A DNA stretch of 57,432 nt, taken from a virus. The position numbers and the translations under genes are program-made. The stretch covers positions 1-57,432 of the IMG/VR virus record IMGVR_UViG_3300035703_000111, one strand, 5' to 3'. Below are positions 1 to 57,432 of this stretch, piece after piece (within the stretch, counting starts at the first letter, position 1; each line of letters starts with the position of its first letter). The notes below the pieces were generated by a model. The model was not told the DNA's origin and did not search any database. It was given only the letters and a program-made list of their open reading frames with translations.

Positions 1-1
1 A

Positions 2-361
2 ATGGATAACAATTTTCACGAAGTGTATAATGATGTTGAAAAAGCAATTGATTATGCTTTTAATGGACAATTTGTATTGAAGTTTTATGACTATCTAAAA
101 GTTCGTGGAACAAAAAAAGTTGAAGTTGATGAGTTTATCGAAAGTTCAACGGCCAATGAATTAAGTAATCTTGTAATGGATCTTGACGATTATCTTGAGG
201 GTGGTTCTGATGAAATACACAAACAACTTCGTGAAGGTTATGGACATATTCCAAAACCACAAGCAAGAAAAATCAGAAACTACTTGTATGGCATCCTAGA
301 AGATGCATGGAAATATAGTCATGACAAAAAACCAGGACGAAAGAAAAAGCAAACTAAATAA
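2..361 (+). CDS. Conserved hypothetical protein (119 aa)
   Basis: Not recognised. The protein is acidic and mostly helical, then ends in a strongly basic tail (KKPGRKKKQTK) that could contact nucleic acid. The ATG lies on base 2, so the ribosome site is outside the window and an upstream start cannot be excluded. It is the first of a run of small co-directional genes leading to speD. No catalytic motif or membrane segment is visible. Confidence 0.6.
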   Translation: MDNNFHEVYNDVEKAIDYAFNGQFVLKFYDYLKVRGTKKVEVDEFIESSTANELSNLVMDLDDYLEGGSDEIHKQLREGYGHIPKPQARKIRNYLYGILEDAWKYSHDKKPGRKKKQTK

Positions 362-458
362 CAGTGAACCCCAGATAAATCGGGGCGTTGAGTTATTACT
401 ACGCAATAGGAGGAGAAGATCAGAAAAACCAAAAACTTTTCAAGTAAAGTTTGGTAAA

Positions 459-527
459 ATGATCTCTCTGTTCCGAAGAGAGTTTCATTTCTTTATCGAC
501 TTTCACTTTGATATAAGGAAAAAATAA
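459..527 (+). CDS. Possible 22-aa peptide
   Basis: A short reading frame (begins MISLFRREFHFF, ends FDIRKK) in the gap between two larger genes. It is rich in Phe and Arg. The ribosome site is weak (TTTGG upstream); a strong GGAGGAGAAG lies about 40 bases further upstream with no good start next to it. A CTCTC/GAGAG inverted repeat sits over the start of the frame. Coding status is uncertain. Confidence 0.28.
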   Translation: MISLFRREFHFFIDFHFDIRKK

Positions 528-545
528 ACTCTCTGGAGAAGACAA

Positions 546-776
546 ATGCTAGCAGTAACTCTAACCATAGGAACACTGGTTTCAATCATGTTCTTTTTTG
601 TAGGAGGAGTAGTAGGATGGTTGGCAAAAGAACACTTCTACCAAACTCAACCAGTTTACACACACCCAGAGATGTTTGATTCAAATGGGAATGTAATACC
701 AGACGAAATTTTAGCAGTGAGATTTGAAAATGACTTCGAATACGACTACGACGAGGAAGAGGAAGACAACGACTGA
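546..776 (+). CDS. Small single-span membrane protein
   Basis: A 76-aa protein with one N-terminal hydrophobic segment (about residues 3-27, ending GGVVGWLAKEHF) and an extremely acidic C-terminus (DYDEEEEDND). This suggests a host inner-membrane anchor with an acidic cytoplasmic tail. CTGGAGAAG sits 6 bases before the ATG, a good ribosome site. The next gene overlaps its 3' end. Family not recognised; the membrane location is inferred from hydropathy. Confidence 0.65.
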   Translation: MLAVTLTIGTLVSIMFFFVGGVVGWLAKEHFYQTQPVYTHPEMFDSNGNVIPDEILAVRFENDFEYDYDEEEEDND

Positions 777-1311
777 AAACACAATTGAGTCCCTTCCTAT
801 AAATCCTTTTGTTTATGAAATTCTAGATCTTGCATCAAAGCAAAGATCTAATGCAAAGAAAGTAGAGGTGCTCAAAACTTATGAGCACGACTCGCTTAAA
901 ACAATCTTTATCTGGAACTTTGATGAGAGTGTAATTAGTCTTCTTCCAGAAGGTGATGTTCCTTATGCAAATGCAGAGGAGCAATCTGTTTATTCGGGAA
1001 CTCTATCAGATAATTTGAGAATGGAAGCTGCCGGAGGAGAATCTGCCACAGGTCAAGATCTTGATGGTAGAGGTAGAACTTCTCTTCGTAGAGAATACCA
1101 AAATCTTTATCACTATGTAAAAGGTGGTAATGCTGGACTTAATACTATTCGTCGTGAAATGATGTTTATTAATCTTCTCACAGGACTTCATCCTAAAGAA
1201 GCAGAAGTATTAATTCTTACAAAAGACAAGAAACTGACCGATAAATATAAGATAAGTTTCGAAAATGTCAAAGAAGCATATCCTGATATTCAATGGGGTG
1301 GCCGTTCATGA
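730..1311 (+). CDS. Conserved phage protein, DUF6433-like
   Basis: A 193-aa protein. After a Thr/Lys-rich start it has the pattern AFxxxLDLAS...KVEVLKxY, then FNFDESVxxLLPEGDVPY, a linker, and a C-terminal part with RREMMFINLLTGLHPKEAE. I recognise this layout from a widespread T4-like phage family of unknown function catalogued, as I recall, as DUF6433. It overlaps the preceding gene by 47 bases in another frame. The ATG at 730 is preferred to the TTG at 724. Its stop overlaps the next ATG (ATGA). Confidence 0.7.
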   Translation: MTSNTTTTRKRKTTTENTIESLPINPFVYEILDLASKQRSNAKKVEVLKTYEHDSLKTIFIWNFDESVISLLPEGDVPYANAEEQSVYSGTLSDNLRMEAAGGESATGQDLDGRGRTSLRREYQNLYHYVKGGNAGLNTIRREMMFINLLTGLHPKEAEVLILTKDKKLTDKYKISFENVKEAYPDIQWGGRS

Positions 1312-1646
1312 CCGTAGTTGTTGGAGAAGATGTAAAGATGGCAGAATACTCAGAAAATCAAAAACTTGTTCTGCCACATGAATATGGTTGTGAGATTCTT
1401 CTAGAAAAAACAACTTTATCTAAAGCAAAAGATCCTTCATTTCCAAGCGATGCTTATTTAATTTGGTATATTGTTGATGGAGAAAAGCATATTGATTTAA
1501 CTAGAACTGCAAAGAGAGTAAATCTATTTGACATGTACTACGATAAGTATGGTCCTGGAGCAGTTCAAAAAATTGATTTTGGATATGGTAGAGTGAACCC
1601 TAAACTTTGGGGATATAAACAACCTGAGAAAAAGAAAAAAAGATGA
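1308..1646 (+). CDS. Conserved hypothetical protein (112 aa)
   Basis: Not assigned to a family. Soluble, with aromatic-rich segments (DAYLIWYIVDGEKH, FDMYYDKYGPGA, IDFGYGRVNPKLWGY) and a Lys-rich end. The ATG at 1308 overlaps the upstream stop (ATGA), which suggests translational coupling. A second in-frame ATG at 1338 lies 11 bases after GGAG and could be the real start. The stop overlaps the next gene by four bases. Confidence 0.6.
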   Translation: MTVVVGEDVKMAEYSENQKLVLPHEYGCEILLEKTTLSKAKDPSFPSDAYLIWYIVDGEKHIDLTRTAKRVNLFDMYYDKYGPGAVQKIDFGYGRVNPKLWGYKQPEKKKKR

Positions 1647-1861
1647 GTGAAGGTTTTAAGGGATTTGCTGAATCAGCAGATGACAAGCAATTTAGACTTT
1701 ATATTAAAAATAGAGAAGTAAATAAACTTATCAAAGAATATAAGAAACTTAAAAAATATCAAAAATCATCTATTTTTGAAATTGAAAAACTTTCTGGACA
1801 AGAAACAAAAATAGATAAACTAATCAACCAATACGGGATAGACCCTGAAGCAATTGAATAA
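1643..1861 (+). CDS. Small Lys-rich hypothetical protein
   Basis: A 72-aa, probably helical protein (NREVNKLIKEYKKLKKYQKS) with a short acidic end. The start overlaps the stop of the upstream gene (ATGA) and its TAA shares a base with the speD ATG (TAATG), so it sits in a tightly coupled run ending in speD. No known family recognised. Confidence 0.6.
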   Translation: MSEGFKGFAESADDKQFRLYIKNREVNKLIKEYKKLKKYQKSSIFEIEKLSGQETKIDKLINQYGIDPEAIE

Positions 1862-2187
1862 TGGGAAAACATTATCTTCTAAATTTATATGGATGCTCGT
1901 TTGTTCTTCTGGACGACGAGCGTTGTCTTATTGACTTATTAGAAAACGCAGCAGCTGCAAGTGGTGCCACTGTGGTTCAGACTATCTCAAAGAAGTTTGA
2001 ACCACAAGGTGTTACTGTGATTTGCTTGTTGTCCGAAAGTCATATTAGCATTCATACTTGGCCTGAGGAAGGTAAGGCGGCAGTTGATGTTTATACTTGT
2101 GGTGATTGTAATCCTAAGATTGGTTGCGATATCATCATTCACCAACTTTGTGCCCAAGACCACACACTCAGTTACATTGAGCGGTAA
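1861..2187 (+). CDS. speD: S-adenosylmethionine decarboxylase proenzyme
   Basis: Makes decarboxylated AdoMet, the aminopropyl donor for spermidine synthesis. At 108 aa it matches the short bacterial class that self-cleaves to form a pyruvoyl cofactor. The signature ESHISIHTWPE is intact: Ser60 is the predicted pyruvoyl precursor, His65 the processing residue and Cys80 the proton donor (by comparison with the Thermotoga enzyme). No spermidine synthase is present in this window. speD is a known auxiliary gene of T4-like cyanophages. It is translationally coupled to the upstream small ORF (TAATG). Confidence 0.95.
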   Translation: MGKHYLLNLYGCSFVLLDDERCLIDLLENAAAASGATVVQTISKKFEPQGVTVICLLSESHISIHTWPEEGKAAVDVYTCGDCNPKIGCDIIIHQLCAQDHTLSYIER

Positions 2188-2194
2188 CTAAATA
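2187..2194 (+). promoter_or_regulatory. Late-promoter-like motif ACTAAATA
   Basis: An ACTAAATA octamer overlaps the speD stop and lies 20 bases before the next ATG. It differs from the T4 late element TATAAATA at two positions; position and spacing resemble the other late motifs here. Confidence 0.35.
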
Positions 2195-2214
2195 CACTAT
2201 ATCTGGAGAAGTAT

Positions 2215-2532
2215 ATGCTCTCTACTCAATATCGTTTGCGACTTGAAGCAATCTGTGAACGTATTGCAAAAAGTGAACCTGTAGAGTTGAGTGATATGAT
2301 TTGGGCAGAAAAACTTGCCAAATCAAATCGTTCTGCTGCAACAATTCTTAGGCAAGCAAGACGCCGTGCTGCTAATCCTAATATGACTGAAGATAGTCTT
2401 GATGGATTTATGAATGCTTTAGATTTGGGAGATCCCGATCCTTCCAATCATAGAAATAGATTTGATAGTCCTGATGATATTATTGACTTCTTTACTGGAG
2501 ATAAACCCGAAGATTGGAGACAGAGAGACTGA
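2215..2532 (+). CDS. Conserved hypothetical protein (105 aa)
   Basis: Not recognised by name. The N-terminal two thirds looks helical (LRLEAICERIAKSEPVEL, then RSAATILRQARRRAA), and the C-terminal third is acidic (DDIIDFFTGDKPEDW). A strong GGAGAAG ribosome site precedes the ATG. Its TGA overlaps the ATG of the following Cys-motif gene (TGATG), so the two are probably co-translated. Confidence 0.65.
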   Translation: MLSTQYRLRLEAICERIAKSEPVELSDMIWAEKLAKSNRSAATILRQARRRAANPNMTEDSLDGFMNALDLGDPDPSNHRNRFDSPDDIIDFFTGDKPEDWRQRD

Positions 2533-2735
2533 TGAAATCCTTTCAAGAGTTTTTATCCGAAGAAGAGAAATCTTCAAAAAAAACTGCAGGTTATATTAAC
2601 GAACCAAAAGGAAATGAGAAGTGTTCTAACTGCAATATGTGGAGACCACCTAATGCTTGCACTGCTGTAAGTGGAAAGATATCTCCTGATGGTTGGTGTA
2701 AGTGGCATCAATACGATAGAAAGAACCAAGATTAA
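2532..2735 (+). CDS. Small four-Cys protein, HiPIP-like motif
   Basis: A 67-aa protein with Cys spaced C-x2-C-x8-C-x12-C (KCSNCNMW, NACTAV, GWCKWH). The spacing and the GWC-x-W/H end resemble high-potential iron-sulfur proteins and related small phage proteins, so a metal or Fe-S site is likely. A HiPIP fold is inference from the motif alone; a zinc knuckle is the alternative. The start is coupled to the upstream stop (TGATG). Confidence 0.6.
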   Translation: MKSFQEFLSEEEKSSKKTAGYINEPKGNEKCSNCNMWRPPNACTAVSGKISPDGWCKWHQYDRKNQD

Positions 2736-2772
2736 GAAATAATAAAATTGGTATAACATTTTACAAACATAC

Positions 2773-2801
2773 TTGCATAGATATGATAGCAGGTCTATAA
2801 T
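2773..2801 (+). promoter_or_regulatory. sigma70-type promoter upstream of riboswitch
   Basis: TTGCAT (2773-2778), a 17-base spacer and TATAAT (2796-2801). Transcription would start about base 2808, exactly at the 5' edge of the glutamine riboswitch fold, which supports both calls. Confidence 0.75.
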
Positions 2802-2807
2802 GACCTT

Positions 2808-2902
2808 ACGTTCATCCAGGTAACTGGACGCAAGTAGGACGGCGGAACGGATCGTTCATTCGCTATTCGCAAATAGCGAACGCAAACCGCCCGAAGGAAC
2901 GG
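2808..2902 (+). ncRNA. Glutamine-II riboswitch (Downstream-peptide motif)
   Basis: The conserved elements of the cyanobacterial/cyanophage Downstream-peptide RNA are present in order: CGTTCAT opening P1, a TCCAG-GTAA-CTGGA hairpin (2815-2828), the GGACGcAAGTAGG core, a GGCGG/CCGCC helix (2841-2845 with 2887-2891), and CCGAAGGAACG closing P1 (CGTTC 2809-2813 with GAACG 2897-2901). This RNA class binds L-glutamine. Unusually, the GGCGG/CCGCC arm carries an extra 9-bp hairpin (2859-2867 with 2872-2880). The element lies between a sigma70 promoter and a short YRG-motif ORF, the usual position for this class. Confidence 0.88.
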
Positions 2903-2935
2903 GGCCTAAAAATCTCATTTCTTTGGAGCAAAACA

Positions 2936-3073
2936 ATGGCAAAAGTAGTATATCGTGGCATCGAATATGATACCCAGAAGCGTCTGGAGTATCAACAGCA
3001 AATGATGCAACAACCCCAACAGTACAACGAAACATATCGTGGTGTTAAGTTTACTAAGGAGGGACATAAGTGA
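2936..3073 (+). CDS. Riboswitch-controlled 45-aa peptide, DUF4278-like YRG motif
   Basis: This is the downstream peptide of the glutamine riboswitch. It has two copies of the short pattern YRGxxY/F (VYRGIEYD near the N-terminus, TYRGVKFT near the C-terminus) around a Gln-rich middle. Paired YRG motifs are typical of small cyanobacterial proteins I know as DUF4278; their function is unknown. TTTGGAG lies 7 bases before the ATG. The stop overlaps the next start (TGATG), beginning a chain of four coupled micro-ORFs. Confidence 0.8.
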   Translation: MAKVVYRGIEYDTQKRLEYQQQMMQQPQQYNETYRGVKFTKEGHK

Positions 3074-3171
3074 TGAAGAAACTTAATGTGCTTCAACTCA
3101 TTAAAGAGCAAAAGCAAAAAGAGCAACGTCGTTATCAAGCACTGCTTGTGAACGCAGGAGCAGGTAAGTGA
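3073..3171 (+). CDS. Micro-ORF, 32-aa basic helical peptide
   Basis: Begins MKKLNVLQLIKEQKQKEQ and ends NAGAGK. It is highly charged and probably one helix. It is coupled to the upstream peptide by TGATG, and AAGGAGGGA sits 8 bases before its ATG, a strong ribosome site. Its stop overlaps the GTG start of the next micro-ORF (GTGA). Function unknown. Confidence 0.6.
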   Translation: MKKLNVLQLIKEQKQKEQRRYQALLVNAGAGK

Positions 3172-3254
3172 TTGCTACGATTGCAGCTATTACTTGTGCA
3201 TCGACAGCATTCATTTATCTAATTTATTTTGAAGTTCTATTGCTAAACAAGTAA
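3168..3254 (+). CDS. Micro-ORF, 28-aa membrane peptide (GTG start)
   Basis: A GTG-initiated peptide with GGAG 7 bases upstream. Almost the whole sequence is one hydrophobic segment (IATIAAITCASTAFIYLIYF, then EVLLLNK), so it is a probable single-span membrane peptide. It overlaps the previous ORF by four bases and its TAA shares a base with the next ATG (TAATG). The unbroken overlaps with its neighbours are the best evidence that it is translated. Function unknown. Confidence 0.55.
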   Translation: MIATIAAITCASTAFIYLIYFEVLLLNK

Positions 3255-3409
3255 TGGAAAATTACCATTACCATTATGATGATATGGATAAGGACAGTAG
3301 AGGGCCTGCTTGTTATCTTTTAACATATAGAGGATGTCGATACTGGTCTTGTTACCGCATTCATCTAGTGGAATGGTTTGAAAAAATGTTTAAGTCAGAG
3401 GGGTCTTGA
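3254..3409 (+). CDS. Micro-ORF, 51-aa peptide with one YRG motif
   Basis: The last of the four coupled micro-ORFs. It starts with a His/Tyr-rich run (MENYHYHYDDMD) and contains TYRGCRYW, the same YRGxxY pattern as the first riboswitch peptide, followed by an amphipathic helix (HLVEWFEKMF). Three Cys are present. Its stop lies in the loop of the terminator hairpin and inside the next promoter's -35 box. Function unknown; a second DUF4278-like product is an inference. Confidence 0.55.
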   Translation: MENYHYHYDDMDKDSRGPACYLLTYRGCRYWSCYRIHLVEWFEKMFKSEGS

Positions 3410-3425
3410 CACTCCTCTTTTTTTT
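3397..3425 (+). terminator. Intrinsic terminator of the riboswitch operon
   Basis: AGAGGGG (3397-3403) pairs with CTCCTCT (3412-3418) around an 8-base loop, followed by an unbroken T run (3418-3425). The loop contains the TTGACA of the next promoter and the U tract lies in that promoter's spacer. Confidence 0.8.
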
Positions 3426-3434
3426 ATGTATAAT
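3406..3434 (+). promoter_or_regulatory. Consensus sigma70 promoter for the thyX operon
   Basis: TTGACA (3406-3411), a 17-base spacer and TATAAT (3429-3434), perfect hexamers. The first downstream ATG is at 3458. The promoter is superimposed on the preceding terminator. Confidence 0.9.
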
Positions 3435-3457
3435 TACCTTTGTTGAGGTTCATAAAG

Positions 3458-3637
3458 ATGGATAGAGAAAAGCTTAAGCTGATTGTCAAAAACCTTGAGT
3501 CTCTGGTAGAATGTCTAAAGTCAGAAGTTTATTCTGATGTAGATTCTTATAAAATGAACTACGAAGAGATTTCACAACACATTACTGATTACGACGAAGT
3601 ATTTTATGACGGAGATGACGATGGATACGCAGATTGA
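3458..3637 (+). CDS. Small acidic protein upstream of thyX
   Basis: A 59-aa, very acidic protein (end: YDEVFYDGDDDGYAD) with an amphipathic N-terminal helix (LKLIVKNLESLVECLK). It is the first gene after the consensus promoter at 3406. GAGG lies 9 bases before the ATG; an upstream TTG at 3440 was not chosen. Its 3' end overlaps the thyX start. No family recognised. Confidence 0.6.
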   Translation: MDREKLKLIVKNLESLVECLKSEVYSDVDSYKMNYEEISQHITDYDEVFYDGDDDGYAD

Positions 3638-4340
3638 TGAGTTTGAGTTTATGAAACCAGAAGTAAAACTCATTAGTGTTACGCCAGATGCAGAGAAGCA
3701 CATGGCATATTGTGCTAGGGTAAGTAATCCTGCTAATCAAGAAAACGAAAAGTTCTCTGGACTTCTGAAATATTGTATTCAACATCAACACTGGTCAATC
3801 TTCGAACAGGCAAGTATGACTGTTGAGATTAATACTACTCGTGGTATTGCAGCCCAGATCTTGCGTCATAGGTCTTTTACATATCAAGAATTTTCTCAAC
3901 GATATGCTGATACAAATCTTCTAAACAAAACTATTCCTCTTCCTGAACTTCGTCGTCAGGATGATAAGAACCGTCAGAACTCAATCGATGATATTCCTGA
4001 CTATCTGCGTCTGACTCTGACAGAAGACATCCGTGTTCATTTTGAGCACTCTCTACGCCTCTACAATCGCCTCCTGGAGAAAGGAGTGGCAAAGGAGTGT
4101 GCAAGGTTTGTACTGCCTCTGGCCACGCCCACACGCCTCTATATGACTGGCTCTGTAAGGTCATGGATCCACTACATTGATCTTCGTTCAGCACACGGTA
4201 CACAGAAAGAACATATGGAGATTGCAGAACTGGTACGTTGTATCTTTACCTGTCAGTTCCCTGCTGTATCTGAAGCACTTGGTTGGACTCGTGAAGGATG
4301 TTCTGAGTGTCCTGATGCACCTTCCATTACTATTGAATAA
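3621..4340 (+). CDS. thyX: Flavin-dependent thymidylate synthase
   Basis: Converts dUMP to dTMP using methylene-tetrahydrofolate, NADPH and FAD. The ThyX signature RHR-x7-S is complete (RHRSFTYQEFSQRY, about residues 78-91), and the substrate-binding C-terminal part (VRSWIHYIDLRSAHGTQKEHMEIA) is typical. Length (239 aa) fits the family. The ATG at 3621 was chosen because GGAG lies 6 bases upstream; ATGs at 3606 and 3615 are alternatives. It overlaps the preceding ORF. thyX is common in T4-like cyanophages and supports dNTP supply. Confidence 0.95.
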   Translation: MDTQIDEFEFMKPEVKLISVTPDAEKHMAYCARVSNPANQENEKFSGLLKYCIQHQHWSIFEQASMTVEINTTRGIAAQILRHRSFTYQEFSQRYADTNLLNKTIPLPELRRQDDKNRQNSIDDIPDYLRLTLTEDIRVHFEHSLRLYNRLLEKGVAKECARFVLPLATPTRLYMTGSVRSWIHYIDLRSAHGTQKEHMEIAELVRCIFTCQFPAVSEALGWTREGCSECPDAPSITIE

Positions 4341-4343
4341 ATA
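4336..4343 (+). promoter_or_regulatory. Late-promoter-like motif AATAAATA
   Basis: AATAAATA overlaps the thyX stop region and lies 25 bases before the TTG start of the next gene, the same spacing seen upstream of structural genes in this window. Confidence 0.4.
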
Positions 4344-4368
4344 TCTGCATATAAAATGGAGGTTTAAA

Positions 4369-4617
4369 TTGCCCACATATCCTGTAGTTAATAAAGAAAC
4401 TGGCGAACAGAAAGAAGTGACAATGAGTGTCCATGATTGGGACCAATGGAAACAGGACAATCCAAAATGGGAAAGAGATTGGTCTGATCCTACAACTTGC
4501 CCGGCAGCAGGAGAGATTGGAGAAGTATATGATCGTCTTAAGAAATCTCATCCTGGATGGAATGATGTTTTAAGAAAAGCATCAAAAGCACCCGGATCAA
4601 CTGTAAAACCAATTTGA
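4369..4617 (+). CDS. FmdB-like mini-protein (TTG start)
   Basis: An 82-aa protein starting at TTG (PTYPVVNKETGEQ). GGAGG sits 6 bases upstream, while the longer in-frame extension to 4177 runs through thyX and has no ribosome site. The opening PTYxxxNKxTGE...MSVxxWDQWKxDNPKWE resembles phage members of the FmdB family, but the paired Cys of the FmdB zinc ribbon are absent (only one Cys, in TTCPAAGE). Function unknown. It lies between thyX and phoH. Confidence 0.7.
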   Translation: MPTYPVVNKETGEQKEVTMSVHDWDQWKQDNPKWERDWSDPTTCPAAGEIGEVYDRLKKSHPGWNDVLRKASKAPGSTVKPI

Positions 4618-4623
4618 TAAAAT

Positions 4624-5382
4624 ATGCCTGCTAAGAAAAGAAACACTCCTCAAAATCCTGTTCCTTTTGGAATGAGTAATCGACAAATGAAAAGGAAAAA
4701 GCCAATCAGTCTTGATTTGATGAGGACAGTTGAACCTCTCACAAATAATCAAGAATTGCTATTTCAATCTTATAAGAAAGATCAGAACATCGTTGCATAT
4801 GGTGCTGCTGGTACAGGTAAGACATTCATCACTCTCTATAATGCATTGAAAGATGTATTGGATGAAAAAACTCCTTACGAAAAAATTTATATCGTTCGTT
4901 CTCTTGTAGCTACAAGAGAAATTGGATTTCTTCCTGGAGATCATGAAGATAAATCTTCTCTTTATCAGATTCCGTATAAGAATATGGTAAAGTACATGTT
5001 TGAAATGCCAGATGACTCTGCATTTGAGATGCTCTATGGCAATCTAAAAACACAAGGAACGATTAGTTTCTGGAGTACTTCTTTTATTCGCGGTACAACA
5101 CTTGACAATTGTATCATCATTGTTGATGAGTTTCAGAATTTAAATTTCCATGAGTTGGATTCAATCATCACTCGTGTTGGTGAAGATTCTAAGATTATGT
5201 TCTGTGGTGATGCAACACAATCTGACCTCGTAAAAACTGCGGAAAAGAATGGCATTATCGATTTCATGAGAATTCTAAATGTCATGCCTTCAATGGATGT
5301 TATTGAATTTGGTATTGAAGATATTGTTCGTTCAGGACTATGTAAGGAATATCTAATTGCAAAGTCGGAATTGAATCTATGA
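4624..5382 (+). CDS. phoH: PhoH-like P-loop ATPase
   Basis: A 252-aa PhoH-family nucleotide-binding protein. Walker A is GAAGTGKT (residues 60-67), Walker B is CIIIVDEFQNL (Asp168-Glu169), followed by the family signature RVGEDSKIMFCGDATQSDL. The N-terminus is basic (KKRNTPQNP...RQMKRKKP). phoH is a widespread cyanophage gene; its role, possibly RNA metabolism, is unresolved despite the historical link to phosphate. It overlaps the downstream nuclease gene (ATGA). Confidence 0.93.
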   Translation: MPAKKRNTPQNPVPFGMSNRQMKRKKPISLDLMRTVEPLTNNQELLFQSYKKDQNIVAYGAAGTGKTFITLYNALKDVLDEKTPYEKIYIVRSLVATREIGFLPGDHEDKSSLYQIPYKNMVKYMFEMPDDSAFEMLYGNLKTQGTISFWSTSFIRGTTLDNCIIIVDEFQNLNFHELDSIITRVGEDSKIMFCGDATQSDLVKTAEKNGIIDFMRILNVMPSMDVIEFGIEDIVRSGLCKEYLIAKSELNL

Positions 5383-6059
5383 CATTTATTCATCATAATT
5401 ATCTGGGTGACATTGAATTAGAATGCAAAACAACAGAAAGTATTCGTCTTTATAATCTTCCGAATGGTAACTGGGTTCCTTCTATTACTTCAGTTACCTC
5501 ATTTTATAATCGACAAATCTTTGTGAAGTGGAGACAAAGAGTTGGTATTGAAGAAGCAAATCGTATCACTAAAAAGGCAACAGCAAGAGGAACTGATTTT
5601 CACCAAGTTTGTCAAGATTACCTTGAAAACAAGGAATTAAACTGGGATGATTATCAACTCCTGACAAAACATATGTTCTTTCATGCAAAACCATATCTAG
5701 ATAAGATAAATAATATCCATGCGATCGAAAGAACACTCTATTCAGAATACTTAGGTCTAGCTGGTAGAGTCGATTGTATTGCAGAGTATGATGGAGAACT
5801 TGCTGTTATTGACTTTAAGACATCTGAAAAAATTAAACCCGAAGAGTGGATTGAAAATTACTTTGTTCAAGAAACATTCTATGCGGCTGCGTATTATGAA
5901 CTTACAGGTAAAGTAGTTAAAAAACTTATTACATTGATGGTCACTCCTGGTGGAGAAGTAAAAGTGTTTGACAAAAGAAACAAAGACGATTATATTAAGT
6001 TATTAGTTCGTTATATTAAAGAATTTGTACATCACAATACTGGGTCAAATGGAGAATGA
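5379..6059 (+). CDS. PD-(D/E)XK exonuclease (RecB/Cas4/MGME1-like)
   Basis: A 226-aa nuclease with the RecB-family motif order: GTDFH (residues 71-75), a conserved Glu (about E117 in IERTL), GRVD (129-132, catalytic Asp132) and IDFKT (145-149, Asp146 and Lys148), followed by an ExFYAAAYYE helix. This is the single-strand exonuclease-like family widely annotated as exonuclease in T4-like cyanophages. Its place directly before gp33 and gp59 fits DNA metabolism. It overlaps phoH upstream and gp33 downstream. Confidence 0.85.
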   Translation: MTFIHHNYLGDIELECKTTESIRLYNLPNGNWVPSITSVTSFYNRQIFVKWRQRVGIEEANRITKKATARGTDFHQVCQDYLENKELNWDDYQLLTKHMFFHAKPYLDKINNIHAIERTLYSEYLGLAGRVDCIAEYDGELAVIDFKTSEKIKPEEWIENYFVQETFYAAAYYELTGKVVKKLITLMVTPGGEVKVFDKRNKDDYIKLLVRYIKEFVHHNTGSNGE

Positions 6060-6306
6060 GTTAGAAAAGGTATTAGAAAGTAAATTTTTCTGCCCTTCTC
6101 GTTTTGCACAGGAGATTGAATCTTTAGTGCAAACAAATGAAGATATGAACTATATCGATGCGATTGTTTACTTTTGTGAGAAGAATAACATTGATGTAGA
6201 ATCGGTTCCTAAGTTGATTTCAAAACCACTGAAGGAAAAGATTAAATATGAAGCAATGGAACTTAACTTTCTAAAGAAAACTTCCCGTGCAAAATTGATT
6301 TTTTGA
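6049..6306 (+). CDS. gp33: Late transcription co-activator gp33
   Basis: An 85-aa homologue of T4 gp33, the factor that links host RNA polymerase (beta flap) to the sliding clamp and, with gp55, fires late promoters. The segment MNYIDAIVYFCEKNNIDVES followed by KLISKPLKEKIKYEAME lines up by eye with the T4 gp33 core (YLEATTAFLEENSIPE...IIEKIQSEAIDENLL). The N-terminus is shorter than T4's. The ATG at 6049 is preferred to the TTG at 6025; it overlaps the nuclease ORF by 11 bases. Its presence fits the many late-type motifs here. Confidence 0.82.
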   Translation: MENELEKVLESKFFCPSRFAQEIESLVQTNEDMNYIDAIVYFCEKNNIDVESVPKLISKPLKEKIKYEAMELNFLKKTSRAKLIF

Positions 6307-6903
6307 ATGATGCCCGTTGATGCTTATAGGCAATATCTTGCCTTAAAGAATCACTTTACTAAAGATAGTTATGACTATCATAAGTATTGTGGTAAAAGTC
6401 GTGCTACAGTGCAATCTTTCTACAAACGGAAGGACAGATTTTGGTTTGAGAAGATTGCAAGACAAAAGACAGATCAAGAAGTTGTTGAATTCTTTGTATC
6501 AAACTTCATCACCTGCACTGATCCAAGTAAACTTTGGATAGGAGAAATGATACGTGAAGGTGAAAGTAGATACGAGCAATGGAAGAAAAGAAATCAATCA
6601 CTATCTTATGTCTTCAAAGAAGAAACTCAAAGTTTATTCGAGAACAAAAAAGTCGATGATGTATTTGACTGTTCTAAAGGTCATCCAGTAATTCTTAAAA
6701 GTTTCCTGAGCGGTAAAATTAGCCCCGAAACAATGGTGATTTATGATAAAATTTTCCTGTTCGGTAAACATTTTGATAAGAAACTCCAAGATCCTGTATG
6801 GGAATCTGTCAGTAAAAAGATCAAAAAGTATTCTCCTTTTCTAAATATTGATGTGCAGCGTTACAAGACAATCCTTAAAAATGTTGTTCTGGGAGATCAA
6901 TGA
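6307..6903 (+). CDS. gp59: Replicative helicase loader gp59
   Basis: A 198-aa homologue of T4 gp59 (217 aa), which loads gp41 helicase on gp32-coated forked DNA. It has the family's opening (MPVDAYRQYLALKNHF...YDYHKYCGK), the aromatic/basic middle (FYKRKDRFWFEKIA) and the C-terminal lobe (YDKIFLFGKHFDKKLQDPVW). It directly follows gp33 and overlaps the next gene (ATGA). gp32, its partner, is encoded 1.3 kb downstream. Confidence 0.88.
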   Translation: MMPVDAYRQYLALKNHFTKDSYDYHKYCGKSRATVQSFYKRKDRFWFEKIARQKTDQEVVEFFVSNFITCTDPSKLWIGEMIREGESRYEQWKKRNQSLSYVFKEETQSLFENKKVDDVFDCSKGHPVILKSFLSGKISPETMVIYDKIFLFGKHFDKKLQDPVWESVSKKIKKYSPFLNIDVQRYKTILKNVVLGDQ

Positions 6904-7244
6904 GTTTCTTTAAATCTGAAGTCGTCCGTGCAGAGATGGCTGAAATATCTGAAATGCAAGAGGAAATCTACAAAAATGTTTTTGAGTTTCCTCGTATGTC
7001 TAAAGAGCAAAAATTATCTCATGTAGAACTCTTAGACAAACTATTGAATAAACAAAAGGTGCTTTATACTCGTTTGAGTTTATCTGATGATCCTGAAGCT
7101 CAGGAAATGAAAAATCGTATTGCTGAGTCGGCATCAATGATGGGACTTCCTCCAAATGTTGATATGAATATTATTTTCAATAATATGAGTAAGATGCTGG
7201 AGGCAATGCGACAAAAGATTGATGAAAAAGGTTCAGATTTTTAG
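6900..7244 (+). CDS. DUF1825-like protein, cyanobacterial type
   Basis: A 114-aa helical protein beginning MSFFKSEVVRAEMAEI, with VELLDKLLNKQKVLYTRLSLSDDPEA in the middle and a Met-rich C-terminal segment. The start (MSFFxSExV) and central helix match small cyanobacterial proteins I know as DUF1825; cyanophages carry a copy next to gp59. Function unknown. It overlaps gp59 by four bases and is the last plus-strand gene before the convergent minus-strand pair. Confidence 0.7.
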   Translation: MSFFKSEVVRAEMAEISEMQEEIYKNVFEFPRMSKEQKLSHVELLDKLLNKQKVLYTRLSLSDDPEAQEMKNRIAESASMMGLPPNVDMNIIFNNMSKMLEAMRQKIDEKGSDF

Positions 7245-7255
7245 AATAAAAAGAT

Positions 7256-7639
7256 CTACGGTTTATTCAAAAATCTAGCATAAGGAACGGTACGTAAATA
7301 ATTAATCTCATCATTTTTTATAACATGTAATGGTCCAGCGACTTCTTGCCATGTGTAATTTTTTATTGTTCCCCAATGAAAGTTTAATCCAATAAATCCC
7401 CATTTTTGAACATCAATACAAGCAATTAATGGATGAACATCAAAGGTAATATCTGATGTCTTTGCAAGATATATAAAAGTATAATATTTTCCAACCTTAG
7501 GTATAAATTCAGTTTCTCTAAAAATACTAAGTATTTCCATCATAATTAAATCTGGATCTGTAATTCCTTTTATTCTTTTTTTGAGTTGTTGTACTCTTGG
7601 TGATGATTCCTTAATATTTTTACCAAAACCTTCTGCCAT
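7256..7639 (-). CDS. Conserved structural-region protein downstream of gp4
   Basis: A 127-aa minus-strand protein. The core (KVGKYYTFIYLAKTSD, then HPLIACIDVQKWGFIGLNFHW) resembles small conserved phage proteins with a GKxYxFxYxAKT...HPL...GFxGxNFH pattern, probably virion-associated, but I cannot name it. It is co-transcribed with gp4: the gp4 stop and its ATG overlap (TAATG). A role in head completion or packaging is inferred only from that linkage. Confidence 0.6.
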   Translation of the reverse strand: MAEGFGKNIKESSPRVQQLKKRIKGITDPDLIMMEILSIFRETEFIPKVGKYYTFIYLAKTSDITFDVHPLIACIDVQKWGFIGLNFHWGTIKNYTWQEVAGPLHVIKNDEINYLRTVPYARFLNKP

Positions 7640-8091
7640 TACTTGATTCCTAATTCCGACTCTGTAATAATTTTAAATCCTATCATGCGATCGTCACACC
7701 ATTCTTGAATGGATTTCCATTTTGCTTGATTGATTGCATAGGTTTTAACTTCATTGATATATGTTTGTTGTTTTTTATTTCCTTTTATTGGGGGTACAGT
7801 CTGTCTTTTTGGTTTTATTTCTATAATATATTTTCTCACTTTATTATCGTTTTCTAGCACCTCAATAATAAAATCAGGAAAGTATCTACAAACTTTATTT
7901 TTCACTGGGTTAAAATACGGAACAAAAAATTCTTCTGATCCATATCTTAATACACTAGGTGTTCTATCACACCATCGCATAAACTTTAATTCCCAAGAAC
8001 TTCTATACACTATGTTTTTTGGATTTCCAATATATTTTTCTGGATTTTGTGGGTGAAAAAATCCCTGATGATACTTTGAATCACGCGGCAT
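7639..8091 (-). CDS. gp4: Head completion protein gp4
   Basis: Exactly 150 aa, the length of T4 gp4 (gene 50/65). Strong signature: YIGNPKNIVYRSSWELKFMRWCD, then GSEEFFVPYFNPVKNKVCRYFPDFIIEV and YIIEIKPKRQT. The WELK...D...PDF...EIKPK arrangement is the nuclease-like fold seen in this family. gp4 prepares the filled head for tail joining. GGATGG precedes the ATG, and a GATAAATA late motif lies 28 bases upstream on the same strand. Confidence 0.92.
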   Translation of the reverse strand: MPRDSKYHQGFFHPQNPEKYIGNPKNIVYRSSWELKFMRWCDRTPSVLRYGSEEFFVPYFNPVKNKVCRYFPDFIIEVLENDNKVRKYIIEIKPKRQTVPPIKGNKKQQTYINEVKTYAINQAKWKSIQEWCDDRMIGFKIITESELGIK

Positions 8092-8119
8092 TTTCCATCC
8101 TTTAATATACGAGTAAAAA

Positions 8120-8127
8120 TATTTATC
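8120..8127 (-). promoter_or_regulatory. gp4: Late promoter for gp4 (GATAAATA)
   Basis: On the minus strand this reads GATAAATA, one mismatch to the T4 late consensus, ending 28 bases before the gp4 ATG. It sits four bases from the -35 box of the divergent gp32 promoter. Confidence 0.65.
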
Positions 8128-8130
8128 CGC

Positions 8131-8159
8131 TTGACATGGCGCAGAGGAACCAGTATAAT
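8131..8159 (+). promoter_or_regulatory. gp32: Consensus sigma70 promoter for gp32
   Basis: TTGACA (8131-8136), a 17-base spacer and TATAAT (8154-8159). Transcription would start near 8166, giving a leader of about 68 bases before gp32. Confidence 0.9.
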
Positions 8160-8170
8160 AAGAAAGTTCG

Positions 8171-8233
8171 GGCTTGGCATCCCTTCACCTAGAGTGATAA
8201 AGTTGTCCACAGGCCAAATACGAAAAAAATCTA
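8171..8233 (+). promoter_or_regulatory. gp32: Structured gp32 leader, possible autoregulatory operator
   Basis: The leader contains TTGGC (8174-8178) complementary to GCCAA (8213-8217), with an inner TCAC/GTGA hairpin (8185-8188 with 8194-8197), then an unstructured A-rich stretch (ACGAAAAAAATCTA) up to the ATG without a strong ribosome site. T4 gp32 represses its own mRNA through a 5' structure plus an A/U-rich start region; the similarity of layout is inference. Confidence 0.35.
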
Positions 8234-9202
8234 ATGTCTTTCGAATCTCTTAAAAAGCAATCTAAATTTGGTTCTCTCACCGAAAAATTGGTGAAAGAAG
8301 TTGAAAAAATGAATAGCAACGGTTCCAGTTCTGCAGATGATCGTTTCTGGAAACCGACAATGGGTAAAGATGGCGTAGGATCTGCAGTAATTCGATTTCT
8401 TCCTGCACCAGAAGGTGAAGATATTCCTTGGACTAAAATGTTTTCTCATGGATTCCAAGGTCCTGGTGGATGGTATATTGAAAACTCTCTGACTACGATT
8501 GGTCAAAAAGATCCTGTTTCTGAGCACAATCGTGAACTCTGGAATAGTGGTCATGATGCTGATAAAGAAACCGTTCGTAAGCAGAAGCGTAAACTGTCTT
8601 ATTACAGCAATATCTACGTTGTAAAAGATCCTGCAAATCCACAAAACGAAGGTAAAGTCTTCCTGTTTAAGTATGGTAAGAAGATCTTTGATAAGATCAT
8701 GGAAGCAATGCAACCTGAGTTTGAGGACGAGACTCCTATCAATCCTTTTGACTTCTGGCAGGGAGCAAACTTCCGTCTTAAATTGGTCAAGAAGGATGGT
8801 TACTGGAATTATGATAAATCTGATTTTGCTCCTGTCTCACCTCTACTGGAAGATGATGATGCTCTAGAAGCAGTCTGGAAAAAAGAATATTCATTGTCTG
8901 CAATTGTTGCACCTGATCAGTTCAAGTCTTATGAAGAACTTGAAAAGCGTTTGAACTATGTTCTAGGTGTTGGTAAAGTAGCGCCAAAGTCTGCATCTGC
9001 TGATGAAGAGGAGGAGTATGAATCTTATACCCCTCGTCAATCTTATGAAGAGAATGTAATGCAAGAACTTGAAGAGTCTTATCGTAAGAGTAAGAGTGCT
9101 CCTGTTCCTGAAAATCTAAAGAAAGAACTTAATAATCTTTCTTCTGGAGATGAAGATGAAGATGATGCTCTTTCATACTTCCAGAAACTTGTAGACGACT
9201 GA
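8234..9202 (+). CDS. gp32: Single-stranded DNA-binding protein gp32
   Basis: A 322-aa homologue of T4 gp32 (301 aa), the cooperative ssDNA-binding protein of the replisome. Visible: the N-terminal basic cooperativity segment (FESLKKQSKFGSLTEKL, T4 LAST-like), the OB-fold core (FWKPTMGKDGVGSAVIRFLP, then WNSGHDADKETVRKQKRKL and YYSNIYVVKDPANPQNEGKV), and the acidic C-terminal tail (DEDEDDALSYFQKLVDD) that recruits partners such as gp59. The protein has no Cys, so the T4 zinc site is missing. It is convergent and end-to-end with gp53. Confidence 0.95.
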   Translation: MSFESLKKQSKFGSLTEKLVKEVEKMNSNGSSSADDRFWKPTMGKDGVGSAVIRFLPAPEGEDIPWTKMFSHGFQGPGGWYIENSLTTIGQKDPVSEHNRELWNSGHDADKETVRKQKRKLSYYSNIYVVKDPANPQNEGKVFLFKYGKKIFDKIMEAMQPEFEDETPINPFDFWQGANFRLKLVKKDGYWNYDKSDFAPVSPLLEDDDALEAVWKKEYSLSAIVAPDQFKSYEELEKRLNYVLGVGKVAPKSASADEEEEYESYTPRQSYEENVMQELEESYRKSKSAPVPENLKKELNNLSSGDEDEDDALSYFQKLVDD

Positions 9203-10222
9203 TTACTCAAATAGTCTAATATTATCTCCTTTCTTCAAGGTGGAACTTACATATTGAGTTCCACCTTTTTTGTATTCCATCAGATCTTCAAGATCATTGA
9301 AGATTACATTCAGGTATCTTGGTTTTAGTACATATATGTTTCTTTTTCTATCTTCAATTTGAGACTCATATTCATAATTTGTGACAGGAACTAAGAAAGA
9401 AGTTGATGGTATTTGCACTAAAGATTCTAGTCCAGAATCATAGTATTCATAGTAGTATGAGTTTCCTGTGAATTGGCCGTTCTCAATAGTAAAAAGTGCT
9501 TCCTCCTGTTTACTTGTACTCATTGTTGGACTTGCAACAGTTGGAGTGGAAGGTAATTCATATGTAAATGATCTTGCAGATCCATCATCAAAAGGAATAT
9601 AAACTGAAGTTACCCTGTATCTTCCGTTATATACTCTCTCTGATATATTATTGATTGTCACTTCTGATCCTACTTGTAGACCTTGAATACCATTGCTCAT
9701 GGTAACAGTCACCGTAGTTGAAGGAATTTGGCCATTACCAGAAAATATCTGACTGATTTTTGAGTTATTAATTTCTACAAAGTTTCCATTTGTTTTCCAT
9801 TGATTTGGCATTCTAAGACCTTCTGGAATTAAAGTAATTCCATTCGAATCTGAAAGTTTTTGAGTTTGATAGTGATGAATACCTGAATATAGATTTTCAT
9901 ATGATCCATATTTTTCAAGCATAATCTTATCAAAAGATACTTGAGTTAATGGCCACTCTGATTGTACATTCAAGATATTATTGGACAGCAGAACTACCCA
10001 ATCTAAAGTTGAGTCTTCGTAAATTTTATTTGCAACATTATCAGGTCTCTCATCACCTACAATTTTGTATTTGGTGAAGAATGCAAGGTTTCCAAAGATG
10101 TCTTCTCTGAGTTTTGCTCGTTTAAATAAATTTTTTACATTAGTAAAATCTGTTATCTGTGCATCCAGATTACGATTGACATATGAAAAATTAGGTACTT
10201 GTCTGAAGTATGGTTTAGTCAT
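9203..10222 (-). CDS. gp53: Baseplate wedge protein gp53
   Basis: A 339-aa minus-strand gp53 homologue; T4 gp53 is 196 aa. The first ~115 residues (PYFRQVPNFSYVNR, LFKRAKLREDIFGNLAFFTKY, EDSTLDWVVLLSNNILN) and the last ~60 (YESQIEDRKRNIYVLKPRY) match the family; the end is the LysM-like part. Between them is an inserted beta-rich region (about residues 150-270) with GLQVGSEVTINNISERVYNGRY, a module also present in the 1989-aa structural protein. The start lies 2 bases after the gp48 stop. The stop abuts the gp32 stop, and the coding sequence contains the gp32 terminator on the other strand. Confidence 0.88.
   Translation of the reverse strand: MTKPYFRQVPNFSYVNRNLDAQITDFTNVKNLFKRAKLREDIFGNLAFFTKYKIVGDERPDNVANKIYEDSTLDWVVLLSNNILNVQSEWPLTQVSFDKIMLEKYGSYENLYSGIHHYQTQKLSDSNGITLIPEGLRMPNQWKTNGNFVEINNSKISQIFSGNGQIPSTTVTVTMSNGIQGLQVGSEVTINNISERVYNGRYRVTSVYIPFDDGSARSFTYELPSTPTVASPTMSTSKQEEALFTIENGQFTGNSYYYEYYDSGLESLVQIPSTSFLVPVTNYEYESQIEDRKRNIYVLKPRYLNVIFNDLEDLMEYKKGGTQYVSSTLKKGDNIRLFE
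9237..9271 (+). terminator. Intrinsic terminator of gp32, inside gp53 coding sequence
   Basis: AAGGTGGAACT (9237-9247) pairs perfectly with AGTTCCACCTT (9257-9267) around a 9-base loop, followed by a T run to 9271. It acts on plus-strand transcripts leaving gp32 and lies within the 3' part of gp53 on the minus strand. Confidence 0.85.
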
Positions 10223-10224
10223 TT

Positions 10225-11655
10225 TTAGTATCCCATTGATTTCTTGGAATCTTCGTCATCATAATCATCCTTATAAATTGGTTCTAACTCGGAAAATTCT
10301 AGATCAATTTGATAAGATGTCATAGATCCTCCATCCGCATATGTCATGTATGTTCCATCAGGAGTGTAGTTCACATTAAAATTTGTGAGTGCGCAGGGTT
10401 TAATAATGTTTAGATATGGATGTGGTTGTGAACCTTTATACAAATATTGAAGTTTAAAAACATTTGGTGTTGTTAAGAACATTTTATTTGCTGTCCTTTT
10501 TATTGCCATTTCTCTTTTGAATAATGTTATAATTCCTTTAATTTGCTCTGCTTCTTTCTTTTCTCTTGGAGTGAGTCTATAACTATATCTAAATGTTCTG
10601 AGTCTAGGTCCTCTAAACAAAAGTTCTAAGTTAGGATTTACAACCATTCCAGTTCCTCTTGTTAGAAGATTTGCACCAACTGCTTGACCAGCAAAATATG
10701 CAGAAATAAATGATGACATTTCTTGATTATTTGCCAAATCGCCAATTGCATTATAGATGTCTTGGCCAAAATTTCTCAAAGCTCCTCCCACATCATTTCC
10801 AGCTTGAGTAATCGCGTTCATTGCAATCCCACCAAATCTAGCTTGTAAAGGATTGAGTTCATCAGATGCCCAGTCAACAGAATTTGAATCTGATATATTT
10901 GGTTGCATTGGCAAAATTACATTTGCAATACTTTCTGTTATTCTTGTGTTTACACTTTCTGGAGAAAAATTATCAGTTCCAGTAGGAAATCCTGATCTAA
11001 CATATTTTAATACAGTTATTTTCAAATAATCATAGTCATTACTTGGATCAGGATTTAATGGGTATCTATAAGATCTCGTTGGTCCAGAATATTCTCCTGT
11101 ACCTTCTTCAGCAGTTAGTGTAGATAGAGATTGAAGACCTTGATCGGCATTTGGATCTACAGTTGATGCTAGTGTAGATGGATCTTGGGTCGGATCTTGA
11201 GTTGGATCTTGAGTTGGATCTGGACTTTGTGGGTCTGGAGCAGGTGGTTGTGTAGCTGGAGGATTTGATATCCCTAATAAACTATTTACCTGAGATGCTG
11301 ATGGACTTGATCCTATAGTTCCATCTGGATTTTTTATTGTAAGACCACTAGTTACATGATATCTTGTTTGTGATGTAATTGTATTTTTAAAATCTGTATC
11401 TGTAGTTATTATTTTTTGCAAATTTACATCATAATTTTTTCCATCATTTGTTAGTGTTATTGGTTTTCCTGGATCATAAAATGCTACTAGTGTTCTTCCT
11501 CCAATATTTAATGGAGCATTTTCTACAATGTATATTGCCGTTCTTTTTGTTTCTGATGTGAATTCTGTTGCGAAAATGGTATTTTGTTTTTTTCCACCTT
11601 GGGAAGTCCAATTAATAACATTTCCTTGTCCATTAGTTCCTTTAAAAACAGGCAT
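10225..11655 (-). CDS. gp48: Baseplate tail tube cap gp48
   Basis: A 476-aa gp48 homologue (T4: 364 aa). The C-terminal half carries the family core: LEL-type LLFRGPRLRTFRYSYRLTP, REKKEAEQIKGIITLFKREM, FKLQYLYKG and an acidic end. The N-terminal part differs from T4: a domain with IYIVENAPLNIGGRTLVAFYDPGKP and a Pro/Asp/Gln linker with TQDP repeats (about residues 140-160). gp48 caps the baseplate and starts tube growth with gp54. AGGAG lies 8 bases before the ATG. It is read with gp53 from a TATAAATA late promoter. Confidence 0.87.
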   Translation of the reverse strand: MPVFKGTNGQGNVINWTSQGGKKQNTIFATEFTSETKRTAIYIVENAPLNIGGRTLVAFYDPGKPITLTNDGKNYDVNLQKIITTDTDFKNTITSQTRYHVTSGLTIKNPDGTIGSSPSASQVNSLLGISNPPATQPPAPDPQSPDPTQDPTQDPTQDPSTLASTVDPNADQGLQSLSTLTAEEGTGEYSGPTRSYRYPLNPDPSNDYDYLKITVLKYVRSGFPTGTDNFSPESVNTRITESIANVILPMQPNISDSNSVDWASDELNPLQARFGGIAMNAITQAGNDVGGALRNFGQDIYNAIGDLANNQEMSSFISAYFAGQAVGANLLTRGTGMVVNPNLELLFRGPRLRTFRYSYRLTPREKKEAEQIKGIITLFKREMAIKRTANKMFLTTPNVFKLQYLYKGSQPHPYLNIIKPCALTNFNVNYTPDGTYMTYADGGSMTSYQIDLEFSELEPIYKDDYDDEDSKKSMGY

Positions 11656-11735
11656 CAGAAATTCTCCTCAATCGCAAGAGGATTAATCATCTCAATTTTT
11701 TGTAGAATATGAGACATTTATAATTGGTTTTTATT

Positions 11736-11743
11736 TATTTATA
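11736..11743 (-). promoter_or_regulatory. gp48: Late promoter for gp48-gp53 (TATAAATA)
   Basis: A perfect T4 late element on the minus strand, 80 bases upstream of the gp48 ATG in the divergent gp48/gp54 intergenic region. Confidence 0.75.
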
Positions 11744-11784
11744 GACCAAGTTTGTCTTCTTTGAAGATATTTTTTTTCTCCTCT

Positions 11785-11792
11785 CATAAATA
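11785..11792 (+). promoter_or_regulatory. gp54: Late promoter for gp54 (CATAAATA)
   Basis: CATAAATA, one mismatch to the T4 late element, ending 26 bases before the gp54 ATG. With the minus-strand motif at 11736 it makes this intergenic region a divergent late promoter. Confidence 0.65.
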
Positions 11793-11818
11793 TATAATAA
11801 ATCTCTCAACATTTATAA

Positions 11819-12724
11819 ATGTCTGGTATTGTTTCACCAAAAAGACTTTCTGTTGATTTTATAAAATCTAGACTTTTAAATGTTGCTCAAACATCATTGT
11901 ATCAATTAACCATTGGTACAAAGGGACCACTGCAGACATTTTTAAATTCAGATTATAGACTTTCTAAGAACTATAATGGAGTTATAGAAAATATTCAACT
12001 TTTATGTGCCGAAGCATCTCTACCCGGATCATCATTGGCAACTCATGAAGTAACTAATGACTATCATGGTGTGACAGAAAAAATGGCATATAGAAGAATA
12101 TATGATGATTCTATTGATTTGACTTTCTATGTTGATAGATCTTATGATGTTATTGAGTTTTTTGATGGATGGATGAATTATATTGTTGGAGAAGGTAGTA
12201 GAACAGAATCTCCAAGATCTTTATATAAGAATAGATATAAAAATTATAGAATGTTATATCCATCAGAATATACTTCTACTTTATATCTTACGAAGTTTGA
12301 AAAAGATCATCATACTTTCAATTCCACTGCTAGAAAGGATAGTATGACATATACTTTTATTGAGGCATTTCCTACTAATATTGTTTCTATGCCAGTTTCA
12401 TATGAAGCAAGTAATATATTAAAGTGTACGGTTTCTTTTTCCTACATTAGATATGTTAGAGAGAGAATTGTTTCTTCAATTCCTTCCAGTGTACAAAATA
12501 GTAGAAATCCTGGAAATCCTGAAGCTAAAGTAGCAAATCAATTTGGTCCAGCATTTAATGGAGATCCATATACAATCAATCAAAATATTCCTGGCGCTTT
12601 TTCTGGTAATGTTTTGGAAGGTGATGAACTTTTCAATTCTAGACCTTCTAGAGTAGAAGAAGGTCTTCCATATGTCGGAAGATTCGAGGGTCAGGGTCCA
12701 ATAGCACCATTTTCTGGTATCTAA
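11819..12724 (+). CDS. gp54: Baseplate tail tube initiator gp54
   Basis: A 301-aa homologue of T4 gp54 (320 aa), which sits between baseplate hub and tail tube and has a tube-protein-like fold. Visible: an N-terminal helix/strand unit (VDFIKSRLLNVAQTSLYQLTI), LLCAEASLPGSSLATHE, the tube-like strand IDLTFYVDRSYDVIEFFDGW, and TYTFIEAFPTNIVSMPVSYE followed by CTVSFSYIRY. The C-terminal ~80 residues are Gly/Pro-rich and extend the fold. It is transcribed away from gp48, unlike in T4 where 48 and 54 are adjacent and co-directional. Confidence 0.88.
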   Translation: MSGIVSPKRLSVDFIKSRLLNVAQTSLYQLTIGTKGPLQTFLNSDYRLSKNYNGVIENIQLLCAEASLPGSSLATHEVTNDYHGVTEKMAYRRIYDDSIDLTFYVDRSYDVIEFFDGWMNYIVGEGSRTESPRSLYKNRYKNYRMLYPSEYTSTLYLTKFEKDHHTFNSTARKDSMTYTFIEAFPTNIVSMPVSYEASNILKCTVSFSYIRYVRERIVSSIPSSVQNSRNPGNPEAKVANQFGPAFNGDPYTINQNIPGAFSGNVLEGDELFNSRPSRVEEGLPYVGRFEGQGPIAPFSGI

Positions 12725-12730
12725 TAAATA
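12723..12730 (+). promoter_or_regulatory. gp26: Late-type promoter for gp26 (AATAAATA)
   Basis: AATAAATA overlaps the gp54 stop and ends 29 bases before the gp26 ATG, matching the spacing at other late genes here. Confidence 0.5.
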
Positions 12731-12759
12731 ATCATACTGAAATTTTTCTATAGGTCATT

Positions 12760-13479
12760 ATGCCTTTACCTACAATTGCAACACCAACTTATGAACTTGA
12801 GTTGCCTTCCACAGAACAAAAAATTAAGTATAGGCCTTTTCTTGTAAAGGAAGAAAAACTTCTTTTGTTAGCATTAGAGACAGAAGATACAAAAGAAATT
12901 ACAAACACAATAAAGCAGGTATTAAAAAATTGCGTTCAAGGAAGAGGAATAAAAATTGAAAGTCTACCGACATTTGACATAGAATATCTTTTCTTAAATA
13001 TCCGAGGAAAATCTGTTGGTGAAAGTGTAGAAGTAAATCTTATCGCACCGGATGATAGAGAAACATCGGTTTCTGTTGTTATTAATCTGGATGATATTAA
13101 AGTTAAAAAATCTCCAGACCATAAAAAGCAAATCAAACTTGATGATAGTTTGGTGATGGAAATGAAATATCCGTCACTAGACCAATTTATCAAGAGCAAT
13201 TTTGACTTTTCTCAGGATGGAAATATTGATCAATCATTTGAACTCATAGCATCCTGTATTGACAAGATTTACAATGAAGAAGAAGTTTGGTCAGCTTCTG
13301 ATGTTACTAAAAAAGAATTGATGGAATTTCTAGAACAAATGAATAGCATTCAATTTAAACAAATTGAGAAATTCTTTGAAACAATGCCAAAACTTTCTCA
13401 TGAAGTAACATTTACAAATCCTAAAACTGGAATAGAGAGTACTGTGCTTCTAGAAGGGTTATCAAGTTTTTTCAGTTAA
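12760..13479 (+). CDS. gp26: Baseplate hub protein gp26 (probable tail assembly chaperone)
   Basis: A 239-aa homologue of T4 gp26 (208 aa). Signature: a Pro/Thr-rich start, then KIKYRPFLVKEEKLLLLALE, FDIEYLFLNIRGKSVGESV and a central LDDSLVMEMKYPSLDQF. It is made at the baseplate hub stage of assembly. The last codons contain a T-TTT-TTC heptamer in the zero frame, and a -1 shift there would fuse gp26 to the next small ORF. This is the arrangement of G/GT tail assembly chaperones in other tailed phages; the chaperone role is inference. Confidence 0.85.
   Translation: MPLPTIATPTYELELPSTEQKIKYRPFLVKEEKLLLLALETEDTKEITNTIKQVLKNCVQGRGIKIESLPTFDIEYLFLNIRGKSVGESVEVNLIAPDDRETSVSVVINLDDIKVKKSPDHKKQIKLDDSLVMEMKYPSLDQFIKSNFDFSQDGNIDQSFELIASCIDKIYNEEEVWSASDVTKKELMEFLEQMNSIQFKQIEKFFETMPKLSHEVTFTNPKTGIESTVLLEGLSSFFS
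13467..13473 (+). promoter_or_regulatory. Candidate -1 ribosomal frameshift site
   Basis: The heptamer TTTTTTC is positioned as T-TTT-TTC with respect to the gp26 frame (codons AGT TTT TTC AGT TAA), the canonical X-XXY-YYZ form. After a -1 slip, reading continues CAG TTA ATG and enters the downstream ORF in frame, giving a 299-aa fusion instead of the 239-aa gp26. The zero-frame stop is only two codons downstream. Confidence 0.6.
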
Positions 13480-13658
13480 TGATGGTTCACATGGACTTGG
13501 AGAACTACTACAAGATAAATTTTGCCCTCATGCAGTTCCATAAATATTCATTAACAGAGATTGAAAATATGATGCCTTGGGAGCGTGACATTTATGTTGG
13601 ATTACTCCAAAATCATCTGGAAGAAGAAAAACTAAGACAACAACAAAATGGCGGTTGA
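13479..13658 (+). CDS. Small ORF after gp26 (gp51-like / chaperone T-domain)
   Basis: A 59-aa protein whose ATG overlaps the gp26 stop (TAATG). Core: DLENYYKINFALMQFHKYSL, then MMPWERDIYVGLLQNHLEEE. The pattern of an aromatic/His helix followed by a short acidic helix resembles the C-terminal T part of frameshifted tail assembly chaperones. Cyanophage annotations often call the ORF here gp51, but it is far shorter than T4 gp51. It can be made alone from ATG 13479 or as a -1 extension of gp26. Its end overlaps the next gene by 11 bases. Confidence 0.72.
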   Translation: MMVHMDLENYYKINFALMQFHKYSLTEIENMMPWERDIYVGLLQNHLEEEKLRQQQNGG

Positions 13659-16056
13659 AGCACCATCCGGAATAGTAAAATGGTATAATTCTCCAGTTGG
13701 CGAGAGGACTTGGAATAATTTTAGAGCTCAATTGACTGGTAAGGATTATCCTGGTGCTTCTAGAAAAACTTCATATGTTAAATTGACTGATAAGGAAGCA
13801 GATGAAGTAATAGAAAATATAAAAAATGATCCAGAGGGAGTTCCTTTTTTCGATGAAGCAAATGCACCAGATAAAGCCGAAGAATATCAAAGATGGTTAG
13901 TCTCAAGATATCTTACCAAACCTAGAGAAAACACATTTGATAATACTCAAAAAGAATCATCAGCACCCGAACCAACATCTTCGGCATTAGTTCCCGTAAG
14001 GGTTAACAATGACAACTTAGTGGAAGAAAAGATTGATGAAAGAATTCTTGCAATCTTAGGAATAGGAGATGTTTTTGATTTAACTTATGAAGAGTATATT
14101 TCTTTACTTAAAGAGAAATCAATAGAGTATCGAATGTCCGGTGCTGATCTTCCTACTGAAAGTGTTGAATTAATAACCGAAGAATTTAAAAGAGTAAAGG
14201 GAAAATCTGGAAAATTTAAAGTTAAATCAGAAAAAATAAATATTGCAAAAGTTATTGATAAAAGAACTGGGTATTCTGGTAAAGATACTTTAGATCCTAA
14301 AAAACTTTTACCTCCAGGTAAAGAAGACGAAGAGGAAAAAAGTTTCCAAAAAGACATATTAAATTTTTTAAAGAATGATCTTCTCGATACCTTAAAATCT
14401 ATTAATTCTGTCGTAGTTGATATTCTCGATATTTTAAAAGAACAGAGAGAAATAGATAAGAAAAAGACGGAACAAGAAAGAAGAACTGCAGAAATTGAAA
14501 AGAAAAAATCAAGTGAGGCAAAATTAGAAAGACAAAATAATAAAGAAGGTACTGATGCTGTAAATAAAATCACAAAACCATTTACTAGTTTTTTCGATAC
14601 AATTAAAAACTTTTTGATGAATGTTTTATTAGGATCTGCTATAAACTTTTTATTATCAGTCATTAAAGATCCTAGTATTATTCTTACACCGTTGAAAAAT
14701 TTTGCCAATATGATTATTGGTTTTTTAAATGGTATTATTAGTTTCTTGTGGAATTTAGTTGTGTCGCCAATTAACTTTGTAATCGCCGGAATTAATAATG
14801 GTATTCAAGGCCTCATTAATCAAATTAATAATGCAATACGATTGATACCTGGAACAAGACCTATTGTTGGTCCGCAGATTCCAACTATTCCAGGACCTCC
14901 ACAGATACCAACATTTTCAGTTCAGCAACAAGAAGGTGGTGGAGAAACAATTAACGTTGGTGATATCTCATTAATGAGTGGTGGTGGAAAAACAATTAAC
15001 GTTGGTGATATCTCATTAATGAGTGGTGGTGGAAAAACAATTAACGTTGGTGATATCTCATTAATGAGTGGTGGTGGAGTTGATAAGAAAACAGGTGTTA
15101 AGGTATCTGGTTTTGGAAAAGATACTCAGCTAACTGCATTATCTCCAGGTGAGGTTGTATTCAGTAATCCTGCAGCGGATTTTTGGGGAAGAGATAATCT
15201 ACTTGCAATGAATGCCATGGGTGGTGGAACTAATAAACCTAAATTTGGTAGTCTTGGTATTCAAACAATGCAAGGTGGTGGTGTGGCTGGAGGAGGAGGT
15301 AGAATAATTTTTGGTGCAGGACACGCTGCAAGAACAAAAGGTAGTTCTGTAGGAACTGATAATTTACCCGTTCAAGGAACTACTGATCCTAGAACAGGAG
15401 TGAGTGAATCTAGAGCGATGATGCATTTGATAGAATCGATGCAAAGAATAGTGTCTTCAAATCCACAGATTTATTCTAATATTGGTTTTCAAAATATTAC
15501 AGAAACAAAGGGTCTTCGTGGAATGAGATCAACAACAAAGCAAATTGAAGGCAGTGGAAATCAGTTTGTAGAGTTGCATTTAGATCAATTTGGTGGTGGA
15601 GGTAGGTCTGGTGTTATTTCTAGAAATAGAACATCTGTTGATAATTCTCTTGGAGCACTATTTGGATTTTTTCCAAAGAATTTTAAACAAGGTGATCTTG
15701 CTATTCCTGATGAAGGAGGAACAATTGTTGAACTTTCTGCAGTTGATGATCCAAAACTTCGCCCATTTTTGAATGAAGTCAAGCAAAATAAATATGGACC
15801 AGCAACACAAGAACTCGCAACTAAATTATTAACTGCTGTTGTTGGTAAGAATATTCCAAAAGCACCAAATCTTCCTCCACCACCACCATCTCAACCGAGA
15901 GTTACTATGTTACCTGTTCCTGTAAATTCTGGAGGTGGTCAAGTTCCATCAAGTTCTTCTTCTGCAAATCAAGCAGAAGTTCCATCTTTTTCTGCAGAAG
16001 ATCCAAAGAATATGAGTACTTTGGTAGTCAAAGCAATTTACAACATGGTAGGATAG
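13648..16056 (+). CDS. Tape-measure-like baseplate hub/tail protein (802 aa)
   Basis: Probable tail length or hub protein in the position of the T4 gene 28/29 region. The N-terminal ~100 residues are soluble (APSGIVKWYNSPVGERTW). A coiled coil follows (KEQREIDKKKTEQERRTAEI, residues ~268-300), then a hydrophobic helical region (~314-400; FFDTIKNFLMNVLLGSAINF, IIGFLNGIISFLWNLVVSPI) and a Gly-rich segment with three 15-residue repeats (~430-474). The C-terminus has VSGFGKDTQLTALSPGEVVF, a motif common in tape-measure-like proteins, and a Pro-rich end. The hydrophobic module NFxMNVLxGSxxNxL recurs in the next gene. The T4 gp29 equivalence is inference. Confidence 0.7.
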   Translation: MAVEAPSGIVKWYNSPVGERTWNNFRAQLTGKDYPGASRKTSYVKLTDKEADEVIENIKNDPEGVPFFDEANAPDKAEEYQRWLVSRYLTKPRENTFDNTQKESSAPEPTSSALVPVRVNNDNLVEEKIDERILAILGIGDVFDLTYEEYISLLKEKSIEYRMSGADLPTESVELITEEFKRVKGKSGKFKVKSEKINIAKVIDKRTGYSGKDTLDPKKLLPPGKEDEEEKSFQKDILNFLKNDLLDTLKSINSVVVDILDILKEQREIDKKKTEQERRTAEIEKKKSSEAKLERQNNKEGTDAVNKITKPFTSFFDTIKNFLMNVLLGSAINFLLSVIKDPSIILTPLKNFANMIIGFLNGIISFLWNLVVSPINFVIAGINNGIQGLINQINNAIRLIPGTRPIVGPQIPTIPGPPQIPTFSVQQQEGGGETINVGDISLMSGGGKTINVGDISLMSGGGKTINVGDISLMSGGGVDKKTGVKVSGFGKDTQLTALSPGEVVFSNPAADFWGRDNLLAMNAMGGGTNKPKFGSLGIQTMQGGGVAGGGGRIIFGAGHAARTKGSSVGTDNLPVQGTTDPRTGVSESRAMMHLIESMQRIVSSNPQIYSNIGFQNITETKGLRGMRSTTKQIEGSGNQFVELHLDQFGGGGRSGVISRNRTSVDNSLGALFGFFPKNFKQGDLAIPDEGGTIVELSAVDDPKLRPFLNEVKQNKYGPATQELATKLLTAVVGKNIPKAPNLPPPPPSQPRVTMLPVPVNSGGGQVPSSSSSANQAEVPSFSAEDPKNMSTLVVKAIYNMVG
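14935..15069 (+). repeat. Three tandem 45-bp repeats in the tape-measure-like gene
   Basis: Units at 14935, 14980 and 15025 encode GGGKTINVGDISLMS, differing only at one base (Glu in unit 1, Lys in 2 and 3). The near identity at DNA level points to recent duplication; the reading frame is kept. Confidence 0.92.
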
Positions 16057-16060
16057 AATC

Positions 16061-18649
16061 ATGGTACTACCACTTATCGCAGGTATTGGAAGTAAACTCT
16101 TATCCTCAGGAAAAACTGAAGATAAAGATATTAATGTATCTAAAAAGAAAATTAAAACGGAAAAATTATTTGATAAGAAAGGAGATAGTAGTGCCCTTGT
16201 AAAAACTGAAAAATCTTCAATACAATTAAGGCCTTCTAGTTCCTTAGTAAAATACAACTTTAAAAATTCTAAAGATAAAAGTTTAGATCTGACTTCAGAA
16301 GATAATAAAAATGTAGTTGGCGATGAACTTCAAAGCGTCATTGATGAAGTTAAAAAACTTAGAACTAACTTAGTTAAAGTTAGAGGATTGCTTGCGGAAA
16401 AGAAAAATTTTGATCTGAGTAAACTTGTTCAAAACAGAAAACTTCTCCAGTTACAAAAGGCAAAGAAAAGAGAAACTGATTTAGAAAAAAGAAAATCAAA
16501 GTTAAATATTGGAAAAATAGAAATTCCAAAACCAAAAATCAGTTTTCTTGAAACCATTCAAAACTTTTTCATGAATGTTTTAATTGGAAGTTTGTTAAAT
16601 CTTCTGATTGCTAATAGGAATATTATTTTTAAAGCATTTGATGATATTTCTAAAGGACTTACGAATATATTTGATGTAATAAGATATTCTATTATTTCTT
16701 TGTCCACAACTATGCCTAAACTTGTGAAGTCAGTTGCAAGTTTTGGTAAAAAGATTTTTGCTGGCCCTGCAAAGTTAACGGCAAATCTTTTAAAGAAACT
16801 AGGTGGTAGTATTAAAAATTTATTAGTAAAAACTGGTAAAGCACTTGGAAATTTTGTTTCGGGAACATTCAAAAATTTAAGAAATCTTGCTGGTGGCACA
16901 GGAACTGCTACTACCAGAGCGTCTGCGGTACAGCAAAGAGGATTATCTAAAGGTGCTGGAACTAAATCTCAACTTAGACAACTTCCAAAGCCAGGAATTC
17001 CAAAACCAACTTCTGGAACAACATTAAATAATGCTCAAAAATTATTTACATCTGGTGGATTTAAGCACTTTAAAAAAGTCTCTACGGTCTTTAAGAAGGT
17101 TCCTTTCATTGGTGCTTTGATTGGCATTGGCATTGACTTGGCAATGGGCGAAAGATTAGACAATGCCATTGCAGGCGCTGCTGGAGCATCTCTTGGAGCA
17201 GCGATTGGTGGAGCGATTGGAACAGCAGTTCTTCCAATACCTTTTGTTGGTACATTTCTTGGTGGTACAATTGGAGCTGCTATTGGTGATTGGGCTGGAA
17301 AAGAAATCTATAAAAAATTAAGTGGTCAGATAACACAAATTAACCCTCCTCCAGAACCAACTACAACTCCAGGACAGACACCAACTCCGTCACCTGGTAC
17401 AACTCCACTTTCACCTGGTTTTATGGGAAGTGGAGCTCCTGGTCAACTCTATACATCTAATGCATCTGTCACTTGGTATAATCCTGGTTTAGGTGGAATA
17501 AATTCTGGTACAGGAAAACCAGATCCAAATGCAAGAACATCAACTGGAGAACCTTATCAAGCTTCTGCTTATACTGCAGCAGCATTTCCTCCATTTTTGA
17601 GTTCTCTTCCTCTTAGTATGACAACAAGAACTCCAAATAATCCCAGCGGAAGAACTCTTGCTAGAGGCCAACAATTTAATGTTCTGGTTACAAACAAGAA
17701 AACAGGAAAGTCTGCTATTCTTAGAGTTAATGATGTCGGTAGTGGAGTAGGTCCTGCATCTAAACAAACTAAGTGGCTTGATTTTAGTGTTGCTGCTAGA
17801 GATTATCTGGGAACTGGTTCTGGATTTGAGATAAGGATGGCCCCACCTGGATCAAAACCAGGTCCTTTAAATGCTAGTGGTGTCCAACAAATACAAAAAA
17901 TGGGAGCAGCTGCAAATGCCAACGCCACTTCAAGTTATACTGTAGCTGGAATTACTTACGATACTGCTACGGGAAGACCTATAGATTTTCCCGGTCAAAG
18001 AACTTCAGTACCATTATTAAAACAATCTCAGTTACCAGCACTACCTCCTACAGGAACCTACAGTGGCCAACATTATGGAGCTTCTAGAAAAGGTGGTAGA
18101 AAACATGCTGGAGTTGATTTTGATATTAGTGGAAACGAAAAATTTTACTCTAGGATTGGTGGAGTTGTAACTAAAGTTGGACATGATCCTGGTGGATATG
18201 GAAATTATGTTGATATCTATAATGCAGATATTGGTAAAACGGAGAGAATTGCTGAAGGTAAGAGAGTTCTTGTTAAGAAAGGAGATACTATTAATCCTGG
18301 TCAAGCAGTAGTTCAAGGTGAAACTGAGACAGGAGTTATACATTATGAAATAAGACAAGGTGGTGGATATGGATTTTCTGGCACTGAGGATCCAACAAAA
18401 TTTTTGGCTTCTTTGGATCGAGGTGGTGGAGTTCGTTCCACTCAAGCACAAGCACTCAGACAACAAGCATCGTATGAACAAAGAGGTGGAAATATAGTTA
18501 TTCCTACTCCAATTGTTAGTGCGCCTGCACCGCTGCCATCACCCATGGCAGGTGCGGGTGGATTACTGCCAATAGGAATGAATAAAAAAGATGCATTAAA
18601 TAGTTATTATCAAGCTCAATTGATTGGATTCCTGTATAAACAAGGTTAA
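16061..18649 (+). CDS. Hub/tape-measure-like protein with RlpA-like and M23-like domains
   Basis: 862 aa. The N-terminal ~170 residues are Lys-rich coiled coil, followed by FLETIQNFFMNVLIGSLLNL, shared with the preceding gene. Residues ~345-420 hold a Gly/Ala-rich hydrophobic segment. Residues ~465-605 form an RlpA-like double-psi barrel (ASVTWYNPG, STGEPYQASAYTAAA, LRVNDVGSG), with Glu ~494 and Asp558 in the positions of RlpA catalytic acids. Residues ~670-785 resemble an M23/LytM endopeptidase: HAGVD (His682, Asp686) and VIHYEI (His761) keep the zinc ligands, but both usual catalytic His are missing. Probably a peptidoglycan-remodelling tail component replacing the T4 gp5 lysozyme. Confidence 0.75.
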   Translation: MVLPLIAGIGSKLLSSGKTEDKDINVSKKKIKTEKLFDKKGDSSALVKTEKSSIQLRPSSSLVKYNFKNSKDKSLDLTSEDNKNVVGDELQSVIDEVKKLRTNLVKVRGLLAEKKNFDLSKLVQNRKLLQLQKAKKRETDLEKRKSKLNIGKIEIPKPKISFLETIQNFFMNVLIGSLLNLLIANRNIIFKAFDDISKGLTNIFDVIRYSIISLSTTMPKLVKSVASFGKKIFAGPAKLTANLLKKLGGSIKNLLVKTGKALGNFVSGTFKNLRNLAGGTGTATTRASAVQQRGLSKGAGTKSQLRQLPKPGIPKPTSGTTLNNAQKLFTSGGFKHFKKVSTVFKKVPFIGALIGIGIDLAMGERLDNAIAGAAGASLGAAIGGAIGTAVLPIPFVGTFLGGTIGAAIGDWAGKEIYKKLSGQITQINPPPEPTTTPGQTPTPSPGTTPLSPGFMGSGAPGQLYTSNASVTWYNPGLGGINSGTGKPDPNARTSTGEPYQASAYTAAAFPPFLSSLPLSMTTRTPNNPSGRTLARGQQFNVLVTNKKTGKSAILRVNDVGSGVGPASKQTKWLDFSVAARDYLGTGSGFEIRMAPPGSKPGPLNASGVQQIQKMGAAANANATSSYTVAGITYDTATGRPIDFPGQRTSVPLLKQSQLPALPPTGTYSGQHYGASRKGGRKHAGVDFDISGNEKFYSRIGGVVTKVGHDPGGYGNYVDIYNADIGKTERIAEGKRVLVKKGDTINPGQAVVQGETETGVIHYEIRQGGGYGFSGTEDPTKFLASLDRGGGVRSTQAQALRQQASYEQRGGNIVIPTPIVSAPAPLPSPMAGAGGLLPIGMNKKDALNSYYQAQLIGFLYKQG

Positions 18650-18654
18650 AATAG

Positions 18655-20025
18655 ATGGCAGTAAATAACCCCGAAGTAAATCCTAGTAATATAAGTAGAT
18701 TTCAAATTTATGCTGCAGGAAATGGAACGGATTCTGTTGATGTTTCAATGGGAGCAGTAGAAATAAGTTACTATGAAAGTATATTATCAAATTCAGTTTC
18801 TCTTACTGCAACCATTGTTGAAACTGGACTTACTGATAAAAAAATTAATCCCGAACAATCAACACCATCGGGAATTATTGATACTCTTCCAATTCGAGGA
18901 GGAGAACAAGCAATAATAGAATTTGAAGATAATCAATCAACTCCCAACAAACTTTCATTTAAGGGTTCAAAATCTTTATATGTCAATAGAGTTAGAGGTA
19001 TAAATCCTGGAACACATAAAGATACTTATTCTATCGATTTTTGTACAAGAGAATTTATTTCTAATGAACAAACCAGAGTTATACGAAGATATGATGGAAA
19101 AATATCAGATAGCGTAGAAAATATTTTAAAAGATTCTCGCGGACTAAAAACCGAAAAAGAAATTGATACTGATTCTACCGCAATCAAATATAATTTTATA
19201 GGAAATGATAAGAAACCATTTTATGTTTGTACATGGTTAGCATCAAAGTCCATTCCAGAGTTGAGTGTTGATGGTAAAAATAGTGTTGGTGGAGCTGCTG
19301 GATATTTCTTTTTTGAGAATTATGATGGATTTAAATTCAAATCGATAGATAAACTTCTAGATAACAAAACGCAACCAAAAATAAAAAGATATATTTTTAA
19401 TGAAGATCAAAATCGTCCAGACGCTTATGATGGAAAAATAGTTTCTGTTAATATTGAAAGAGATATTGATCTGCAACAAAATTTAACTTTAGGAACTTAT
19501 TCCAACTCTAGTATCTTTTTTGATTTTTATGCGATGGATTATATTAGAAGAAATTACAATGTTGATGATGATCAAAAAGATAAAATTAAGAATGCAGGAT
19601 CTAAGGATATTGATTGGGTTGCGGATGAATTTAGAACCCCAACATCGAGACTCATGAGCCATGTATTAGATGTTGGAACATTACCTTCAGGAAAAGATAT
19701 TACTGCTCAGTTAGAAAATTGGAAAAGTACTCCGTTTGATCCAACTTATGATGCTGCTAATACAATGGTGCAGTCAATCATGAGATATAATCAACTTTTT
19801 ACGATTAAAACTAACATAATTATTCCTGGAGATTTTAGTCTCAGAGCAGGAGATCTTATCTACTGTGATTTTCCAGGATTGACTGTTGATAAAAATAAAG
19901 AAGTTAATCGAGAGACTGGAGGTATATATATGATAGCGAGTATATGTCACAGAATTACTCCTAGAAATACATTTTCTAGTTTGACTTTAGTAAGAGACAC
20001 TTTTGGCAGAAAGCCTTTTAAGTAA
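18655..20025 (+). CDS. Baseplate hub protein, gp27-like
   Basis: 456 aa, immediately upstream of the gp5 OB-domain gene, where a gp27-type hub is expected. It shows alternating beta-rich stretches typical of the tube-like hub fold (VSMGAVEISYYESILSNSVS, LTATIVETGL, VNRVRGINPG, YSIDFCTREFISNEQTR, ITPRNTFSSLTLVRDTFGRK). The GDLIYCDFPG segment near the C-terminus resembles the YxGDxVxVxFPG ends of hub proteins in other contractile tails. T4 gp27 is 391 aa. The gp27 assignment rests on position and fold-like pattern, not recognised sequence identity. Confidence 0.6.
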   Translation: MAVNNPEVNPSNISRFQIYAAGNGTDSVDVSMGAVEISYYESILSNSVSLTATIVETGLTDKKINPEQSTPSGIIDTLPIRGGEQAIIEFEDNQSTPNKLSFKGSKSLYVNRVRGINPGTHKDTYSIDFCTREFISNEQTRVIRRYDGKISDSVENILKDSRGLKTEKEIDTDSTAIKYNFIGNDKKPFYVCTWLASKSIPELSVDGKNSVGGAAGYFFFENYDGFKFKSIDKLLDNKTQPKIKRYIFNEDQNRPDAYDGKIVSVNIERDIDLQQNLTLGTYSNSSIFFDFYAMDYIRRNYNVDDDQKDKIKNAGSKDIDWVADEFRTPTSRLMSHVLDVGTLPSGKDITAQLENWKSTPFDPTYDAANTMVQSIMRYNQLFTIKTNIIIPGDFSLRAGDLIYCDFPGLTVDKNKEVNRETGGIYMIASICHRITPRNTFSSLTLVRDTFGRKPFK

Positions 20026-20026
20026 C

Positions 20027-20242
20027 ATGGACAGAACAATTCAACAACATATTGATAATGATCGTGATGAAATTAATAATCCAAACACAAGTGGCCAACG
20101 CCGCCGTCATTTAGAAGATGAACTTGATTGCCTTGAAAAGTATCAGGCAAATCATCCAACTGATGATCATGATCCAAGTCCACTAGAACTTTTTTGTGAT
20201 GCAAATCCAGATGCATTAGAATGTAGGATTTATGAAGACTGA
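20027..20242 (+). CDS. Small acidic protein between hub genes
   Basis: A 71-aa, highly charged protein (TIQQHIDNDRDEINNPNTSG, then RRRHLEDELDCLEKY) with three Cys and an acidic end. The ATG at 20027 follows the upstream TAA by one base; a TTG extension to 20003 is unlikely. Its TGA overlaps the gp5 ATG (TGATG), so it is coupled to gp5 and may be a hub assembly partner. No family recognised. Confidence 0.6.
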   Translation: MDRTIQQHIDNDRDEINNPNTSGQRRRHLEDELDCLEKYQANHPTDDHDPSPLELFCDANPDALECRIYED

Positions 20243-22521
20243 TGATTGAACAAGGACTTTTTAAACGACACTTTGTTGGTCGTGATGGTTTTATATGGTG
20301 GATCGGTCAAGTAGTTTCTGAGGAAAAGTGGGCTGGAAACATTCCCGCAAAACCAACAAGAAATACATCAGATCATGCAGGTTTTGGCGAAAGATATAAA
20401 GTTCGCATTATGGGATATCATACTGCGAATAAAAAAGAATTAAGTGACGATGAGTTGCCTTGGGCATCTGTAATGTATCCAGTTACCGCAGGTGGTGGTG
20501 GTGCTGGAACATGGTCTAATGCTGCGATTCGTCAAGGTAATTTTGTTTTCGGTTTTTTCATTGATGGTGAAGATGCACAACAACCTGTAATTATGGGTGT
20601 GTTAGGAACTAATCAATACACGGCCCTTGCATCAAAAGATAATCCTGACATAGCATTCTTTCCTTTCAGTGGTTACACCAATACTAATACTGTTGCAAGA
20701 TATTCACTAACACTAGATAACACTACATCTCCACCAGCAACTCAAACTGGATCTACACAGAAACCTAGTAATAAAGGAAAACAAGAAGGTGTTGCTGGGC
20801 AAGAGTTATCTTCTGGATCTGATAAAGAACAATATGAAAATGGAAAAGTAAAAAATCCTATTCCTAAACCATCAACTTGTGAACCAGTTCCTTTAGGAGC
20901 AATACAGAGACGAATTAAAAATCTTATTGCTGATATTGAAAGAATTAAAAAGACTGCTGGTGATTGGGAAACAAAAGTATCTACAAAGATTGCTAACATT
21001 GAAGAACAAATTAATAAACAGATTACGAAAGCATCTGAGTATATCTCTGGTGGTATAAAGTGGTTGATTGAGGAGGTTCAGAAATACACCACTAATAAAA
21101 TAAACAACACAATGAAAGATACTTATTATCTTTTGTTTCCAAATCAAAGACCAAAACTTAAAAAAGCAGTAGAGACTGCAAATGATTTGATTGCGTGTTT
21201 ATTCAGAAAAATTATTAGCAACCTCTTGAAAATGGTTGGTAAATTTTTACTTGCTGCTGTTGATCGATTTATCAATACTCCTTTATGTGCTGTTGAAAAT
21301 TTTGTTGGCGCATTGGTTGGCAAACTTGCTGGTCTAATTACCTCTGCTGTTGATGCTATTCTTGGTCCAGTAAAGGCAATCGTAGGTGCAGCATTTGATC
21401 TTGCTGGAGGAATTTTAAATTTTATCACTGATCTTCTTTCTTTCTTATCTTGTGAAGAAAAACCATCTTGTGCAGAAATTAAAGAATGGAGTATTTGGGA
21501 AGGATCTGAATCTGTTGCGACTTTAGATCTTAATTCAATCGTAAATAAAGTTCAAAATGTTGCCAGCACTATTACTCAGGCAATTGATCCAAATAATTTT
21601 AATTTTGATTTAGATTTTACTGATGTATTTGATTCTCTGAATTCTTGTAATGTTGGTCCAATTTTCTGTGGTCCACCAATTGTTGAGTTTTATGGTGGTG
21701 GTGGATCTGGTGCAACTGGAAATGCAATTATTGGAGCTGCTGGTGATATTCTTGGAGTTGACATCATAAGTCCAGGATCTGGATATTCATCTCCGCCTTT
21801 TGTTAATTTTAAAGATAATTGTGGAAATGGAAGAGGTGCATCTGGTAGAGCGATTCTTGGACAAGTTCCGGTAACTGGTGGTGAAACAGGAGTAACTCAA
21901 ACGACAGGAGTAGTAAATGTTGTTATTGATCAATCTGGCACTGGATACTTACCATCTCCAGATGGAAGTCAAGGTGGAGATGGTAGAACATGGGCTCAGG
22001 TAGGAGATACCATTGTTAAGAGAGCAAATGGTACATATGATTCTCCTTACAAGTCTGGACAGGTTATTAATTTGAACCCTGGCGATACTGTTCAGTCTCC
22101 TTCTGAACCAACGTATACCGTTAATGAACCGACAACTATAACCGCTCCAGAATATAATGTTCAAAAGGTTGGTGGAAATAGTCCAACTTTAAATGATGGT
22201 GAGTATCCAGTTATTCTTGAAGTTGGAGATGTGTTTATTTCTGATTCAGGATTCTCATATGAAAATGGAGATAATATTGTAGTGTCTCCATCTAATGGAT
22301 TAGTCTTAGAACCAAAATTCGACAGTCTTGGATCTTTAACTAAGATAAATGTTATAAATCCTGGTCAAGGATTTAAAGAATTTCCAAATATTTACATTGA
22401 GAGTGATACAGGTTATAATGCTAAGATTATTCCAATCTTTAATGTGAGAAGAGTTGATGAAGAATCTCAAGTTCCAGTTAATGGAATTATCAATGTTGTA
22501 GATTGTGTAGGTAAGTTCTAA
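20242..22521 (+). CDS. gp5: Baseplate hub protein gp5 (OB domain, no lysozyme)
   Basis: 759 aa. The N-terminal ~135 residues are the gp5/VgrG-type OB domain (FVGRDGFIWWIGQVV, ERYKVRIMGYH, ELPWASVMYPVTAGGG, RQGNFVFGFFIDGEDAQQPVIMGVLG). Instead of the T4 lysozyme domain there is a long helical middle (~210-420, with RRIKNLIADIERIKK) and Gly-rich beta modules containing GSGYSSPP, GTGYLPSP and GQGFKEFP. In T4, gp5 puncturing activity and lysozyme are in one chain; here enzyme-like domains are in the gene at 16061 and the spike part appears to be the next ORF. Confidence 0.82.
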   Translation: MIEQGLFKRHFVGRDGFIWWIGQVVSEEKWAGNIPAKPTRNTSDHAGFGERYKVRIMGYHTANKKELSDDELPWASVMYPVTAGGGGAGTWSNAAIRQGNFVFGFFIDGEDAQQPVIMGVLGTNQYTALASKDNPDIAFFPFSGYTNTNTVARYSLTLDNTTSPPATQTGSTQKPSNKGKQEGVAGQELSSGSDKEQYENGKVKNPIPKPSTCEPVPLGAIQRRIKNLIADIERIKKTAGDWETKVSTKIANIEEQINKQITKASEYISGGIKWLIEEVQKYTTNKINNTMKDTYYLLFPNQRPKLKKAVETANDLIACLFRKIISNLLKMVGKFLLAAVDRFINTPLCAVENFVGALVGKLAGLITSAVDAILGPVKAIVGAAFDLAGGILNFITDLLSFLSCEEKPSCAEIKEWSIWEGSESVATLDLNSIVNKVQNVASTITQAIDPNNFNFDLDFTDVFDSLNSCNVGPIFCGPPIVEFYGGGGSGATGNAIIGAAGDILGVDIISPGSGYSSPPFVNFKDNCGNGRGASGRAILGQVPVTGGETGVTQTTGVVNVVIDQSGTGYLPSPDGSQGGDGRTWAQVGDTIVKRANGTYDSPYKSGQVINLNPGDTVQSPSEPTYTVNEPTTITAPEYNVQKVGGNSPTLNDGEYPVILEVGDVFISDSGFSYENGDNIVVSPSNGLVLEPKFDSLGSLTKINVINPGQGFKEFPNIYIESDTGYNAKIIPIFNVRRVDEESQVPVNGIINVVDCVGKF

Positions 22522-23105
22522 TGTCAGAAAGAACAAATTATCATTTCAATCGTATTGGTAATGATCATGGCGAAATAAGATTTGGTCATATTCATCAAGA
22601 CAATAATCTTGCTGGAGTTCTTATACGGACCGGTGAAGATGGTGGAAGACATTATATTCAAATGGATTCTACAGGTGATATTGATCAGGGAAGAAAAGGA
22701 AGCACAATTAATGTTTGTCCTGGATCTTTCTCTGTAATGGCAGGAAAAGATGTTGCAAAAGAAACACCAGCAATCTTTCAGTATGCGGAAAATGGTGATA
22801 TAATCATTGGTGCTCCAAGCGGCCGAATTAGAATTTTTGCTCAAAATATTGAATTGATTGCTTCCGGTTCTGATGGTCAAAATGGAGTTATAACTATTGA
22901 CGGTAACGAAAAGGTTATTGTAAAAGCACCACAAATTGATATTAATTCAAAGGTATCTACAAAAATTTTCTCTGAAAAAACTGTAGATGTGATTGGTAAA
23001 GCAATCTTAAATATATACGGAGGACTTATTGATTGTGCAGATGGTGCAACAAAGAGAAAAGGATCAAAAGGTGGTTCAACAAATGAGGAGCAAAATAAAA
23101 GATGA
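22521..23105 (+). CDS. Probable membrane-puncturing spike protein
   Basis: 194 aa, overlapping gp5 by one base (TAATG). After an N-terminal region (GEIRFGHIHQDNNLAGVLIR) it becomes a run of short regular beta strands (NGDIIIGAPSGRIRIFAQ, NEKVIVKAPQIDINSK, VDVIGKAILNIYGG), the periodicity expected of an intertwined beta-helix such as the C-terminal spike of T4 gp5. The Lys/Asn-rich tail (GATKRKGSKGG) is probably disordered. That gp5 and spike are separate chains here is inference from order and pattern. Confidence 0.62.
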   Translation: MSERTNYHFNRIGNDHGEIRFGHIHQDNNLAGVLIRTGEDGGRHYIQMDSTGDIDQGRKGSTINVCPGSFSVMAGKDVAKETPAIFQYAENGDIIIGAPSGRIRIFAQNIELIASGSDGQNGVITIDGNEKVIVKAPQIDINSKVSTKIFSEKTVDVIGKAILNIYGGLIDCADGATKRKGSKGGSTNEEQNKR

Positions 23106-23878
23106 AAGTACCTGATTTATATGTTGGTAAGCGATTATTCGTTGGAGAAGGTAATCCAATTTCACTAGGACTTGGACCAGCTGAAGCAAGAGGTTCTGCT
23201 TATATTGAAGGTCCTGCAATTGTTGGAGAACCTTCGTCATTTCCATTTAATTATGCAACCTTAATGGTTGGACCAAATAGGAATAAAGAGGCAATACCTC
23301 CGGTTGTTCCTGGAGCATTGTGTACTGGTGTTAATAATCCATATTCTCTTGCTGTTGATGGAGATGCTGCAATTTTTAATACTTTAGATGTTGCTTTAAA
23401 TATTAATGCTGGACTGAATATTGTTGCACAAGGAGAGGTGATGTCTCGTTGTGGTGGCCACATTCTTTCTGCTAAGAAGAACTTTGATATTCCTCATCCA
23501 ACCAAAGAAGGTTGGAGACTTCGCCACACTTGTCCAGAAGGTCCATCTAATGATGTTTACACTCGTGGCAGAGTAACAGGTAAAAGAGAAATTGAATTGC
23601 CAGAGTATTGGACTGAACTTGTTGATCCAAGGTCAATTACAGTATCACTCACTCCGATTGGTGCTCATCAAGATGTAATTGTAAAAAGAATTGGTGAAAA
23701 CAAGGTGTTCTTACAATCGAGAGGAAATATGCCTATTGATTGTTACTATCACATTTTTGCAGAAAGAAAAGACGGTGAGAAACTTATTCCTGAATATCAA
23801 GGAGAAAGTCCTGCCGATTATCCAGGAAACAATAACGAGTATTCTGTTTCTGGTTATCACTATGATGTCAAGGAGTAA
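23102..23878 (+). CDS. Virion structural protein A (paralogue pair)
   Basis: 258 aa. The N-terminal half is a beta-rich adaptor (PDLYVGKRLFVGEG, AVDGDAAIFNTLDVALNI). The C-terminal ~125 residues carry the pattern FDIPHPTKEGWRLRHTCPEGP...YTRGRV...LPEYW...LVDPRSITVSLTPIG, a domain found at the ends of phage fibre and surface proteins. The same domain ends the next gene, so the two arose by duplication. It overlaps the spike gene (ATGA). Likely baseplate- or spike-attached; exact role unknown. Confidence 0.65.
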   Translation: MKVPDLYVGKRLFVGEGNPISLGLGPAEARGSAYIEGPAIVGEPSSFPFNYATLMVGPNRNKEAIPPVVPGALCTGVNNPYSLAVDGDAAIFNTLDVALNINAGLNIVAQGEVMSRCGGHILSAKKNFDIPHPTKEGWRLRHTCPEGPSNDVYTRGRVTGKREIELPEYWTELVDPRSITVSLTPIGAHQDVIVKRIGENKVFLQSRGNMPIDCYYHIFAERKDGEKLIPEYQGESPADYPGNNNEYSVSGYHYDVKE

Positions 23879-23880
23879 TT

Positions 23881-24534
23881 ATGGCAAACGAATTTATACC
23901 TAGAAGTTTTGGTAGAAGAAATTGTGATGATCCTATAACAGGAATTCCTCATCCAAACTTTGATTATTTGCATAGAACTACTACAGGAGACGAAGATTAT
24001 CCTGAAGATGCTTGTGCAAGATATCTTCAGGTAAATGCAAAATTTGATAATCTTCAAGTTACTAGTACTGTTACCGCTGCAAATTTCCAAGGGACAATCA
24101 ATGTCCAATCTTGGAAAGGATTTGATATCAAACATCCAAATAAATCAAACTATCGACTTAGACATATTTGTTTAGAAGGTCCTGAAGCCGGAGTATATCA
24201 CAGAGGAAGACTTACTAATTCTAATATTATTAATGTTCCAGAATACTGGATTGGACTCATTGATCCAGAAAGTATTACTGTTACATTAACACAGATTGGT
24301 TACTCTCAAGATCTCATTGTTGAAAGAATTGAATGGGGGAAAAATATTATTATTAAATCTGGAACAGGATCTAATATTGATTGTTACTATACGATACAAG
24401 CATCTCGAATTGATGGTCAAAAGTTAATCGTGGAGTATGAAGGTCAAACTCCTGCAGATTATCCTGGTGACTCATCTCAGTTCTCTATTTCAGGATATGA
24501 CTACGGTGCCAAAGGTGTTGACAGAGCGGATTGA
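23881..24534 (+). CDS. Virion structural protein B (paralogue pair)
   Basis: 217 aa, starting 2 bases after its paralogue. The N-terminal ~75 residues are different (EFIPRSFGRRNCDDPITGIP), while the C-terminal ~135 repeat the neighbour's domain (FDIKHPNKSNYRLRHICLEG, YHRGRL, VPEYWIGLIDPESITVTL, CYYTIQASRIDGQKL, SGYDYGAK). The promoter of the next operon (TTGACA at 24518) lies inside its last codons. Confidence 0.65.
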   Translation: MANEFIPRSFGRRNCDDPITGIPHPNFDYLHRTTTGDEDYPEDACARYLQVNAKFDNLQVTSTVTAANFQGTINVQSWKGFDIKHPNKSNYRLRHICLEGPEAGVYHRGRLTNSNIINVPEYWIGLIDPESITVTLTQIGYSQDLIVERIEWGKNIIIKSGTGSNIDCYYTIQASRIDGQKLIVEYEGQTPADYPGDSSQFSISGYDYGAKGVDRAD

Positions 24535-24546
24535 GTATCCTATACT
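24518..24546 (+). promoter_or_regulatory. sigma70 promoter of the tRNA/small-gene island
   Basis: TTGACA (24518-24523), a 17-base spacer and TATACT (24541-24546). It starts within the 3' end of the upstream structural gene and drives a run of small non-structural genes with the first ATG at 24572. Confidence 0.8.
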
Positions 24547-24571
24547 ACTAAGGTAATCAACGAAAGACCTG

Positions 24572-24754
24572 ATGCAAGACGAGTACCTCTCACGCTGCGT
24601 GGTGGACCCTGTAAAGCGTACAGTGTATCTGTATTCTAGTGAAGGATCAGAGAAGCAAGTGACCTGTGAGACCGTGGATGAGTTTATGAATGTGCTAGAG
24701 TTCGTTCGTGCTACAGTGGATGAAGAGACACTCTCATACGCAAATCCACTTTAG
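24572..24754 (+). CDS. Small conserved protein (60 aa)
   Basis: The first gene after the sigma70 promoter at 24518. Starts MQDEYLSRCVVDPVKRTVYL and ends with an acidic helix. Two Cys are present. The sequence has higher GC than its structural neighbours, consistent with an early-class gene. No family recognised. Only 26 bases separate the -10 box and the ATG, so the leader is short. Confidence 0.6.
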   Translation: MQDEYLSRCVVDPVKRTVYLYSSEGSEKQVTCETVDEFMNVLEFVRATVDEETLSYANPL

Positions 24755-24814
24755 TTTCCATTTTAGGTCGTAAAAATTTCCGGCAAAAATTCTCACACGA
24801 TACTTTTTTTTAAA

Positions 24815-25021
24815 ATGAATCCTTATCGCATTAACTACAAAGCACTGAAAGAAGAACCAGTGAAAACAACACCAGAGAATGTGAAGGAAGCAAATGAGAA
24901 CTTGTTTCGTGCCAAGTGGAATCTTCCTCAAGCAGCAAAGCACTGCGGAATGTCACATAAAGAAATGAAGTTGACATTCTTTGAGTACTTGAAGTATAAT
25001 CCTGTTACTTACAAAGCGTAA
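24815..25021 (+). CDS. Small protein with HTH-like segment
   Basis: 68 aa. The C-terminal half (WNLPQAAKHCGMSHKEMKLT, then FFEYLKYNP) has the spacing of a Fis-type helix-turn-helix, with AA and CGM at the turn positions, so DNA binding is possible. The preceding 60 bases are non-coding and end in a T/A-rich stretch without a clear ribosome site. The regulatory role is inference; I cannot name a family. Confidence 0.55.
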   Translation: MNPYRINYKALKEEPVKTTPENVKEANENLFRAKWNLPQAAKHCGMSHKEMKLTFFEYLKYNPVTYKA

Positions 25022-25031
25022 GTTTTTTATT

Positions 25032-25469
25032 ATGAAAATATATGGTCCATATACTGGTAAAGATGGAAGACAAAGAATTGTTCTTTATGAAAATGGAAAA
25101 AGAACTACAGTTTCTTATCCAAAATATCTTTTAGAGCAAAAACTTGGTAGACCTCTTTTACCAGATGAAACTTGTGACCATATTGATGGTGATGTATCAA
25201 ACAATTCTCTTGACAATTTACAAGTTTTAAGTAGAATTGATAATGTAAAAAAGCACGCAGCAGTACATAACAGAGCAGAAATAATTTGTTGTGTATGTCC
25301 TGAATGTGACAAATCTTTCTATAAACCAGCAAGAGATATTAGGCATAACAATATTAAACAACAAAAAGTTGGACCATTTTGCTCTAAATCTTGTGCTGGA
25401 AAGTATAGTCAAAGATTAAACAAAACCTTTAGAGGAGGAAAACCAAATCTAAACTACAAGCCCGTGTGA
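25032..25469 (+). CDS. HNH homing endonuclease
   Basis: 145 aa. The HNH core is CDHIDGDVSNNSLDNLQVLS (about residues 49-68), with the DHIDGD...NN...L pattern of phage homing endonucleases. Ahead of it is a short strand region (PYTGKDGRQRIVLYENGKR). A zinc-finger-like Cys set follows (CCVCPECDKSF, then FCSKSCAGKY). The stop codon lies inside the downstream tRNA-Leu gene. Probably a mobile free-standing endonuclease that inserts near tRNA genes; no intron borders are visible. Confidence 0.88.
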   Translation: MKIYGPYTGKDGRQRIVLYENGKRTTVSYPKYLLEQKLGRPLLPDETCDHIDGDVSNNSLDNLQVLSRIDNVKKHAAVHNRAEIICCVCPECDKSFYKPARDIRHNNIKQQKVGPFCSKSCAGKYSQRLNKTFRGGKPNLNYKPV

Positions 25470-25533
25470 CCCAGCGGAATGAGGTTCTCGACTTAAAATC
25501 GAGCAGTCGGCGGTTCGAATCCGCCCACGGGTA
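25460..25533 (+). tRNA. tRNA-Leu (UAA), class I-like
   Basis: Cloverleaf read by eye: acceptor 25460-25466 with 25526-25532 (one G-U at the end), short D stem ACC/GGT, anticodon stem CTCGA/TCGAG with loop CTTAAAA (anticodon TAA at 25494-25496), five-base variable loop CAGTC, T stem GGCGG/CCGCC with loop TTCGAAT, discriminator A. CCA is not encoded. A leucine tRNA normally has a long variable arm, which is absent here. Its first 10 bases overlap the HNH gene. Confidence 0.85.
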
Positions 25534-25545
25534 TGAGGTTTAACC

Positions 25546-25553
25546 TCTAAATA
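25546..25553 (+). promoter_or_regulatory. Late-promoter-like motif TCTAAATA
   Basis: TCTAAATA, just after a GAGGTTTAACCTC palindrome at the tRNA 3' side and 24 bases before the next ATG. Two mismatches to the T4 late element. Confidence 0.35.
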
Positions 25554-25577
25554 CTCAAAAGTAATAGGAACATTCCT

Positions 25578-25847
25578 ATGAAGTACAGAATTGATGCCGC
25601 ATATGTCTGGTACAATCGCGGAAGACAAATTGTTTTGATGTATTTCATTAATCAGATTCCTTTTACTTTTGATGAACTCCCTGACGAATCTTTATTTGAC
25701 TTGGAGTTAATCGAATTAGCAGACAACGAAAGACGCTTTGAACCAGAGGACTTGTATCAATCTTCTTACTATCTTATGTTAGAAGAATGTCATCCTTTGC
25801 TTTATGAGTTAGATTTAGAAAATCCAGAGTGTCTGCCTCAAGATTAA
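25578..25847 (+). CDS. Small acidic hypothetical protein (89 aa)
   Basis: Lies between the two tRNA genes. Starts MKYRIDAAYVWYNRGRQIVL and continues as an acidic, aromatic helical protein (DELPDESLFDLELIELADN; YYLMLEECHPLLYEL). A good ribosome site is not obvious (TAGGAAC, 10 bases upstream). Stops 2 bases before tRNA-Thr. Function unknown. Confidence 0.6.
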   Translation: MKYRIDAAYVWYNRGRQIVLMYFINQIPFTFDELPDESLFDLELIELADNERRFEPEDLYQSSYYLMLEECHPLLYELDLENPECLPQD

Positions 25848-25849
25848 AT

Positions 25850-25922
25850 GCCCTTGTAGCTCAGTTGGTAGAGCACCGCTTTTGTAAAGCGGTTGTCGCA
25901 AGTTCGAGTCTTGTCGGGGGCT
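25850..25922 (+). tRNA. tRNA-Thr (UGU)
   Basis: A 73-base cloverleaf: acceptor GCCCTTG with CGGGGGC (two G-U pairs), D stem GCTC/GAGC, anticodon stem CCGCT/AGCGG with loop TTTGTAA (anticodon TGT at 25883-25885), variable loop TTGTC, T stem GCAAG/CTTGT with loop TTCGAGT, discriminator T. CCA is not encoded. Confidence 0.95.
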
Positions 25923-25942
25923 CTGAGTTCTTTATAACTCCA

Positions 25943-26101
25943 ATGTCACTTATTTCACAACAAGATCGCCAAATGGCTATTGAGGCACTTGAATATTATG
26001 TTCAAAAACTTAAGGACGATAATTGCACAGATGCTTCCATCACAGCATTTCAAACACTCCTTAATTGGGTCGAACTGGAACATTTCAAGCATGAAAATTA
26101 A
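25943..26101 (+). CDS. Small helical protein (52 aa)
   Basis: Starts MSLISQQDRQMAIEALEYYV and is one or two amphipathic helices with acidic ends. The ATG at 25943 is the first after tRNA-Thr; longer frames upstream run through the tRNA and are not credible. Overlaps the next ORF by 11 bases. Not recognised. Confidence 0.5.
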   Translation: MSLISQQDRQMAIEALEYYVQKLKDDNCTDASITAFQTLLNWVELEHFKHEN

Positions 26102-26264
26102 TCTTTGGTATTGCGCTGATATGAATCAGTGGCGTTGGACTCTTACAGACAATTCAAGACCTATTTGCCGTCAAGAATCTGGTCAAAGACCTTTTCTCCG
26201 TGACGCAATGAATGATGTAGCAAATACAGTAGAATATATGTTAGAATGCAAACAACCAGAATAA
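26091..26264 (+). CDS. Small protein (57 aa)
   Basis: Starts MKINLWYCADMNQWRWTLTD, aromatic-rich, followed by a helix ending in CKQPE. The compact WxWTLTDN pattern suggests a small beta sheet plus helix. The start lies within the upstream ORF (AAGCATGAAA), which implies translational coupling. Function unknown. Confidence 0.5.
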   Translation: MKINLWYCADMNQWRWTLTDNSRPICRQESGQRPFLRDAMNDVANTVEYMLECKQPE

Positions 26265-26268
26265 GATA

Positions 26269-26832
26269 ATGAATTTGAATATTGAATATTGCCATCCATA
26301 TTTAAAATGTAATCTTCCAAAAGAAATTTTTGAAGAGATGAAAGTTTGGACTAAAGAGTGTAAAAAAGTAAAATCACATCCTTTAGCGGAACTAAAATCT
26401 CATGAAAATGTTGGATATATGCCGGGTGAAAGTATAAAACATAATTCTTATCAGTGTGCTATTCCAACAAATTTAGTTGAGAATTCTTTTTGGTTAGCAT
26501 ATACACTTAGAGCATGTGCTTCTTATTGGGGAGGAAATCACCGTCAATATAAACTTAGAAAATGGGAAGGACACTTTGACGGTTATGACATTTGGGCAAA
26601 CTTTGCAAATAAAGGAAGTGATAATCCAACACATAATCATGCTGGGCATATTTCAGGTGTAATCTATGTTCAGAATTTTGGTCACCCAACCATTTTTACT
26701 GAATATAATACTCAATATCATGGTCAAAATGGAACTATGATTCTATTTCCAAGTAATACACTTCATTGTGTTCTTCCTCAACAAATTAATAAAGAGAGAA
26801 TTACTTTTGCTTTTAATATTGTCAAATCATAA
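26269..26832 (+). CDS. 2OG-Fe(II) oxygenase family protein
   Basis: A 187-aa putative 2-oxoglutarate/iron dioxygenase of the phage-type 2OG-FeII_Oxy_5 family. Iron ligands are predicted in THNHAGHISGVIYV (His122 with His124) and the distal His166 (SNTLHCVLPQ). Arg177 (KERITFAFN) would bind the 2-oxoglutarate carboxylate. Substrate unknown. It starts 4 bases after the previous stop, in the small-gene island and directly before the Mom-like gene. Confidence 0.8.
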   Translation: MNLNIEYCHPYLKCNLPKEIFEEMKVWTKECKKVKSHPLAELKSHENVGYMPGESIKHNSYQCAIPTNLVENSFWLAYTLRACASYWGGNHRQYKLRKWEGHFDGYDIWANFANKGSDNPTHNHAGHISGVIYVQNFGHPTIFTEYNTQYHGQNGTMILFPSNTLHCVLPQQINKERITFAFNIVKS

Positions 26833-26854
26833 CATTACTAAGTAAAAATACTTA

Positions 26855-27475
26855 ATGAAATCAGATTTTTATATAGATAAGGTAGGTAAGGAAGAAATCA
26901 AAGAACTTCTTTATACCTATCACTATCTTAAAGACGAATCTAAAGATTTCAAATCTGGTTTCAATTATGGCCTTTTCAGATCCTCGGTTTCTGATATTCT
27001 GCGCGTTGGTGGTTGCTTGGGTACTTGTATCTTTACTGGCTTGCCCGTCCCAGAAATAGCAGTCGGAGCATTTGGTCTAGAGAGAAATCAGCAAGAAGGA
27101 ATCTATGAACTCTCACGACTTTGTATTCATCCAGATATTCAAAAAGAAGAGTATAATATCACATCTTGGTTCGTCAGTCGTTGTATAAGGAGATTTAGAA
27201 AAGATGCCCGCGTTCGTTGTATTCTTAGTTACGCTGATGCTAATCACCACTCTGGAGTTATATACAGAGCTTCTAATTTTAGTTACTACGGCCTAACTGA
27301 TAAGAAATCAGATTTCTGGATTAAGCAACCTGATGGTTCTTTTGTAAAGCATTCTAGAGGTCCTATTAAAGATCTAGAAGGTGAATGGAGAGAAAGAAGT
27401 AGAAAACATAGATACCTTATGGTTTTTGATAAAGAACTCAAAAAACGCTTGACATGGGAAGAACAAAAGTGGTAA
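26855..27475 (+). CDS. Mom-like acyltransferase-fold protein
   Basis: 206 aa. The segment YELSRLCIHPDIQKEEYN, then SWFVSRCIRRFRKDARVRCI, LSYADANHHSGVIYRASNFS and a basic C-terminal RERSRKHRY resembles phage Mu Mom and its relatives, GNAT-fold enzymes that modify adenine in phage DNA against restriction. The pattern SYADxxxxHxGxIYxAxNFxYxG is the part I rely on. A GNAT of other specificity is the alternative. The last codons contain a sigma70-like promoter. Confidence 0.65.
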   Translation: MKSDFYIDKVGKEEIKELLYTYHYLKDESKDFKSGFNYGLFRSSVSDILRVGGCLGTCIFTGLPVPEIAVGAFGLERNQQEGIYELSRLCIHPDIQKEEYNITSWFVSRCIRRFRKDARVRCILSYADANHHSGVIYRASNFSYYGLTDKKSDFWIKQPDGSFVKHSRGPIKDLEGEWRERSRKHRYLMVFDKELKKRLTWEEQKW

Positions 27476-27478
27476 AAT
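27449..27478 (+). promoter_or_regulatory. sigma70-like promoter inside the Mom-like gene end
   Basis: TTGACA (27449-27454), an 18-base spacer and TAAAAT (27473-27478). No ORF follows before the terminator at 27520, so the product would be a transcript of about 60 bases. Confidence 0.5.
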
Positions 27479-27519
27479 AATAACGGCGATACTAAACCAA
27501 ACCCCTTCCGTGTGACTTG

Positions 27520-27547
27520 AAAACCTCCGAGAAATCGGGGGTTTTCT
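27520..27547 (+). terminator. Strong intrinsic terminator
   Basis: AAAACCTCCGA (27520-27530) pairs with TCGGGGGTTTT (27535-27545; one G-U) around a GAAA tetraloop. It closes the small-gene island before the fibre region. Confidence 0.88.
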
Positions 27548-27551
27548 TGTG

Positions 27552-27559
27552 AATAAATA
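27552..27559 (+). promoter_or_regulatory. Late-type promoter of the 1989-aa gene (AATAAATA)
   Basis: AATAAATA immediately after the terminator, 31 bases before the ATG at 27591. Confidence 0.5.
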
Positions 27560-27590
27560 ACTTATAACGGAACTATAAGAATTAGTAACA

Positions 27591-30500
27591 ATGGGATTAA
27601 GTCGTCTTGATAATTTTCTGAAGTCTGTTCGCGGGAATTTAATTTATGTTGATCCAAATAGTATTGATGCTACGGATAGCATTGAAAATCAAGGAAATAG
27701 TTTAACCAGACCATTTAAAACTCTACAAAGGGCACTGGCTGAGACATCCAGATTCTCTTATCAGAGAGGATTAGATAATGATAGATTTGAGAAGACTACA
27801 ATTCTTCTTTATCCTGGAGATCATGTTGTAGATAACCGTCCAGGTTGGATTCCTGATGGTGCGAATAATTATCGTCTTCGTAATGGTTTAACTTCTAATG
27901 ATTTTCCTTCATGGGACCTTACGACTAATTTCGATTTAGAAACACCAAATAATGCACTCTACAAGTTGAATTCTATTCATGGTGGTGTTATTATCCCTAG
28001 AGGCACATCAATTATTGGTCTTGATTTAAGAAAAACAAGAATTCGTCCTAAGTATGTTCCAAATCCAGAAAATAGCTCAATTGAAAGATCTGCAGTATTT
28101 CGTGTAACAGGTGCTTGTTATCTCTGGCAGTTTACGATTCTTGATGCAAATCCAAATGGAACTTGCTATAAAGACTATACTACAAATATTTTTGTTCCTA
28201 ATTTTTCTCACCATAAATTAACGGCATTTGAATATGCTGATGGTGTTAATGGTGTAAGTATTGCGGATGATTTCCAGACTTACTCCACAACCAGAACAGA
28301 TCTGGATATGTATTATGAGAAGATTGGACTTGCTTATGGTTCATCTTCTGGTCGTGAGATTCAACCAGATTATCCTTCATCTTCTCTTGATATTCAACCT
28401 AAGATTGATGAATACCGTATTGTTGGTTCTCGTGGCGCAGAAGTTGGTATTACAAGTATAAAGTCTGGCAACGGAGTTATTCCAAGTACAAACATTACAG
28501 TTACTCTTGAAAATTCACTTGGTGGTCTTGATGTTGACACGCCAATTCGTATTGAAGGTGTTGGTGCAGCTGGTTATGATGGTCAATATGTTGTAAGTGA
28601 AGTTATTAGTTCTACAGAAATTGTCTATCAAGTTCAAAATTCTCCACTTGATCCACTTCCCCCTGTCGTAAGTGCAACTCTTAATATTTCTGTAGATACT
28701 GTAACATCAGCATCTCCATATATTTTTAATGTTTCAATGAGATCTGTGTATGGAATGTGTGGTCTTCATGCAGATGGAGATAAGGCTGATGGATTTAAGA
28801 GTATGGTTGTTGCTCAATTTACGGGCATCGGTCTTCAAAAAGATAATAATGCTTTTGTAAAGTATAATGCAACTTCTGGTGTATATGAAGACACTAATGC
28901 CTTTGGAAATGAAAATATACACACAGATTCTCGTGCTCGCTTTAAACCAGAATATGAGAACTATCACATCAAGTGTTCTAATGATGCATATCTTCAGTTA
29001 GTTTCTGTATTTGCTATCGGTTACGCAAATCACTTCTTAGCAGAATCTGGTGGCGATCAATCAATCAATAACTCAAACTCTAACTTTGGTGCAAAGGCAT
29101 TAGTTGCATCAGGATTTAGAGATAATGCATTTCCGAGAGATGATGTAGGATATATTACTCATGTTATACCTCCTAAAGTTTTAGAATCGGAAGAAACTAC
29201 AGTTGAATTTACATCTATTGATGTTGGTGTTACTACTTCAGTAGGAATTTCATCTCATTTATATCTGTACAATCAAACCAATTCAGCCTTACCTCCCGAA
29301 GGTGTTATTGAAGGATATAGAATTGGCGCAAAAGTTAATGAAACAATCAATGTTTTGATAACCGATAGTGGTACTGCAACAGAATATTCTGCAAATGTTG
29401 TAATGCCAAATACTCTGGATGTTATTTCAGAGAAAAAACTAACAGTTGGTAGAAGTTCTGTAGGTATCAATAGCATTACCAATAATACATTGACTCTTAC
29501 CTCAAATCATAATTTGATTAATGGTGAGAGTATTCGTGTTATTTCAAATACTGGACAACTTCCAGACGGAATTCAACCTAATCAGGTTTATTATGCAATC
29601 ACAAATACTGTTGCATCAATTAATGCAAATCAGATTAAGATTGCGCAGACACTAAATGATGCTGTTGCAGATAATCCGATTACGATTAATAATAAAGGTG
29701 GACTTCTCAGTATTGTAAGTCGTGTCTCAGATAAGAATTCGGGAGATATTGGTCATCCAATTCAGTATGATTCTACTCAAGGCCAATGGTATGTAAATGT
29801 TGCAACTGCAGCAACTGCAAACACACTTTATAGTGCTCTTTCAACTCTAGGTGTATCTGGTTTGGGAGATGCAACACCAAGAACTTATATTAAGAGAAAA
29901 CCTGATACTCGCAATATCATTGATACTGTTTACAGACTTCGTTATGTAATTCCTTCGGATTCTCCAATCACAGCAAGACCTCCACTTGATGGTTATATTC
30001 TTCAAGAGTCAAATACTTCTATAGGATCTACTTCTACTGAAGTTGCTTATCAGTTTAATCCATCAACGGTTACTCTTTCTAATTCGACAGAACTTAGAAA
30101 CCAAAAGATTATTGCTGGTGCCACATGGAATTCTACTGTAGCAACAATTACAACTGAACTTCCACATAATTTAAATGTTGGATCTGAAGTTGAAATTCTA
30201 AATGTAACCAGTACAAATAATACTTCAGGAACCGCAGATAAAGGATACAATGGAACATTCACCGTAGTTTCTGTAATTAATAGTAAGAAGTTTACTGTTA
30301 CCATTGCATCAAATCCAGGAACATTTACGAATGACACCTCTGTAAGAACAACTGATCTTCCTTACATAAGAAGAAAGAAATTCACCAATAATTATTACAT
30401 CTATCGTTCTCAAGAAGTTCAAAGTTATATTCCAGGTGAACAGGATGGTGTTTATCACCTACTCGTTGCTAATGCTTCCAATTCACCTTCCGTTGCTCCA

Positions 30501-33500
30501 TTTAATGAGTTAGAGTTTGCTCAACCAATTCAGAATCTATATCCTCAGACAAATCGTGATACTCCAGTATCAGATCCAAAGGCATCTGTTTCTTTTGCGC
30601 TTCCAGATCCAATTGGTCAGGTTGTAATTAATGAACCACAAAATAGTATTACAAAAGAAAGTTTAGGGAAGGGATTACTAGACTTTAATGTTGGTATTGC
30701 ACTTACAAACATTATTTCTGGTGCTGCTGGAACCACTCATACCTTTAACACTAAACAAGATCATGGTCTGAACCGTATTATCTCACTTTCTCTTGTAAAT
30801 CAAGGTGCAGGATATGGTGATGGTACTGCGTCTGCTAAAAATTATTTCAACGCACAGTTAATTAATGCTTCTGGATCAACAAATGGATTCAATGCAACTG
30901 CAAGAGTTAGTGTAAGTGCTGCTGGTACTATCACCGCAGTTAAAATAATGGACGGTGGTAGTGCGTATTCTGTTGGTGATCAACTCAATATTGTTGGTAT
31001 TGCAACTACTACTGGATTCTCTGTTGGTATCGTAAGTGTTACTGCAATTTATAATAATGTCGGAGATACTTTACTTGTTAGTGGTATTGTACCTGAAACT
31101 TTTGATGCATACAATAATTATTATCGTATCACTGGAATAACAAGTAGTAAAACAGTTAGTGTTGCATCGGCATCTACAATTAGTCCAGCCGTTACAACAG
31201 GTCTTGGATTAACTGTTACTGCGTTCTCTAATGCAATTCTAACAGGACAAACGCTCAATATCTCTTCCTTGGTTTATAATAATGTTGTTGGTCTTGCAAC
31301 AGTCACTACTCTACAGAATCACGGTTTGAATGTTGATAATAAGGTTCATCTTGGTGGAGCAGAAAATAGTTTTTATAATGGAGATTTTGTTGTAAAGAGA
31401 GTTGTAAATAATACATCTTTTGTAATTAATCCTGGTGTTAGAACAGATATTCCTGCAACAACTGGAAATAAATTTGCATATCAAAGTGGATTTGTTGCAA
31501 GTGGTGGCAATATCACTAGAGTTAATGAAAATCTTGGTGGAAGACAGATTGCACAATATGCTGGCATTACAACAACACTAGATTCTACAGTTAGTGATCC
31601 AAATTCATCAACTCTTAATGTTCTGAATGCAACTTCTTTAGATTTGAATGTTGGAGATTACTTACTTTTAGATGAAGAGATTGTCAGAATTAAAACAACA
31701 GTAACCTCTTCAAATGTTTCTGTATTTAGAGGTCTGTTTGGAACTCGTAAAACATCTCATAATTCTGGAGCAGTTATTCGTAGAATTAAACCAATTCCAA
31801 TTGAACTTCGTCGCAATTCATTAATTCGTGCATCAGGTCATACTTTCGAATATCTTGGTTTTGGTCCTGGTAACTATTCAACAGCATTCCCAGAAAGACA
31901 AGATCGCACCGTTACTGCTCAGGAAGAACTTCTAGCACAAGCAACAAAGCAGAGTGGTGGTATCGTAGTATTCACTGGTATGAATGCTGATGGTGATTTT
32001 TATGTAGGTAACAAAAAAGTTAGCTCTGCAACTGGTCAGGAAGAAGTATTTGATGCTCCAGTTCCAACGGTAACTGGAGAAGATCCTGGCGCAGGAAGTC
32101 TAAACATTGGTTTTGATGTCCTAACTCCTTTAGAAGTTTCAATCAGTCGCTCTGTAAGAGTCGAAGGTGGTCCAGATGCAAACATTATTTCTGAGTTTGA
32201 TGGTCCTGTAATTTTTAATAACAAGATTACTTCTACATCTGATAAAGGAATTGAAGCCAATTCACTCTTCTTACAAGGAGATGCATCAGTTTCTAGAAAG
32301 TATACTGTTGGTATTTCTACTCCTGTTCTTGCAGGAAATCCTGGAGATATTCAATATAACGCTGTTCCTGTAAGTGGAGATTATATTGGTTGGGTCTATA
32401 CTGATAACAATCGTTGGGAACAGTTTGGTTATATTGGACCAGAAGTTAATGCTGTTGGTATTTCTTCTGGTGGAACATATGTCGGTCTTTCAACTCTAGT
32501 CAATTTTGAGACAGGTCTTGGAGCAACAATTACAAGTTCTCATGATTCAGTTTCTGGAATTACAACATTAAGATTCCAGGCAAATCCATTGAATGTTGGT
32601 GTTGGTCTTGGAAATACTTTTGTCGGCATAGCAACTCAAATCAACTTCATTGGTTATGGAGTCACTGTTGGTATGATATTCAATGCTGGCATCGCTAGTG
32701 TTACTTTAACAGGTGGTGTTGGCGCAGGTGGAAGTAATCCTGGACTTCCAAATAATGCAGTTCAATACAATGATGGTGGATTTTTCCGTGGTAGTTCTGG
32801 TTTTACATTTAATGGAACTAATCTTGAACTGAATAATTCTTCTACATCTTCACTCTTTAAAATTGTTCAGACTGGAACAGGAAATGCATTCCAAGTAGAT
32901 GATGCTGCAAGTGATACAACTCCATTTGTAATTGCAAATGATGGTTCTGTTGGTATTGGAACCGCAACTCCAACAGCAAAAGTTGAGGTTGTTGCATCTA
33001 CACAAGAATCAGTTCGCATTAAATCTACAAGTGGATCTGGTAACATTGTAAGAGTTGATAATACCAACAATGATACTACGCCTGTTATTATTGATATTAG
33101 TGGAAATGTTGGTATTAATACTGTAAGTGCAATTGCAGCACTTGATGTTGTTGGAAATGCAGCTGTTACTGGTGAAGTAAGATATTATGAGACTGATAGA
33201 ACAAATTATGTTTCATTGCAAGCACCAACACTTACTTCTAATGTAAGTTTGACATTACCTCCTGTAGTTGGTGCCGCAAGTAGTGTTCTCTATACAACTG
33301 GTAGTGGAATTCTTAATTGGATTTCTCCACGAGCATTAATTGCTCTTGGCCTTACTAATACTGATAGTATTTCTGAAGGATCTACAAATTTATACTTCAC
33401 TGATGAAAGAGCACAAGATGCTGTTGGTTCTGCAATTAATGCAGGTATTCAGACTGGCATCACTGTAACGTATGATGATGCGAACAATCGTATTAATTTT

Positions 33501-33560
33501 AATGCTACTGGATCTTCACCATATCCATTCACGACTCGTGGATTTGGTTTTCCTCTCTGA
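27591..33560 (+). CDS. Giant beta-helical virion structural protein (1989 aa)
   Basis: The largest gene in the window. The N-terminal ~550 residues look like a pectate-lyase-type right-handed beta-helix (RPFKTLQRALAETSRFSYQ, ILLYPGDHVVDNRPGW, IIPRGTSIIGLDLRKT, HADGDKADGFKSMVVAQFTG, NSNSNFGAKALVASGF). Several small beta modules follow (GGLDVDTPIRIEG...YDGQYVV; LNVGSEVEI...YNGTFTVVSV), one of them shared with gp53. Residues ~1400-1490 (LIRASGHTFEYLGFGPGNY) recur in the protein at 51979. The C-terminal third is fibre-like, with repeated VGIG/VGIN motifs. Probably a baseplate-anchored fibre; T4 gp10 equivalence is possible but unproven. Confidence 0.75.
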   Translation: MGLSRLDNFLKSVRGNLIYVDPNSIDATDSIENQGNSLTRPFKTLQRALAETSRFSYQRGLDNDRFEKTTILLYPGDHVVDNRPGWIPDGANNYRLRNGLTSNDFPSWDLTTNFDLETPNNALYKLNSIHGGVIIPRGTSIIGLDLRKTRIRPKYVPNPENSSIERSAVFRVTGACYLWQFTILDANPNGTCYKDYTTNIFVPNFSHHKLTAFEYADGVNGVSIADDFQTYSTTRTDLDMYYEKIGLAYGSSSGREIQPDYPSSSLDIQPKIDEYRIVGSRGAEVGITSIKSGNGVIPSTNITVTLENSLGGLDVDTPIRIEGVGAAGYDGQYVVSEVISSTEIVYQVQNSPLDPLPPVVSATLNISVDTVTSASPYIFNVSMRSVYGMCGLHADGDKADGFKSMVVAQFTGIGLQKDNNAFVKYNATSGVYEDTNAFGNENIHTDSRARFKPEYENYHIKCSNDAYLQLVSVFAIGYANHFLAESGGDQSINNSNSNFGAKALVASGFRDNAFPRDDVGYITHVIPPKVLESEETTVEFTSIDVGVTTSVGISSHLYLYNQTNSALPPEGVIEGYRIGAKVNETINVLITDSGTATEYSANVVMPNTLDVISEKKLTVGRSSVGINSITNNTLTLTSNHNLINGESIRVISNTGQLPDGIQPNQVYYAITNTVASINANQIKIAQTLNDAVADNPITINNKGGLLSIVSRVSDKNSGDIGHPIQYDSTQGQWYVNVATAATANTLYSALSTLGVSGLGDATPRTYIKRKPDTRNIIDTVYRLRYVIPSDSPITARPPLDGYILQESNTSIGSTSTEVAYQFNPSTVTLSNSTELRNQKIIAGATWNSTVATITTELPHNLNVGSEVEILNVTSTNNTSGTADKGYNGTFTVVSVINSKKFTVTIASNPGTFTNDTSVRTTDLPYIRRKKFTNNYYIYRSQEVQSYIPGEQDGVYHLLVANASNSPSVAPFNELEFAQPIQNLYPQTNRDTPVSDPKASVSFALPDPIGQVVINEPQNSITKESLGKGLLDFNVGIALTNIISGAAGTTHTFNTKQDHGLNRIISLSLVNQGAGYGDGTASAKNYFNAQLINASGSTNGFNATARVSVSAAGTITAVKIMDGGSAYSVGDQLNIVGIATTTGFSVGIVSVTAIYNNVGDTLLVSGIVPETFDAYNNYYRITGITSSKTVSVASASTISPAVTTGLGLTVTAFSNAILTGQTLNISSLVYNNVVGLATVTTLQNHGLNVDNKVHLGGAENSFYNGDFVVKRVVNNTSFVINPGVRTDIPATTGNKFAYQSGFVASGGNITRVNENLGGRQIAQYAGITTTLDSTVSDPNSSTLNVLNATSLDLNVGDYLLLDEEIVRIKTTVTSSNVSVFRGLFGTRKTSHNSGAVIRRIKPIPIELRRNSLIRASGHTFEYLGFGPGNYSTAFPERQDRTVTAQEELLAQATKQSGGIVVFTGMNADGDFYVGNKKVSSATGQEEVFDAPVPTVTGEDPGAGSLNIGFDVLTPLEVSISRSVRVEGGPDANIISEFDGPVIFNNKITSTSDKGIEANSLFLQGDASVSRKYTVGISTPVLAGNPGDIQYNAVPVSGDYIGWVYTDNNRWEQFGYIGPEVNAVGISSGGTYVGLSTLVNFETGLGATITSSHDSVSGITTLRFQANPLNVGVGLGNTFVGIATQINFIGYGVTVGMIFNAGIASVTLTGGVGAGGSNPGLPNNAVQYNDGGFFRGSSGFTFNGTNLELNNSSTSSLFKIVQTGTGNAFQVDDAASDTTPFVIANDGSVGIGTATPTAKVEVVASTQESVRIKSTSGSGNIVRVDNTNNDTTPVIIDISGNVGINTVSAIAALDVVGNAAVTGEVRYYETDRTNYVSLQAPTLTSNVSLTLPPVVGAASSVLYTTGSGILNWISPRALIALGLTNTDSISEGSTNLYFTDERAQDAVGSAINAGIQTGITVTYDDANNRINFNATGSSPYPFTTRGFGFPL

Positions 33561-33800
33561 TTAAGTTCCATCTTCTTTAATAATAGTAATATTATATGCA
33601 CCCGATGATGCAGAAAAAATCTGTGAGGGTGCTAAAAAAATTTCTTTTGGAACGGGATTTGATGTACTCACATTTATCGTGACATTTGCCCATGAAATAT
33701 TGATTGGATTTGCTATAAAATTTATTTTGACTCTTACATTCTGGCCAGTATTATTTGAATATGTTGGATTTGACAATCCATTAAGTATCTGTGCTGCCAT
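33561..33800 (-). CDS. Small minus-strand structural-type protein (79 aa)
   Basis: Starts MAAQILNGLSNPTYSNNTGQ and ends FSASSGAYNITIIKEDG. It is a shorter paralogue of the upstream gene at 33802, sharing both ends but lacking its middle. The ATG at 33800 is chosen over 33812 because it matches the paralogue's MASQVL start. Convergent with the 1989-aa gene, with no gap between the stops. Probably a virion decoration or adhesin part; function unknown. Confidence 0.6.
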   Translation of the reverse strand: MAAQILNGLSNPTYSNNTGQNVRVKINFIANPINISWANVTINVSTSNPVPKEIFLAPSQIFSASSGAYNITIIKEDGT

Positions 33801-33801
33801 A

Positions 33802-34194
33802 TTAATTTCCATCCTCTTTAATGACTACAATATTATATGCACCTGATAAAGCACTAAAAGATTGTCCACTTGCAAGAGTTAATTCTACAGGAAAACTACT
33901 ATTCACTGGATCCAAGGTTAATGTACCTGATCCTCCAGATAGTGTTCCACTGATAGATCCTAATGAAGTACTAGGTGTGATAGATCCGCTGATAGTTCCG
34001 CTGATAGAAAAACTATTTGATCTATATGAAGGAGGAACACTTTTGCCAATAGTGGTTGCACCTGCGGTTACAGTTACACCTTCCCATGTCATGCTAGTAC
34101 AACTAGCCATGTAATTAATTAAAATTCTTACATTCTGACCAGTATTATTTGTATAAGATGGATTACTAGATCCAATCAACACCTGAGATGCCAT
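33802..34194 (-). CDS. Small minus-strand structural-type protein (130 aa)
   Basis: Starts MASQVLIGSSNPSYTNNTGQ, has a Ser/Gly/Thr-rich middle with ISGTISGSITPST and GSISGTLSGGSGT, and ends FSALSGAYNIVVIKEDG. Beta-rich and low complexity, like phage tail decorations. It overlaps no gene but shares a TAAT junction with its shorter paralogue. Transcribed from the minus side of the palindromic late promoter at 34219. Confidence 0.6.
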   Translation of the reverse strand: MASQVLIGSSNPSYTNNTGQNVRILINYMASCTSMTWEGVTVTAGATTIGKSVPPSYRSNSFSISGTISGSITPSTSLGSISGTLSGGSGTLTLDPVNSSFPVELTLASGQSFSALSGAYNIVVIKEDGN

Positions 34195-34218
34195 ATTAAT
34201 TATTAAATACTTTTCTAA

Positions 34219-34230
34219 TATTTATAAATA
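34219..34230. promoter_or_regulatory. Palindromic divergent late promoter
   Basis: The perfect palindrome TATTTATAAATA holds a TATAAATA late element on the plus strand (34223-34230, 28 bases before the TTG at 34259) and on the minus strand (34219-34226, 24 bases before the ATG at 34194). One site can serve both directions. Confidence 0.75.
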
Positions 34231-34258
34231 ACTAAAAGGAACAGGGGGAGAGTGAACC

Positions 34259-35611
34259 TTGGCTATAGATAAGAACTTTGTAGTAAAGCATGGTTTAGAG
34301 GTAAATACGGACCTCATTCTTGCAAACGCTACAACAAATCAAGTTGGTATCGCTACCACTGTTACAAAATACACTCTTCATGTTAATGGTGGTATTGGTG
34401 CAACCAACCTATCAGTAACAGGCGTAGCAACATTTCCTCAAGTAGTATTAACAGGATCTGTAAGTGCTGCGTCAACAACAGGTATATCTGGACAGTATTT
34501 AAAATCCACTGGAACTGGCGTTGTCTGGGAAAATTTTCCTGTAGGTAGAACATCTACTACATTTGTCGCATCATCGGGACAAGACACATTCAGTTTTGCG
34601 TATGCTGTTGGTCTTGTTGATATTTTTGTAAATGGAATTAAACTTACTCCATCAGAATTTAATGCCTCTGATGGAGTTTCTATTGTATTGAACACTCCAT
34701 GTTTTGGTGGAGAAGTTGTAGATGTTCATGCATACTCTGTATCTGGAATTGGTCTTGGTGGAACTGGAATCACTGGTTTAACCGTTCAAGATGAAGGATC
34801 AATTGTTGGTACTCCACAAGGCGTAACATCAATTAATTTTATTGGTGCTGGACTAACAGCATCTGCATCAGGAGCAGGATTGACTGTAAGTTTGCAAGAT
34901 GCTTGGACTCCAACATCTTCAGGAATAAGTACACTTTCAAATGTTGGTATTGGAACCACAAATCCAAGATTTGCATTAGAAGTTGGTTCGGTTGGTTATA
35001 ATAACACTTCACTTCATGTAAATGGAAATGCAAGAGTTACTGGAATTTTAACAGTTGGAAATTCTAGCATCACTCTTAATGGAGTTACTGATACTTTAAG
35101 TGTTCCAAATCTTATTGTTACAAATTCTTCCTCTGGTGTTATTGGTGCTGCAGTTAGCGTAAGAGATAATGGCACAGATTTAGGTCTTGCAGAAATCATT
35201 GATTTTGGTGAGAATGTTTCAGTATCGTTCGCATCTGGTATTGCAACTGTTACTGGATTTTCTTTCTGGGATTCATATAGTGTTGGAATTTATATTCATA
35301 CATTTTCTGACGTTGGTATTGGAACAACAATACCAACAACTAAACTTTCAGTTGTTGGAAGCACATCTGCTACAGAAACTACCTTTACAAATCAGTTAAG
35401 TGTAGGAACTGGCGGAACTGTAATTACTACAACTTCTGGTGGATTGGTCGGTATTGGAACCACGATTCCAACAAGTAATCTAACTGTTCGAGGAGGTGAT
35501 GTTTCTGTTGGTGTTAGTACTGCTCACGGTGTTATTCTTACATCACCAAATGGAACTCAATATCGTCTCATCGTAGCTGATAATGGTACACTCAGCACTA
35601 CTGCTGTCTAA
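34259..35611 (+). CDS. Tail fibre protein (450 aa, TTG start)
   Basis: Begins AIDKNFVVKHGLEVNTDLIL, the usual start of one class of cyanophage fibre proteins. The TTG lies 9 bases after a GGGGGAG ribosome site and no in-frame ATG fits. Repeated modules of the form VGIGTTxPxxxLxVxGS, three of them near the C-terminus, indicate a trimeric beta fibre. The middle has a FVNGIKLTPSEFNASDG module also found in the proteins at 46910 and 53895. No enzymatic domain seen. Confidence 0.72.
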   Translation: MAIDKNFVVKHGLEVNTDLILANATTNQVGIATTVTKYTLHVNGGIGATNLSVTGVATFPQVVLTGSVSAASTTGISGQYLKSTGTGVVWENFPVGRTSTTFVASSGQDTFSFAYAVGLVDIFVNGIKLTPSEFNASDGVSIVLNTPCFGGEVVDVHAYSVSGIGLGGTGITGLTVQDEGSIVGTPQGVTSINFIGAGLTASASGAGLTVSLQDAWTPTSSGISTLSNVGIGTTNPRFALEVGSVGYNNTSLHVNGNARVTGILTVGNSSITLNGVTDTLSVPNLIVTNSSSGVIGAAVSVRDNGTDLGLAEIIDFGENVSVSFASGIATVTGFSFWDSYSVGIYIHTFSDVGIGTTIPTTKLSVVGSTSATETTFTNQLSVGTGGTVITTTSGGLVGIGTTIPTSNLTVRGGDVSVGVSTAHGVILTSPNGTQYRLIVADNGTLSTTAV

Positions 35612-35617
35612 TAAATA
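35610..35617 (+). promoter_or_regulatory. Late-type promoter motif AATAAATA
   Basis: Overlaps the stop of the upstream fibre gene and ends 20 bases before the ATG at 35638. Confidence 0.45.
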
Positions 35618-35637
35618 AAACATAAGGAACTCCAGAG

Positions 35638-36807
35638 ATGGCAAATAACCGAGAACTATCACAATTTGGAAACTTTATATCGGTCAATGATACCTCTGAA
35701 AATATTGGTATCAGTACGGATGTAATCATTTCTGGAGTTCTAACTGCTACCAGATATTATGGTGATGGATCACAACTTACAGGAATCGCAACAGTCGGCG
35801 GTGGAACAACTCTAGGAATCACGACAATTTCTCAACTGACTGTTACTGGAATCACAACTCTTGGAAGTGTATCTGCAACAAGTCTAAGTGTATCTGGCGC
35901 TTCTACATTTGGAAATATTTTTTTAAATCCAGTAGGAATTATTACTGCTAATGTTGGTGTTGTAACTTATTATGGTGATGGTTCCAAACTAACTGGAGTT
36001 ATTTCTGGTGTTGGAATTAAAACTGCGGGAGGAACTGTAGGATCTGGAGCTACAGTATTAGATTTCCGTGGATCTGGAATTTCTACAGTTACTGTTGGAT
36101 CTGGAATCGGAACCATCTTCATCCAAGGTGGTGGAGGAGGAGGTTCGGTCAGCATTAGTAGTGTTGCACCAACTTCGCCATCAAGTGGTGATTTGTGGTA
36201 TAGTATTGATTATGGTAGAACTTTTGTTTACTACGATGAAGTTGTACTAGGTGTTGGTTCATCTGCATTTTGGGTAGATGCCGCACCATTCAATGTAAAT
36301 CTTTCTCAATTTGATAGTTTAAGTGTTGCAAATCTTACAGTAAACAACACCACAAAACTTCTTGGTGTTACTACTGCAAATGTACTTAATGTTACTGGTG
36401 TTACTACACTAAGTACATTAAATGTTACTGGTGTTACTGCACTAAGTACATTAAATGTCGCTGGAATTGCAACTCTCACGAGTCTTAATGTTGCAAATGT
36501 AAATTCTTCAGGTATCGTTACTGCAGTTGACTTTAACTCCACATCTGATATCAATCTCAAAGAAAATATTAACACTATTGATAGTGCTCTAGAAACTGTA
36601 AATCAACTTCGTGGAGTTTCATTTGATTGGAAGGATACTGGAAGAAGATCTTATGGTGTAATTGCTCAGGAGATTGAAAAAATACTTCCAGAACTTGTTT
36701 CAAATTCTGATATAAAAACGGTAAATTATAATGGTATTATTGGAGTTTTGATTGAAGCAGTAAAAGAACTTTCTGCTGAGATTGAAGAACTTAAGAGTAA
36801 TAAATAA
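35638..36807 (+). CDS. Tail fibre with S74 intramolecular chaperone (389 aa)
   Basis: A fibre protein with two YYGDGSxLTG modules, a Gly-rich turn, three 11-residue LNVTGVTxLST repeats and a C-terminal peptidase S74 auto-chaperone (~residues 299-389). That domain starts TSDINLKENI with the expected Ser303-Asp304 pair, followed by GVSFDWKDTG, YGVIAQEIEKILPELV and a helical end. S74 domains trimerise fibres and then cut themselves off. The same end occurs in the gene at 53895. Confidence 0.85.
   Translation: MANNRELSQFGNFISVNDTSENIGISTDVIISGVLTATRYYGDGSQLTGIATVGGGTTLGITTISQLTVTGITTLGSVSATSLSVSGASTFGNIFLNPVGIITANVGVVTYYGDGSKLTGVISGVGIKTAGGTVGSGATVLDFRGSGISTVTVGSGIGTIFIQGGGGGGSVSISSVAPTSPSSGDLWYSIDYGRTFVYYDEVVLGVGSSAFWVDAAPFNVNLSQFDSLSVANLTVNNTTKLLGVTTANVLNVTGVTTLSTLNVTGVTALSTLNVAGIATLTSLNVANVNSSGIVTAVDFNSTSDINLKENINTIDSALETVNQLRGVSFDWKDTGRRSYGVIAQEIEKILPELVSNSDIKTVNYNGIIGVLIEAVKELSAEIEELKSNK
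36385..36483 (+). repeat. Three tandem 33-bp repeats in the fibre gene
   Basis: Units at 36385, 36418 and 36451 encode LNVTGVTTLST, LNVTGVTALST and LNVAGIATLTS. Units 1 and 2 are nearly identical at DNA level; unit 3 has diverged. Confidence 0.85.
36799..36806 (+). promoter_or_regulatory. Late-type promoter motif AATAAATA
   Basis: Overlaps the end of the S74 fibre gene and ends 30 bases before the ATG at 36837, the first gene of adhesin cassette A. Confidence 0.45.
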
Positions 36808-36836
36808 GATAAGTAAAGCCGAGTGGAAACACGAAG

Positions 36837-37196
36837 ATGGCAATTCAAATTTCGGGAACGACTGTTATTGATAACAGTCGAAACCTGGCAAATATAGCAA
36901 CTTTTGATAGTACTATTACTTCAGTTTGGGATACTGTTACGGTAACGGCAACTGGAAAAACTCTAGTAAATAGAGAACACTGTACTGTAACTGCGGCGGG
37001 CCAAACAATTACTCTTCCGGCAACACCAAGTGTTGGATGGGAAGTGGTTGTTTCGGTTGGTAACTTTGCAGATACTATTGTTGCAAGAAATGGTCAAAAT
37101 ATTATGGGGCTTGCAGAGGATATTACTCTCGATAAAGCATATGCTGTGATGAATTTTATTTACACTGGAGCAACTCAAGGTTGGAGGATCTACTGA
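36837..37196 (+). CDS. Adhesin cassette A, first gene (119 aa)
   Basis: Beta-rich small protein with TLVNREHCTVTAAGQTITLP, WEVVVSVG and NIMGLAEDITLDKAYAVM. The same C-terminal ~90 residues occur in the gene at 44854, so this is the first member of a repeated three-gene cassette. Ends 1 base before the Gly-rich adhesin gene. Probably an adaptor or shaft piece; function inferred from context. Confidence 0.65.
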   Translation: MAIQISGTTVIDNSRNLANIATFDSTITSVWDTVTVTATGKTLVNREHCTVTAAGQTITLPATPSVGWEVVVSVGNFADTIVARNGQNIMGLAEDITLDKAYAVMNFIYTGATQGWRIY

Positions 37197-37197
37197 T

Positions 37198-38487
37198 ATG
37201 TCAGTTTTAAGTCAATTTTTTCCATCAGGTAGTGGTGGTAATGATGGAGTAAGAACTAATATTCTCTTAGTAGGTGGAGGAGCAGGCGGCAACCCTGCTG
37301 GTGGAGCATCATGCACTACATCTCCCAATTTAAACTTTGCGTCCGGTGGTGGTGGCGGTGGAGGAGGTCAAGTTTATGAATTTACAAATTATCAAATTTC
37401 TCCAGGATCTCAAATTTGTGTAACTATTGGTTCTGGAGGAGCTACATCTAGTTCTGGCGGAGATAGTTCAGTAACCATCGTTGGTGTTTCTACAGTAGTT
37501 TCTAAAGGTGGAAGATCTTCATCATTCCCAGGAACTTCTTTGGCACCAGATGTAACTTGCGCTACAGTCGATTACTTTTACAACAATGGATCACCACTTG
37601 GTGGTGGTGGTGGTGGTGCCACGGGTTTCTCTTGCTTTAGCCCTAGTCCAACTCCAACAGCACCTGGACCTGGTGGTTGCATCGGTGCAATTCCTTCCGG
37701 ATCAGTATACTGTGGAGTTGCTTCTTGTATTTCGTCTGGTGTATTGTGCAACTCTAGTGTTAATGATAACTTAATAAGAAAAGCAATAGGATGTCCAGGA
37801 GGTACTTCGCAGTGTAGTACCTGTGCATATCCAGCGCCAAGTCCATACCAATTCTATTCTTGTTATCGCAGTGGAATAGGAGGAGGTGGAGGAGGAGGAT
37901 CTGCTGGAACTGGATCCAATGGATCGATCAAGTCTCCCGCGCCAACTCCATATGTTCCAGGTCCCTGTGTAGGGTGCATCAACTCCTGTCACGGCGGAGG
38001 GCCTGGTGGGGCTGGTGGAAATGCATATTGTTCGGTAATTTCGGGAGGTATTCTTTCATATGGCGCTGGTGGAGGTGGAGGTGGAGGAAACTTTAATCTT
38101 ATAACCTCTACTGCTGCAGCGCAGCGACCTTGCGTTAATTATACATCTATAAGAGGATGTGGAGGGATCTCTGTTAATGGTGGATGTGGTGGATGTGGAG
38201 GAAACGGTACAACGCCAGATTATCCACAAATACCAGCAGCACCGAGCGGATGTCCTGGTGGTAATGGTACTGCTAACACTGGCGGTGGTGGTGGAGGTGG
38301 AGGTGCCGGACCAACAACACAAGGTACTGGCGGATCTGGTGGATCTGGAGTAGCTATAATTCAATATCCAACGCAATATGCATCAGTTGCAGCGCCGGCA
38401 CGACCAGGTGGATGTGATTGCTCTCCAGCAACTCCTGGATTCTACACTTATAAGTTTAATGGTCCTGGTTCCATCACATTACCATAA
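37198..38487 (+). CDS. Adhesin cassette A, glycine-rich Cys-rich adhesin (429 aa)
   Basis: Begins SVLSQFFPSGSGGNDG and consists largely of Gly-rich runs (GGGGGGGG, GGGGGGATG, GGGPGGAGG) alternating with variable segments, ending FYTYKFNGPGSITLP. Gly-rich motifs with variable loops are the architecture of the T4 gp38-type fibre-tip adhesins, so receptor binding is a strong inference. More than 20 Cys, often in CxxC pairs (CVGCINSC, GGCGGCGG, GGCDC), are unusual for a phage fibre. Paralogues at 45313 and 48169. Confidence 0.72.
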   Translation: MSVLSQFFPSGSGGNDGVRTNILLVGGGAGGNPAGGASCTTSPNLNFASGGGGGGGGQVYEFTNYQISPGSQICVTIGSGGATSSSGGDSSVTIVGVSTVVSKGGRSSSFPGTSLAPDVTCATVDYFYNNGSPLGGGGGGATGFSCFSPSPTPTAPGPGGCIGAIPSGSVYCGVASCISSGVLCNSSVNDNLIRKAIGCPGGTSQCSTCAYPAPSPYQFYSCYRSGIGGGGGGGSAGTGSNGSIKSPAPTPYVPGPCVGCINSCHGGGPGGAGGNAYCSVISGGILSYGAGGGGGGGNFNLITSTAAAQRPCVNYTSIRGCGGISVNGGCGGCGGNGTTPDYPQIPAAPSGCPGGNGTANTGGGGGGGGAGPTTQGTGGSGGSGVAIIQYPTQYASVAAPARPGGCDCSPATPGFYTYKFNGPGSITLP

Positions 38488-38505
38488 GAAGGAGGATAAT
38501 TTAAG

Positions 38506-38991
38506 ATGGCACATTTCGCACAACTAGATGACAATAACAAAGTTGTTAATGTAATTGTAATTCAAAATGAATTTATGATTGATGAAAATGGTAATGAAAG
38601 TGAAGAATTGGGTATTGAAAGATGTAAGCAGTTTACAGATCCAAATTCAAAATGGGTCCAAACATCATATAATGGAAACTTTAGAGGTAAATTCGCATCT
38701 ATTGGTGGATATTATTCTGATGACTTGGATGTATTCTCTTTTCCAAAACCACATAATTCTTGGGTTTTTAATGAAGAAACATTAGATTGGGATGCTCCAG
38801 TTGAAATGCCAGATGATGCACCAGCAGGCCAATATTATATTTGGAATGAAGATATAACTAATTGGCAACTACATCCACCAGTTCCAATGCCAGATGATGC
38901 ACCAGAAGGATCTTATTATCAGTGGAGTACTGAAACTGAATCTTGGGAGCTTAAACAATTTCCAGAACCAGTAGGTATTGCTACAACTTAA
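38506..38991 (+). CDS. Adhesin cassette A, third gene (161 aa)
   Basis: Begins MAHFAQLDDNNKVVNVIVIQ, continues with ESEELGIERCKQF, KWVQTSYNGNFRGKFASIGG and WVFNEETLDWDAP, then two PDDAP...YYxW repeats. A common cyanophage protein always found beside fibre genes. Paralogues at 46395 and 49122. GAAGGAGG lies about 10 bases before the ATG. Probably a fibre assembly or accessory factor; not proven. Confidence 0.68.
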   Translation: MAHFAQLDDNNKVVNVIVIQNEFMIDENGNESEELGIERCKQFTDPNSKWVQTSYNGNFRGKFASIGGYYSDDLDVFSFPKPHNSWVFNEETLDWDAPVEMPDDAPAGQYYIWNEDITNWQLHPPVPMPDDAPEGSYYQWSTETESWELKQFPEPVGIATT

Positions 38992-38992
38992 A

Positions 38993-39021
38993 TTGACACT
39001 TTAAGATCTCTCATATATAAT
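38993..39021 (+). promoter_or_regulatory. sigma70 promoter of the cargo module
   Basis: TTGACA (38993-38998), a 17-base spacer and TATAAT (39016-39021), perfect hexamers. It lies 25 bases before the first ATG of the seven-gene module, in a region otherwise served by late motifs. Confidence 0.85.
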
Positions 39022-39045
39022 ATCGTTGAGTACATCATAACTTGA

Positions 39046-39684
39046 ATGGCATATCAAAGTATTTGGTACTATACCAATATTCCAAAAGAAATCGTAGATA
39101 TTATTGAGAGAGATTTAACAGAACAGTTTGATCCACAACTTCACGAATCGCGAGTTGGTGGAGGTGGTGATGGTGGAGTTTTAGATAAAGATAAAAGAAA
39201 TGCTCGCAATGCATGGGTTCCTACAACTCATTGGATTGCGGGATTTCTATGGCATTATGTTACAAGAGCCAATCGTGAAAATTTTCTTTATGATTTAACA
39301 AATATTGATGGAGAATCTCTTCAATATACTATGTATGGAGAAGGAGAACATTATGGATGGCATAACGACGCTGGTTTATCGGGACAATATAAACCAGTAT
39401 CGGCAGGAAATCGCGGTCACGGTGGAGAAATTCTTCAAGATTTTGTGAATGAAAATTGTGAAAAAGTGAGGAAACTATCATTCTCTCTTCAACTTTCTGA
39501 TCCAGAAGATTATGAAGGTGGAAACTTTCAATTGATGGATGAAACTGGTAAAAATTATTTTGCCCCAAGACAAAGAGGAACTATTGTTCTTTTTGATTCT
39601 CGTGCAATGCATCGTGTTCTTCCAGTAAAGAAAGGAGTTCGTAAGAGTATTGTTGGTTGGACAGTTGGACCGCGCTGGAAGTGA
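39046..39684 (+). CDS. 2OG-Fe(II) oxygenase, prolyl-4-hydroxylase-like
   Basis: 212 aa. The double-stranded beta-helix iron site is visible: YGWHNDAG (His106, Asp108), distal His189 (AMHRVLPV) and Arg199 (GVRKSIVGW) for 2-oxoglutarate. Also KLSFSLQLSDPEDYEGGNFQ, typical of the P4H-like group. A Gly-rich loop (VGGGGDGG) lies near the N-terminus. First gene of the module led by the promoter at 38993. Substrate unknown; a small molecule, glycan or protein are all possible. Confidence 0.88.
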   Translation: MAYQSIWYYTNIPKEIVDIIERDLTEQFDPQLHESRVGGGGDGGVLDKDKRNARNAWVPTTHWIAGFLWHYVTRANRENFLYDLTNIDGESLQYTMYGEGEHYGWHNDAGLSGQYKPVSAGNRGHGGEILQDFVNENCEKVRKLSFSLQLSDPEDYEGGNFQLMDETGKNYFAPRQRGTIVLFDSRAMHRVLPVKKGVRKSIVGWTVGPRWK

Positions 39685-39691
39685 GGTAAGT

Positions 39692-40408
39692 ATGGCAGAA
39701 GGAATGACACAAGAACAACTTGACTTTCAAGAGAGAGTCAATTCTGGTTCATCAAAAACAAATAATGAAGATTTTGAAAAAAATGGTTATTTGGTAGTTA
39801 AAAATCTTTGGGATCCCAAAGAACTTTATTGTGAGGTTCCTGAGATTCGCGGACAAATTAACTACTTTGGAAAGTTAAATAAGTTCCATCATGAACCGTT
39901 AGAAATGCAAGTAGAAGGATCTCTTGCTCGTTATTATTATCCACCTTATAAATTTGCGCATTCTCAAATTCGCAAAAAACTTGAAAAAGTTCTTGGAAGT
40001 GAACTAGCAAATACTTATTATTACGATAGATTTTATTTTCCAGGACAAGAATTAACAAAACATGCAGATCGTGATGCTTGTGAAATTTCAGTCACAGTTC
40101 ATATCAGTACTAATCTGAAAGAACCTTGGCCTATTTGGATTAAAACTCCAGATACTTATGATAATCCAAACACAAAAATGAATGTTCTTAAAAGGGGTGA
40201 GAATCGTTCTGTAATTCTTAATCCAGGAGATGGAATGATTTACAAAGGTTGTGAAAGACCTCATTGGAGAGATCCAATGCCGACTGAATATACCAGAACT
40301 TGGTATGGTAGACGAAAAGAAAAAGAAGGTTTATACTATCATCAAGTGTTTTTCCATTATGTTCTTGCAAATGGTTATCGAGCACAATTTGCAGGCGATA
40401 TGAAATAA
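39692..40408 (+). CDS. 2OG-Fe(II) oxygenase-like protein
   Basis: 238 aa. Iron motif KHADRD (His124, Asp126), distal His191 (CERPHWRDPMP), with CEISVTVHIST and ILNPGDGMIYKG around it; an aromatic-rich C-terminus (YYHQVFFHYVL). The ATG at 39692 has AGTGAGGT about 6 bases upstream; a longer frame from 39650 runs into the previous gene. Second oxygenase of the cargo module. Substrate unknown. Confidence 0.82.
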   Translation: MAEGMTQEQLDFQERVNSGSSKTNNEDFEKNGYLVVKNLWDPKELYCEVPEIRGQINYFGKLNKFHHEPLEMQVEGSLARYYYPPYKFAHSQIRKKLEKVLGSELANTYYYDRFYFPGQELTKHADRDACEISVTVHISTNLKEPWPIWIKTPDTYDNPNTKMNVLKRGENRSVILNPGDGMIYKGCERPHWRDPMPTEYTRTWYGRRKEKEGLYYHQVFFHYVLANGYRAQFAGDMK

Positions 40409-40423
40409 TAAAAGGAGTTAAGA

Positions 40424-42118
40424 ATGATTACACTTGGAGTTTATGGGTCTTTTGATTGGAGAGCAGATAAATCCTTTAATGAATTTGGAGAACCAACATG
40501 GTGCCATGATGCTGGTGCCACTCTCTTCATTGATGGAAAACATATTTGTTCTATTTCTGAAGAAAGATTATCAAGAATTAAACATGATGGAAACTTTCCT
40601 ATTCGTTCAATAGGATATTGCATGGATGTTGGAAATATCACTCTAGATGATGTTGATTTAGTATGCATCCCTTCAATGTGTGTTACCATGTTCTATAAGA
40701 AATGGTATGACGGTACGATTGAAAAAATGATCTCTAATCTTTGTCCGAACGCAAAGATTCAATTTGTTTCTCATCATTTAAGTCATGCAGCTGCCGCAGT
40801 GTTTTCTTGTGACTTCAATGAAGGATCATTTTTAACTCTTGATGGTGCAGGTTCCTTAACATTTAAACATAATTTTAACGGAACCTACATGGCAGAAACC
40901 AACTCCATTGGTTACTTTAATAAAGAAAAGAGTATTTTCCGTTTCTTTAATGGTATTTCCGGTGCAAATAACTTTGGTGGTTTCTATCATGGTTTATCAC
41001 ATCATATCTATTGTGAAAAGGTTCAAAAAAATATTGATGGATATGATGAGAAATATCGTGAGACCTGGGATGGAAAAATTATGGGACTTTCTGCCTATGG
41101 AAGTTCTATGGAATTCAAAAATGAGCATAGACTTTATTCTATGTCCAAAGATCTTTGTTATGATGATATTCCTTATGTAGCATTTTCTGAAGATCCCTCC
41201 GAAGCATTTAAATTTAAAAATGCAGATGAAAAATCATTTATTCTCCAAAAGAACTTTGAGTTAGCACTTTTAGATTATGTAACTGAACTCAAGAACAATT
41301 CATATCTTGAAGATAATATTTGTCTTTCTGGAGGTTCTTTCTTAAATGTTTTAGGAAATAGTGTTCTCAAACAAAGTGGACTATTCAAAGGAATTCATAT
41401 TCCACCTTGTCCGAATGATGTAGGTCTTCATTTTGGTGCTGCTTGTTTCGCACAATTTAAAAATAATGAACCTATTGAACTTCCGGAAAACATTGCACTT
41501 CTTGGAAAGGAATATTCCGAAGAAGAGATTGAAAATGCACTAAAAGAAAGTCAAGTTAATTATGAGAAATATGATAACTTTGAAGAACTCTGTGAATTCA
41601 CAGCTCTCCAATTAAATGATAATAAGATCATTGGTTGGTTTCAAAATCGTTCAGAGTTTGGACCTAGAGCACTTGGATCTCGTTCACTTTTGATGCATCC
41701 AGGTCCAGCAGAAAATAAAGATATTATCAATGAAAGAGTTAAACACCGTGAATATTGGAGACCTTTTGCTGGTATTATCCTCGAAGAACACTTAGTAGAT
41801 TATTTCAATGAAGATTTCAATTCTCCCCACATGCTTTACTCTCTTACAGTCAAAGAAGACAGAAGAGATGAAATTGCGGCAATTACTCACAAAGATAACA
41901 CTTGCCGCATTCAAACAGTAAATGCTAGATTAAACCCACAAGTAAATACTCTAATTGAAAAGTTCAAAGAAGTATCAGGTATTCCTGTTGTTCTAAATAC
42001 ATCATTCAATGATAATGGAGAACCCATTGTCGAATCACCTCAAGATGCAATCAAGTCATTTAATAATATGGACATTGATTATCTTGTGATTGGAAACTTT
42101 ATTGTAAGAAAATTCTAA
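40424..42118 (+). CDS. Carbamoyltransferase, NodU/TobZ family
   Basis: 564 aa, the full length of the family. The N-terminal Kae1-like half has HHLSHA (residues 117-122; metal-binding His) and LTLDGAG; CLSGGSFLNVLGN follows. The C-terminal half has the carbamoyl-AMP binding pattern FQNRSEFGPRALGSRSLL and NTSFNDNGEPIVESP. Members transfer carbamoyl from carbamoyl phosphate onto hydroxyls of sugars or antibiotics. AAAGGAG precedes the ATG. Its stop overlaps the next start (TAATG). The likely target is a glycan handled by neighbouring enzymes. Confidence 0.92.
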   Translation: MITLGVYGSFDWRADKSFNEFGEPTWCHDAGATLFIDGKHICSISEERLSRIKHDGNFPIRSIGYCMDVGNITLDDVDLVCIPSMCVTMFYKKWYDGTIEKMISNLCPNAKIQFVSHHLSHAAAAVFSCDFNEGSFLTLDGAGSLTFKHNFNGTYMAETNSIGYFNKEKSIFRFFNGISGANNFGGFYHGLSHHIYCEKVQKNIDGYDEKYRETWDGKIMGLSAYGSSMEFKNEHRLYSMSKDLCYDDIPYVAFSEDPSEAFKFKNADEKSFILQKNFELALLDYVTELKNNSYLEDNICLSGGSFLNVLGNSVLKQSGLFKGIHIPPCPNDVGLHFGAACFAQFKNNEPIELPENIALLGKEYSEEEIENALKESQVNYEKYDNFEELCEFTALQLNDNKIIGWFQNRSEFGPRALGSRSLLMHPGPAENKDIINERVKHREYWRPFAGIILEEHLVDYFNEDFNSPHMLYSLTVKEDRRDEIAAITHKDNTCRIQTVNARLNPQVNTLIEKFKEVSGIPVVLNTSFNDNGEPIVESPQDAIKSFNNMDIDYLVIGNFIVRKF

Positions 42119-43089
42119 TGAAAACAATTATTAACATTGACGGTGGAGTTGGTCGTATTATTGCTGCTATTCCTGCACTTTTAAAGTATGGAAAATTGCA
42201 TCCAGATGAAGATTGGTATGTTATGATTCCTGGATGGGATATTATGACATGGAGTATCCCTGAGCTTCAGCAAAGAACATTCAATCCAGAAACAAAAGGA
42301 ATGTTTGAGAATTATTACTGGGATGCCGATAAGGTTATTGCACCAGAACCTTATAAACTTCCCGCATTTTATCGTAATGAAATTTCTCTAAGAGAAGCAT
42401 TTGATCGTACTATCAATAATACCGAAGATCATAGCGATCTTCCTGATCTTACTTTAAAATTGAGTCTTGATGAAATTATTCGTGCAAAGGAAATTGTCAA
42501 ATCCGTTAAGAAGGATTCAAATAAAAAAGTAATTGTTTTTCAACCTTATGGAAGTACATCTCAATACACCGAGATGGGGATTTATGATAAGAGTATGAGA
42601 TCCATCACTCATTATATGGCTCGTAAATTGTGTGAAAAACTTACTAAAGACTATATTATGATCTCAATGAATGAGTGGTGCAATGAAGAAGGAGTTGTTA
42701 CTTTACAACCCGATCCAGACCTTCGTACATGGGCTGCGATTATTCAAGAAGCGGATTATTTTATTGGATGCGACAGTTGCGGTCAGCATATGGCAAAAGC
42801 AGTTGGAACTCCTGCATCGGTTGTAATTGCAGGAACTCATGAAGTTGCTATTTCTTACCCAGAAACTTTTCATATCATTAAACGTGAAGGAGTTAAGTTC
42901 CATCCAGGACCGATGAGAGTTTCGAATATCAATTCAATGTTGACTGAGAAACTTAATGAAGAAAGAAATGCCTTTACGGACGAAGAGATTGATGCTGCAT
43001 ATAAAGAAATCGTAAAAAGAATTTCTAAGGCAGGAAAAAATAAATCTGAAGTAAAAGAAGAGAAAAAAGAAAATAAGGGATTTAGTTGA
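42118..43089 (+). CDS. Glycosyltransferase, GT9/heptosyltransferase-like
   Basis: 323 aa. N-terminal GGVGRIIAAIPALLKYG is the first Rossmann unit; VIVFQPYGSTSQY begins the second; DYFIGCDSCGQHMAKAVGTP matches the GT9 donor-site pattern (DxxIGxDSGxxHxAxAxGxP). The C-terminus is a Lys/Glu-rich helix (KNKSEVKEEKKEN). GT9 enzymes add heptose or related sugars from nucleotide donors. Coupled to the carbamoyltransferase upstream and to the next gene downstream (TGATG). Confidence 0.78.
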   Translation: MKTIINIDGGVGRIIAAIPALLKYGKLHPDEDWYVMIPGWDIMTWSIPELQQRTFNPETKGMFENYYWDADKVIAPEPYKLPAFYRNEISLREAFDRTINNTEDHSDLPDLTLKLSLDEIIRAKEIVKSVKKDSNKKVIVFQPYGSTSQYTEMGIYDKSMRSITHYMARKLCEKLTKDYIMISMNEWCNEEGVVTLQPDPDLRTWAAIIQEADYFIGCDSCGQHMAKAVGTPASVVIAGTHEVAISYPETFHIIKREGVKFHPGPMRVSNINSMLTEKLNEERNAFTDEEIDAAYKEIVKRISKAGKNKSEVKEEKKENKGFS

Positions 43090-43451
43090 TGAATCTACCT
43101 CTTGTTCCAATTTCTATTGGAGAATTGCTTGATAAAATAACAATTCTCCAAATCAAATCAAAAAAATCCAACAATCATTATATTCATAAAGAATTAAATG
43201 AATTAATTAAGATTGCAGAAGATTTTAATGTTTATAAACAATCTTATTTGGATGATCTTTTATCAGTAAATCTTCAATTGTGGGATATTGAGGATCGTCT
43301 TCGTGATTTAGAAAAAATCCAAAAATTTGATGATGAGTTTATTGATCTTGCTCGTAAAGTTTACATAACAAACGATAAAAGATCTGAGATTAAAAAGAAA
43401 ATAAATGAAGAAACTAATTCAAATTATCAAGAGGTAAAATTATACTCATGA
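43089..43451 (+). CDS. DUF6165-like protein
   Basis: 120 aa. Pattern PISIGELLDKITILQIKSKK, then VNLQLWDIEDRLRDLEKIQ, FIDLARKVYITNDKRSEIKK. I recognise this as a small helical family (DUF6165) often beside glycosyltransferases and polysaccharide genes in bacteria and phages. Biochemical role unknown. The ATG at 43089 overlaps the upstream TGA; the TTG at 43086 is rejected. Overlaps the sulfotransferase gene by four bases. Confidence 0.75.
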   Translation: MNLPLVPISIGELLDKITILQIKSKKSNNHYIHKELNELIKIAEDFNVYKQSYLDDLLSVNLQLWDIEDRLRDLEKIQKFDDEFIDLARKVYITNDKRSEIKKKINEETNSNYQEVKLYS

Positions 43452-44269
43452 TCTTACTACCTTTAACTAGTTTACCTAGAAGTGGATCAACTCTTCTAAT
43501 GTCTATTCTGGGACAAAATCCAAAATTTCATTTGGGAGATGATTCTGAACTTGGAAATCTACTGAATCATAATAAGGAATTTATGATTTCAAACATACGT
43601 CATTTTCAATTACCTCATGAAACTGCAAGTGAATGTTTTTATGAATTTTGTAGAAAAGGAACAGAGGCTTGGATTTCAAATATTACTCCAAGTGATAAAA
43701 TATTTCTAGATAAATCAAGACACTGGTTAAAAGATTTAGATTATTTTTTTCAAGTATTTCCTGATATAAAAATAATTATCAATATTAGAGACTTAAGAGG
43801 TATTGTAAACTCTTTTGAAAAAATTCACAATAACTCTTTGTTCATAGATAAGGCAAGTTTTTATAATCAACTAAATTTTGATCTTCAAATGCAAAGGGTC
43901 AATAATATTTTGAACTTTGATTATTTAAAAGATGGACTTATTTCTCTCAAAGAAATTATAGATATTCCCAAAAAATATAAAGATAAAATTTTTGTCTGTA
44001 AGTATGAAAAACTGTTAGACAATCCAGTAGAAGAGATAGGAAAAATATATGAATTTTTAGAATTACCAGTATTCAAACACAATTTTGATGAAATAGATCA
44101 AAAACCATATAATGATAATCCATATCAACCTTATGGATGCCATAAGATTAAATCAAAGGTTGAAAAAAGGCCAGAACATTTTTCAGATTTAAGAGAAGAT
44201 ATATCAAATATGATCATTAATGAATATAGATGGTATTATGATATTTTTTATAGAGAAGTTTTAAATTAA
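43448..44269 (+). CDS. PAPS-dependent sulfotransferase-like protein
   Basis: 273 aa. The 5'-phosphosulfate loop is SLPRSGSTLLMSIL (residues 8-21) and the 3'-phosphate-binding segment is IINIRDLRGIVNSF; FVCKYEKLLDNPVEEIGKIY matches the family's late conserved helix. It would move sulfate from PAPS onto a hydroxyl of a sugar or small molecule. Coupled to DUF6165 (ATGA) and followed after 1 base by a third oxygenase. AT content is higher than in the surrounding fibre genes. Confidence 0.85.
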   Translation: MILLPLTSLPRSGSTLLMSILGQNPKFHLGDDSELGNLLNHNKEFMISNIRHFQLPHETASECFYEFCRKGTEAWISNITPSDKIFLDKSRHWLKDLDYFFQVFPDIKIIINIRDLRGIVNSFEKIHNNSLFIDKASFYNQLNFDLQMQRVNNILNFDYLKDGLISLKEIIDIPKKYKDKIFVCKYEKLLDNPVEEIGKIYEFLELPVFKHNFDEIDQKPYNDNPYQPYGCHKIKSKVEKRPEHFSDLREDISNMIINEYRWYYDIFYREVLN

Positions 44270-44270
44270 T

Positions 44271-44825
44271 ATGTTCAAAAAAATAAATTCTGATTTTCCA
44301 ATTTTTGTTTGGAGTAACTTTTTAAATCTAGATGATACTCAAAGAATTGAATTAATGAGTATTGTTTTAGAAAATAAAAAAAGAAATCATCATGGAGTAG
44401 GTGGTAGTTTTAAAATTAACTACGATCCTACTTCTTTTTTTAGTGAATTATATTCAAAGTTTTTTGATATATCAAATCAATTTTTTGATGATTTAAAGAT
44501 TCTTCCAAATAACTCTAGTATGTGTTGGTCTTATAGTAGTAATAATGTGGATCATGGACCAGGAATGATTCATAACCATATAAACACATCAACAATTAAT
44601 TCAGTGTATTATCTTAATGTTCCAGATTCTGCAACTATAGACAATGGATCCATTCAATTTTTCTTAAATGGAAAGACTTTTTCTTATAGACCAAATAGAT
44701 TTGATCTTGTTGTTTTTCCAAATTACTTAGACCATAGAATTAATTACTTAAATGATCCTGAATATAGGATTTCCATTAACATGGAGATTTTATGTGAAAA
44801 TGATCCACATATTCTTTTCATATAA
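44271..44825 (+). CDS. 2OG-Fe(II) oxygenase, phage type
   Basis: 184 aa. Iron site MIHNHINTSTINSVYYLN (His101, His103), distal His155 (NYLDHRINY), Arg166 (EYRISINMEI). Resembles the 2OG-FeII_Oxy_5-like phage group, like the gene at 26269. Last gene of the cargo module; its stop codon is part of the TATAAATA that starts cassette B. Substrate unknown. Confidence 0.78.
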   Translation: MFKKINSDFPIFVWSNFLNLDDTQRIELMSIVLENKKRNHHGVGGSFKINYDPTSFFSELYSKFFDISNQFFDDLKILPNNSSMCWSYSSNNVDHGPGMIHNHINTSTINSVYYLNVPDSATIDNGSIQFFLNGKTFSYRPNRFDLVVFPNYLDHRINYLNDPEYRISINMEILCENDPHILFI

Positions 44826-44828
44826 ATA
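44821..44828 (+). promoter_or_regulatory. Late promoter of adhesin cassette B (TATAAATA)
   Basis: A perfect T4 late element embedded in the stop codon of the last cargo gene, ending 25 bases before the ATG at 44854. Confidence 0.75.
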
Positions 44829-44853
44829 AGAGATAGAAGTATATAAACTCATA

Positions 44854-45312
44854 ATGTCTCAAACGAGAGCACAACTTATATCTCCGGTTGGCATTTTAAC
44901 CGCAAATGGTATTAATGTTACCGGAGTTGTGACTGCAACAACTTTTAATGGTCGAGCAACTGGATTAACTACTACTTCAAATATTAATATTGGAATTGCA
45001 ACTGTTACTAGTTTAGGTGGAGTTGCTTATGTTGCAATTACTACAACTTCATCAAATAAAACTCTAGTAAATCGTGAATACTGCACTGCTGTAGGAGTTG
45101 GTACTGCTGCAGGAATTACGATCACTTTACCTGCATCACCTTCACCTGGATGGGAAGTTGGAGTTGCTGTAGGTGGTACTTTTACAGATACAGTTATCGC
45201 AAGAAATGGTGTAAATATTATGGGTCTTGCAGAAAACATGACCCTCGATAGAGCATATATAGCAGTAAGATTGGTTTATACAAGTTCATCAGTCGGTTGG
45301 AGGTTTTTCTAA
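44854..45312 (+). CDS. Adhesin cassette B, first gene (152 aa)
   Basis: Begins SQTRAQLISPVGILTANGIN. The C-terminal ~95 residues repeat the 36837 product (TLVNREYCTAVGVGTAAGIT, WEVGVAVG, NIMGLAENMTLDRAY). The N-terminal 50 residues form a fibre-like VTGVVTATTFNGRATGLTTT unit absent from the paralogue. It ends directly at the start of the Gly-rich gene. Confidence 0.65.
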   Translation: MSQTRAQLISPVGILTANGINVTGVVTATTFNGRATGLTTTSNINIGIATVTSLGGVAYVAITTTSSNKTLVNREYCTAVGVGTAAGITITLPASPSPGWEVGVAVGGTFTDTVIARNGVNIMGLAENMTLDRAYIAVRLVYTSSSVGWRFF

Positions 45313-46380
45313 ATGTCAGTAATTAGTCAGTTTTTTCCTTCTGGATCTGGTGGTGGTGGCGGATCTACTAATATTGGTGGCGGATCTATTCCGGTAGAAA
45401 TTTTAGGTATTTCCGGTGGCGGTGGCGGTGGAACGGGATCTAATCCAAGTCCATATGGTGCTACAGTAAGTATAAATAATGGTGGGCCTGGAGGAATGGG
45501 CGCATTCTTCTATGCAAGTAATTATTTTATAAATCCAGGAGTAACTTATCCAATATGCGTTGGCGCTGGCGGCGGTTGTGGAACTTCTCCAGGTCCTTGT
45601 CAAGGTGCAAGAGGATCAAATGGTGGATTTACTTCATTTAATAATCCTATCTGTACTCTACGAGTAGAAGGGGGTGGTGGTGGAGGAGGAGGAGGATGCA
45701 ATCCATCTCCACCTATTGCTCCCGGACTTCCTGGAGGAACTGGTGGAGCAGGATCTGCAGGAAACGCTCCTGGATCTGGATTGTATTTTACTTCACTACC
45801 AGTTTCTTTTTGCGGTACAACTTGTACCTTTTTAAATTTGTGTAATGGACAAGGAACAGGATGTATATGGGGAAATATATATCCACTTGCAAATGTAGAT
45901 GCACGTTATATGGTCAATCCTTGGGGATTTAGTGGAGGATTTCCTGGCACTCCTGGTTTTACTGTAGGACCTATTCCTAGTGGGCCCACATCATATTGTA
46001 CTATATCAGGTAGAGGTGGTGGAATGATAAATAATGCTTCTTATTATTCAAATCTGAATGGCCCTTGGGTATGCCAGTATCTACAAACTTGCATTTTCAG
46101 ATGCGAAACAGGATATACTTCTAATATTACTGGGTCATCATATACTTATGGTGGACCAAGTTGTATAGCATCTGGTGGATCAGGTGGATCTTCTCCAGGT
46201 CCAACTATTATAGCTCCCGGAACATCAGGTTGTGCAGGAGTACTTGTTATTAGATGGCCAGTTAACGCAGCTGGAGCTGCACCGCCAACAGGATTCCCTG
46301 GAGGCACTAATATTTCTCCACAAACTCCTGGTTATTACACTTATTGCTTTACTTCATCCGGTTCCATTACATTACCATAA
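45313..46380 (+). CDS. Adhesin cassette B, glycine-rich adhesin (355 aa)
   Basis: Starts SVISQFFPSGSGGGGGSTN and ends YYTYCFTSSGSITLP, the same ends as the cassette A adhesin, with Gly runs (GGGGGGTGS, GGGGGGGGC) separating variable Cys-containing loops (about 20 Cys; CGTTCTFLNLCNG, CQYLQTCIFRC). The shared ends and divergent middle indicate duplication followed by receptor-driven divergence. Predicted fibre tip. Confidence 0.72.
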   Translation: MSVISQFFPSGSGGGGGSTNIGGGSIPVEILGISGGGGGGTGSNPSPYGATVSINNGGPGGMGAFFYASNYFINPGVTYPICVGAGGGCGTSPGPCQGARGSNGGFTSFNNPICTLRVEGGGGGGGGGCNPSPPIAPGLPGGTGGAGSAGNAPGSGLYFTSLPVSFCGTTCTFLNLCNGQGTGCIWGNIYPLANVDARYMVNPWGFSGGFPGTPGFTVGPIPSGPTSYCTISGRGGGMINNASYYSNLNGPWVCQYLQTCIFRCETGYTSNITGSSYTYGGPSCIASGGSGGSSPGPTIIAPGTSGCAGVLVIRWPVNAAGAAPPTGFPGGTNISPQTPGYYTYCFTSSGSITLP

Positions 46381-46394
46381 GGAGGAAATAAGAA

Positions 46395-46889
46395 ATGGCT
46401 AGTTTTGCAGAACTTGATGAAAATAATATAGTGATTAATGTAATTAAAATTTCTAACGATGAAATTTTAGATGAAAATGGAAATGAAAGTGAAGAACTAG
46501 GAATTCAAAAATGTAAACAATTATTTGGAGAAGATAAAAAGTGGGTTCAAACTTGGTTCAGTTCTCCTCCACCAAAAAGACATAGAACTGCAATTATTGG
46601 TGGTTTTTATAATGAAAAAAATGATGTTTTTATGGAAGCAAATTATAGAAAAGGTTACATATTAGATGAGCAAGGTTTAAATTGGATCGCTCCTATTCCA
46701 AAACCAAATTCTTCGCATGAAAATCCGATAGAATATGAATGGAATGAAACAACCTTATCTTGGGATGAAGTGGAAATTCCAAAACCACCAATTCCAGAAG
46801 GATCCAGTATTGATTACAAATGGAACACTGAAATAGGAGTATGGGATATTGTTTTACCAGAAGAACCAGTAGGTATCTCAAGCACCTAA
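46395..46889 (+). CDS. Adhesin cassette B, third gene (164 aa)
   Basis: Paralogue of 38506: ASFAELDENNIVINVIKISN, ESEELGIQKCKQLFGEDKKW, VQTWF, IIGGFYNEKNDVF, then WNETTLSWDEVEIPKPP and a closing VGIS end. An AAGGAGG ribosome site lies about 10 bases upstream. Beta-rich and acidic; probably fibre-associated. Confidence 0.67.
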   Translation: MASFAELDENNIVINVIKISNDEILDENGNESEELGIQKCKQLFGEDKKWVQTWFSSPPPKRHRTAIIGGFYNEKNDVFMEANYRKGYILDEQGLNWIAPIPKPNSSHENPIEYEWNETTLSWDEVEIPKPPIPEGSSIDYKWNTEIGVWDIVLPEEPVGISST

Positions 46890-46892
46890 ATA
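46885..46892 (+). promoter_or_regulatory. Late-promoter-like motif CCTAAATA
   Basis: CCTAAATA overlaps the preceding stop and ends 17 bases before the ATG at 46910. Two mismatches to the T4 late element. Confidence 0.3.
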
Positions 46893-46909
46893 TCTAAAAA
46901 AGACGGATA

Positions 46910-48169
46910 ATGGCACTTAACTTTCCAGATAGTCCTACACTTAATCAAGTTTATACAGATTCTACATCTGGTTTTTCATACCAGTGGAATGGAACTGTAT
47001 GGATAAGTTATACACCATCTTCTTCAGGTAATATCAGAACTCTAGATGATATTTCAGCATCTTTTAACGGAACTACTCAAACTTTTCCATTAACATCTTT
47101 AGGAATTTCAGTAACTCCAGCAAATCCACAATCGCTTATTATTAATCTTGGCGGTGTAGTTCAAGATCCCACTGATGATTATACAATTTCCGGAAGTAAT
47201 ATTATTTTTTCAGATGCACCTGTATCTGGACTTAGTTTCTCTGGAATTCTACTTGGTGTGGCAGTTCCTGTTGGTGTTTCTACAGGAGATGTCTACTTTA
47301 GACAAACATATTTTCCAATAGGTGTTCAAACATCATTTGTCTTCATTAATGGATATACTTCTGGATATCTTGATATCTATAAGAATGGTGTAAAACTACT
47401 TGGTTCAACTGATTATACTGCAACTGATGGAATTAATTTCAGTTTAACTCCTGCTGCACAACTTGGAGATGAAATTGAAGCAATTGGTTATAGAGTATCT
47501 TCAATTTCAATCGTCAATGGTGAGAATTTAAATCGACTTAATGTAAGTAATGGAATCTATGCCGGAGGTATAACGACATCATTAGGTGGTTTTGTTGGTA
47601 ATTTAACAGGAACTGCAAGTAATGCAACATATGCAACAACATCTGGAATTGCAACTTATGCAATAACTGCTGGAGTTGCAACGGTTTCTCAAAATCTTAC
47701 AGGTTCACCAAATATTTCTGTAAGTGGTATCAATAATACTGGAATTACTACTTCCGCAGATTTTAGATTAACATCTATTGCAGAAAAAACTACAATTATA
47801 AATGGAAATACTGTTAACTTAGTTTATAATACTGGTGGTGGAAACGTTGCTATTTGCACAAATCCAACAGGAAATATTACTCTTAATGTAACAGGAATTC
47901 CTACAGACTCTAATTTTAATAATAATTCACTATCTTTCTCTGTCATCGTACAAAATACAGGAACTGCAAGAAGTTGTACTGCAGTAACTTTGAATGGTGT
48001 TTCAGAAACTATTTTGTGGTTTGGTGGGTCTCTAAGTGCCGCATTAACTGGAGTAACAACTTCTACTGGTTATGATATTTACAGTTTTGTTGGTATCAAT
48101 ACAATTGGATCAGCTGCAACTACTTCAAATTATATTGTTTTAGGTAATGTAAACGGAGGTTATAGATAA
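46910..48169 (+). CDS. Adhesin cassette C, fibre protein (419 aa)
   Basis: Opens ALNFPDSPTLNQVYTDSTSG followed by YQWNGTVWISY, the common start of small phage fibre proteins. It carries two FVxINGYTS/GVKLLGSTDYTATDG-type modules and an Ala/Thr repeat region (GNLTGTASNATYATTSGIAT). Its C-terminus is a beta domain without S74 features. It replaces the shorter first gene of cassettes A and B and shares one base with the next start (TAATG). Confidence 0.68.
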   Translation: MALNFPDSPTLNQVYTDSTSGFSYQWNGTVWISYTPSSSGNIRTLDDISASFNGTTQTFPLTSLGISVTPANPQSLIINLGGVVQDPTDDYTISGSNIIFSDAPVSGLSFSGILLGVAVPVGVSTGDVYFRQTYFPIGVQTSFVFINGYTSGYLDIYKNGVKLLGSTDYTATDGINFSLTPAAQLGDEIEAIGYRVSSISIVNGENLNRLNVSNGIYAGGITTSLGGFVGNLTGTASNATYATTSGIATYAITAGVATVSQNLTGSPNISVSGINNTGITTSADFRLTSIAEKTTIINGNTVNLVYNTGGGNVAICTNPTGNITLNVTGIPTDSNFNNNSLSFSVIVQNTGTARSCTAVTLNGVSETILWFGGSLSAALTGVTTSTGYDIYSFVGINTIGSAATTSNYIVLGNVNGGYR

Positions 48170-49116
48170 TGCCATTTTTGACCAATATCACCTTTAATAA
48201 TAATCAATTCAGTTCTTCAGGTAGAAGAAAAGGTAGTGGAGTATCTCCTAGTGGAATAGTTGTCGAATATGTTTTGATTGGTGGTGGAGGTGGTGCTGGT
48301 GGAGAACTTGGTGGTGGAGGTGCCGGAGGTGGATTTAGAAACGACTCTTTCGATGTGGTTCTAGGCGTTCCTTATACAATTACTGTTGGCGCAGGTGGTG
48401 GATTTGGTGGTCCTGGATCTCCTGGTGGTCTTTATTATCATGGACTTAAAGGAAATAGTTCTAGCTTTGGTGCTCTTGATTCTACAGGTGGCGGTGGTGG
48501 ATTTGGATATTTTTCAAGTGATCCTTCGCAACATCCAGGTGGCAGTGGAGGTGGAGGATCTCAAGGTAGTGGAGGATCTGGAAATACTCCACCGTATTCT
48601 CCTCCACAAGGAAACCCTGGCGGCAGCGGCCAATCTTATGGCGGTGGTGGTGGCGGTGGTGCCGGAGGAACTGGAACCAGTGCTCCAACAACAATTTCCC
48701 CAAGTGGAACTGCTGGCCAAGGAGGGATCGGCCGAGGCGTAACATGGCCAGAACTTCCTGCTTCATATGGTACACCCGGTCCAACTCCAGGAAGATTCTT
48801 TGCTGGTGGTGGCGGTGGTGGTGGCGGAAGTGGAAGAAACGTTTCTGCTCCAGCACAACCAGTCGGCGGTGGAGCTGCTGGAGCTGGTCCCGGAGTTCCG
48901 GTTGGATCCAATGGTTCTGCAGGAATGGGAGGAGGTGGCGGCGCTACTTGGTGGTCAAGTCCAGGACCAGGTAGAGGAGGAAGTGGTGGATCTGGTATTG
49001 TTCTTCTTAGGGCACCTGTAGCACTTTCATATACTGCTCCTGGCGCTTCAGTATTTTCCTCACCAACACATAGAGTATTTGTTTACACGGGTAGTGGATC
49101 AATTACATTCAGTTAA
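48169..49116 (+). CDS. Adhesin cassette C, glycine-rich adhesin (315 aa)
   Basis: Gly-rich throughout (GGGGGAGGELGGGGAGGGF, GGGGGGAGGTG, GGGGGGGGSGRN) with a C-terminus HRVFVYTGSGSITF that parallels the other two adhesins. It contains no Cys, in contrast to cassettes A and B. Starts PFLTNITFNNNQFSSSGRRK. The predicted fold is a polyglycine-helix sandwich of gp38 type. High GC and strong codon repetition create long shadow frames on both strands. Confidence 0.7.
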   Translation: MPFLTNITFNNNQFSSSGRRKGSGVSPSGIVVEYVLIGGGGGAGGELGGGGAGGGFRNDSFDVVLGVPYTITVGAGGGFGGPGSPGGLYYHGLKGNSSSFGALDSTGGGGGFGYFSSDPSQHPGGSGGGGSQGSGGSGNTPPYSPPQGNPGGSGQSYGGGGGGGAGGTGTSAPTTISPSGTAGQGGIGRGVTWPELPASYGTPGPTPGRFFAGGGGGGGGSGRNVSAPAQPVGGGAAGAGPGVPVGSNGSAGMGGGGGATWWSSPGPGRGGSGGSGIVLLRAPVALSYTAPGASVFSSPTHRVFVYTGSGSITFS

Positions 49117-49121
49117 TTACT

Positions 49122-49508
49122 ATGGCACACTTCGCAGAGTTAGACGACAACAATAAAGTAATCAGAGTTATAGTAGTCCGTAATGAAGATTGTTTAGATT
49201 CCAATGATAATGAATGTGAACAAGTTGGAATCGACTATTGCAAATCTCTCTTTGGAGATAATACTAGATGGATTCAAACATCATATAATTCTAATATAAG
49301 AAATAAGTATGCCGGAATAGGAGACACTTATAGAGAAGATTTAGATGTTTTTATTACACCAAAACCATTTGATTCTTGGATTTTTGATGAAAATACTTTA
49401 ACATGGGAAGCACCAATACAATATCCAAATGATGAAAAAGTCTATAAATGGAACGAAGAACAATATCAAAATATTGGTGATGGATGGGAGTTGGTTTTAG
49501 ATTTATAA
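49122..49508 (+). CDS. Adhesin cassette C, third gene (128 aa)
   Basis: A shorter paralogue of 38506 and 46395: AHFAELDDNNKVIRVIVVRN, CEQVGIDYCKSLFGDNTRW, QTSYNSNIRNKYAGIG, WIFDENTLTWEAP, ending without the PDDAP repeats. The last codons merge into the TATAAATA promoter of the next gene. Confidence 0.67.
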   Translation: MAHFAELDDNNKVIRVIVVRNEDCLDSNDNECEQVGIDYCKSLFGDNTRWIQTSYNSNIRNKYAGIGDTYREDLDVFITPKPFDSWIFDENTLTWEAPIQYPNDEKVYKWNEEQYQNIGDGWELVLDL

Positions 49509-49511
49509 ATA
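49504..49511 (+). promoter_or_regulatory. Late promoter (TATAAATA)
   Basis: A perfect late element overlapping the previous stop, 12 bases before the ATG at 49524, so the transcript would have almost no leader for this gene. Confidence 0.6.
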
Positions 49512-49523
49512 CTTAAAAAACCA

Positions 49524-49859
49524 ATGACAGCTCCAGCAGTAAATCTAACTATTAATAAAGGTACTGATTTCGAAGCAATCTTTACAGTTACAAACTCTGA
49601 TGGTTCTGCTTTTTCATTAGCAAATTATAGTGCAACATCAAAAATAAGAAAGCATCCAACTGCAGCTGCATATAAATCATTTTCGACCACAATCACTGTG
49701 GCAACTGGCGAAATTAAAGTTTCAATGGGTGCAACAACTACATCTACACTTTCTTCTGGTAGAAATTATTATGATGTGATTATTACAAATGTTAGTACTG
49801 GAAAAATTACAAAAGTGTTTGATGGAATGGTATTAGCAGTAGACACGGTATCCGTATGA
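49524..49859 (+). CDS. Small beta-rich structural protein (111 aa)
   Basis: Begins TAPAVNLTINKGTDFEAIFT and continues FSLANYSATSKIRKHPTA and YYDVIITNVSTGKITKVFDG. The pattern INKGxxFxxxFTxxxxDGxxxxLxxYxxxxxIRK is found in phage baseplate/fibre-side proteins with an immunoglobulin-like fold. Overlaps the next gene by four bases (ATGA). Role unknown. Confidence 0.6.
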   Translation: MTAPAVNLTINKGTDFEAIFTVTNSDGSAFSLANYSATSKIRKHPTAAAYKSFSTTITVATGEIKVSMGATTTSTLSSGRNYYDVIITNVSTGKITKVFDGMVLAVDTVSV

Positions 49860-50170
49860 ATATTCAAGTCGCTAAAACATTAAATACCTTTAATATAAAT
49901 CTAAAAAAACCAGATAATTATAGTGTAAGAACCTTATCTGGAGGTGTTCAAGTGCCAGCACAATTCTCAGACCTATCTGATTTTGATGCATCAAACGTTC
50001 AAGATAGTTACTTAGTCATGTATGATGCAGCAACACAAAAATACAAAGCAGTGAGTCCTGATTTTGTTCTATCAAAGTCAGTAGAAGATTCGAATTTACC
50101 TACAGATTTTGTTAATCAATTGGATGTTGACTTAGATAATAAGATTGATCTTGATGCGGGAACTTTTTAA
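49856..50170 (+). CDS. Small structural protein (104 aa)
   Basis: Begins NIQVAKTLNTFNINLKKPDN, with a middle PAQFSDLSDFDASNVQDSYLV and MYDAATQKYKAVSPDFVLS, and ends DNKIDLDAGTF. The YLVxYDAxxxKY pattern is common in fibre and neck-type proteins with small trimerising modules. The terminal DAGTF also ends the next protein. Translationally coupled to the gene before. Function unknown. Confidence 0.6.
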   Translation: MNIQVAKTLNTFNINLKKPDNYSVRTLSGGVQVPAQFSDLSDFDASNVQDSYLVMYDAATQKYKAVSPDFVLSKSVEDSNLPTDFVNQLDVDLDNKIDLDAGTF

Positions 50171-50172
50171 CA

Positions 50173-50180
50173 AATAAATA
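50173..50180 (+). promoter_or_regulatory. Late-type promoter motif AATAAATA
   Basis: Starts 3 bases after the preceding stop and ends 25 bases before the ATG at 50206. Confidence 0.5.
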
Positions 50181-50205
50181 ATATTAAATTAAGTAGTAAA
50201 TAGAA

Positions 50206-51681
50206 ATGGCTTCTCCCGTAATTCAGTTTAAGAGAGGTGCATTTGCTAATCTTCCTGCTCTTCAGGCTGGTGAACCCGCACTTACAACAGATACCTATGA
50301 ACTTTATGTAGGTATTGATAGTACTACTAATGGTAACAAGTTTTTTGGTTCACATCGTTATTGGACGAGAGAAGCATCTTCGTCTGGTAGTGGAGTAAAT
50401 CTTGTTGAAGGATCTTCAAATGGTTCTTCATACATTACTCTCAAGTCACCAGATTCTCTTGCTGGTATTACGACTTATACCTTCCCAGCAACAGCAACAG
50501 ATGGTTATTTCCTGAAGACAAATGCTTTAGGTGATTTATCTTGGGCAGAAGTTGTAAGTACATTTGATATTGCTGCTGATAGTGGATCTCCAGATACTGT
50601 AAGTACAGGTTCTACTATCACTTTTGTTGGTGGAGAAGGTATTGATACTGCGGTAACTAATAACACTATTACAATTTCCGCAGAAGATGCAACATCCTCA
50701 AATAAAGGTATTGCTTCTTTCGACTCAACTGACTTCACAGTTTCGTCAGGAAATGTAACAGTAAACGCAGAAAGAATTCAAGATATTGCTGGTGCAATGG
50801 TCACTGGCAATACAGAAACTTTAATTACCGTCACTTATCAAGATAGCGATGGTACGATTGATTTTGTAGTTGATAATGATCTTGCTAACTATAGCAACAC
50901 AAACTCCGCATTTATTACCGCAGCATCGTCTGCAACATTAACTAATAAGACATTTGATGCAAATGGAACTGGCAATTCACTTTCCAATGTAGAAGTTGCT
51001 GATTTTGCTGCAAGTGCAATTACAGATTCCACTGATACAATTGCATCAAATGATAGTGATACTCAACTTCCAACATCAGCTGCAGTTATTGATTATGTTG
51101 GAGCACAAATTGGTGCGATTGATCTAACAGTTTCTACTGCTGGTGATAGTGGAACTGGTTCTGTTTCTACATCACAAACATTAACTGTCTCTGGTACTGC
51201 AAACGAGATTGAAACAGCAGCATCTGGTCAGTCAATTACAATTGGTCTTCCAAATGATGTTACGATTGGAAATAACCTGACCGTTAGTGGAAATCTTTAT
51301 GTAAATGGTTCTACAACTCAAGTTAATACATCTTCACTCACCGTCGAAGATAGAACTATTGAACTTGGTCTTGTAAATGGTGCTGCACCTTCATCTGCAA
51401 CTACTTGGGATTTAGGTGTTCTCTTCAACTATCATGCAACTTCTGCAAAGAAATCTGCAGTTGTTTGGGAACAAGGTGATGCAAGATTTAAGTTTGCATC
51501 TGAAGTTTCTGATGGTGGTGGTACAAACAACGATAGTCCACAGATCACATTTACTGCATATGCTCCTATTGAGATTGGAGCATTGTGGGTTAATGATTGT
51601 GCTGGACAATCACAAGTTATATCATGCTCTGGTTCAACAAGAAAACTAGAAAACATTACTATTGACGCTGGAACTTTCTGA
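50206..51681 (+). CDS. Fibre-type structural protein (491 aa)
   Basis: Begins ASPVIQFKRGAFANLPALQA, then GEPALTTDTYELYVGID and NKFFGSHRYWTR, the head domain shared by many cyanophage fibre proteins (KRG...LPALxxGExALxTDxxxLYVG). A Thr/Ala-rich beta shaft follows. Near residues ~355-400 is NGSTTQVNTSSLTVEDRTIE, then ELGLVNGAAPSSATTWDLGV, a module seen in phage fibre C-termini. It ends in DAGTF, like its neighbour. Followed by an intrinsic terminator. Confidence 0.72.
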   Translation: MASPVIQFKRGAFANLPALQAGEPALTTDTYELYVGIDSTTNGNKFFGSHRYWTREASSSGSGVNLVEGSSNGSSYITLKSPDSLAGITTYTFPATATDGYFLKTNALGDLSWAEVVSTFDIAADSGSPDTVSTGSTITFVGGEGIDTAVTNNTITISAEDATSSNKGIASFDSTDFTVSSGNVTVNAERIQDIAGAMVTGNTETLITVTYQDSDGTIDFVVDNDLANYSNTNSAFITAASSATLTNKTFDANGTGNSLSNVEVADFAASAITDSTDTIASNDSDTQLPTSAAVIDYVGAQIGAIDLTVSTAGDSGTGSVSTSQTLTVSGTANEIETAASGQSITIGLPNDVTIGNNLTVSGNLYVNGSTTQVNTSSLTVEDRTIELGLVNGAAPSSATTWDLGVLFNYHATSAKKSAVVWEQGDARFKFASEVSDGGGTNNDSPQITFTAYAPIEIGALWVNDCAGQSQVISCSGSTRKLENITIDAGTF

Positions 51682-51695
51682 TCCAACTAATATAT

Positions 51696-51703
51696 TCTAA
51701 ATA
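51696..51703 (+). promoter_or_regulatory. Possible late motif TCTAAATA
   Basis: TCTAAATA, 27 bases before the ATG at 51731 but immediately followed by a terminator hairpin, so its activity is doubtful. Confidence 0.25.
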
Positions 51704-51730
51704 AGAGGAAGTTTATCTTCCTCTTTTTTT
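51703..51730 (+). terminator. Intrinsic terminator abutting a start codon
   Basis: AAGAGGAAG (51703-51711) and CTTCCTCTT (51717-51725) form a perfect 9-bp stem with a TTTAT loop, followed by T to 51730. The ATG of the next gene is the very next base. Confidence 0.85.
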
Positions 51731-51916
51731 ATGTCTGAAGATGATTTGAAAACAATTCTTGCAAAATACCAACAGAAATCTTTTGAGTTATTCAATCAAA
51801 ATATTGTATTGGAAACTCAAGTTGAAAATTTGCAAAAAAAAGTTAATGTTTTGCAACAAGAAATAGAAAAATCAAAACCAAAGAGAACAACAAAAGCATC
51901 GTCAGATAATTTTTAA
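51731..51916 (+). CDS. Small coiled-coil protein (61 aa)
   Basis: Nearly the whole sequence is a coiled coil (LDETQ-like heptads: NIVLETQVENLQKKVNVLQQ), ending in a basic KPKRTTKAS tail. The ATG directly follows a U tract, with the only GAGG in the 5' arm of the terminator stem, so translation may need read-through or unfolding. Function unknown; similar short coiled coils recur near cyanophage fibre genes. Confidence 0.55.
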   Translation: MSEDDLKTILAKYQQKSFELFNQNIVLETQVENLQKKVNVLQQEIEKSKPKRTTKASSDNF

Positions 51917-51922
51917 TAAATA
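51915..51922 (+). promoter_or_regulatory. Late-type promoter motif AATAAATA
   Basis: Overlaps the preceding stop, 56 bases before the ATG at 51979, and is followed at once by a perfect 22-base palindrome. Confidence 0.4.
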
Positions 51923-51925
51923 ATA

Positions 51926-51947
51926 AAAACTCTTATATAAGAGTTTT
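51926..51947 (+). repeat. Perfect palindrome, possible weak terminator or leader hairpin
   Basis: AAAACTCTTAT and ATAAGAGTTTT are exact reverse complements. The trailing bases are TTTTATAC, a poor U tract, so it may be a leader hairpin of the next gene instead of a terminator. Confidence 0.6.
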
Positions 51948-51978
51948 ATACGGTATATACCACCCATGAGAGGATTGA

Positions 51979-53547
51979 ATGGCAGATCCGATTATTAAGA
52001 TTAAACGATCTTCTGTTGAAGGAAAAAAACCAACAACATCAGATATTAATCTTGGAGAATTAGCTCTTAACACTTACGACGGCGAACTGTATACTCGCAG
52101 AGAACGAGCGGGTATTGGAACAGACATCGTACCAGTAGGAGCAGGTGCAACAGTTACAAATGTAATCTATGTAACTGCTGATGGAAATGACACCAATACT
52201 GGAAAGAAATTAGGAGATGCAAAAGCAACAATTGCAGGAGCAGTTGCAATCTCTATAACAGGAACAGTTATCAAAGTCAGTGCAGGCACATATACAGAAA
52301 ATAATCCAATTACTCTACCAGAACAGGTCAGTATTGTTGGAGATAGTTTAAGAGAAGTCACAGTTACTCCATCAAATACTGGCGATGTTTTTTATGTAAG
52401 AAATGGTAATTACATTGCAAATTTATCATTCGTAGGTGCAGCAAATACTGGTGCGATGGTTGCATTTAGTCCATCAGGTGCAGGAAACATCACACAATCA
52501 CCTTATGTTCAGAACTGCACTAACTTTATTCCTAATAGTACAGGTGTCAGAATCAATGGAGCACATGCTTCAGGAAATACAAAAAGCATTGTAGTTGATA
52601 GTTATACACAATATAATCAAGGTGGTATCGGAGTATCAATCACAAACGAAGGATATGGTCAATTAGTATCACTATTCACTATTTGTAATGATATTGCAAT
52701 CTATTGTGGTTCTGGTGGTGCATGTGATCTAACAAACTCTAACTCTTCATTTGGAAACTATGGATTAGTTGCTGATGGTGTTGGATCAGTTCAATATACT
52801 GGTATTGTAACCACAGCAGCAGATGCAAATAGTTCTACTTTTGTAATCGCAGGAGTAGGAACAAATCGTCCTTATGATGGACAAGTTGCATATTTCGGGC
52901 AACTTTATTATGAAGTCAGTAAGATTACCATTACTAATGGTGGGTCTAGTTATACTTCAGTACCAACATTAACAGTTGATGCACCATCAACAAGTTGGGG
53001 AATTAGAGCACAGGCAGTTGCAACTATCACAAATGGAGTTGTTACTTCTGTTGATATTGTTTCTGTTGGTAGAGGTTATACAACTACACCAAACATCACA
53101 ATTACTGGTGGAGGTGGTTCTGGACTAACTCTTTCTCTCGAAACCAAACCAAAATATTATGCAATTGAAAGTGCAACACTACCATCAGCAGGAATTTCAA
53201 CAATTACCATTACTGAGAACTTACCTTATGCTGTTGGTGTTGGCACAACAGTTCCAATCTTTAAGCAAAGTCGTATTCTTGCATCAGGTCATTCTTTTGA
53301 ATACATTGGTTCTGGCGTCACAATTGCAAATGCTCTACCTTCTACAGGTGGTGTTGCAATACAAGCAAATGAAATTGATATGAGAAATGGTGGATTAGTT
53401 GTTTATACATCCACAGATCAATCAGGTAACTTCAGAATTGGTGATGGAGTTACAATTAACCAAAGCACTGGTGATATTTCAGGAACAGCATATACAAGAA
53501 GTCTATATGCTAATGTAACGCCACTCATCTTAGCACTAGGAGGATAA
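51979..53547 (+). CDS. Beta-helical tail/baseplate fibre protein (522 aa)
   Basis: Begins ADPIIKIKRSSVEGKKPTTS, INLGELALNTYDGELYTRRE (fibre head domain), then a right-handed beta-helix (NVIYVTADGNDTNTGKKLGD, KVSAGTYTENNPITLPEQVS, IVGDSLREVTV, DLTNSNSSFGNYGLVADG). Next come two GGSSYTSVPT and GRGYTTTPNI modules like those in gp5, and a C-terminal RILASGHSFEYIGSGVTI unit shared with the 1989-aa protein. Ends 4 bases before the next ATG. Confidence 0.75.
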   Translation: MADPIIKIKRSSVEGKKPTTSDINLGELALNTYDGELYTRRERAGIGTDIVPVGAGATVTNVIYVTADGNDTNTGKKLGDAKATIAGAVAISITGTVIKVSAGTYTENNPITLPEQVSIVGDSLREVTVTPSNTGDVFYVRNGNYIANLSFVGAANTGAMVAFSPSGAGNITQSPYVQNCTNFIPNSTGVRINGAHASGNTKSIVVDSYTQYNQGGIGVSITNEGYGQLVSLFTICNDIAIYCGSGGACDLTNSNSSFGNYGLVADGVGSVQYTGIVTTAADANSSTFVIAGVGTNRPYDGQVAYFGQLYYEVSKITITNGGSSYTSVPTLTVDAPSTSWGIRAQAVATITNGVVTSVDIVSVGRGYTTTPNITITGGGGSGLTLSLETKPKYYAIESATLPSAGISTITITENLPYAVGVGTTVPIFKQSRILASGHSFEYIGSGVTIANALPSTGGVAIQANEIDMRNGGLVVYTSTDQSGNFRIGDGVTINQSTGDISGTAYTRSLYANVTPLILALGG

Positions 53548-53551
53548 TACA

Positions 53552-53893
53552 ATGGCTCTTGCACTAAATGCTTACAAAACAATCACTAAAGTAGCATCCA
53601 CATCACCAGTTGGAATTTACACTGCTCCAACTGGATATAGTAGTATTGTCCTTCTTGCACAAGTTGCGAATGTTGGTTCAGAAACTTATACAGTGACTGT
53701 ATCTCATCAAAGATCAACGACAGGAACAGCAGTCACCACAGAGATTGTAAAAAATTTTCCAGTTTCTGCAAATGATACAGTAAGCATCACAAATGGAAAG
53801 TTAGTTCTTGAGTCGAGTGATGTTCTTGTATTATCAGGAAACAATGCAAGCAATCTTAAGTGTATCGTAAGTGTACTGGAGACGCTGAACTAA
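53552..53893 (+). CDS. Small beta-sandwich structural protein (113 aa)
   Basis: Begins ALALNAYKTITKVASTSPVG, with IYTAPTGYSSIVLLAQVANV, TYTVTVSHQRSTTGTAVTTE and a strand-rich end. The IYTAPxGxxSIVLxxxVAN pattern is typical of small phage virion proteins found next to fibres. AGGAGG lies about 10 bases upstream. One base separates it from the next gene. Role unknown, possibly a decoration or collar. Confidence 0.65.
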   Translation: MALALNAYKTITKVASTSPVGIYTAPTGYSSIVLLAQVANVGSETYTVTVSHQRSTTGTAVTTEIVKNFPVSANDTVSITNGKLVLESSDVLVLSGNNASNLKCIVSVLETLN

Positions 53894-53894
53894 T

Positions 53895-55091
53895 ATGTCT
53901 AAGTTTCTGAGCGGTAGAGAAAGAGAATTAAAGATTGGTATTGTTTCATACACAGAGAACAATACTGTATTAGAAGTTGTAGGTAGTACAAATGTAACTG
54001 GTATTGTTACAGCAACTGGTGGTTTTAATCTAGGTATTTCATCTGCAGGAACTTCAATAACTTCAGGGCCAGTTACCACATTAAACTTTATTGGTGTAGG
54101 AAATACATTCGCTGTCAATGGCACAACAGTTGATATTAGTATTGCTGGTGAAAGTGGTGGTGGGGGAGGAGCATCAGTATCAATTGGACAAACACCACCA
54201 ACAAGTCCATCAGAAGGAGATCTTTGGTATAGTTCAGATCTTGGAAGAACTTTCATTTACTATAATGATGGTTCTTCGTCACAATGGGTCGATGCTGCAC
54301 CATTTAATATACCAGAGCCAGATGCGACTCCAGGCAAAACAACAGGAACTTTTACAGCAACTTCAGGACAGACAACGTTTAGTTACACATACAAACCAGG
54401 TTTTATTGATGTATTTTTAAATGGTATAAGATTAAATTCTACAGAATTTATAGCAAATAATGGAACAAGTATTACTCTATTAGAGGCAGCATCATTAGGT
54501 GATGTTTTGGATGTTGTTGAATATACAATGGGAATTGGTACTGCTGGACCTCAAGGGCCTGAAGGACCACTTTCTGGTGTTACATCAATAACAACAAATG
54601 GAACTTATTATCCACTATTTGTATCTGGAATTGGTAGTGTAAGTCCACATATTACGACTGTAAATGATTATTTTGAATTTAATCCTTCTTCTGGGACACT
54701 AACTTCAAATCAATTGAATATTATTGGTGCATCAACATTCTCATCAATTGTCGCATCACAAGCAAATATATCTGGTGTTTGTACTGCATTAGACTTTAAC
54801 TCAACTTCAGATAAAACACTAAAAAATAATATTCAAACTATAGAAAATCCAATAGAAAAAGTTCTTCAAATCAATGGAGTTTTATTTGAATGGAAAGAAA
54901 CTGGTGAAAAATCTGCGGGAGTAATTGCACAGGAAGTAGAGTCTGTCATTCCAGAGATCATTAAAGAAAATAATGGATCTAAAACAGTAAATTATAATGG
55001 ATTAGTTGGGTTATTGATCGAATCTGTTAAAAATCAACAGGAACAAATAAATATTTTGAAAGAAGAAATCAGACTTCTGAAGGAAAAATAA
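53895..55091 (+). CDS. Tail fibre with S74 intramolecular chaperone (398 aa)
   Basis: Begins SKFLSGRERELKIGIVSYTE. Middle modules: GDLWYSSDLGRTFIYYNDGS and FVA-type FLNGIRLNSTEFIANNGTSI, plus a short collagen-like GPQGPEGPL. The C-terminal ~98 residues are peptidase S74: TSDKTLKNNI (Ser305-Asp306), GVLFEWKETG, AGVIAQEVESVIPEI and a coiled-coil end. It shares its module order and S74 end with the gene at 35638. Confidence 0.85.
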   Translation: MSKFLSGRERELKIGIVSYTENNTVLEVVGSTNVTGIVTATGGFNLGISSAGTSITSGPVTTLNFIGVGNTFAVNGTTVDISIAGESGGGGGASVSIGQTPPTSPSEGDLWYSSDLGRTFIYYNDGSSSQWVDAAPFNIPEPDATPGKTTGTFTATSGQTTFSYTYKPGFIDVFLNGIRLNSTEFIANNGTSITLLEAASLGDVLDVVEYTMGIGTAGPQGPEGPLSGVTSITTNGTYYPLFVSGIGSVSPHITTVNDYFEFNPSSGTLTSNQLNIIGASTFSSIVASQANISGVCTALDFNSTSDKTLKNNIQTIENPIEKVLQINGVLFEWKETGEKSAGVIAQEVESVIPEIIKENNGSKTVNYNGLVGLLIESVKNQQEQINILKEEIRLLKEK

Positions 55092-56843
55092 ATGGGAAAA
55101 CCTAGACAGTCAGCAAACTTAGTTAGTGATGATAATATTTTCGTAAATATTAGTAATGATAGAGTTGGTATTGGAAGTACAATTCCAAGAGTAAAACTTG
55201 ATGTTAATGGCACAGTTTCTACGTCAAATCTAATTGTCGGTTCTGTTGGTTCGTCAGGAACAACTTTATATGTCAATGGTGATGCAAGAGTTGTTGGTGT
55301 ACTTTCAGTCGGTCAAGGAACTGTAACAATTGATGGAAATACAAATCAAATTAATGTAGGTTCAGCAGTCACAATTCATGAGACAAATGGAATTAGAGTA
55401 GGTGGAAATGCTTTACATTCAACCGGACTTACTCTCAATAATTTAAATGTAACAGGTGTAGTAACTTCAATTGGTGGAATAACTCTTGGTATCCAATCTG
55501 CTGGTACTAATGTTACGAGTGGAGTTGTAACTGCATTAAACTTTGTAGGAACTGGAAACTCTATTTCATATAATGCTGGTACTAAAACAGTAAATATTAG
55601 TATTGCAGGTGGTAGTGGAGGAGGAGGAGCATCTGCAACAAGACCTATACAATACTCATCAATATTTGTCGCCAATGATTCTGGATTTAACGGACAACTT
55701 GCATATTCTGGAACAGCAAGAACTGCTGGAGGAACTAAGGGAAATACATTTTTTATTGTTAGAGCTGAGGGATCAAGCACCGTAACCAGATATAGAGTCT
55801 ATCCAATCACTGTAGATAGAACAACAGGTGTTATTACTCAAGGAACGGCAGTTAATGCATGGAGTAATTCTTCTGTAGGAGGTAATTATAGTACAACACA
55901 TTTTGTGGGTCCAGACGGAACTGGTGCTATATTTGCTGGTGGACATAATGCAATACCAGGAACATCAACATATACTTTTTCATATTTCAAGTTTATAGTT
56001 AATGCAAATGGAACATTAAGTGATACTGCACAAGTTAATACTAATGCAGACCACGTAACAAATGGAACCTACATGACATTGCCAACTGCTATCAATAGTG
56101 GACTTATTCCTTCTGTTGGATACGATGCAAACAACAGTAGTAGAGCACATTATAGATTGAGTTCTACAAATGGAAGCACCATTACTGTTGGTAATATTGT
56201 AAGTCTTGGTTCAGATACTTCGACCGTTTATCCAGCTCAAATGTATTCACAACCTGGTGTATATCAATCAGGAACTCAAGCAATTGGATTTATCAGTTAT
56301 AGAGTCAATTCATCAACGTATTACATAAAAGCATTTTCTGCAAGTGGATTAAATGCTGATTATGCAGTTTCGGGATTTGAAAGTCAAATGTATGGATTTC
56401 AAATGGCAAACGGAGAAGTAATTCTTTATTGCAATTCAATTGGAAAAATTTTTAGATTTGCTTCATACAATAGCGTAACGGATATAACTTCAACTGCAAT
56501 AAGTAATTTTGTTCCAACCAACGTCTCTGGAAATTATGTTAAATTGCATTTTTGTACGGGAACTAATGAATTTGTTTTTTCTTTGAGTTCAATTGCGCCA
56601 TTTGCTTTCAATTCTCCATTAATAAAAGCAACATTAAGTAATTCAACTGGATTTACAATCACTGGACTAACTTCACCAGATTCTCTTACTTCACTTGGAT
56701 ATAATTCAGATTATACATCTCTATATCCACTTTATGCAAATGCGAATGATGCAACTCCAGATAAATTATTACTTTTTGCACAAGCAAACAATTACTTTAA
56801 AGCAAAAGTAATTAGTATGCCAACCTTTACTGCAGTAACATAA
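55092..56843 (+). CDS. Tail fibre protein (583 aa)
   Basis: Starts directly after the S74 gene stop. The N-terminal ~190 residues are fibre repeats (DRVGIGSTIPRVKLDVNG, TTLYVNGDARVVGVLSVG, NLNVTGVVTSIGGITLG). After SGGGGAS the C-terminal ~390 residues form a large beta domain rich in Ser/Tyr/Asn (IQYSSIFVANDSGFNGQL; MYGFQMANGEVILYCNSIGK), probably a receptor-binding propeller-like head. No catalytic motif seen. It has no S74 end of its own. Confidence 0.72.
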   Translation: MGKPRQSANLVSDDNIFVNISNDRVGIGSTIPRVKLDVNGTVSTSNLIVGSVGSSGTTLYVNGDARVVGVLSVGQGTVTIDGNTNQINVGSAVTIHETNGIRVGGNALHSTGLTLNNLNVTGVVTSIGGITLGIQSAGTNVTSGVVTALNFVGTGNSISYNAGTKTVNISIAGGSGGGGASATRPIQYSSIFVANDSGFNGQLAYSGTARTAGGTKGNTFFIVRAEGSSTVTRYRVYPITVDRTTGVITQGTAVNAWSNSSVGGNYSTTHFVGPDGTGAIFAGGHNAIPGTSTYTFSYFKFIVNANGTLSDTAQVNTNADHVTNGTYMTLPTAINSGLIPSVGYDANNSSRAHYRLSSTNGSTITVGNIVSLGSDTSTVYPAQMYSQPGVYQSGTQAIGFISYRVNSSTYYIKAFSASGLNADYAVSGFESQMYGFQMANGEVILYCNSIGKIFRFASYNSVTDITSTAISNFVPTNVSGNYVKLHFCTGTNEFVFSLSSIAPFAFNSPLIKATLSNSTGFTITGLTSPDSLTSLGYNSDYTSLYPLYANANDATPDKLLLFAQANNYFKAKVISMPTFTAVT

Positions 56844-56844
56844 G

Positions 56845-57048
56845 ATGTTTAATACACTAGAAGAATTAAGACAAGCAAGAAATCAAGCACTTGAAAACAG
56901 TGACTGGGCAGTTTTGCCTGACACTCCTCACGATAGTGAAGGATTTCAAACTGCAATTAGAATTTATAGACAACAACTTCGTGATCTACCACAAAGAGCA
57001 GAAGAACTTGGACTTGAAAATATAGAACTACCTCCATCACCACTCTAG
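56845..57048 (+). CDS. Tail assembly chaperone-like protein (Phage_tail_APC type)
   Basis: 67 aa. The pattern LRQARNQALENSDWAVLPDT followed by IRIYRQQLRDLP matches the short family I know as phage tail assembly chaperone (APC). Usually the last gene of a fibre cluster, as here. A role in fibre folding or attachment is inferred. It starts 1 base after the fibre stop and is followed by an intrinsic terminator. Confidence 0.72.
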   Translation: MFNTLEELRQARNQALENSDWAVLPDTPHDSEGFQTAIRIYRQQLRDLPQRAEELGLENIELPPSPL

Positions 57049-57071
57049 GACACTTTCCAAACTGTCCACTT

Positions 57072-57099
57072 AACCTCACAGAGCGATCTGTGAGGTTTT
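57072..57099 (+). terminator. Intrinsic terminator closing the fibre region
   Basis: AACCTCACAG (57072-57081) and CTGTGAGGTT (57088-57097) pair perfectly around a 6-base loop, ending in TTTT. A second small inverted repeat, GGACA/TGTCC, lies just upstream (57050-57069). Confidence 0.82.
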
Positions 57100-57126
57100 A
57101 TAGTAGCCAAAGAAATCTGAAGACTG

Positions 57127-57231
57127 ATGAGGTACTCCAACCTAGACCGACTGATTTTTGTTGGATCTTTTGTGTGGACTCTACACTGGGCATCAAAAGT
57201 ATCTGAAGTTGTCCTTAAATCTTTGTTCTGA
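57127..57231 (+). CDS. Micro-ORF, 34-aa partly hydrophobic peptide
   Basis: Starts MRYSNLDRLIFVGSFVWTLH and ends VLKSLF. The middle is hydrophobic enough for a membrane-associated helix. Its TGA overlaps the ATG of the next gene (TGATG), the main support for it being real. No strong ribosome site. Confidence 0.4.
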   Translation: MRYSNLDRLIFVGSFVWTLHWASKVSEVVLKSLF

Positions 57232-57432
57232 TGTACTGCCTTGATATTACAGGATATGGTGCTCGTAAGAGACGCGCAGAAGACTCTGTGGCTTGGTTTC
57301 TAAACAAGTACCTACCACGACACCACATCTATATTGAAATGCTTCACAGAGGTCTTTTGCGTGAAGGTGTATATGGATGGTGTAGTGTAACTGATTGTGA
57401 CTGGAGACCAAGAAGTTTTCTCATAGAGATTC
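57231..57432 (+). CDS. Conserved hypothetical protein, truncated by window end
   Basis: Only the first 67 codons are visible: YCLDITGYGARKRRAEDSVA, WFLNKYLPRHHIYIEMLHRG, then CSVTDCDWRPRSFLIEI. The HH pair and the RPRSFLIEI strand resemble a cyanophage family with a possible metallopeptidase-like fold (later motifs would lie beyond the window). Assignment tentative. Coupled to the upstream micro-ORF. Confidence 0.55.
   Translation, partial: MYCLDITGYGARKRRAEDSVAWFLNKYLPRHHIYIEMLHRGLLREGVYGWCSVTDCDWRPRSFLIEI

Follow-up and report, generated by a model that had tools for sequence, protein, structure and literature searches.

Features of the locus

The window analyzed here, i.e., the whole stretch of 57,432 bases, is a virus record that matches T4-like cyanophages best, though none of them closely. 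As proposed in an earlier note made from the sequence alone, it contains a predicted transcription unit in which a riboswitch is followed by four micro-ORFs, overlapping by 1 to 4 nt, and then by a terminator-like hairpin (Table 1).

Table 1. Features of the riboswitch-micropeptide unit in window coordinates; dN/dS values are from related IMG/VR loci
Feature	Coordinates	Strand	Remarks
Promoter	2773..2801	+	-35 TTGCAT 2773-2778 (weak, 3/6), 17-nt spacer, perfect -10 TATAAT 2796-2801; read from sequence
Inverted repeat flanking the -10 box (AGGTC-TATAAT-GACCT)	2791..2806	.	Sequence occurs a single time in the window
Glutamine riboswitch aptamer, glnA class (type 1), extended P3	2807..2905	+	RF01739
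Aptamer P1	2809-2813/2897-2901	+	Invariant over 50 distinct leaders, hence without covariation
Aptamer P2	2815-2819/2824-2828	+	Covariation over 50 distinct leaders
Aptamer P3	2837-2842/2887-2892	+	Covariation over 50 distinct leaders
Hairpins inserted in P3	2845-2857 and 2859-2880	+	Both covary over 50 distinct leaders
Probable expression platform	2887..2928	+	P1 3' strand alternatively pairs with UUUCUUU beside the Shine-Dalgarno sequence GGAG 2925-2928
ORF1	2936..3073	+	45 aa, two YRG motifs, DUF4278-like; phrog_5049; dN/dS 0.08
ORF2	3070..3171	+	Basic and helical; 33 aa if begun at GTG 3070, 32 aa if begun at ATG 3073; dN/dS 0.12
ORF3	3168..3254	+	28 aa, hydrophobic, one helix; starts with GTG; motif IYxEVLLL, GRAVY 1.59; dN/dS 0.18
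ORF4	3254..3409	+	51 aa, invariant CYxLxYRGxxYWSCY core; dN/dS 0.12
Intrinsic terminator-like hairpin and T-run	3397..3426	+	Hairpin 3397-3418; ORF4 stop within the hairpin

The sigma70 promoter claimed in that note retains its perfect -10 box, but its -35 box is weak. TTGACA-like boxes occur at the same spacing in relatives, with at least five of six matches in 72 of 126 cases. The -10 box forms the loop of an AGGTC/GACCT inverted repeat, the arms of which vary in relatives yet stay complementary. An inverted repeat of at least 4 bp was found in 111 of 126 leaders and in 31 of 290 other promoter-like sites, two sets that are not alike, as a -35 box with at least five of six matches was required of the other sites only. 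The terminator expected after ORF4 is present as a terminator-like hairpin with a T-run. It is overlapped by the perfect sigma70-type promoter of the next gene (TTGACA-17-TATAAT, 3397-3434), whose -35 box falls within the loop of the terminator.

The leader contains a type 1 glutamine riboswitch

The leader matched the Rfam family RF01739 with 40.9 bits (gathering score, 35; E value over the window, 1.6e-5), and no match to RF01704 (glutamine-II) at its gathering score was obtained in the window. The proposed glutamine riboswitch was thus recovered by a covariance model, but its class is glnA rather than glutamine-II. Among 20 related loci, 12 passed the RF01739 cut-off. A nested structure composed of P1, P2, and a P3 that is extended by two inserted hairpins accounts for 50 distinct leaders, in which 99.2% of cells were paired and covariation was well above that of shuffles and slid controls. 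P2 and P3 showed changes on both sides, with 97 to 100% of cells paired. Glutamine riboswitches have been described in tandem (PMC2864571). An arrangement of this kind, pairing 5A with 3A and 5B with 3B, is considered unlikely here: it fails in the CAACG/CGTTG leaders, which show compensatory changes in the nested pairing, and it lacks a covarying P3, although at three loci (L015, L025, and L031) the Rfam match covers the downstream copy only.

In the minimum-energy fold of the free leader, the 3' strand of P1 is paired beside the Shine-Dalgarno sequence (z score of -3.1). When P1 was forced to form across relatives, an accessibility model indicated that the Shine-Dalgarno sequence was not freed on average (0.22 versus 0.23), and the ON direction assumed below is therefore taken from published work, according to which type 1 and type 2 glutamine switches raise expression with glutamine (PMC6316151). 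That the leader senses glutamine is what we infer from its membership in this riboswitch family.

Many relatives carry an additional conserved ORF of 50 to 66 aa within the extended P3, namely, at ten isolate loci (L203-L212) and on many IMG/VR contigs (L216-L334); it is absent from the window. Its last codons and stop are made by the aptamer core (GAC TGA AGGAACG), as in L208:1097-1291, and the examples scanned belong to phrog_13397 or phrog_504. A dN/dS of about 0.2 for pairs at least 60% alike indicates purifying selection. The hairpin loop that precedes this ORF is GAG, completing GGAG, in 10 of 15 embedded-ORF leaders that were not chosen for GAG, compared with 1 of 87 leaders without the ORF. 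An initial assignment of L004, L007, and others as HNH endonucleases fused into the aptamer was rejected, as they correspond to such aptamer-embedded ORFs. Unrelated phage peptides are also linked to the riboswitch (L082-L200), for example, MTWQDFCRKREL.. (31 aa), ..FGARKEVDINGEGTSGYVVKHG.. (65 aa), and MKELIKSVRYRHLQIRIYK.. (78 aa).

The four micro-ORFs are conserved

Related IMG/VR loci were retrieved in a protein-seeded scan with ORF4 that yielded 258 stretches; the 80 best of these were retained. The frames of the ORFs and their overlaps are kept in about 60 of these loci. Where the sequence extended 700 nt or more upstream (63 loci), all four ORFs were present at 47. At 14 of the 63, ORF3 is absent and ORF2 is joined directly to ORF4, with ORFs 1, 2, and 4 kept, and at the remaining 2 it is replaced by a different hydrophobic peptide.

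It may be argued that only ORF1 is a gene and that ORFs 2 to 4 are frames open by accident in its 3' region, given the very small size of all the ORFs and the lack of annotation for most of them in isolates. The codon analysis already contradicts this alternative, which we consider extremely improbable. In 53, 46, and 51 distinct sequences of ORF2, ORF3, and ORF4, respectively, dN/dS was 0.12, 0.18, and 0.12; the relatives were picked by ORF4 similarity, which favours a low value for ORF4, whereas ORFs 1 to 3 were not so selected. Within the related loci none of the four frames contains an in-frame stop, whereas the alternative frames are interrupted by stops in nearly all sequences. Furthermore, the start-stop overlaps are conserved, ORF4 is found after other YRG peptides too, and hundreds of related viral sequences retain parts of the peptide set, which argues that the set is real. 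On this comparative evidence, the four micro-ORFs are not chance frames. The TGATG, GTGA, and TAATG junctions and the sizes of 45, 28, and 51 aa reported earlier for ORFs 1, 3, and 4 are upheld, and the comparison across relatives disclosed no frame-disrupting changes in ORFs 2 to 4.

For ORF2, the conserved frame is real, but the 32-aa length first given for it is probably one residue short. Its ATG is replaced by ATT or ATA in seven loci in which the GTG one codon earlier is kept, so that GTG 3070, giving 33 aa, is the likelier start.

Relationships of the individual peptides

ORF1 matched phrog_5049 with an E value of 1.5e-11. Its score against DUF4278 (PF14105) was 19.9 bits, i.e., under the Pfam gathering cut-off of 25.3, and a P-SSM2 relative of ORF1 reached 29.0 bits, above this cut-off. 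A search with tblastn for ORF2 in isolates gave no match. Profile comparison related ORF2 to the N-terminal helix (first 23 residues) of 54-aa fused peptides of other phages with a probability of 89, where column-shuffled controls reached at most 12. These fused peptides combine the helix and two YRG motifs in one protein, so that the window appears to split into ORF1 and ORF2 what is a single YRG-plus-helix protein elsewhere. Relatives of the fused peptide were also seen on three contigs from MAGs that bear the labels Euryarchaeota, Saprospiraceae, and bacterium TMED88 (L335-L337); possibly, these non-cyanobacterial labels reflect phage contigs that were binned with those genomes.

ORF4 was detected in 37 isolate records, in many of which it is unannotated, and in at least 559 IMG/VR stretches. 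When 84,980 species of bacteria and archaea were scanned with two short motifs as seeds, no host relative was obtained. In a second scan, all 66 loci with enough upstream sequence had a YRG peptide upstream of ORF4, which was of the fused type in 53 loci, of the ORF1 type in 10, and of the S-RIM32 type in 3. A strict pattern recovered the riboswitch core in 55 of these 66 loci, and its 3' part was visible in the other 11. The elements of the unit co-occur in a modular manner. The predicted structure of ORF4, which is of low confidence (mean pLDDT of 67.5), consists of a beta hairpin and a C-terminal helix. The YRG motif that had been noticed in both ORF1 and ORF4 is indeed present in both, but their profiles could be aligned over no more than 8 columns (probability of 45), too little to establish homology. 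The window ORF4 had no match to PF14105 in the Pfam search, and an S-RIM8 relative scored 17.0 bits, under the cut-off of 25.3.

ORF3 ends in IYFEVLLLNK and belongs to a single-helix family (YxE-LLL). Its earlier description as almost pure membrane helix agrees with its hydrophobic single-helix character, but the peptide is less fixed in the unit than that account implied. Of 65 distinct peptides with the IYxEVLLL motif, 61 lie just 3' of the riboswitch and YRG pair, and most of those outside this position are at contig ends; the 5.2 Mb concerned were gathered around riboswitches or ORF4 and thus show the position of ORF3 therein, not its rarity elsewhere. ORF3, with its conserved hydrophobic helix and its tie to the riboswitch-YRG unit, might itself be the effector, acting as a small membrane peptide in the timing of lysis or the exclusion of other phages while the remaining peptides serve as regulators; published speculation does connect the glutamine riboswitch of a phage with lysis timing (PMC9004378). 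Nevertheless, ORF3 is the least conserved of the four ORFs and is lacking at the 14 loci where ORFs 1, 2, and 4 are all retained, and an effector role of this kind seems improbable.

A proposed glutamine-gated peptide set

The reading that we tentatively favour, with a probability of about 0.45, is that of a glutamine-gated phage micropeptide set, produced by coupled translation, that modulates host nitrogen assimilation. In this model, a phage mRNA would start just before the type 1 glutamine riboswitch, encode the four micropeptides, and end at the terminator. Plentiful glutamine would stabilize the aptamer and raise ORF1 translation, and the rise would be passed on to ORFs 2 to 4 via the overlapping stops and starts. 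The peptides may then act jointly, with ORF1 and ORF2 as split halves of the YRG-plus-helix protein, ORF3 as an anchor or signal at the membrane, and ORF4 as a phage-only partner, and the set would act on host nitrogen assimilation during infection.

In favour of this model are the RF01739 score of the leader, which like that of 12 of 20 related loci exceeds the cut-off, the covariation of the aptamer, the purifying selection on all four ORFs, the conserved overlaps, the riboswitch-linked YRG peptide upstream of ORF4 in all 66 assessable loci of the second scan, the putative membrane peptide tied to the unit, and the ORF2 helix fused to YRG domains elsewhere. The nitrogen target is suggested by cyanobacteria, in which this riboswitch is partnered with DUF4278 proteins connected with the control of glutamine synthetase: glutamine aptamers are there found mainly before DUF4278 genes, and in IF17, an inactivating factor of glutamine synthetase, DUF4278 makes up the N-terminal portion (PMC6316151). 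Counting against the model are the score of ORF1 below the DUF4278 cut-off, the Shine-Dalgarno sequence that forced P1 did not free, and the loci that lack ORF3. A further point against the nitrogen target is that the DUF4278 part has been reported to be dispensable for IF17 inhibition (PMC6316151). Neither an IF7/IF17 family match nor an IF7-like domain was recognized: NCBIfam gave no hit for ORF1, ORF4, and the fused peptide, and Pfam gave none for ORF2 and ORF3. PirA, considered at one stage as the closest protein, was dropped, as the PirA paper does not mention DUF4278.

Alternatively, the peptides could serve general host takeover or a non-nitrogen inhibition, glutamine being only a cue of metabolic state or infection stage. 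ORF4, for which the motif-seeded scan gave no relative in bacterial or archaeal genomes, and the several unrelated kinds of other riboswitch-linked phage peptides are consistent with this idea, as is the fact that glutamine riboswitches precede unrelated phage genes, e.g., in Melnitz, an OM43 phage, where one lies before a tmRNA (PMC9004378). The commonest partner, however, is a YRG/DUF4278-like peptide, as in cyanobacteria (PMC6316151), and we regard this alternative as somewhat unlikely. An extended form of the nitrogen model, in which a modular phage-specific system uses the riboswitch to dose a multi-peptide complex with a membrane-anchored subunit that seizes host nitrogen control, and in which the aptamer-enclosed gene of relatives couples translation to ligand sensing, is speculative and rather unlikely.

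Nitrogen limits much of the ocean, where cyanophages are abundant, and the unit hints at how viruses could couple the production of small proteins to the nitrogen state of the host. If the model is correct, conserved metabolite-gated phage micropeptides would be a compact means of steering host nitrogen use. The peptide set makes the role of phage riboswitches and the function of DUF4278-type peptides testable, and it illustrates that annotation misses such genes, as with ORF4 in many isolate records.

Comparison with known systems

The link between this riboswitch and DUF4278 is already known, and glutamine riboswitches have been described in cyanophages (PMC9964418, PMC9602691). Searches of open-licence literature turned up no account of a unit with four peptides, of the ORF4 family, or of the membrane peptide. 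The closest cellular arrangement is that of the type 1 glutamine riboswitch before cyanobacterial DUF4278 genes (gifB/IF17), with which the window shares the RNA family and a DUF4278-like first product; the phage unit, in contrast, adds three peptides, and its P3 has two extra hairpins. In marine picocyanobacteria, the related downstream-peptide/glutamine-II aptamer (RF01704) precedes short YRG-type peptides, and the small ORFs linked to the downstream-peptide riboswitch are under purifying selection (PMC2864571). The window RNA scores with RF01739 instead, and the descriptions consulted for the RF01704 type have a single downstream peptide. Among phages, the T4-like cyanophage S-CREM1 has an annotated RF01739 riboswitch before a short YRG peptide (PMC9964418), but there the riboswitch is followed by one fused peptide consisting of YRG plus an ORF2-like helix, and a four-peptide unit was not described. 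The 54-aa fused peptide phrog_545 of S-RIM8, S-RSM4, S-WAM2, and others is riboswitch linked, contains the ORF2-like helix and two YRG motifs, and is followed by ORF4, whereas the window has two proteins, ORF1 and ORF2, in place of one.

Follow-up and report, generated by a model that had tools for sequence, protein, structure and literature searches.

The window analysed here, a 57,432-nucleotide stretch of viral DNA, very probably contains a programmed -1 ribosomal frameshift in the tail-assembly-chaperone gene of a T4-like cyanophage, as predicted from its sequence and that of its relatives. The gp26 ORF ends in the zero frame with GAA GGG TTA TCA AGT TTT TTC AGT TAA. Here, the slippery heptamer T_TTT_TTC lies in the gp26 frame in the canonical X_XXY_YYZ phase, with one sense codon between it and the stop (Table 1). 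After a -1 slip the reading becomes TTT TTT CAG TTA ATG ATG GTT... and continues to a stop at 13656-13658. The zero-frame product comprises 239 aa and the fusion 238 + 2 + 59 = 299 aa. A first-pass annotation had put forward a candidate frameshift joining gp26 to this 59-aa ORF. The features it named, a heptamer in the correct frame near the gp26 stop, a -1 frame entering the 59-aa ORF and a 239/299-aa product pair, are all seen in the window, and the proposal is borne out by this frame relation together with a near-invariant heptamer in related phages. TTTTTTC alone is frequent in the AT-rich window (43 copies, both strands), and of the 86 stop-to-stop frames that span 100 codons or more, three have an in-frame XXXYYYZ within their last 10 codons. 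The two frames other than gp26 extend by 5 codons only in one case and lie antisense inside a long gene in the other. Among the real genes of the window, gp26 is thus the only one in which a heptamer lies in frame no more than 10 codons from the stop and opens onto a long -1 extension. The decisive argument for the gp26 frameshift is conservation, not rarity within a single sequence.

Table 1. Features of the chaperone locus and its neighbours, in window coordinates.
Feature	Position	Strand	Remarks
Tail tube protein gene	11819..12724	+	directly 5' of gp26; phrog_45 E 8.2e-41, PF23849 E 1.6e-17
gp26, short chaperone form (G part), 239 aa	12760..13479	+	PF12322 E 1.9e-74; phrog_150 E 3.6e-79
SD-like GAAGGG, proposed upstream stimulator	13453..13458	+	8 nt before heptamer; GGAGGG in many relatives
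Slippery heptamer T_TTT_TTC	13467-13473	+	in gp26 frame
-1-frame extension (QL + 59 aa, 'gp51'), T part	13473..13658	+	joined to gp26 codons 1-238, predicted 299-aa fusion
gp26 stop TAA overlapping first possible T start (TAATGATG)	13477..13484	+	alternative termination-reinitiation route
Weak possible hairpin (13483-13488 with 13502-13507)	13483..13507	+	site of conserved hairpin in sister clades
802-aa gene, structural or tape-measure-like	13648..16056	+	overlaps T-part end; phrog_1272 tape measure E 1.6e-3
862-aa tape-measure-like protein, M23 peptidase domain	16061..18649	+	phrog_167 E 5.1e-11, phrog_794 E 3.9e-7, PF01551 E 2.5e-7

Profile matches assign the two ORFs to the G and T parts of a tail-assembly chaperone of the T4 gp26/gp51 family. 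gp26 matches PF12322, a T4 base plate family, and its match to phrog_150 ('baseplate hub') spans profile positions 5-232 of 282. The 59-aa ORF matches phrog_634, 'baseplate hub assembly catalyst' (gp51), with an E value of 3.4e-29, and in addition positions 239-281 of phrog_150, so some known phrog_150 members hold both parts in one chain. In T4 itself, gp26 (208 aa) is matched by the G part alone and gp51 (249 aa) by both G and T parts. With PF12322 and phrog_150/phrog_634 applied to both phages, the G part is homologous to T4 gp26 and the T part to the C-terminus of T4 gp51. In the -1 frame, the T part shows the codon-position diversity expected of coding DNA. The chaperone genes lie between the tail tube gene, directly upstream, and a tape-measure-like gene, the second one downstream, which is the G/GT gene order. 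The immediate neighbour, earlier called tape-measure-like, does show a weak match of this kind (E 1.6e-3), but the gene after it fits the description better (E 5e-11). The 802-aa product also matches further phage families of unknown function, and it contains three mid-protein copies of the motif GGGxTINVGDISLMS.

We compared this junction across related phages. TTTTTTC is located one codon before the gp26 stop in 80 of 80 window-like IMG/VR loci and in P-TIM68 and P-SSM2, and gp51 is in the -1 frame at every window-like locus where it was found; at one locus the contig ends too early. A wider set covered Kyanoviridae, Straboviridae (KVP40-like, LPCS28, Ah1, EniLVp02), pf16 and phages of Stenotrophomonas, Rhizobium, Sinorhizobium and Acidovorax; scans with KVP40-like and with Ackermannviridae proteins gave two loci each. 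Of the 259 related loci in which the gp26 stop is readable, 254 have a poly-T-type heptamer, as T_TTT_TTC (219), T_TTT_TTT (33), T_TTT_TTG (1) or T_TTA_AAC overlapping T_TTT_TTA (1). Relatives lacking the heptamer, or with the ORFs in another relative frame, would have spoken against the earlier proposal; the heptamer is near-invariant, and the -1 frame is kept in every window-like locus where gp51 was found. The five loci without it are an in-frame fusion (L158), Vibrio K355 and three phiMAM1-like records. Rhizobium phage RHph_I1_18 (L096) carries overlapping T_TTT_TTA and T_TTA_AAC and has a zero-frame tail of about nine codons. In a marine group (L208, L223, L235, L238-L241 and similar loci) the zero frame continues for 8 codons past the heptamer, and several members contain a GCCTCT...AGAGGC hairpin.

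Wobble positions were counted in 130 non-redundant loci (85% identity or less). All 130 have T as the last base of the E-site codon, in Ser, Asp, Asn, Ala and Thr codons alike, and the P-site codon is TTT in 129/130. The A-site codon is TTC in 118/130, where TTC makes up 30% of Phe codons in the same genes. When the set was thinned to 61, 41, 30 and 24 representatives, the A-site bias stayed, with p from 4e-15 to 2e-3 in binomial tests that assume independent sequences, which these are not fully, and the E-site T was found in all; at no more than 60% nucleotide identity it is kept in 24/24 representatives. All three wobble positions of the heptamer are constrained and under synonymous selection.

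An SD-like element is found 8-10 nt upstream of the heptamer across relatives. Its codons show a synonymous bias, with GAG for Glu in 72/103 (vs 28%) and GGG for Gly in 35/129 (vs 6%), and the pairing energy of the stretch is -6.35, compared with -5.01 +/- 0.11 for synonymous resampling. Anti-SD pairing before the heptamer averages -6.19 kcal/mol, the strongest among the sites compared in the gene cluster. At the most distant thinning the GAG bias fades (p 0.06) and the GGG bias persists (p 0.006). The SD-like stretch ahead of the heptamer is under synonymous selection. The dnaX frameshift cassette also includes an upstream SD-like element, and an element of this type, about 10 nt before the heptamer, is seen in the population by codon bias and by anti-SD energy; the window has GAAGGG at this position.

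Downstream, 60-nt windows starting 5 nt past the heptamer have a mean z of -1.86 against shuffles, and windows elsewhere range from -0.35 to +0.07, except for an overlapping window at +8 (-1.34). By clade, the mean z is -3.5 in P-SSM2-like phages, -1.67 in window-like loci, -1.4 in other marine phages and between about -1 and 0 in all others. An 11-bp hairpin 5 nt downstream of the heptamer is seen in the P-SSM2-like sister clade, with 86% of cells paired vs 24-47% in slid versions. Covariation supports it (33 double-change cells vs 11.9 +/- 2.3, a number reached in 0 of 500 shuffles), most of these cells coming from one pair that occurs in three types (U-A, G-C, A-U). The stable downstream structure is a property of sister clades, covarying in the P-SSM2-like one. 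In the window the corresponding hairpin is weak, at -5.8 kcal/mol and z -1.2 in a 40-nt window, and in a 57-nt fold of this phage it is not the preferred structure (z +0.49). We therefore set aside a stable structure in the window itself, and a downstream stimulator is no more than possible for this contig; the weakness of the hairpin counts against the frameshift reading.

A second point against that reading is the TAATG at TAATGATG, where ribosomes ending gp26 at TAA could restart at the overlapping ATG, so that reinitiation could supply a free 59-aa gp51 from a separate gene, in addition to any fusion. An ATG follows the stop by 2-5 nt in most close relatives, and gp51 is often annotated as its own gene. 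Yet in 64 of 206 non-redundant loci none of the first 12 T-frame codons is ATG, GTG or TTG, and in 73/206 none is ATG. Where ATGs exist they lack a Shine-Dalgarno sequence: anti-SD pairing before T-part ATGs averages +0.12 kcal/mol, with 0/84 at or below -6, compared with -3.05 for gp26 starts, and upstream of the T-part ATG in the window there is none (0.0 kcal/mol). In the P-SSM2-like clade the ATG lies within the hairpin stem, and separate genes leave both the invariant heptamer and the fused T4 gp51 unexplained. Because many relatives have no start codon and no ribosome-binding site precedes the ATG, an independent start, which the first-pass annotation had offered as its alternative, is ruled out as the general mechanism, and we consider it very improbable as the account of this locus. 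TAATG is also found in Dickeya XF4 and K355. The T part is unannotated in S-CAM4, ACP17, LPCS28, phiMAM1, Salmonella S8 and Aeromonas Ah1 (L104, L097, L100, L102, L274, L277), and in most of these six it has no evident start codon. Transcriptional slippage, in which RNA polymerase would slip on the T run (7-8 T in some relatives) to give mixed mRNAs, some encoding the fusion, is more improbable still: a run of six T would be short for it, the final base is kept as C (118 vs 10 of 130) even though TTT is the more frequent Phe codon, which prevents a longer run, and the anti-SD element and hairpin act on ribosomes.

A third point against the frameshift reading comes from some distant relatives, Ackermannviridae and Vibrio K355 (L102, L274, L275, L276, L098), which hold a -1-frame T part without T_TTT_TTC. 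These loci have G_GTT_TTC, N_ATT_TTC or A_CTT_TTC in its place, the first of which is the T7 gene 10 heptamer. At L158:1501-2391, on a 236-kb cyanophage-type contig, gp26 and gp51 form one in-frame ORF of 297 aa and the heptamer is gone; this may be a natural fusion, or the T run may have been misassembled. A structural model of the L158 fusion has a pLDDT of 71.5 and is confident in the N-terminal ~120 residues and in most of the C-terminal T part. Its best two matches among 350,542 PDB chains are to the HK97 tail assembly chaperone 2ob9, at a non-significant level (E 1.1, probability 0.57). Neither gp26 nor the alignment, when used as query against the sequences of solved structures, gave a relevant hit. 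In a tree of the G part, one split (94/87) divides all proteins of the T4 type, separate and fused alike, from the remaining lineages, which have their T part in the -1 frame; the tree is unrooted and does not give the direction of change.

In the frameshift mechanism that we propose, most ribosomes would stop at 13477, which yields the 239-aa short form. In a minority of them, the Phe-tRNAs on TTT TTC would re-pair one base back on TTT TTT and translation would go on to the 299-aa long form, at a rate that may be raised by anti-SD contact just upstream and, in relatives, by the RNA hairpin just downstream. We infer that slippage takes place on the ribosomes of this phage's host, and likewise its rate. 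If lambda G/GT is a guide, the short form may coat the tape measure, and the minority long form may recruit tail-tube subunits via its T domain.

Frameshifting of the lambda G/GT type (Levin 1993, Xu 2004) is widely conserved, and T4 was listed as an exception in 2016 (PMC5009743). As in lambda, the shift in our phage would be -1, at a heptamer near the end of the short form, which is the normal product, and would add a small T extension, with the genes for tail tube and tape measure as neighbours; unlike in lambda, the heptamer is T_TTT_TTC and the proteins belong to the T4-type family. The first-pass annotation took the arrangement to be one not generally described for T4-like phages. However, papers citing Vladimirov, Gautam & Davidson 2022 credit that work with identifying the T4-like chaperone genes, with their poly-T slip sites (PMC12846349) and with the T4 solution of a short gene plus a fusion gene (PMC10885494). 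As described in these citing papers, T4 gp26/gp51 are of the same protein family as our pair and poly-T slip sites were already attributed to that 2022 work, and the gp26/gp51 frameshift therefore belongs to a known kind of system. T4 uses a short gene and a separate fused long gene, whereas the window phage has one gene for both forms. A GTTTTT frameshift in chaperone genes of Vandenendeviridae and Andersonviridae (PMC12846349) is likewise -1 at a T-rich site, but differs in motif and phage families. The -1 cassette of E. coli dnaX has an 11-bp hairpin after a 5-nt spacer (PMC8861025), a geometry equal to that of the P-SSM2-like clade. Our site shares with dnaX the X_XXY_YYZ heptamer and the upstream SD-like element, but has U_UUU_UUC rather than A_AAA_AAG, an unrelated gene and, in the window, a weak hairpin. 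It is possible, and we suggest it only tentatively, that in T4-like cyanophages a full dnaX-type three-part cassette (anti-SD element, U_UUU_UUC and an 11-bp hairpin at 5 nt) sets the chaperone ratio, with the hairpin tuned by clade, and that this has not been described before. What the present analysis adds is the extent of conservation, the dnaX-like stimulators and an account of the 'truncated gp51' of cyanophages.

Sullivan et al. 2010 reported that gp51 of cyanophages and vibriophages is without its first ~200 residues (PMC3037559). The missing 200 aa would be gp26, joined by frameshifting, and their absence is now expected. The annotation of many phage genomes is thereby corrected, including several that lack any annotation of the T part. 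The same protein pair also offers a clean comparison between one-gene frameshifting and the two-gene solution of T4.
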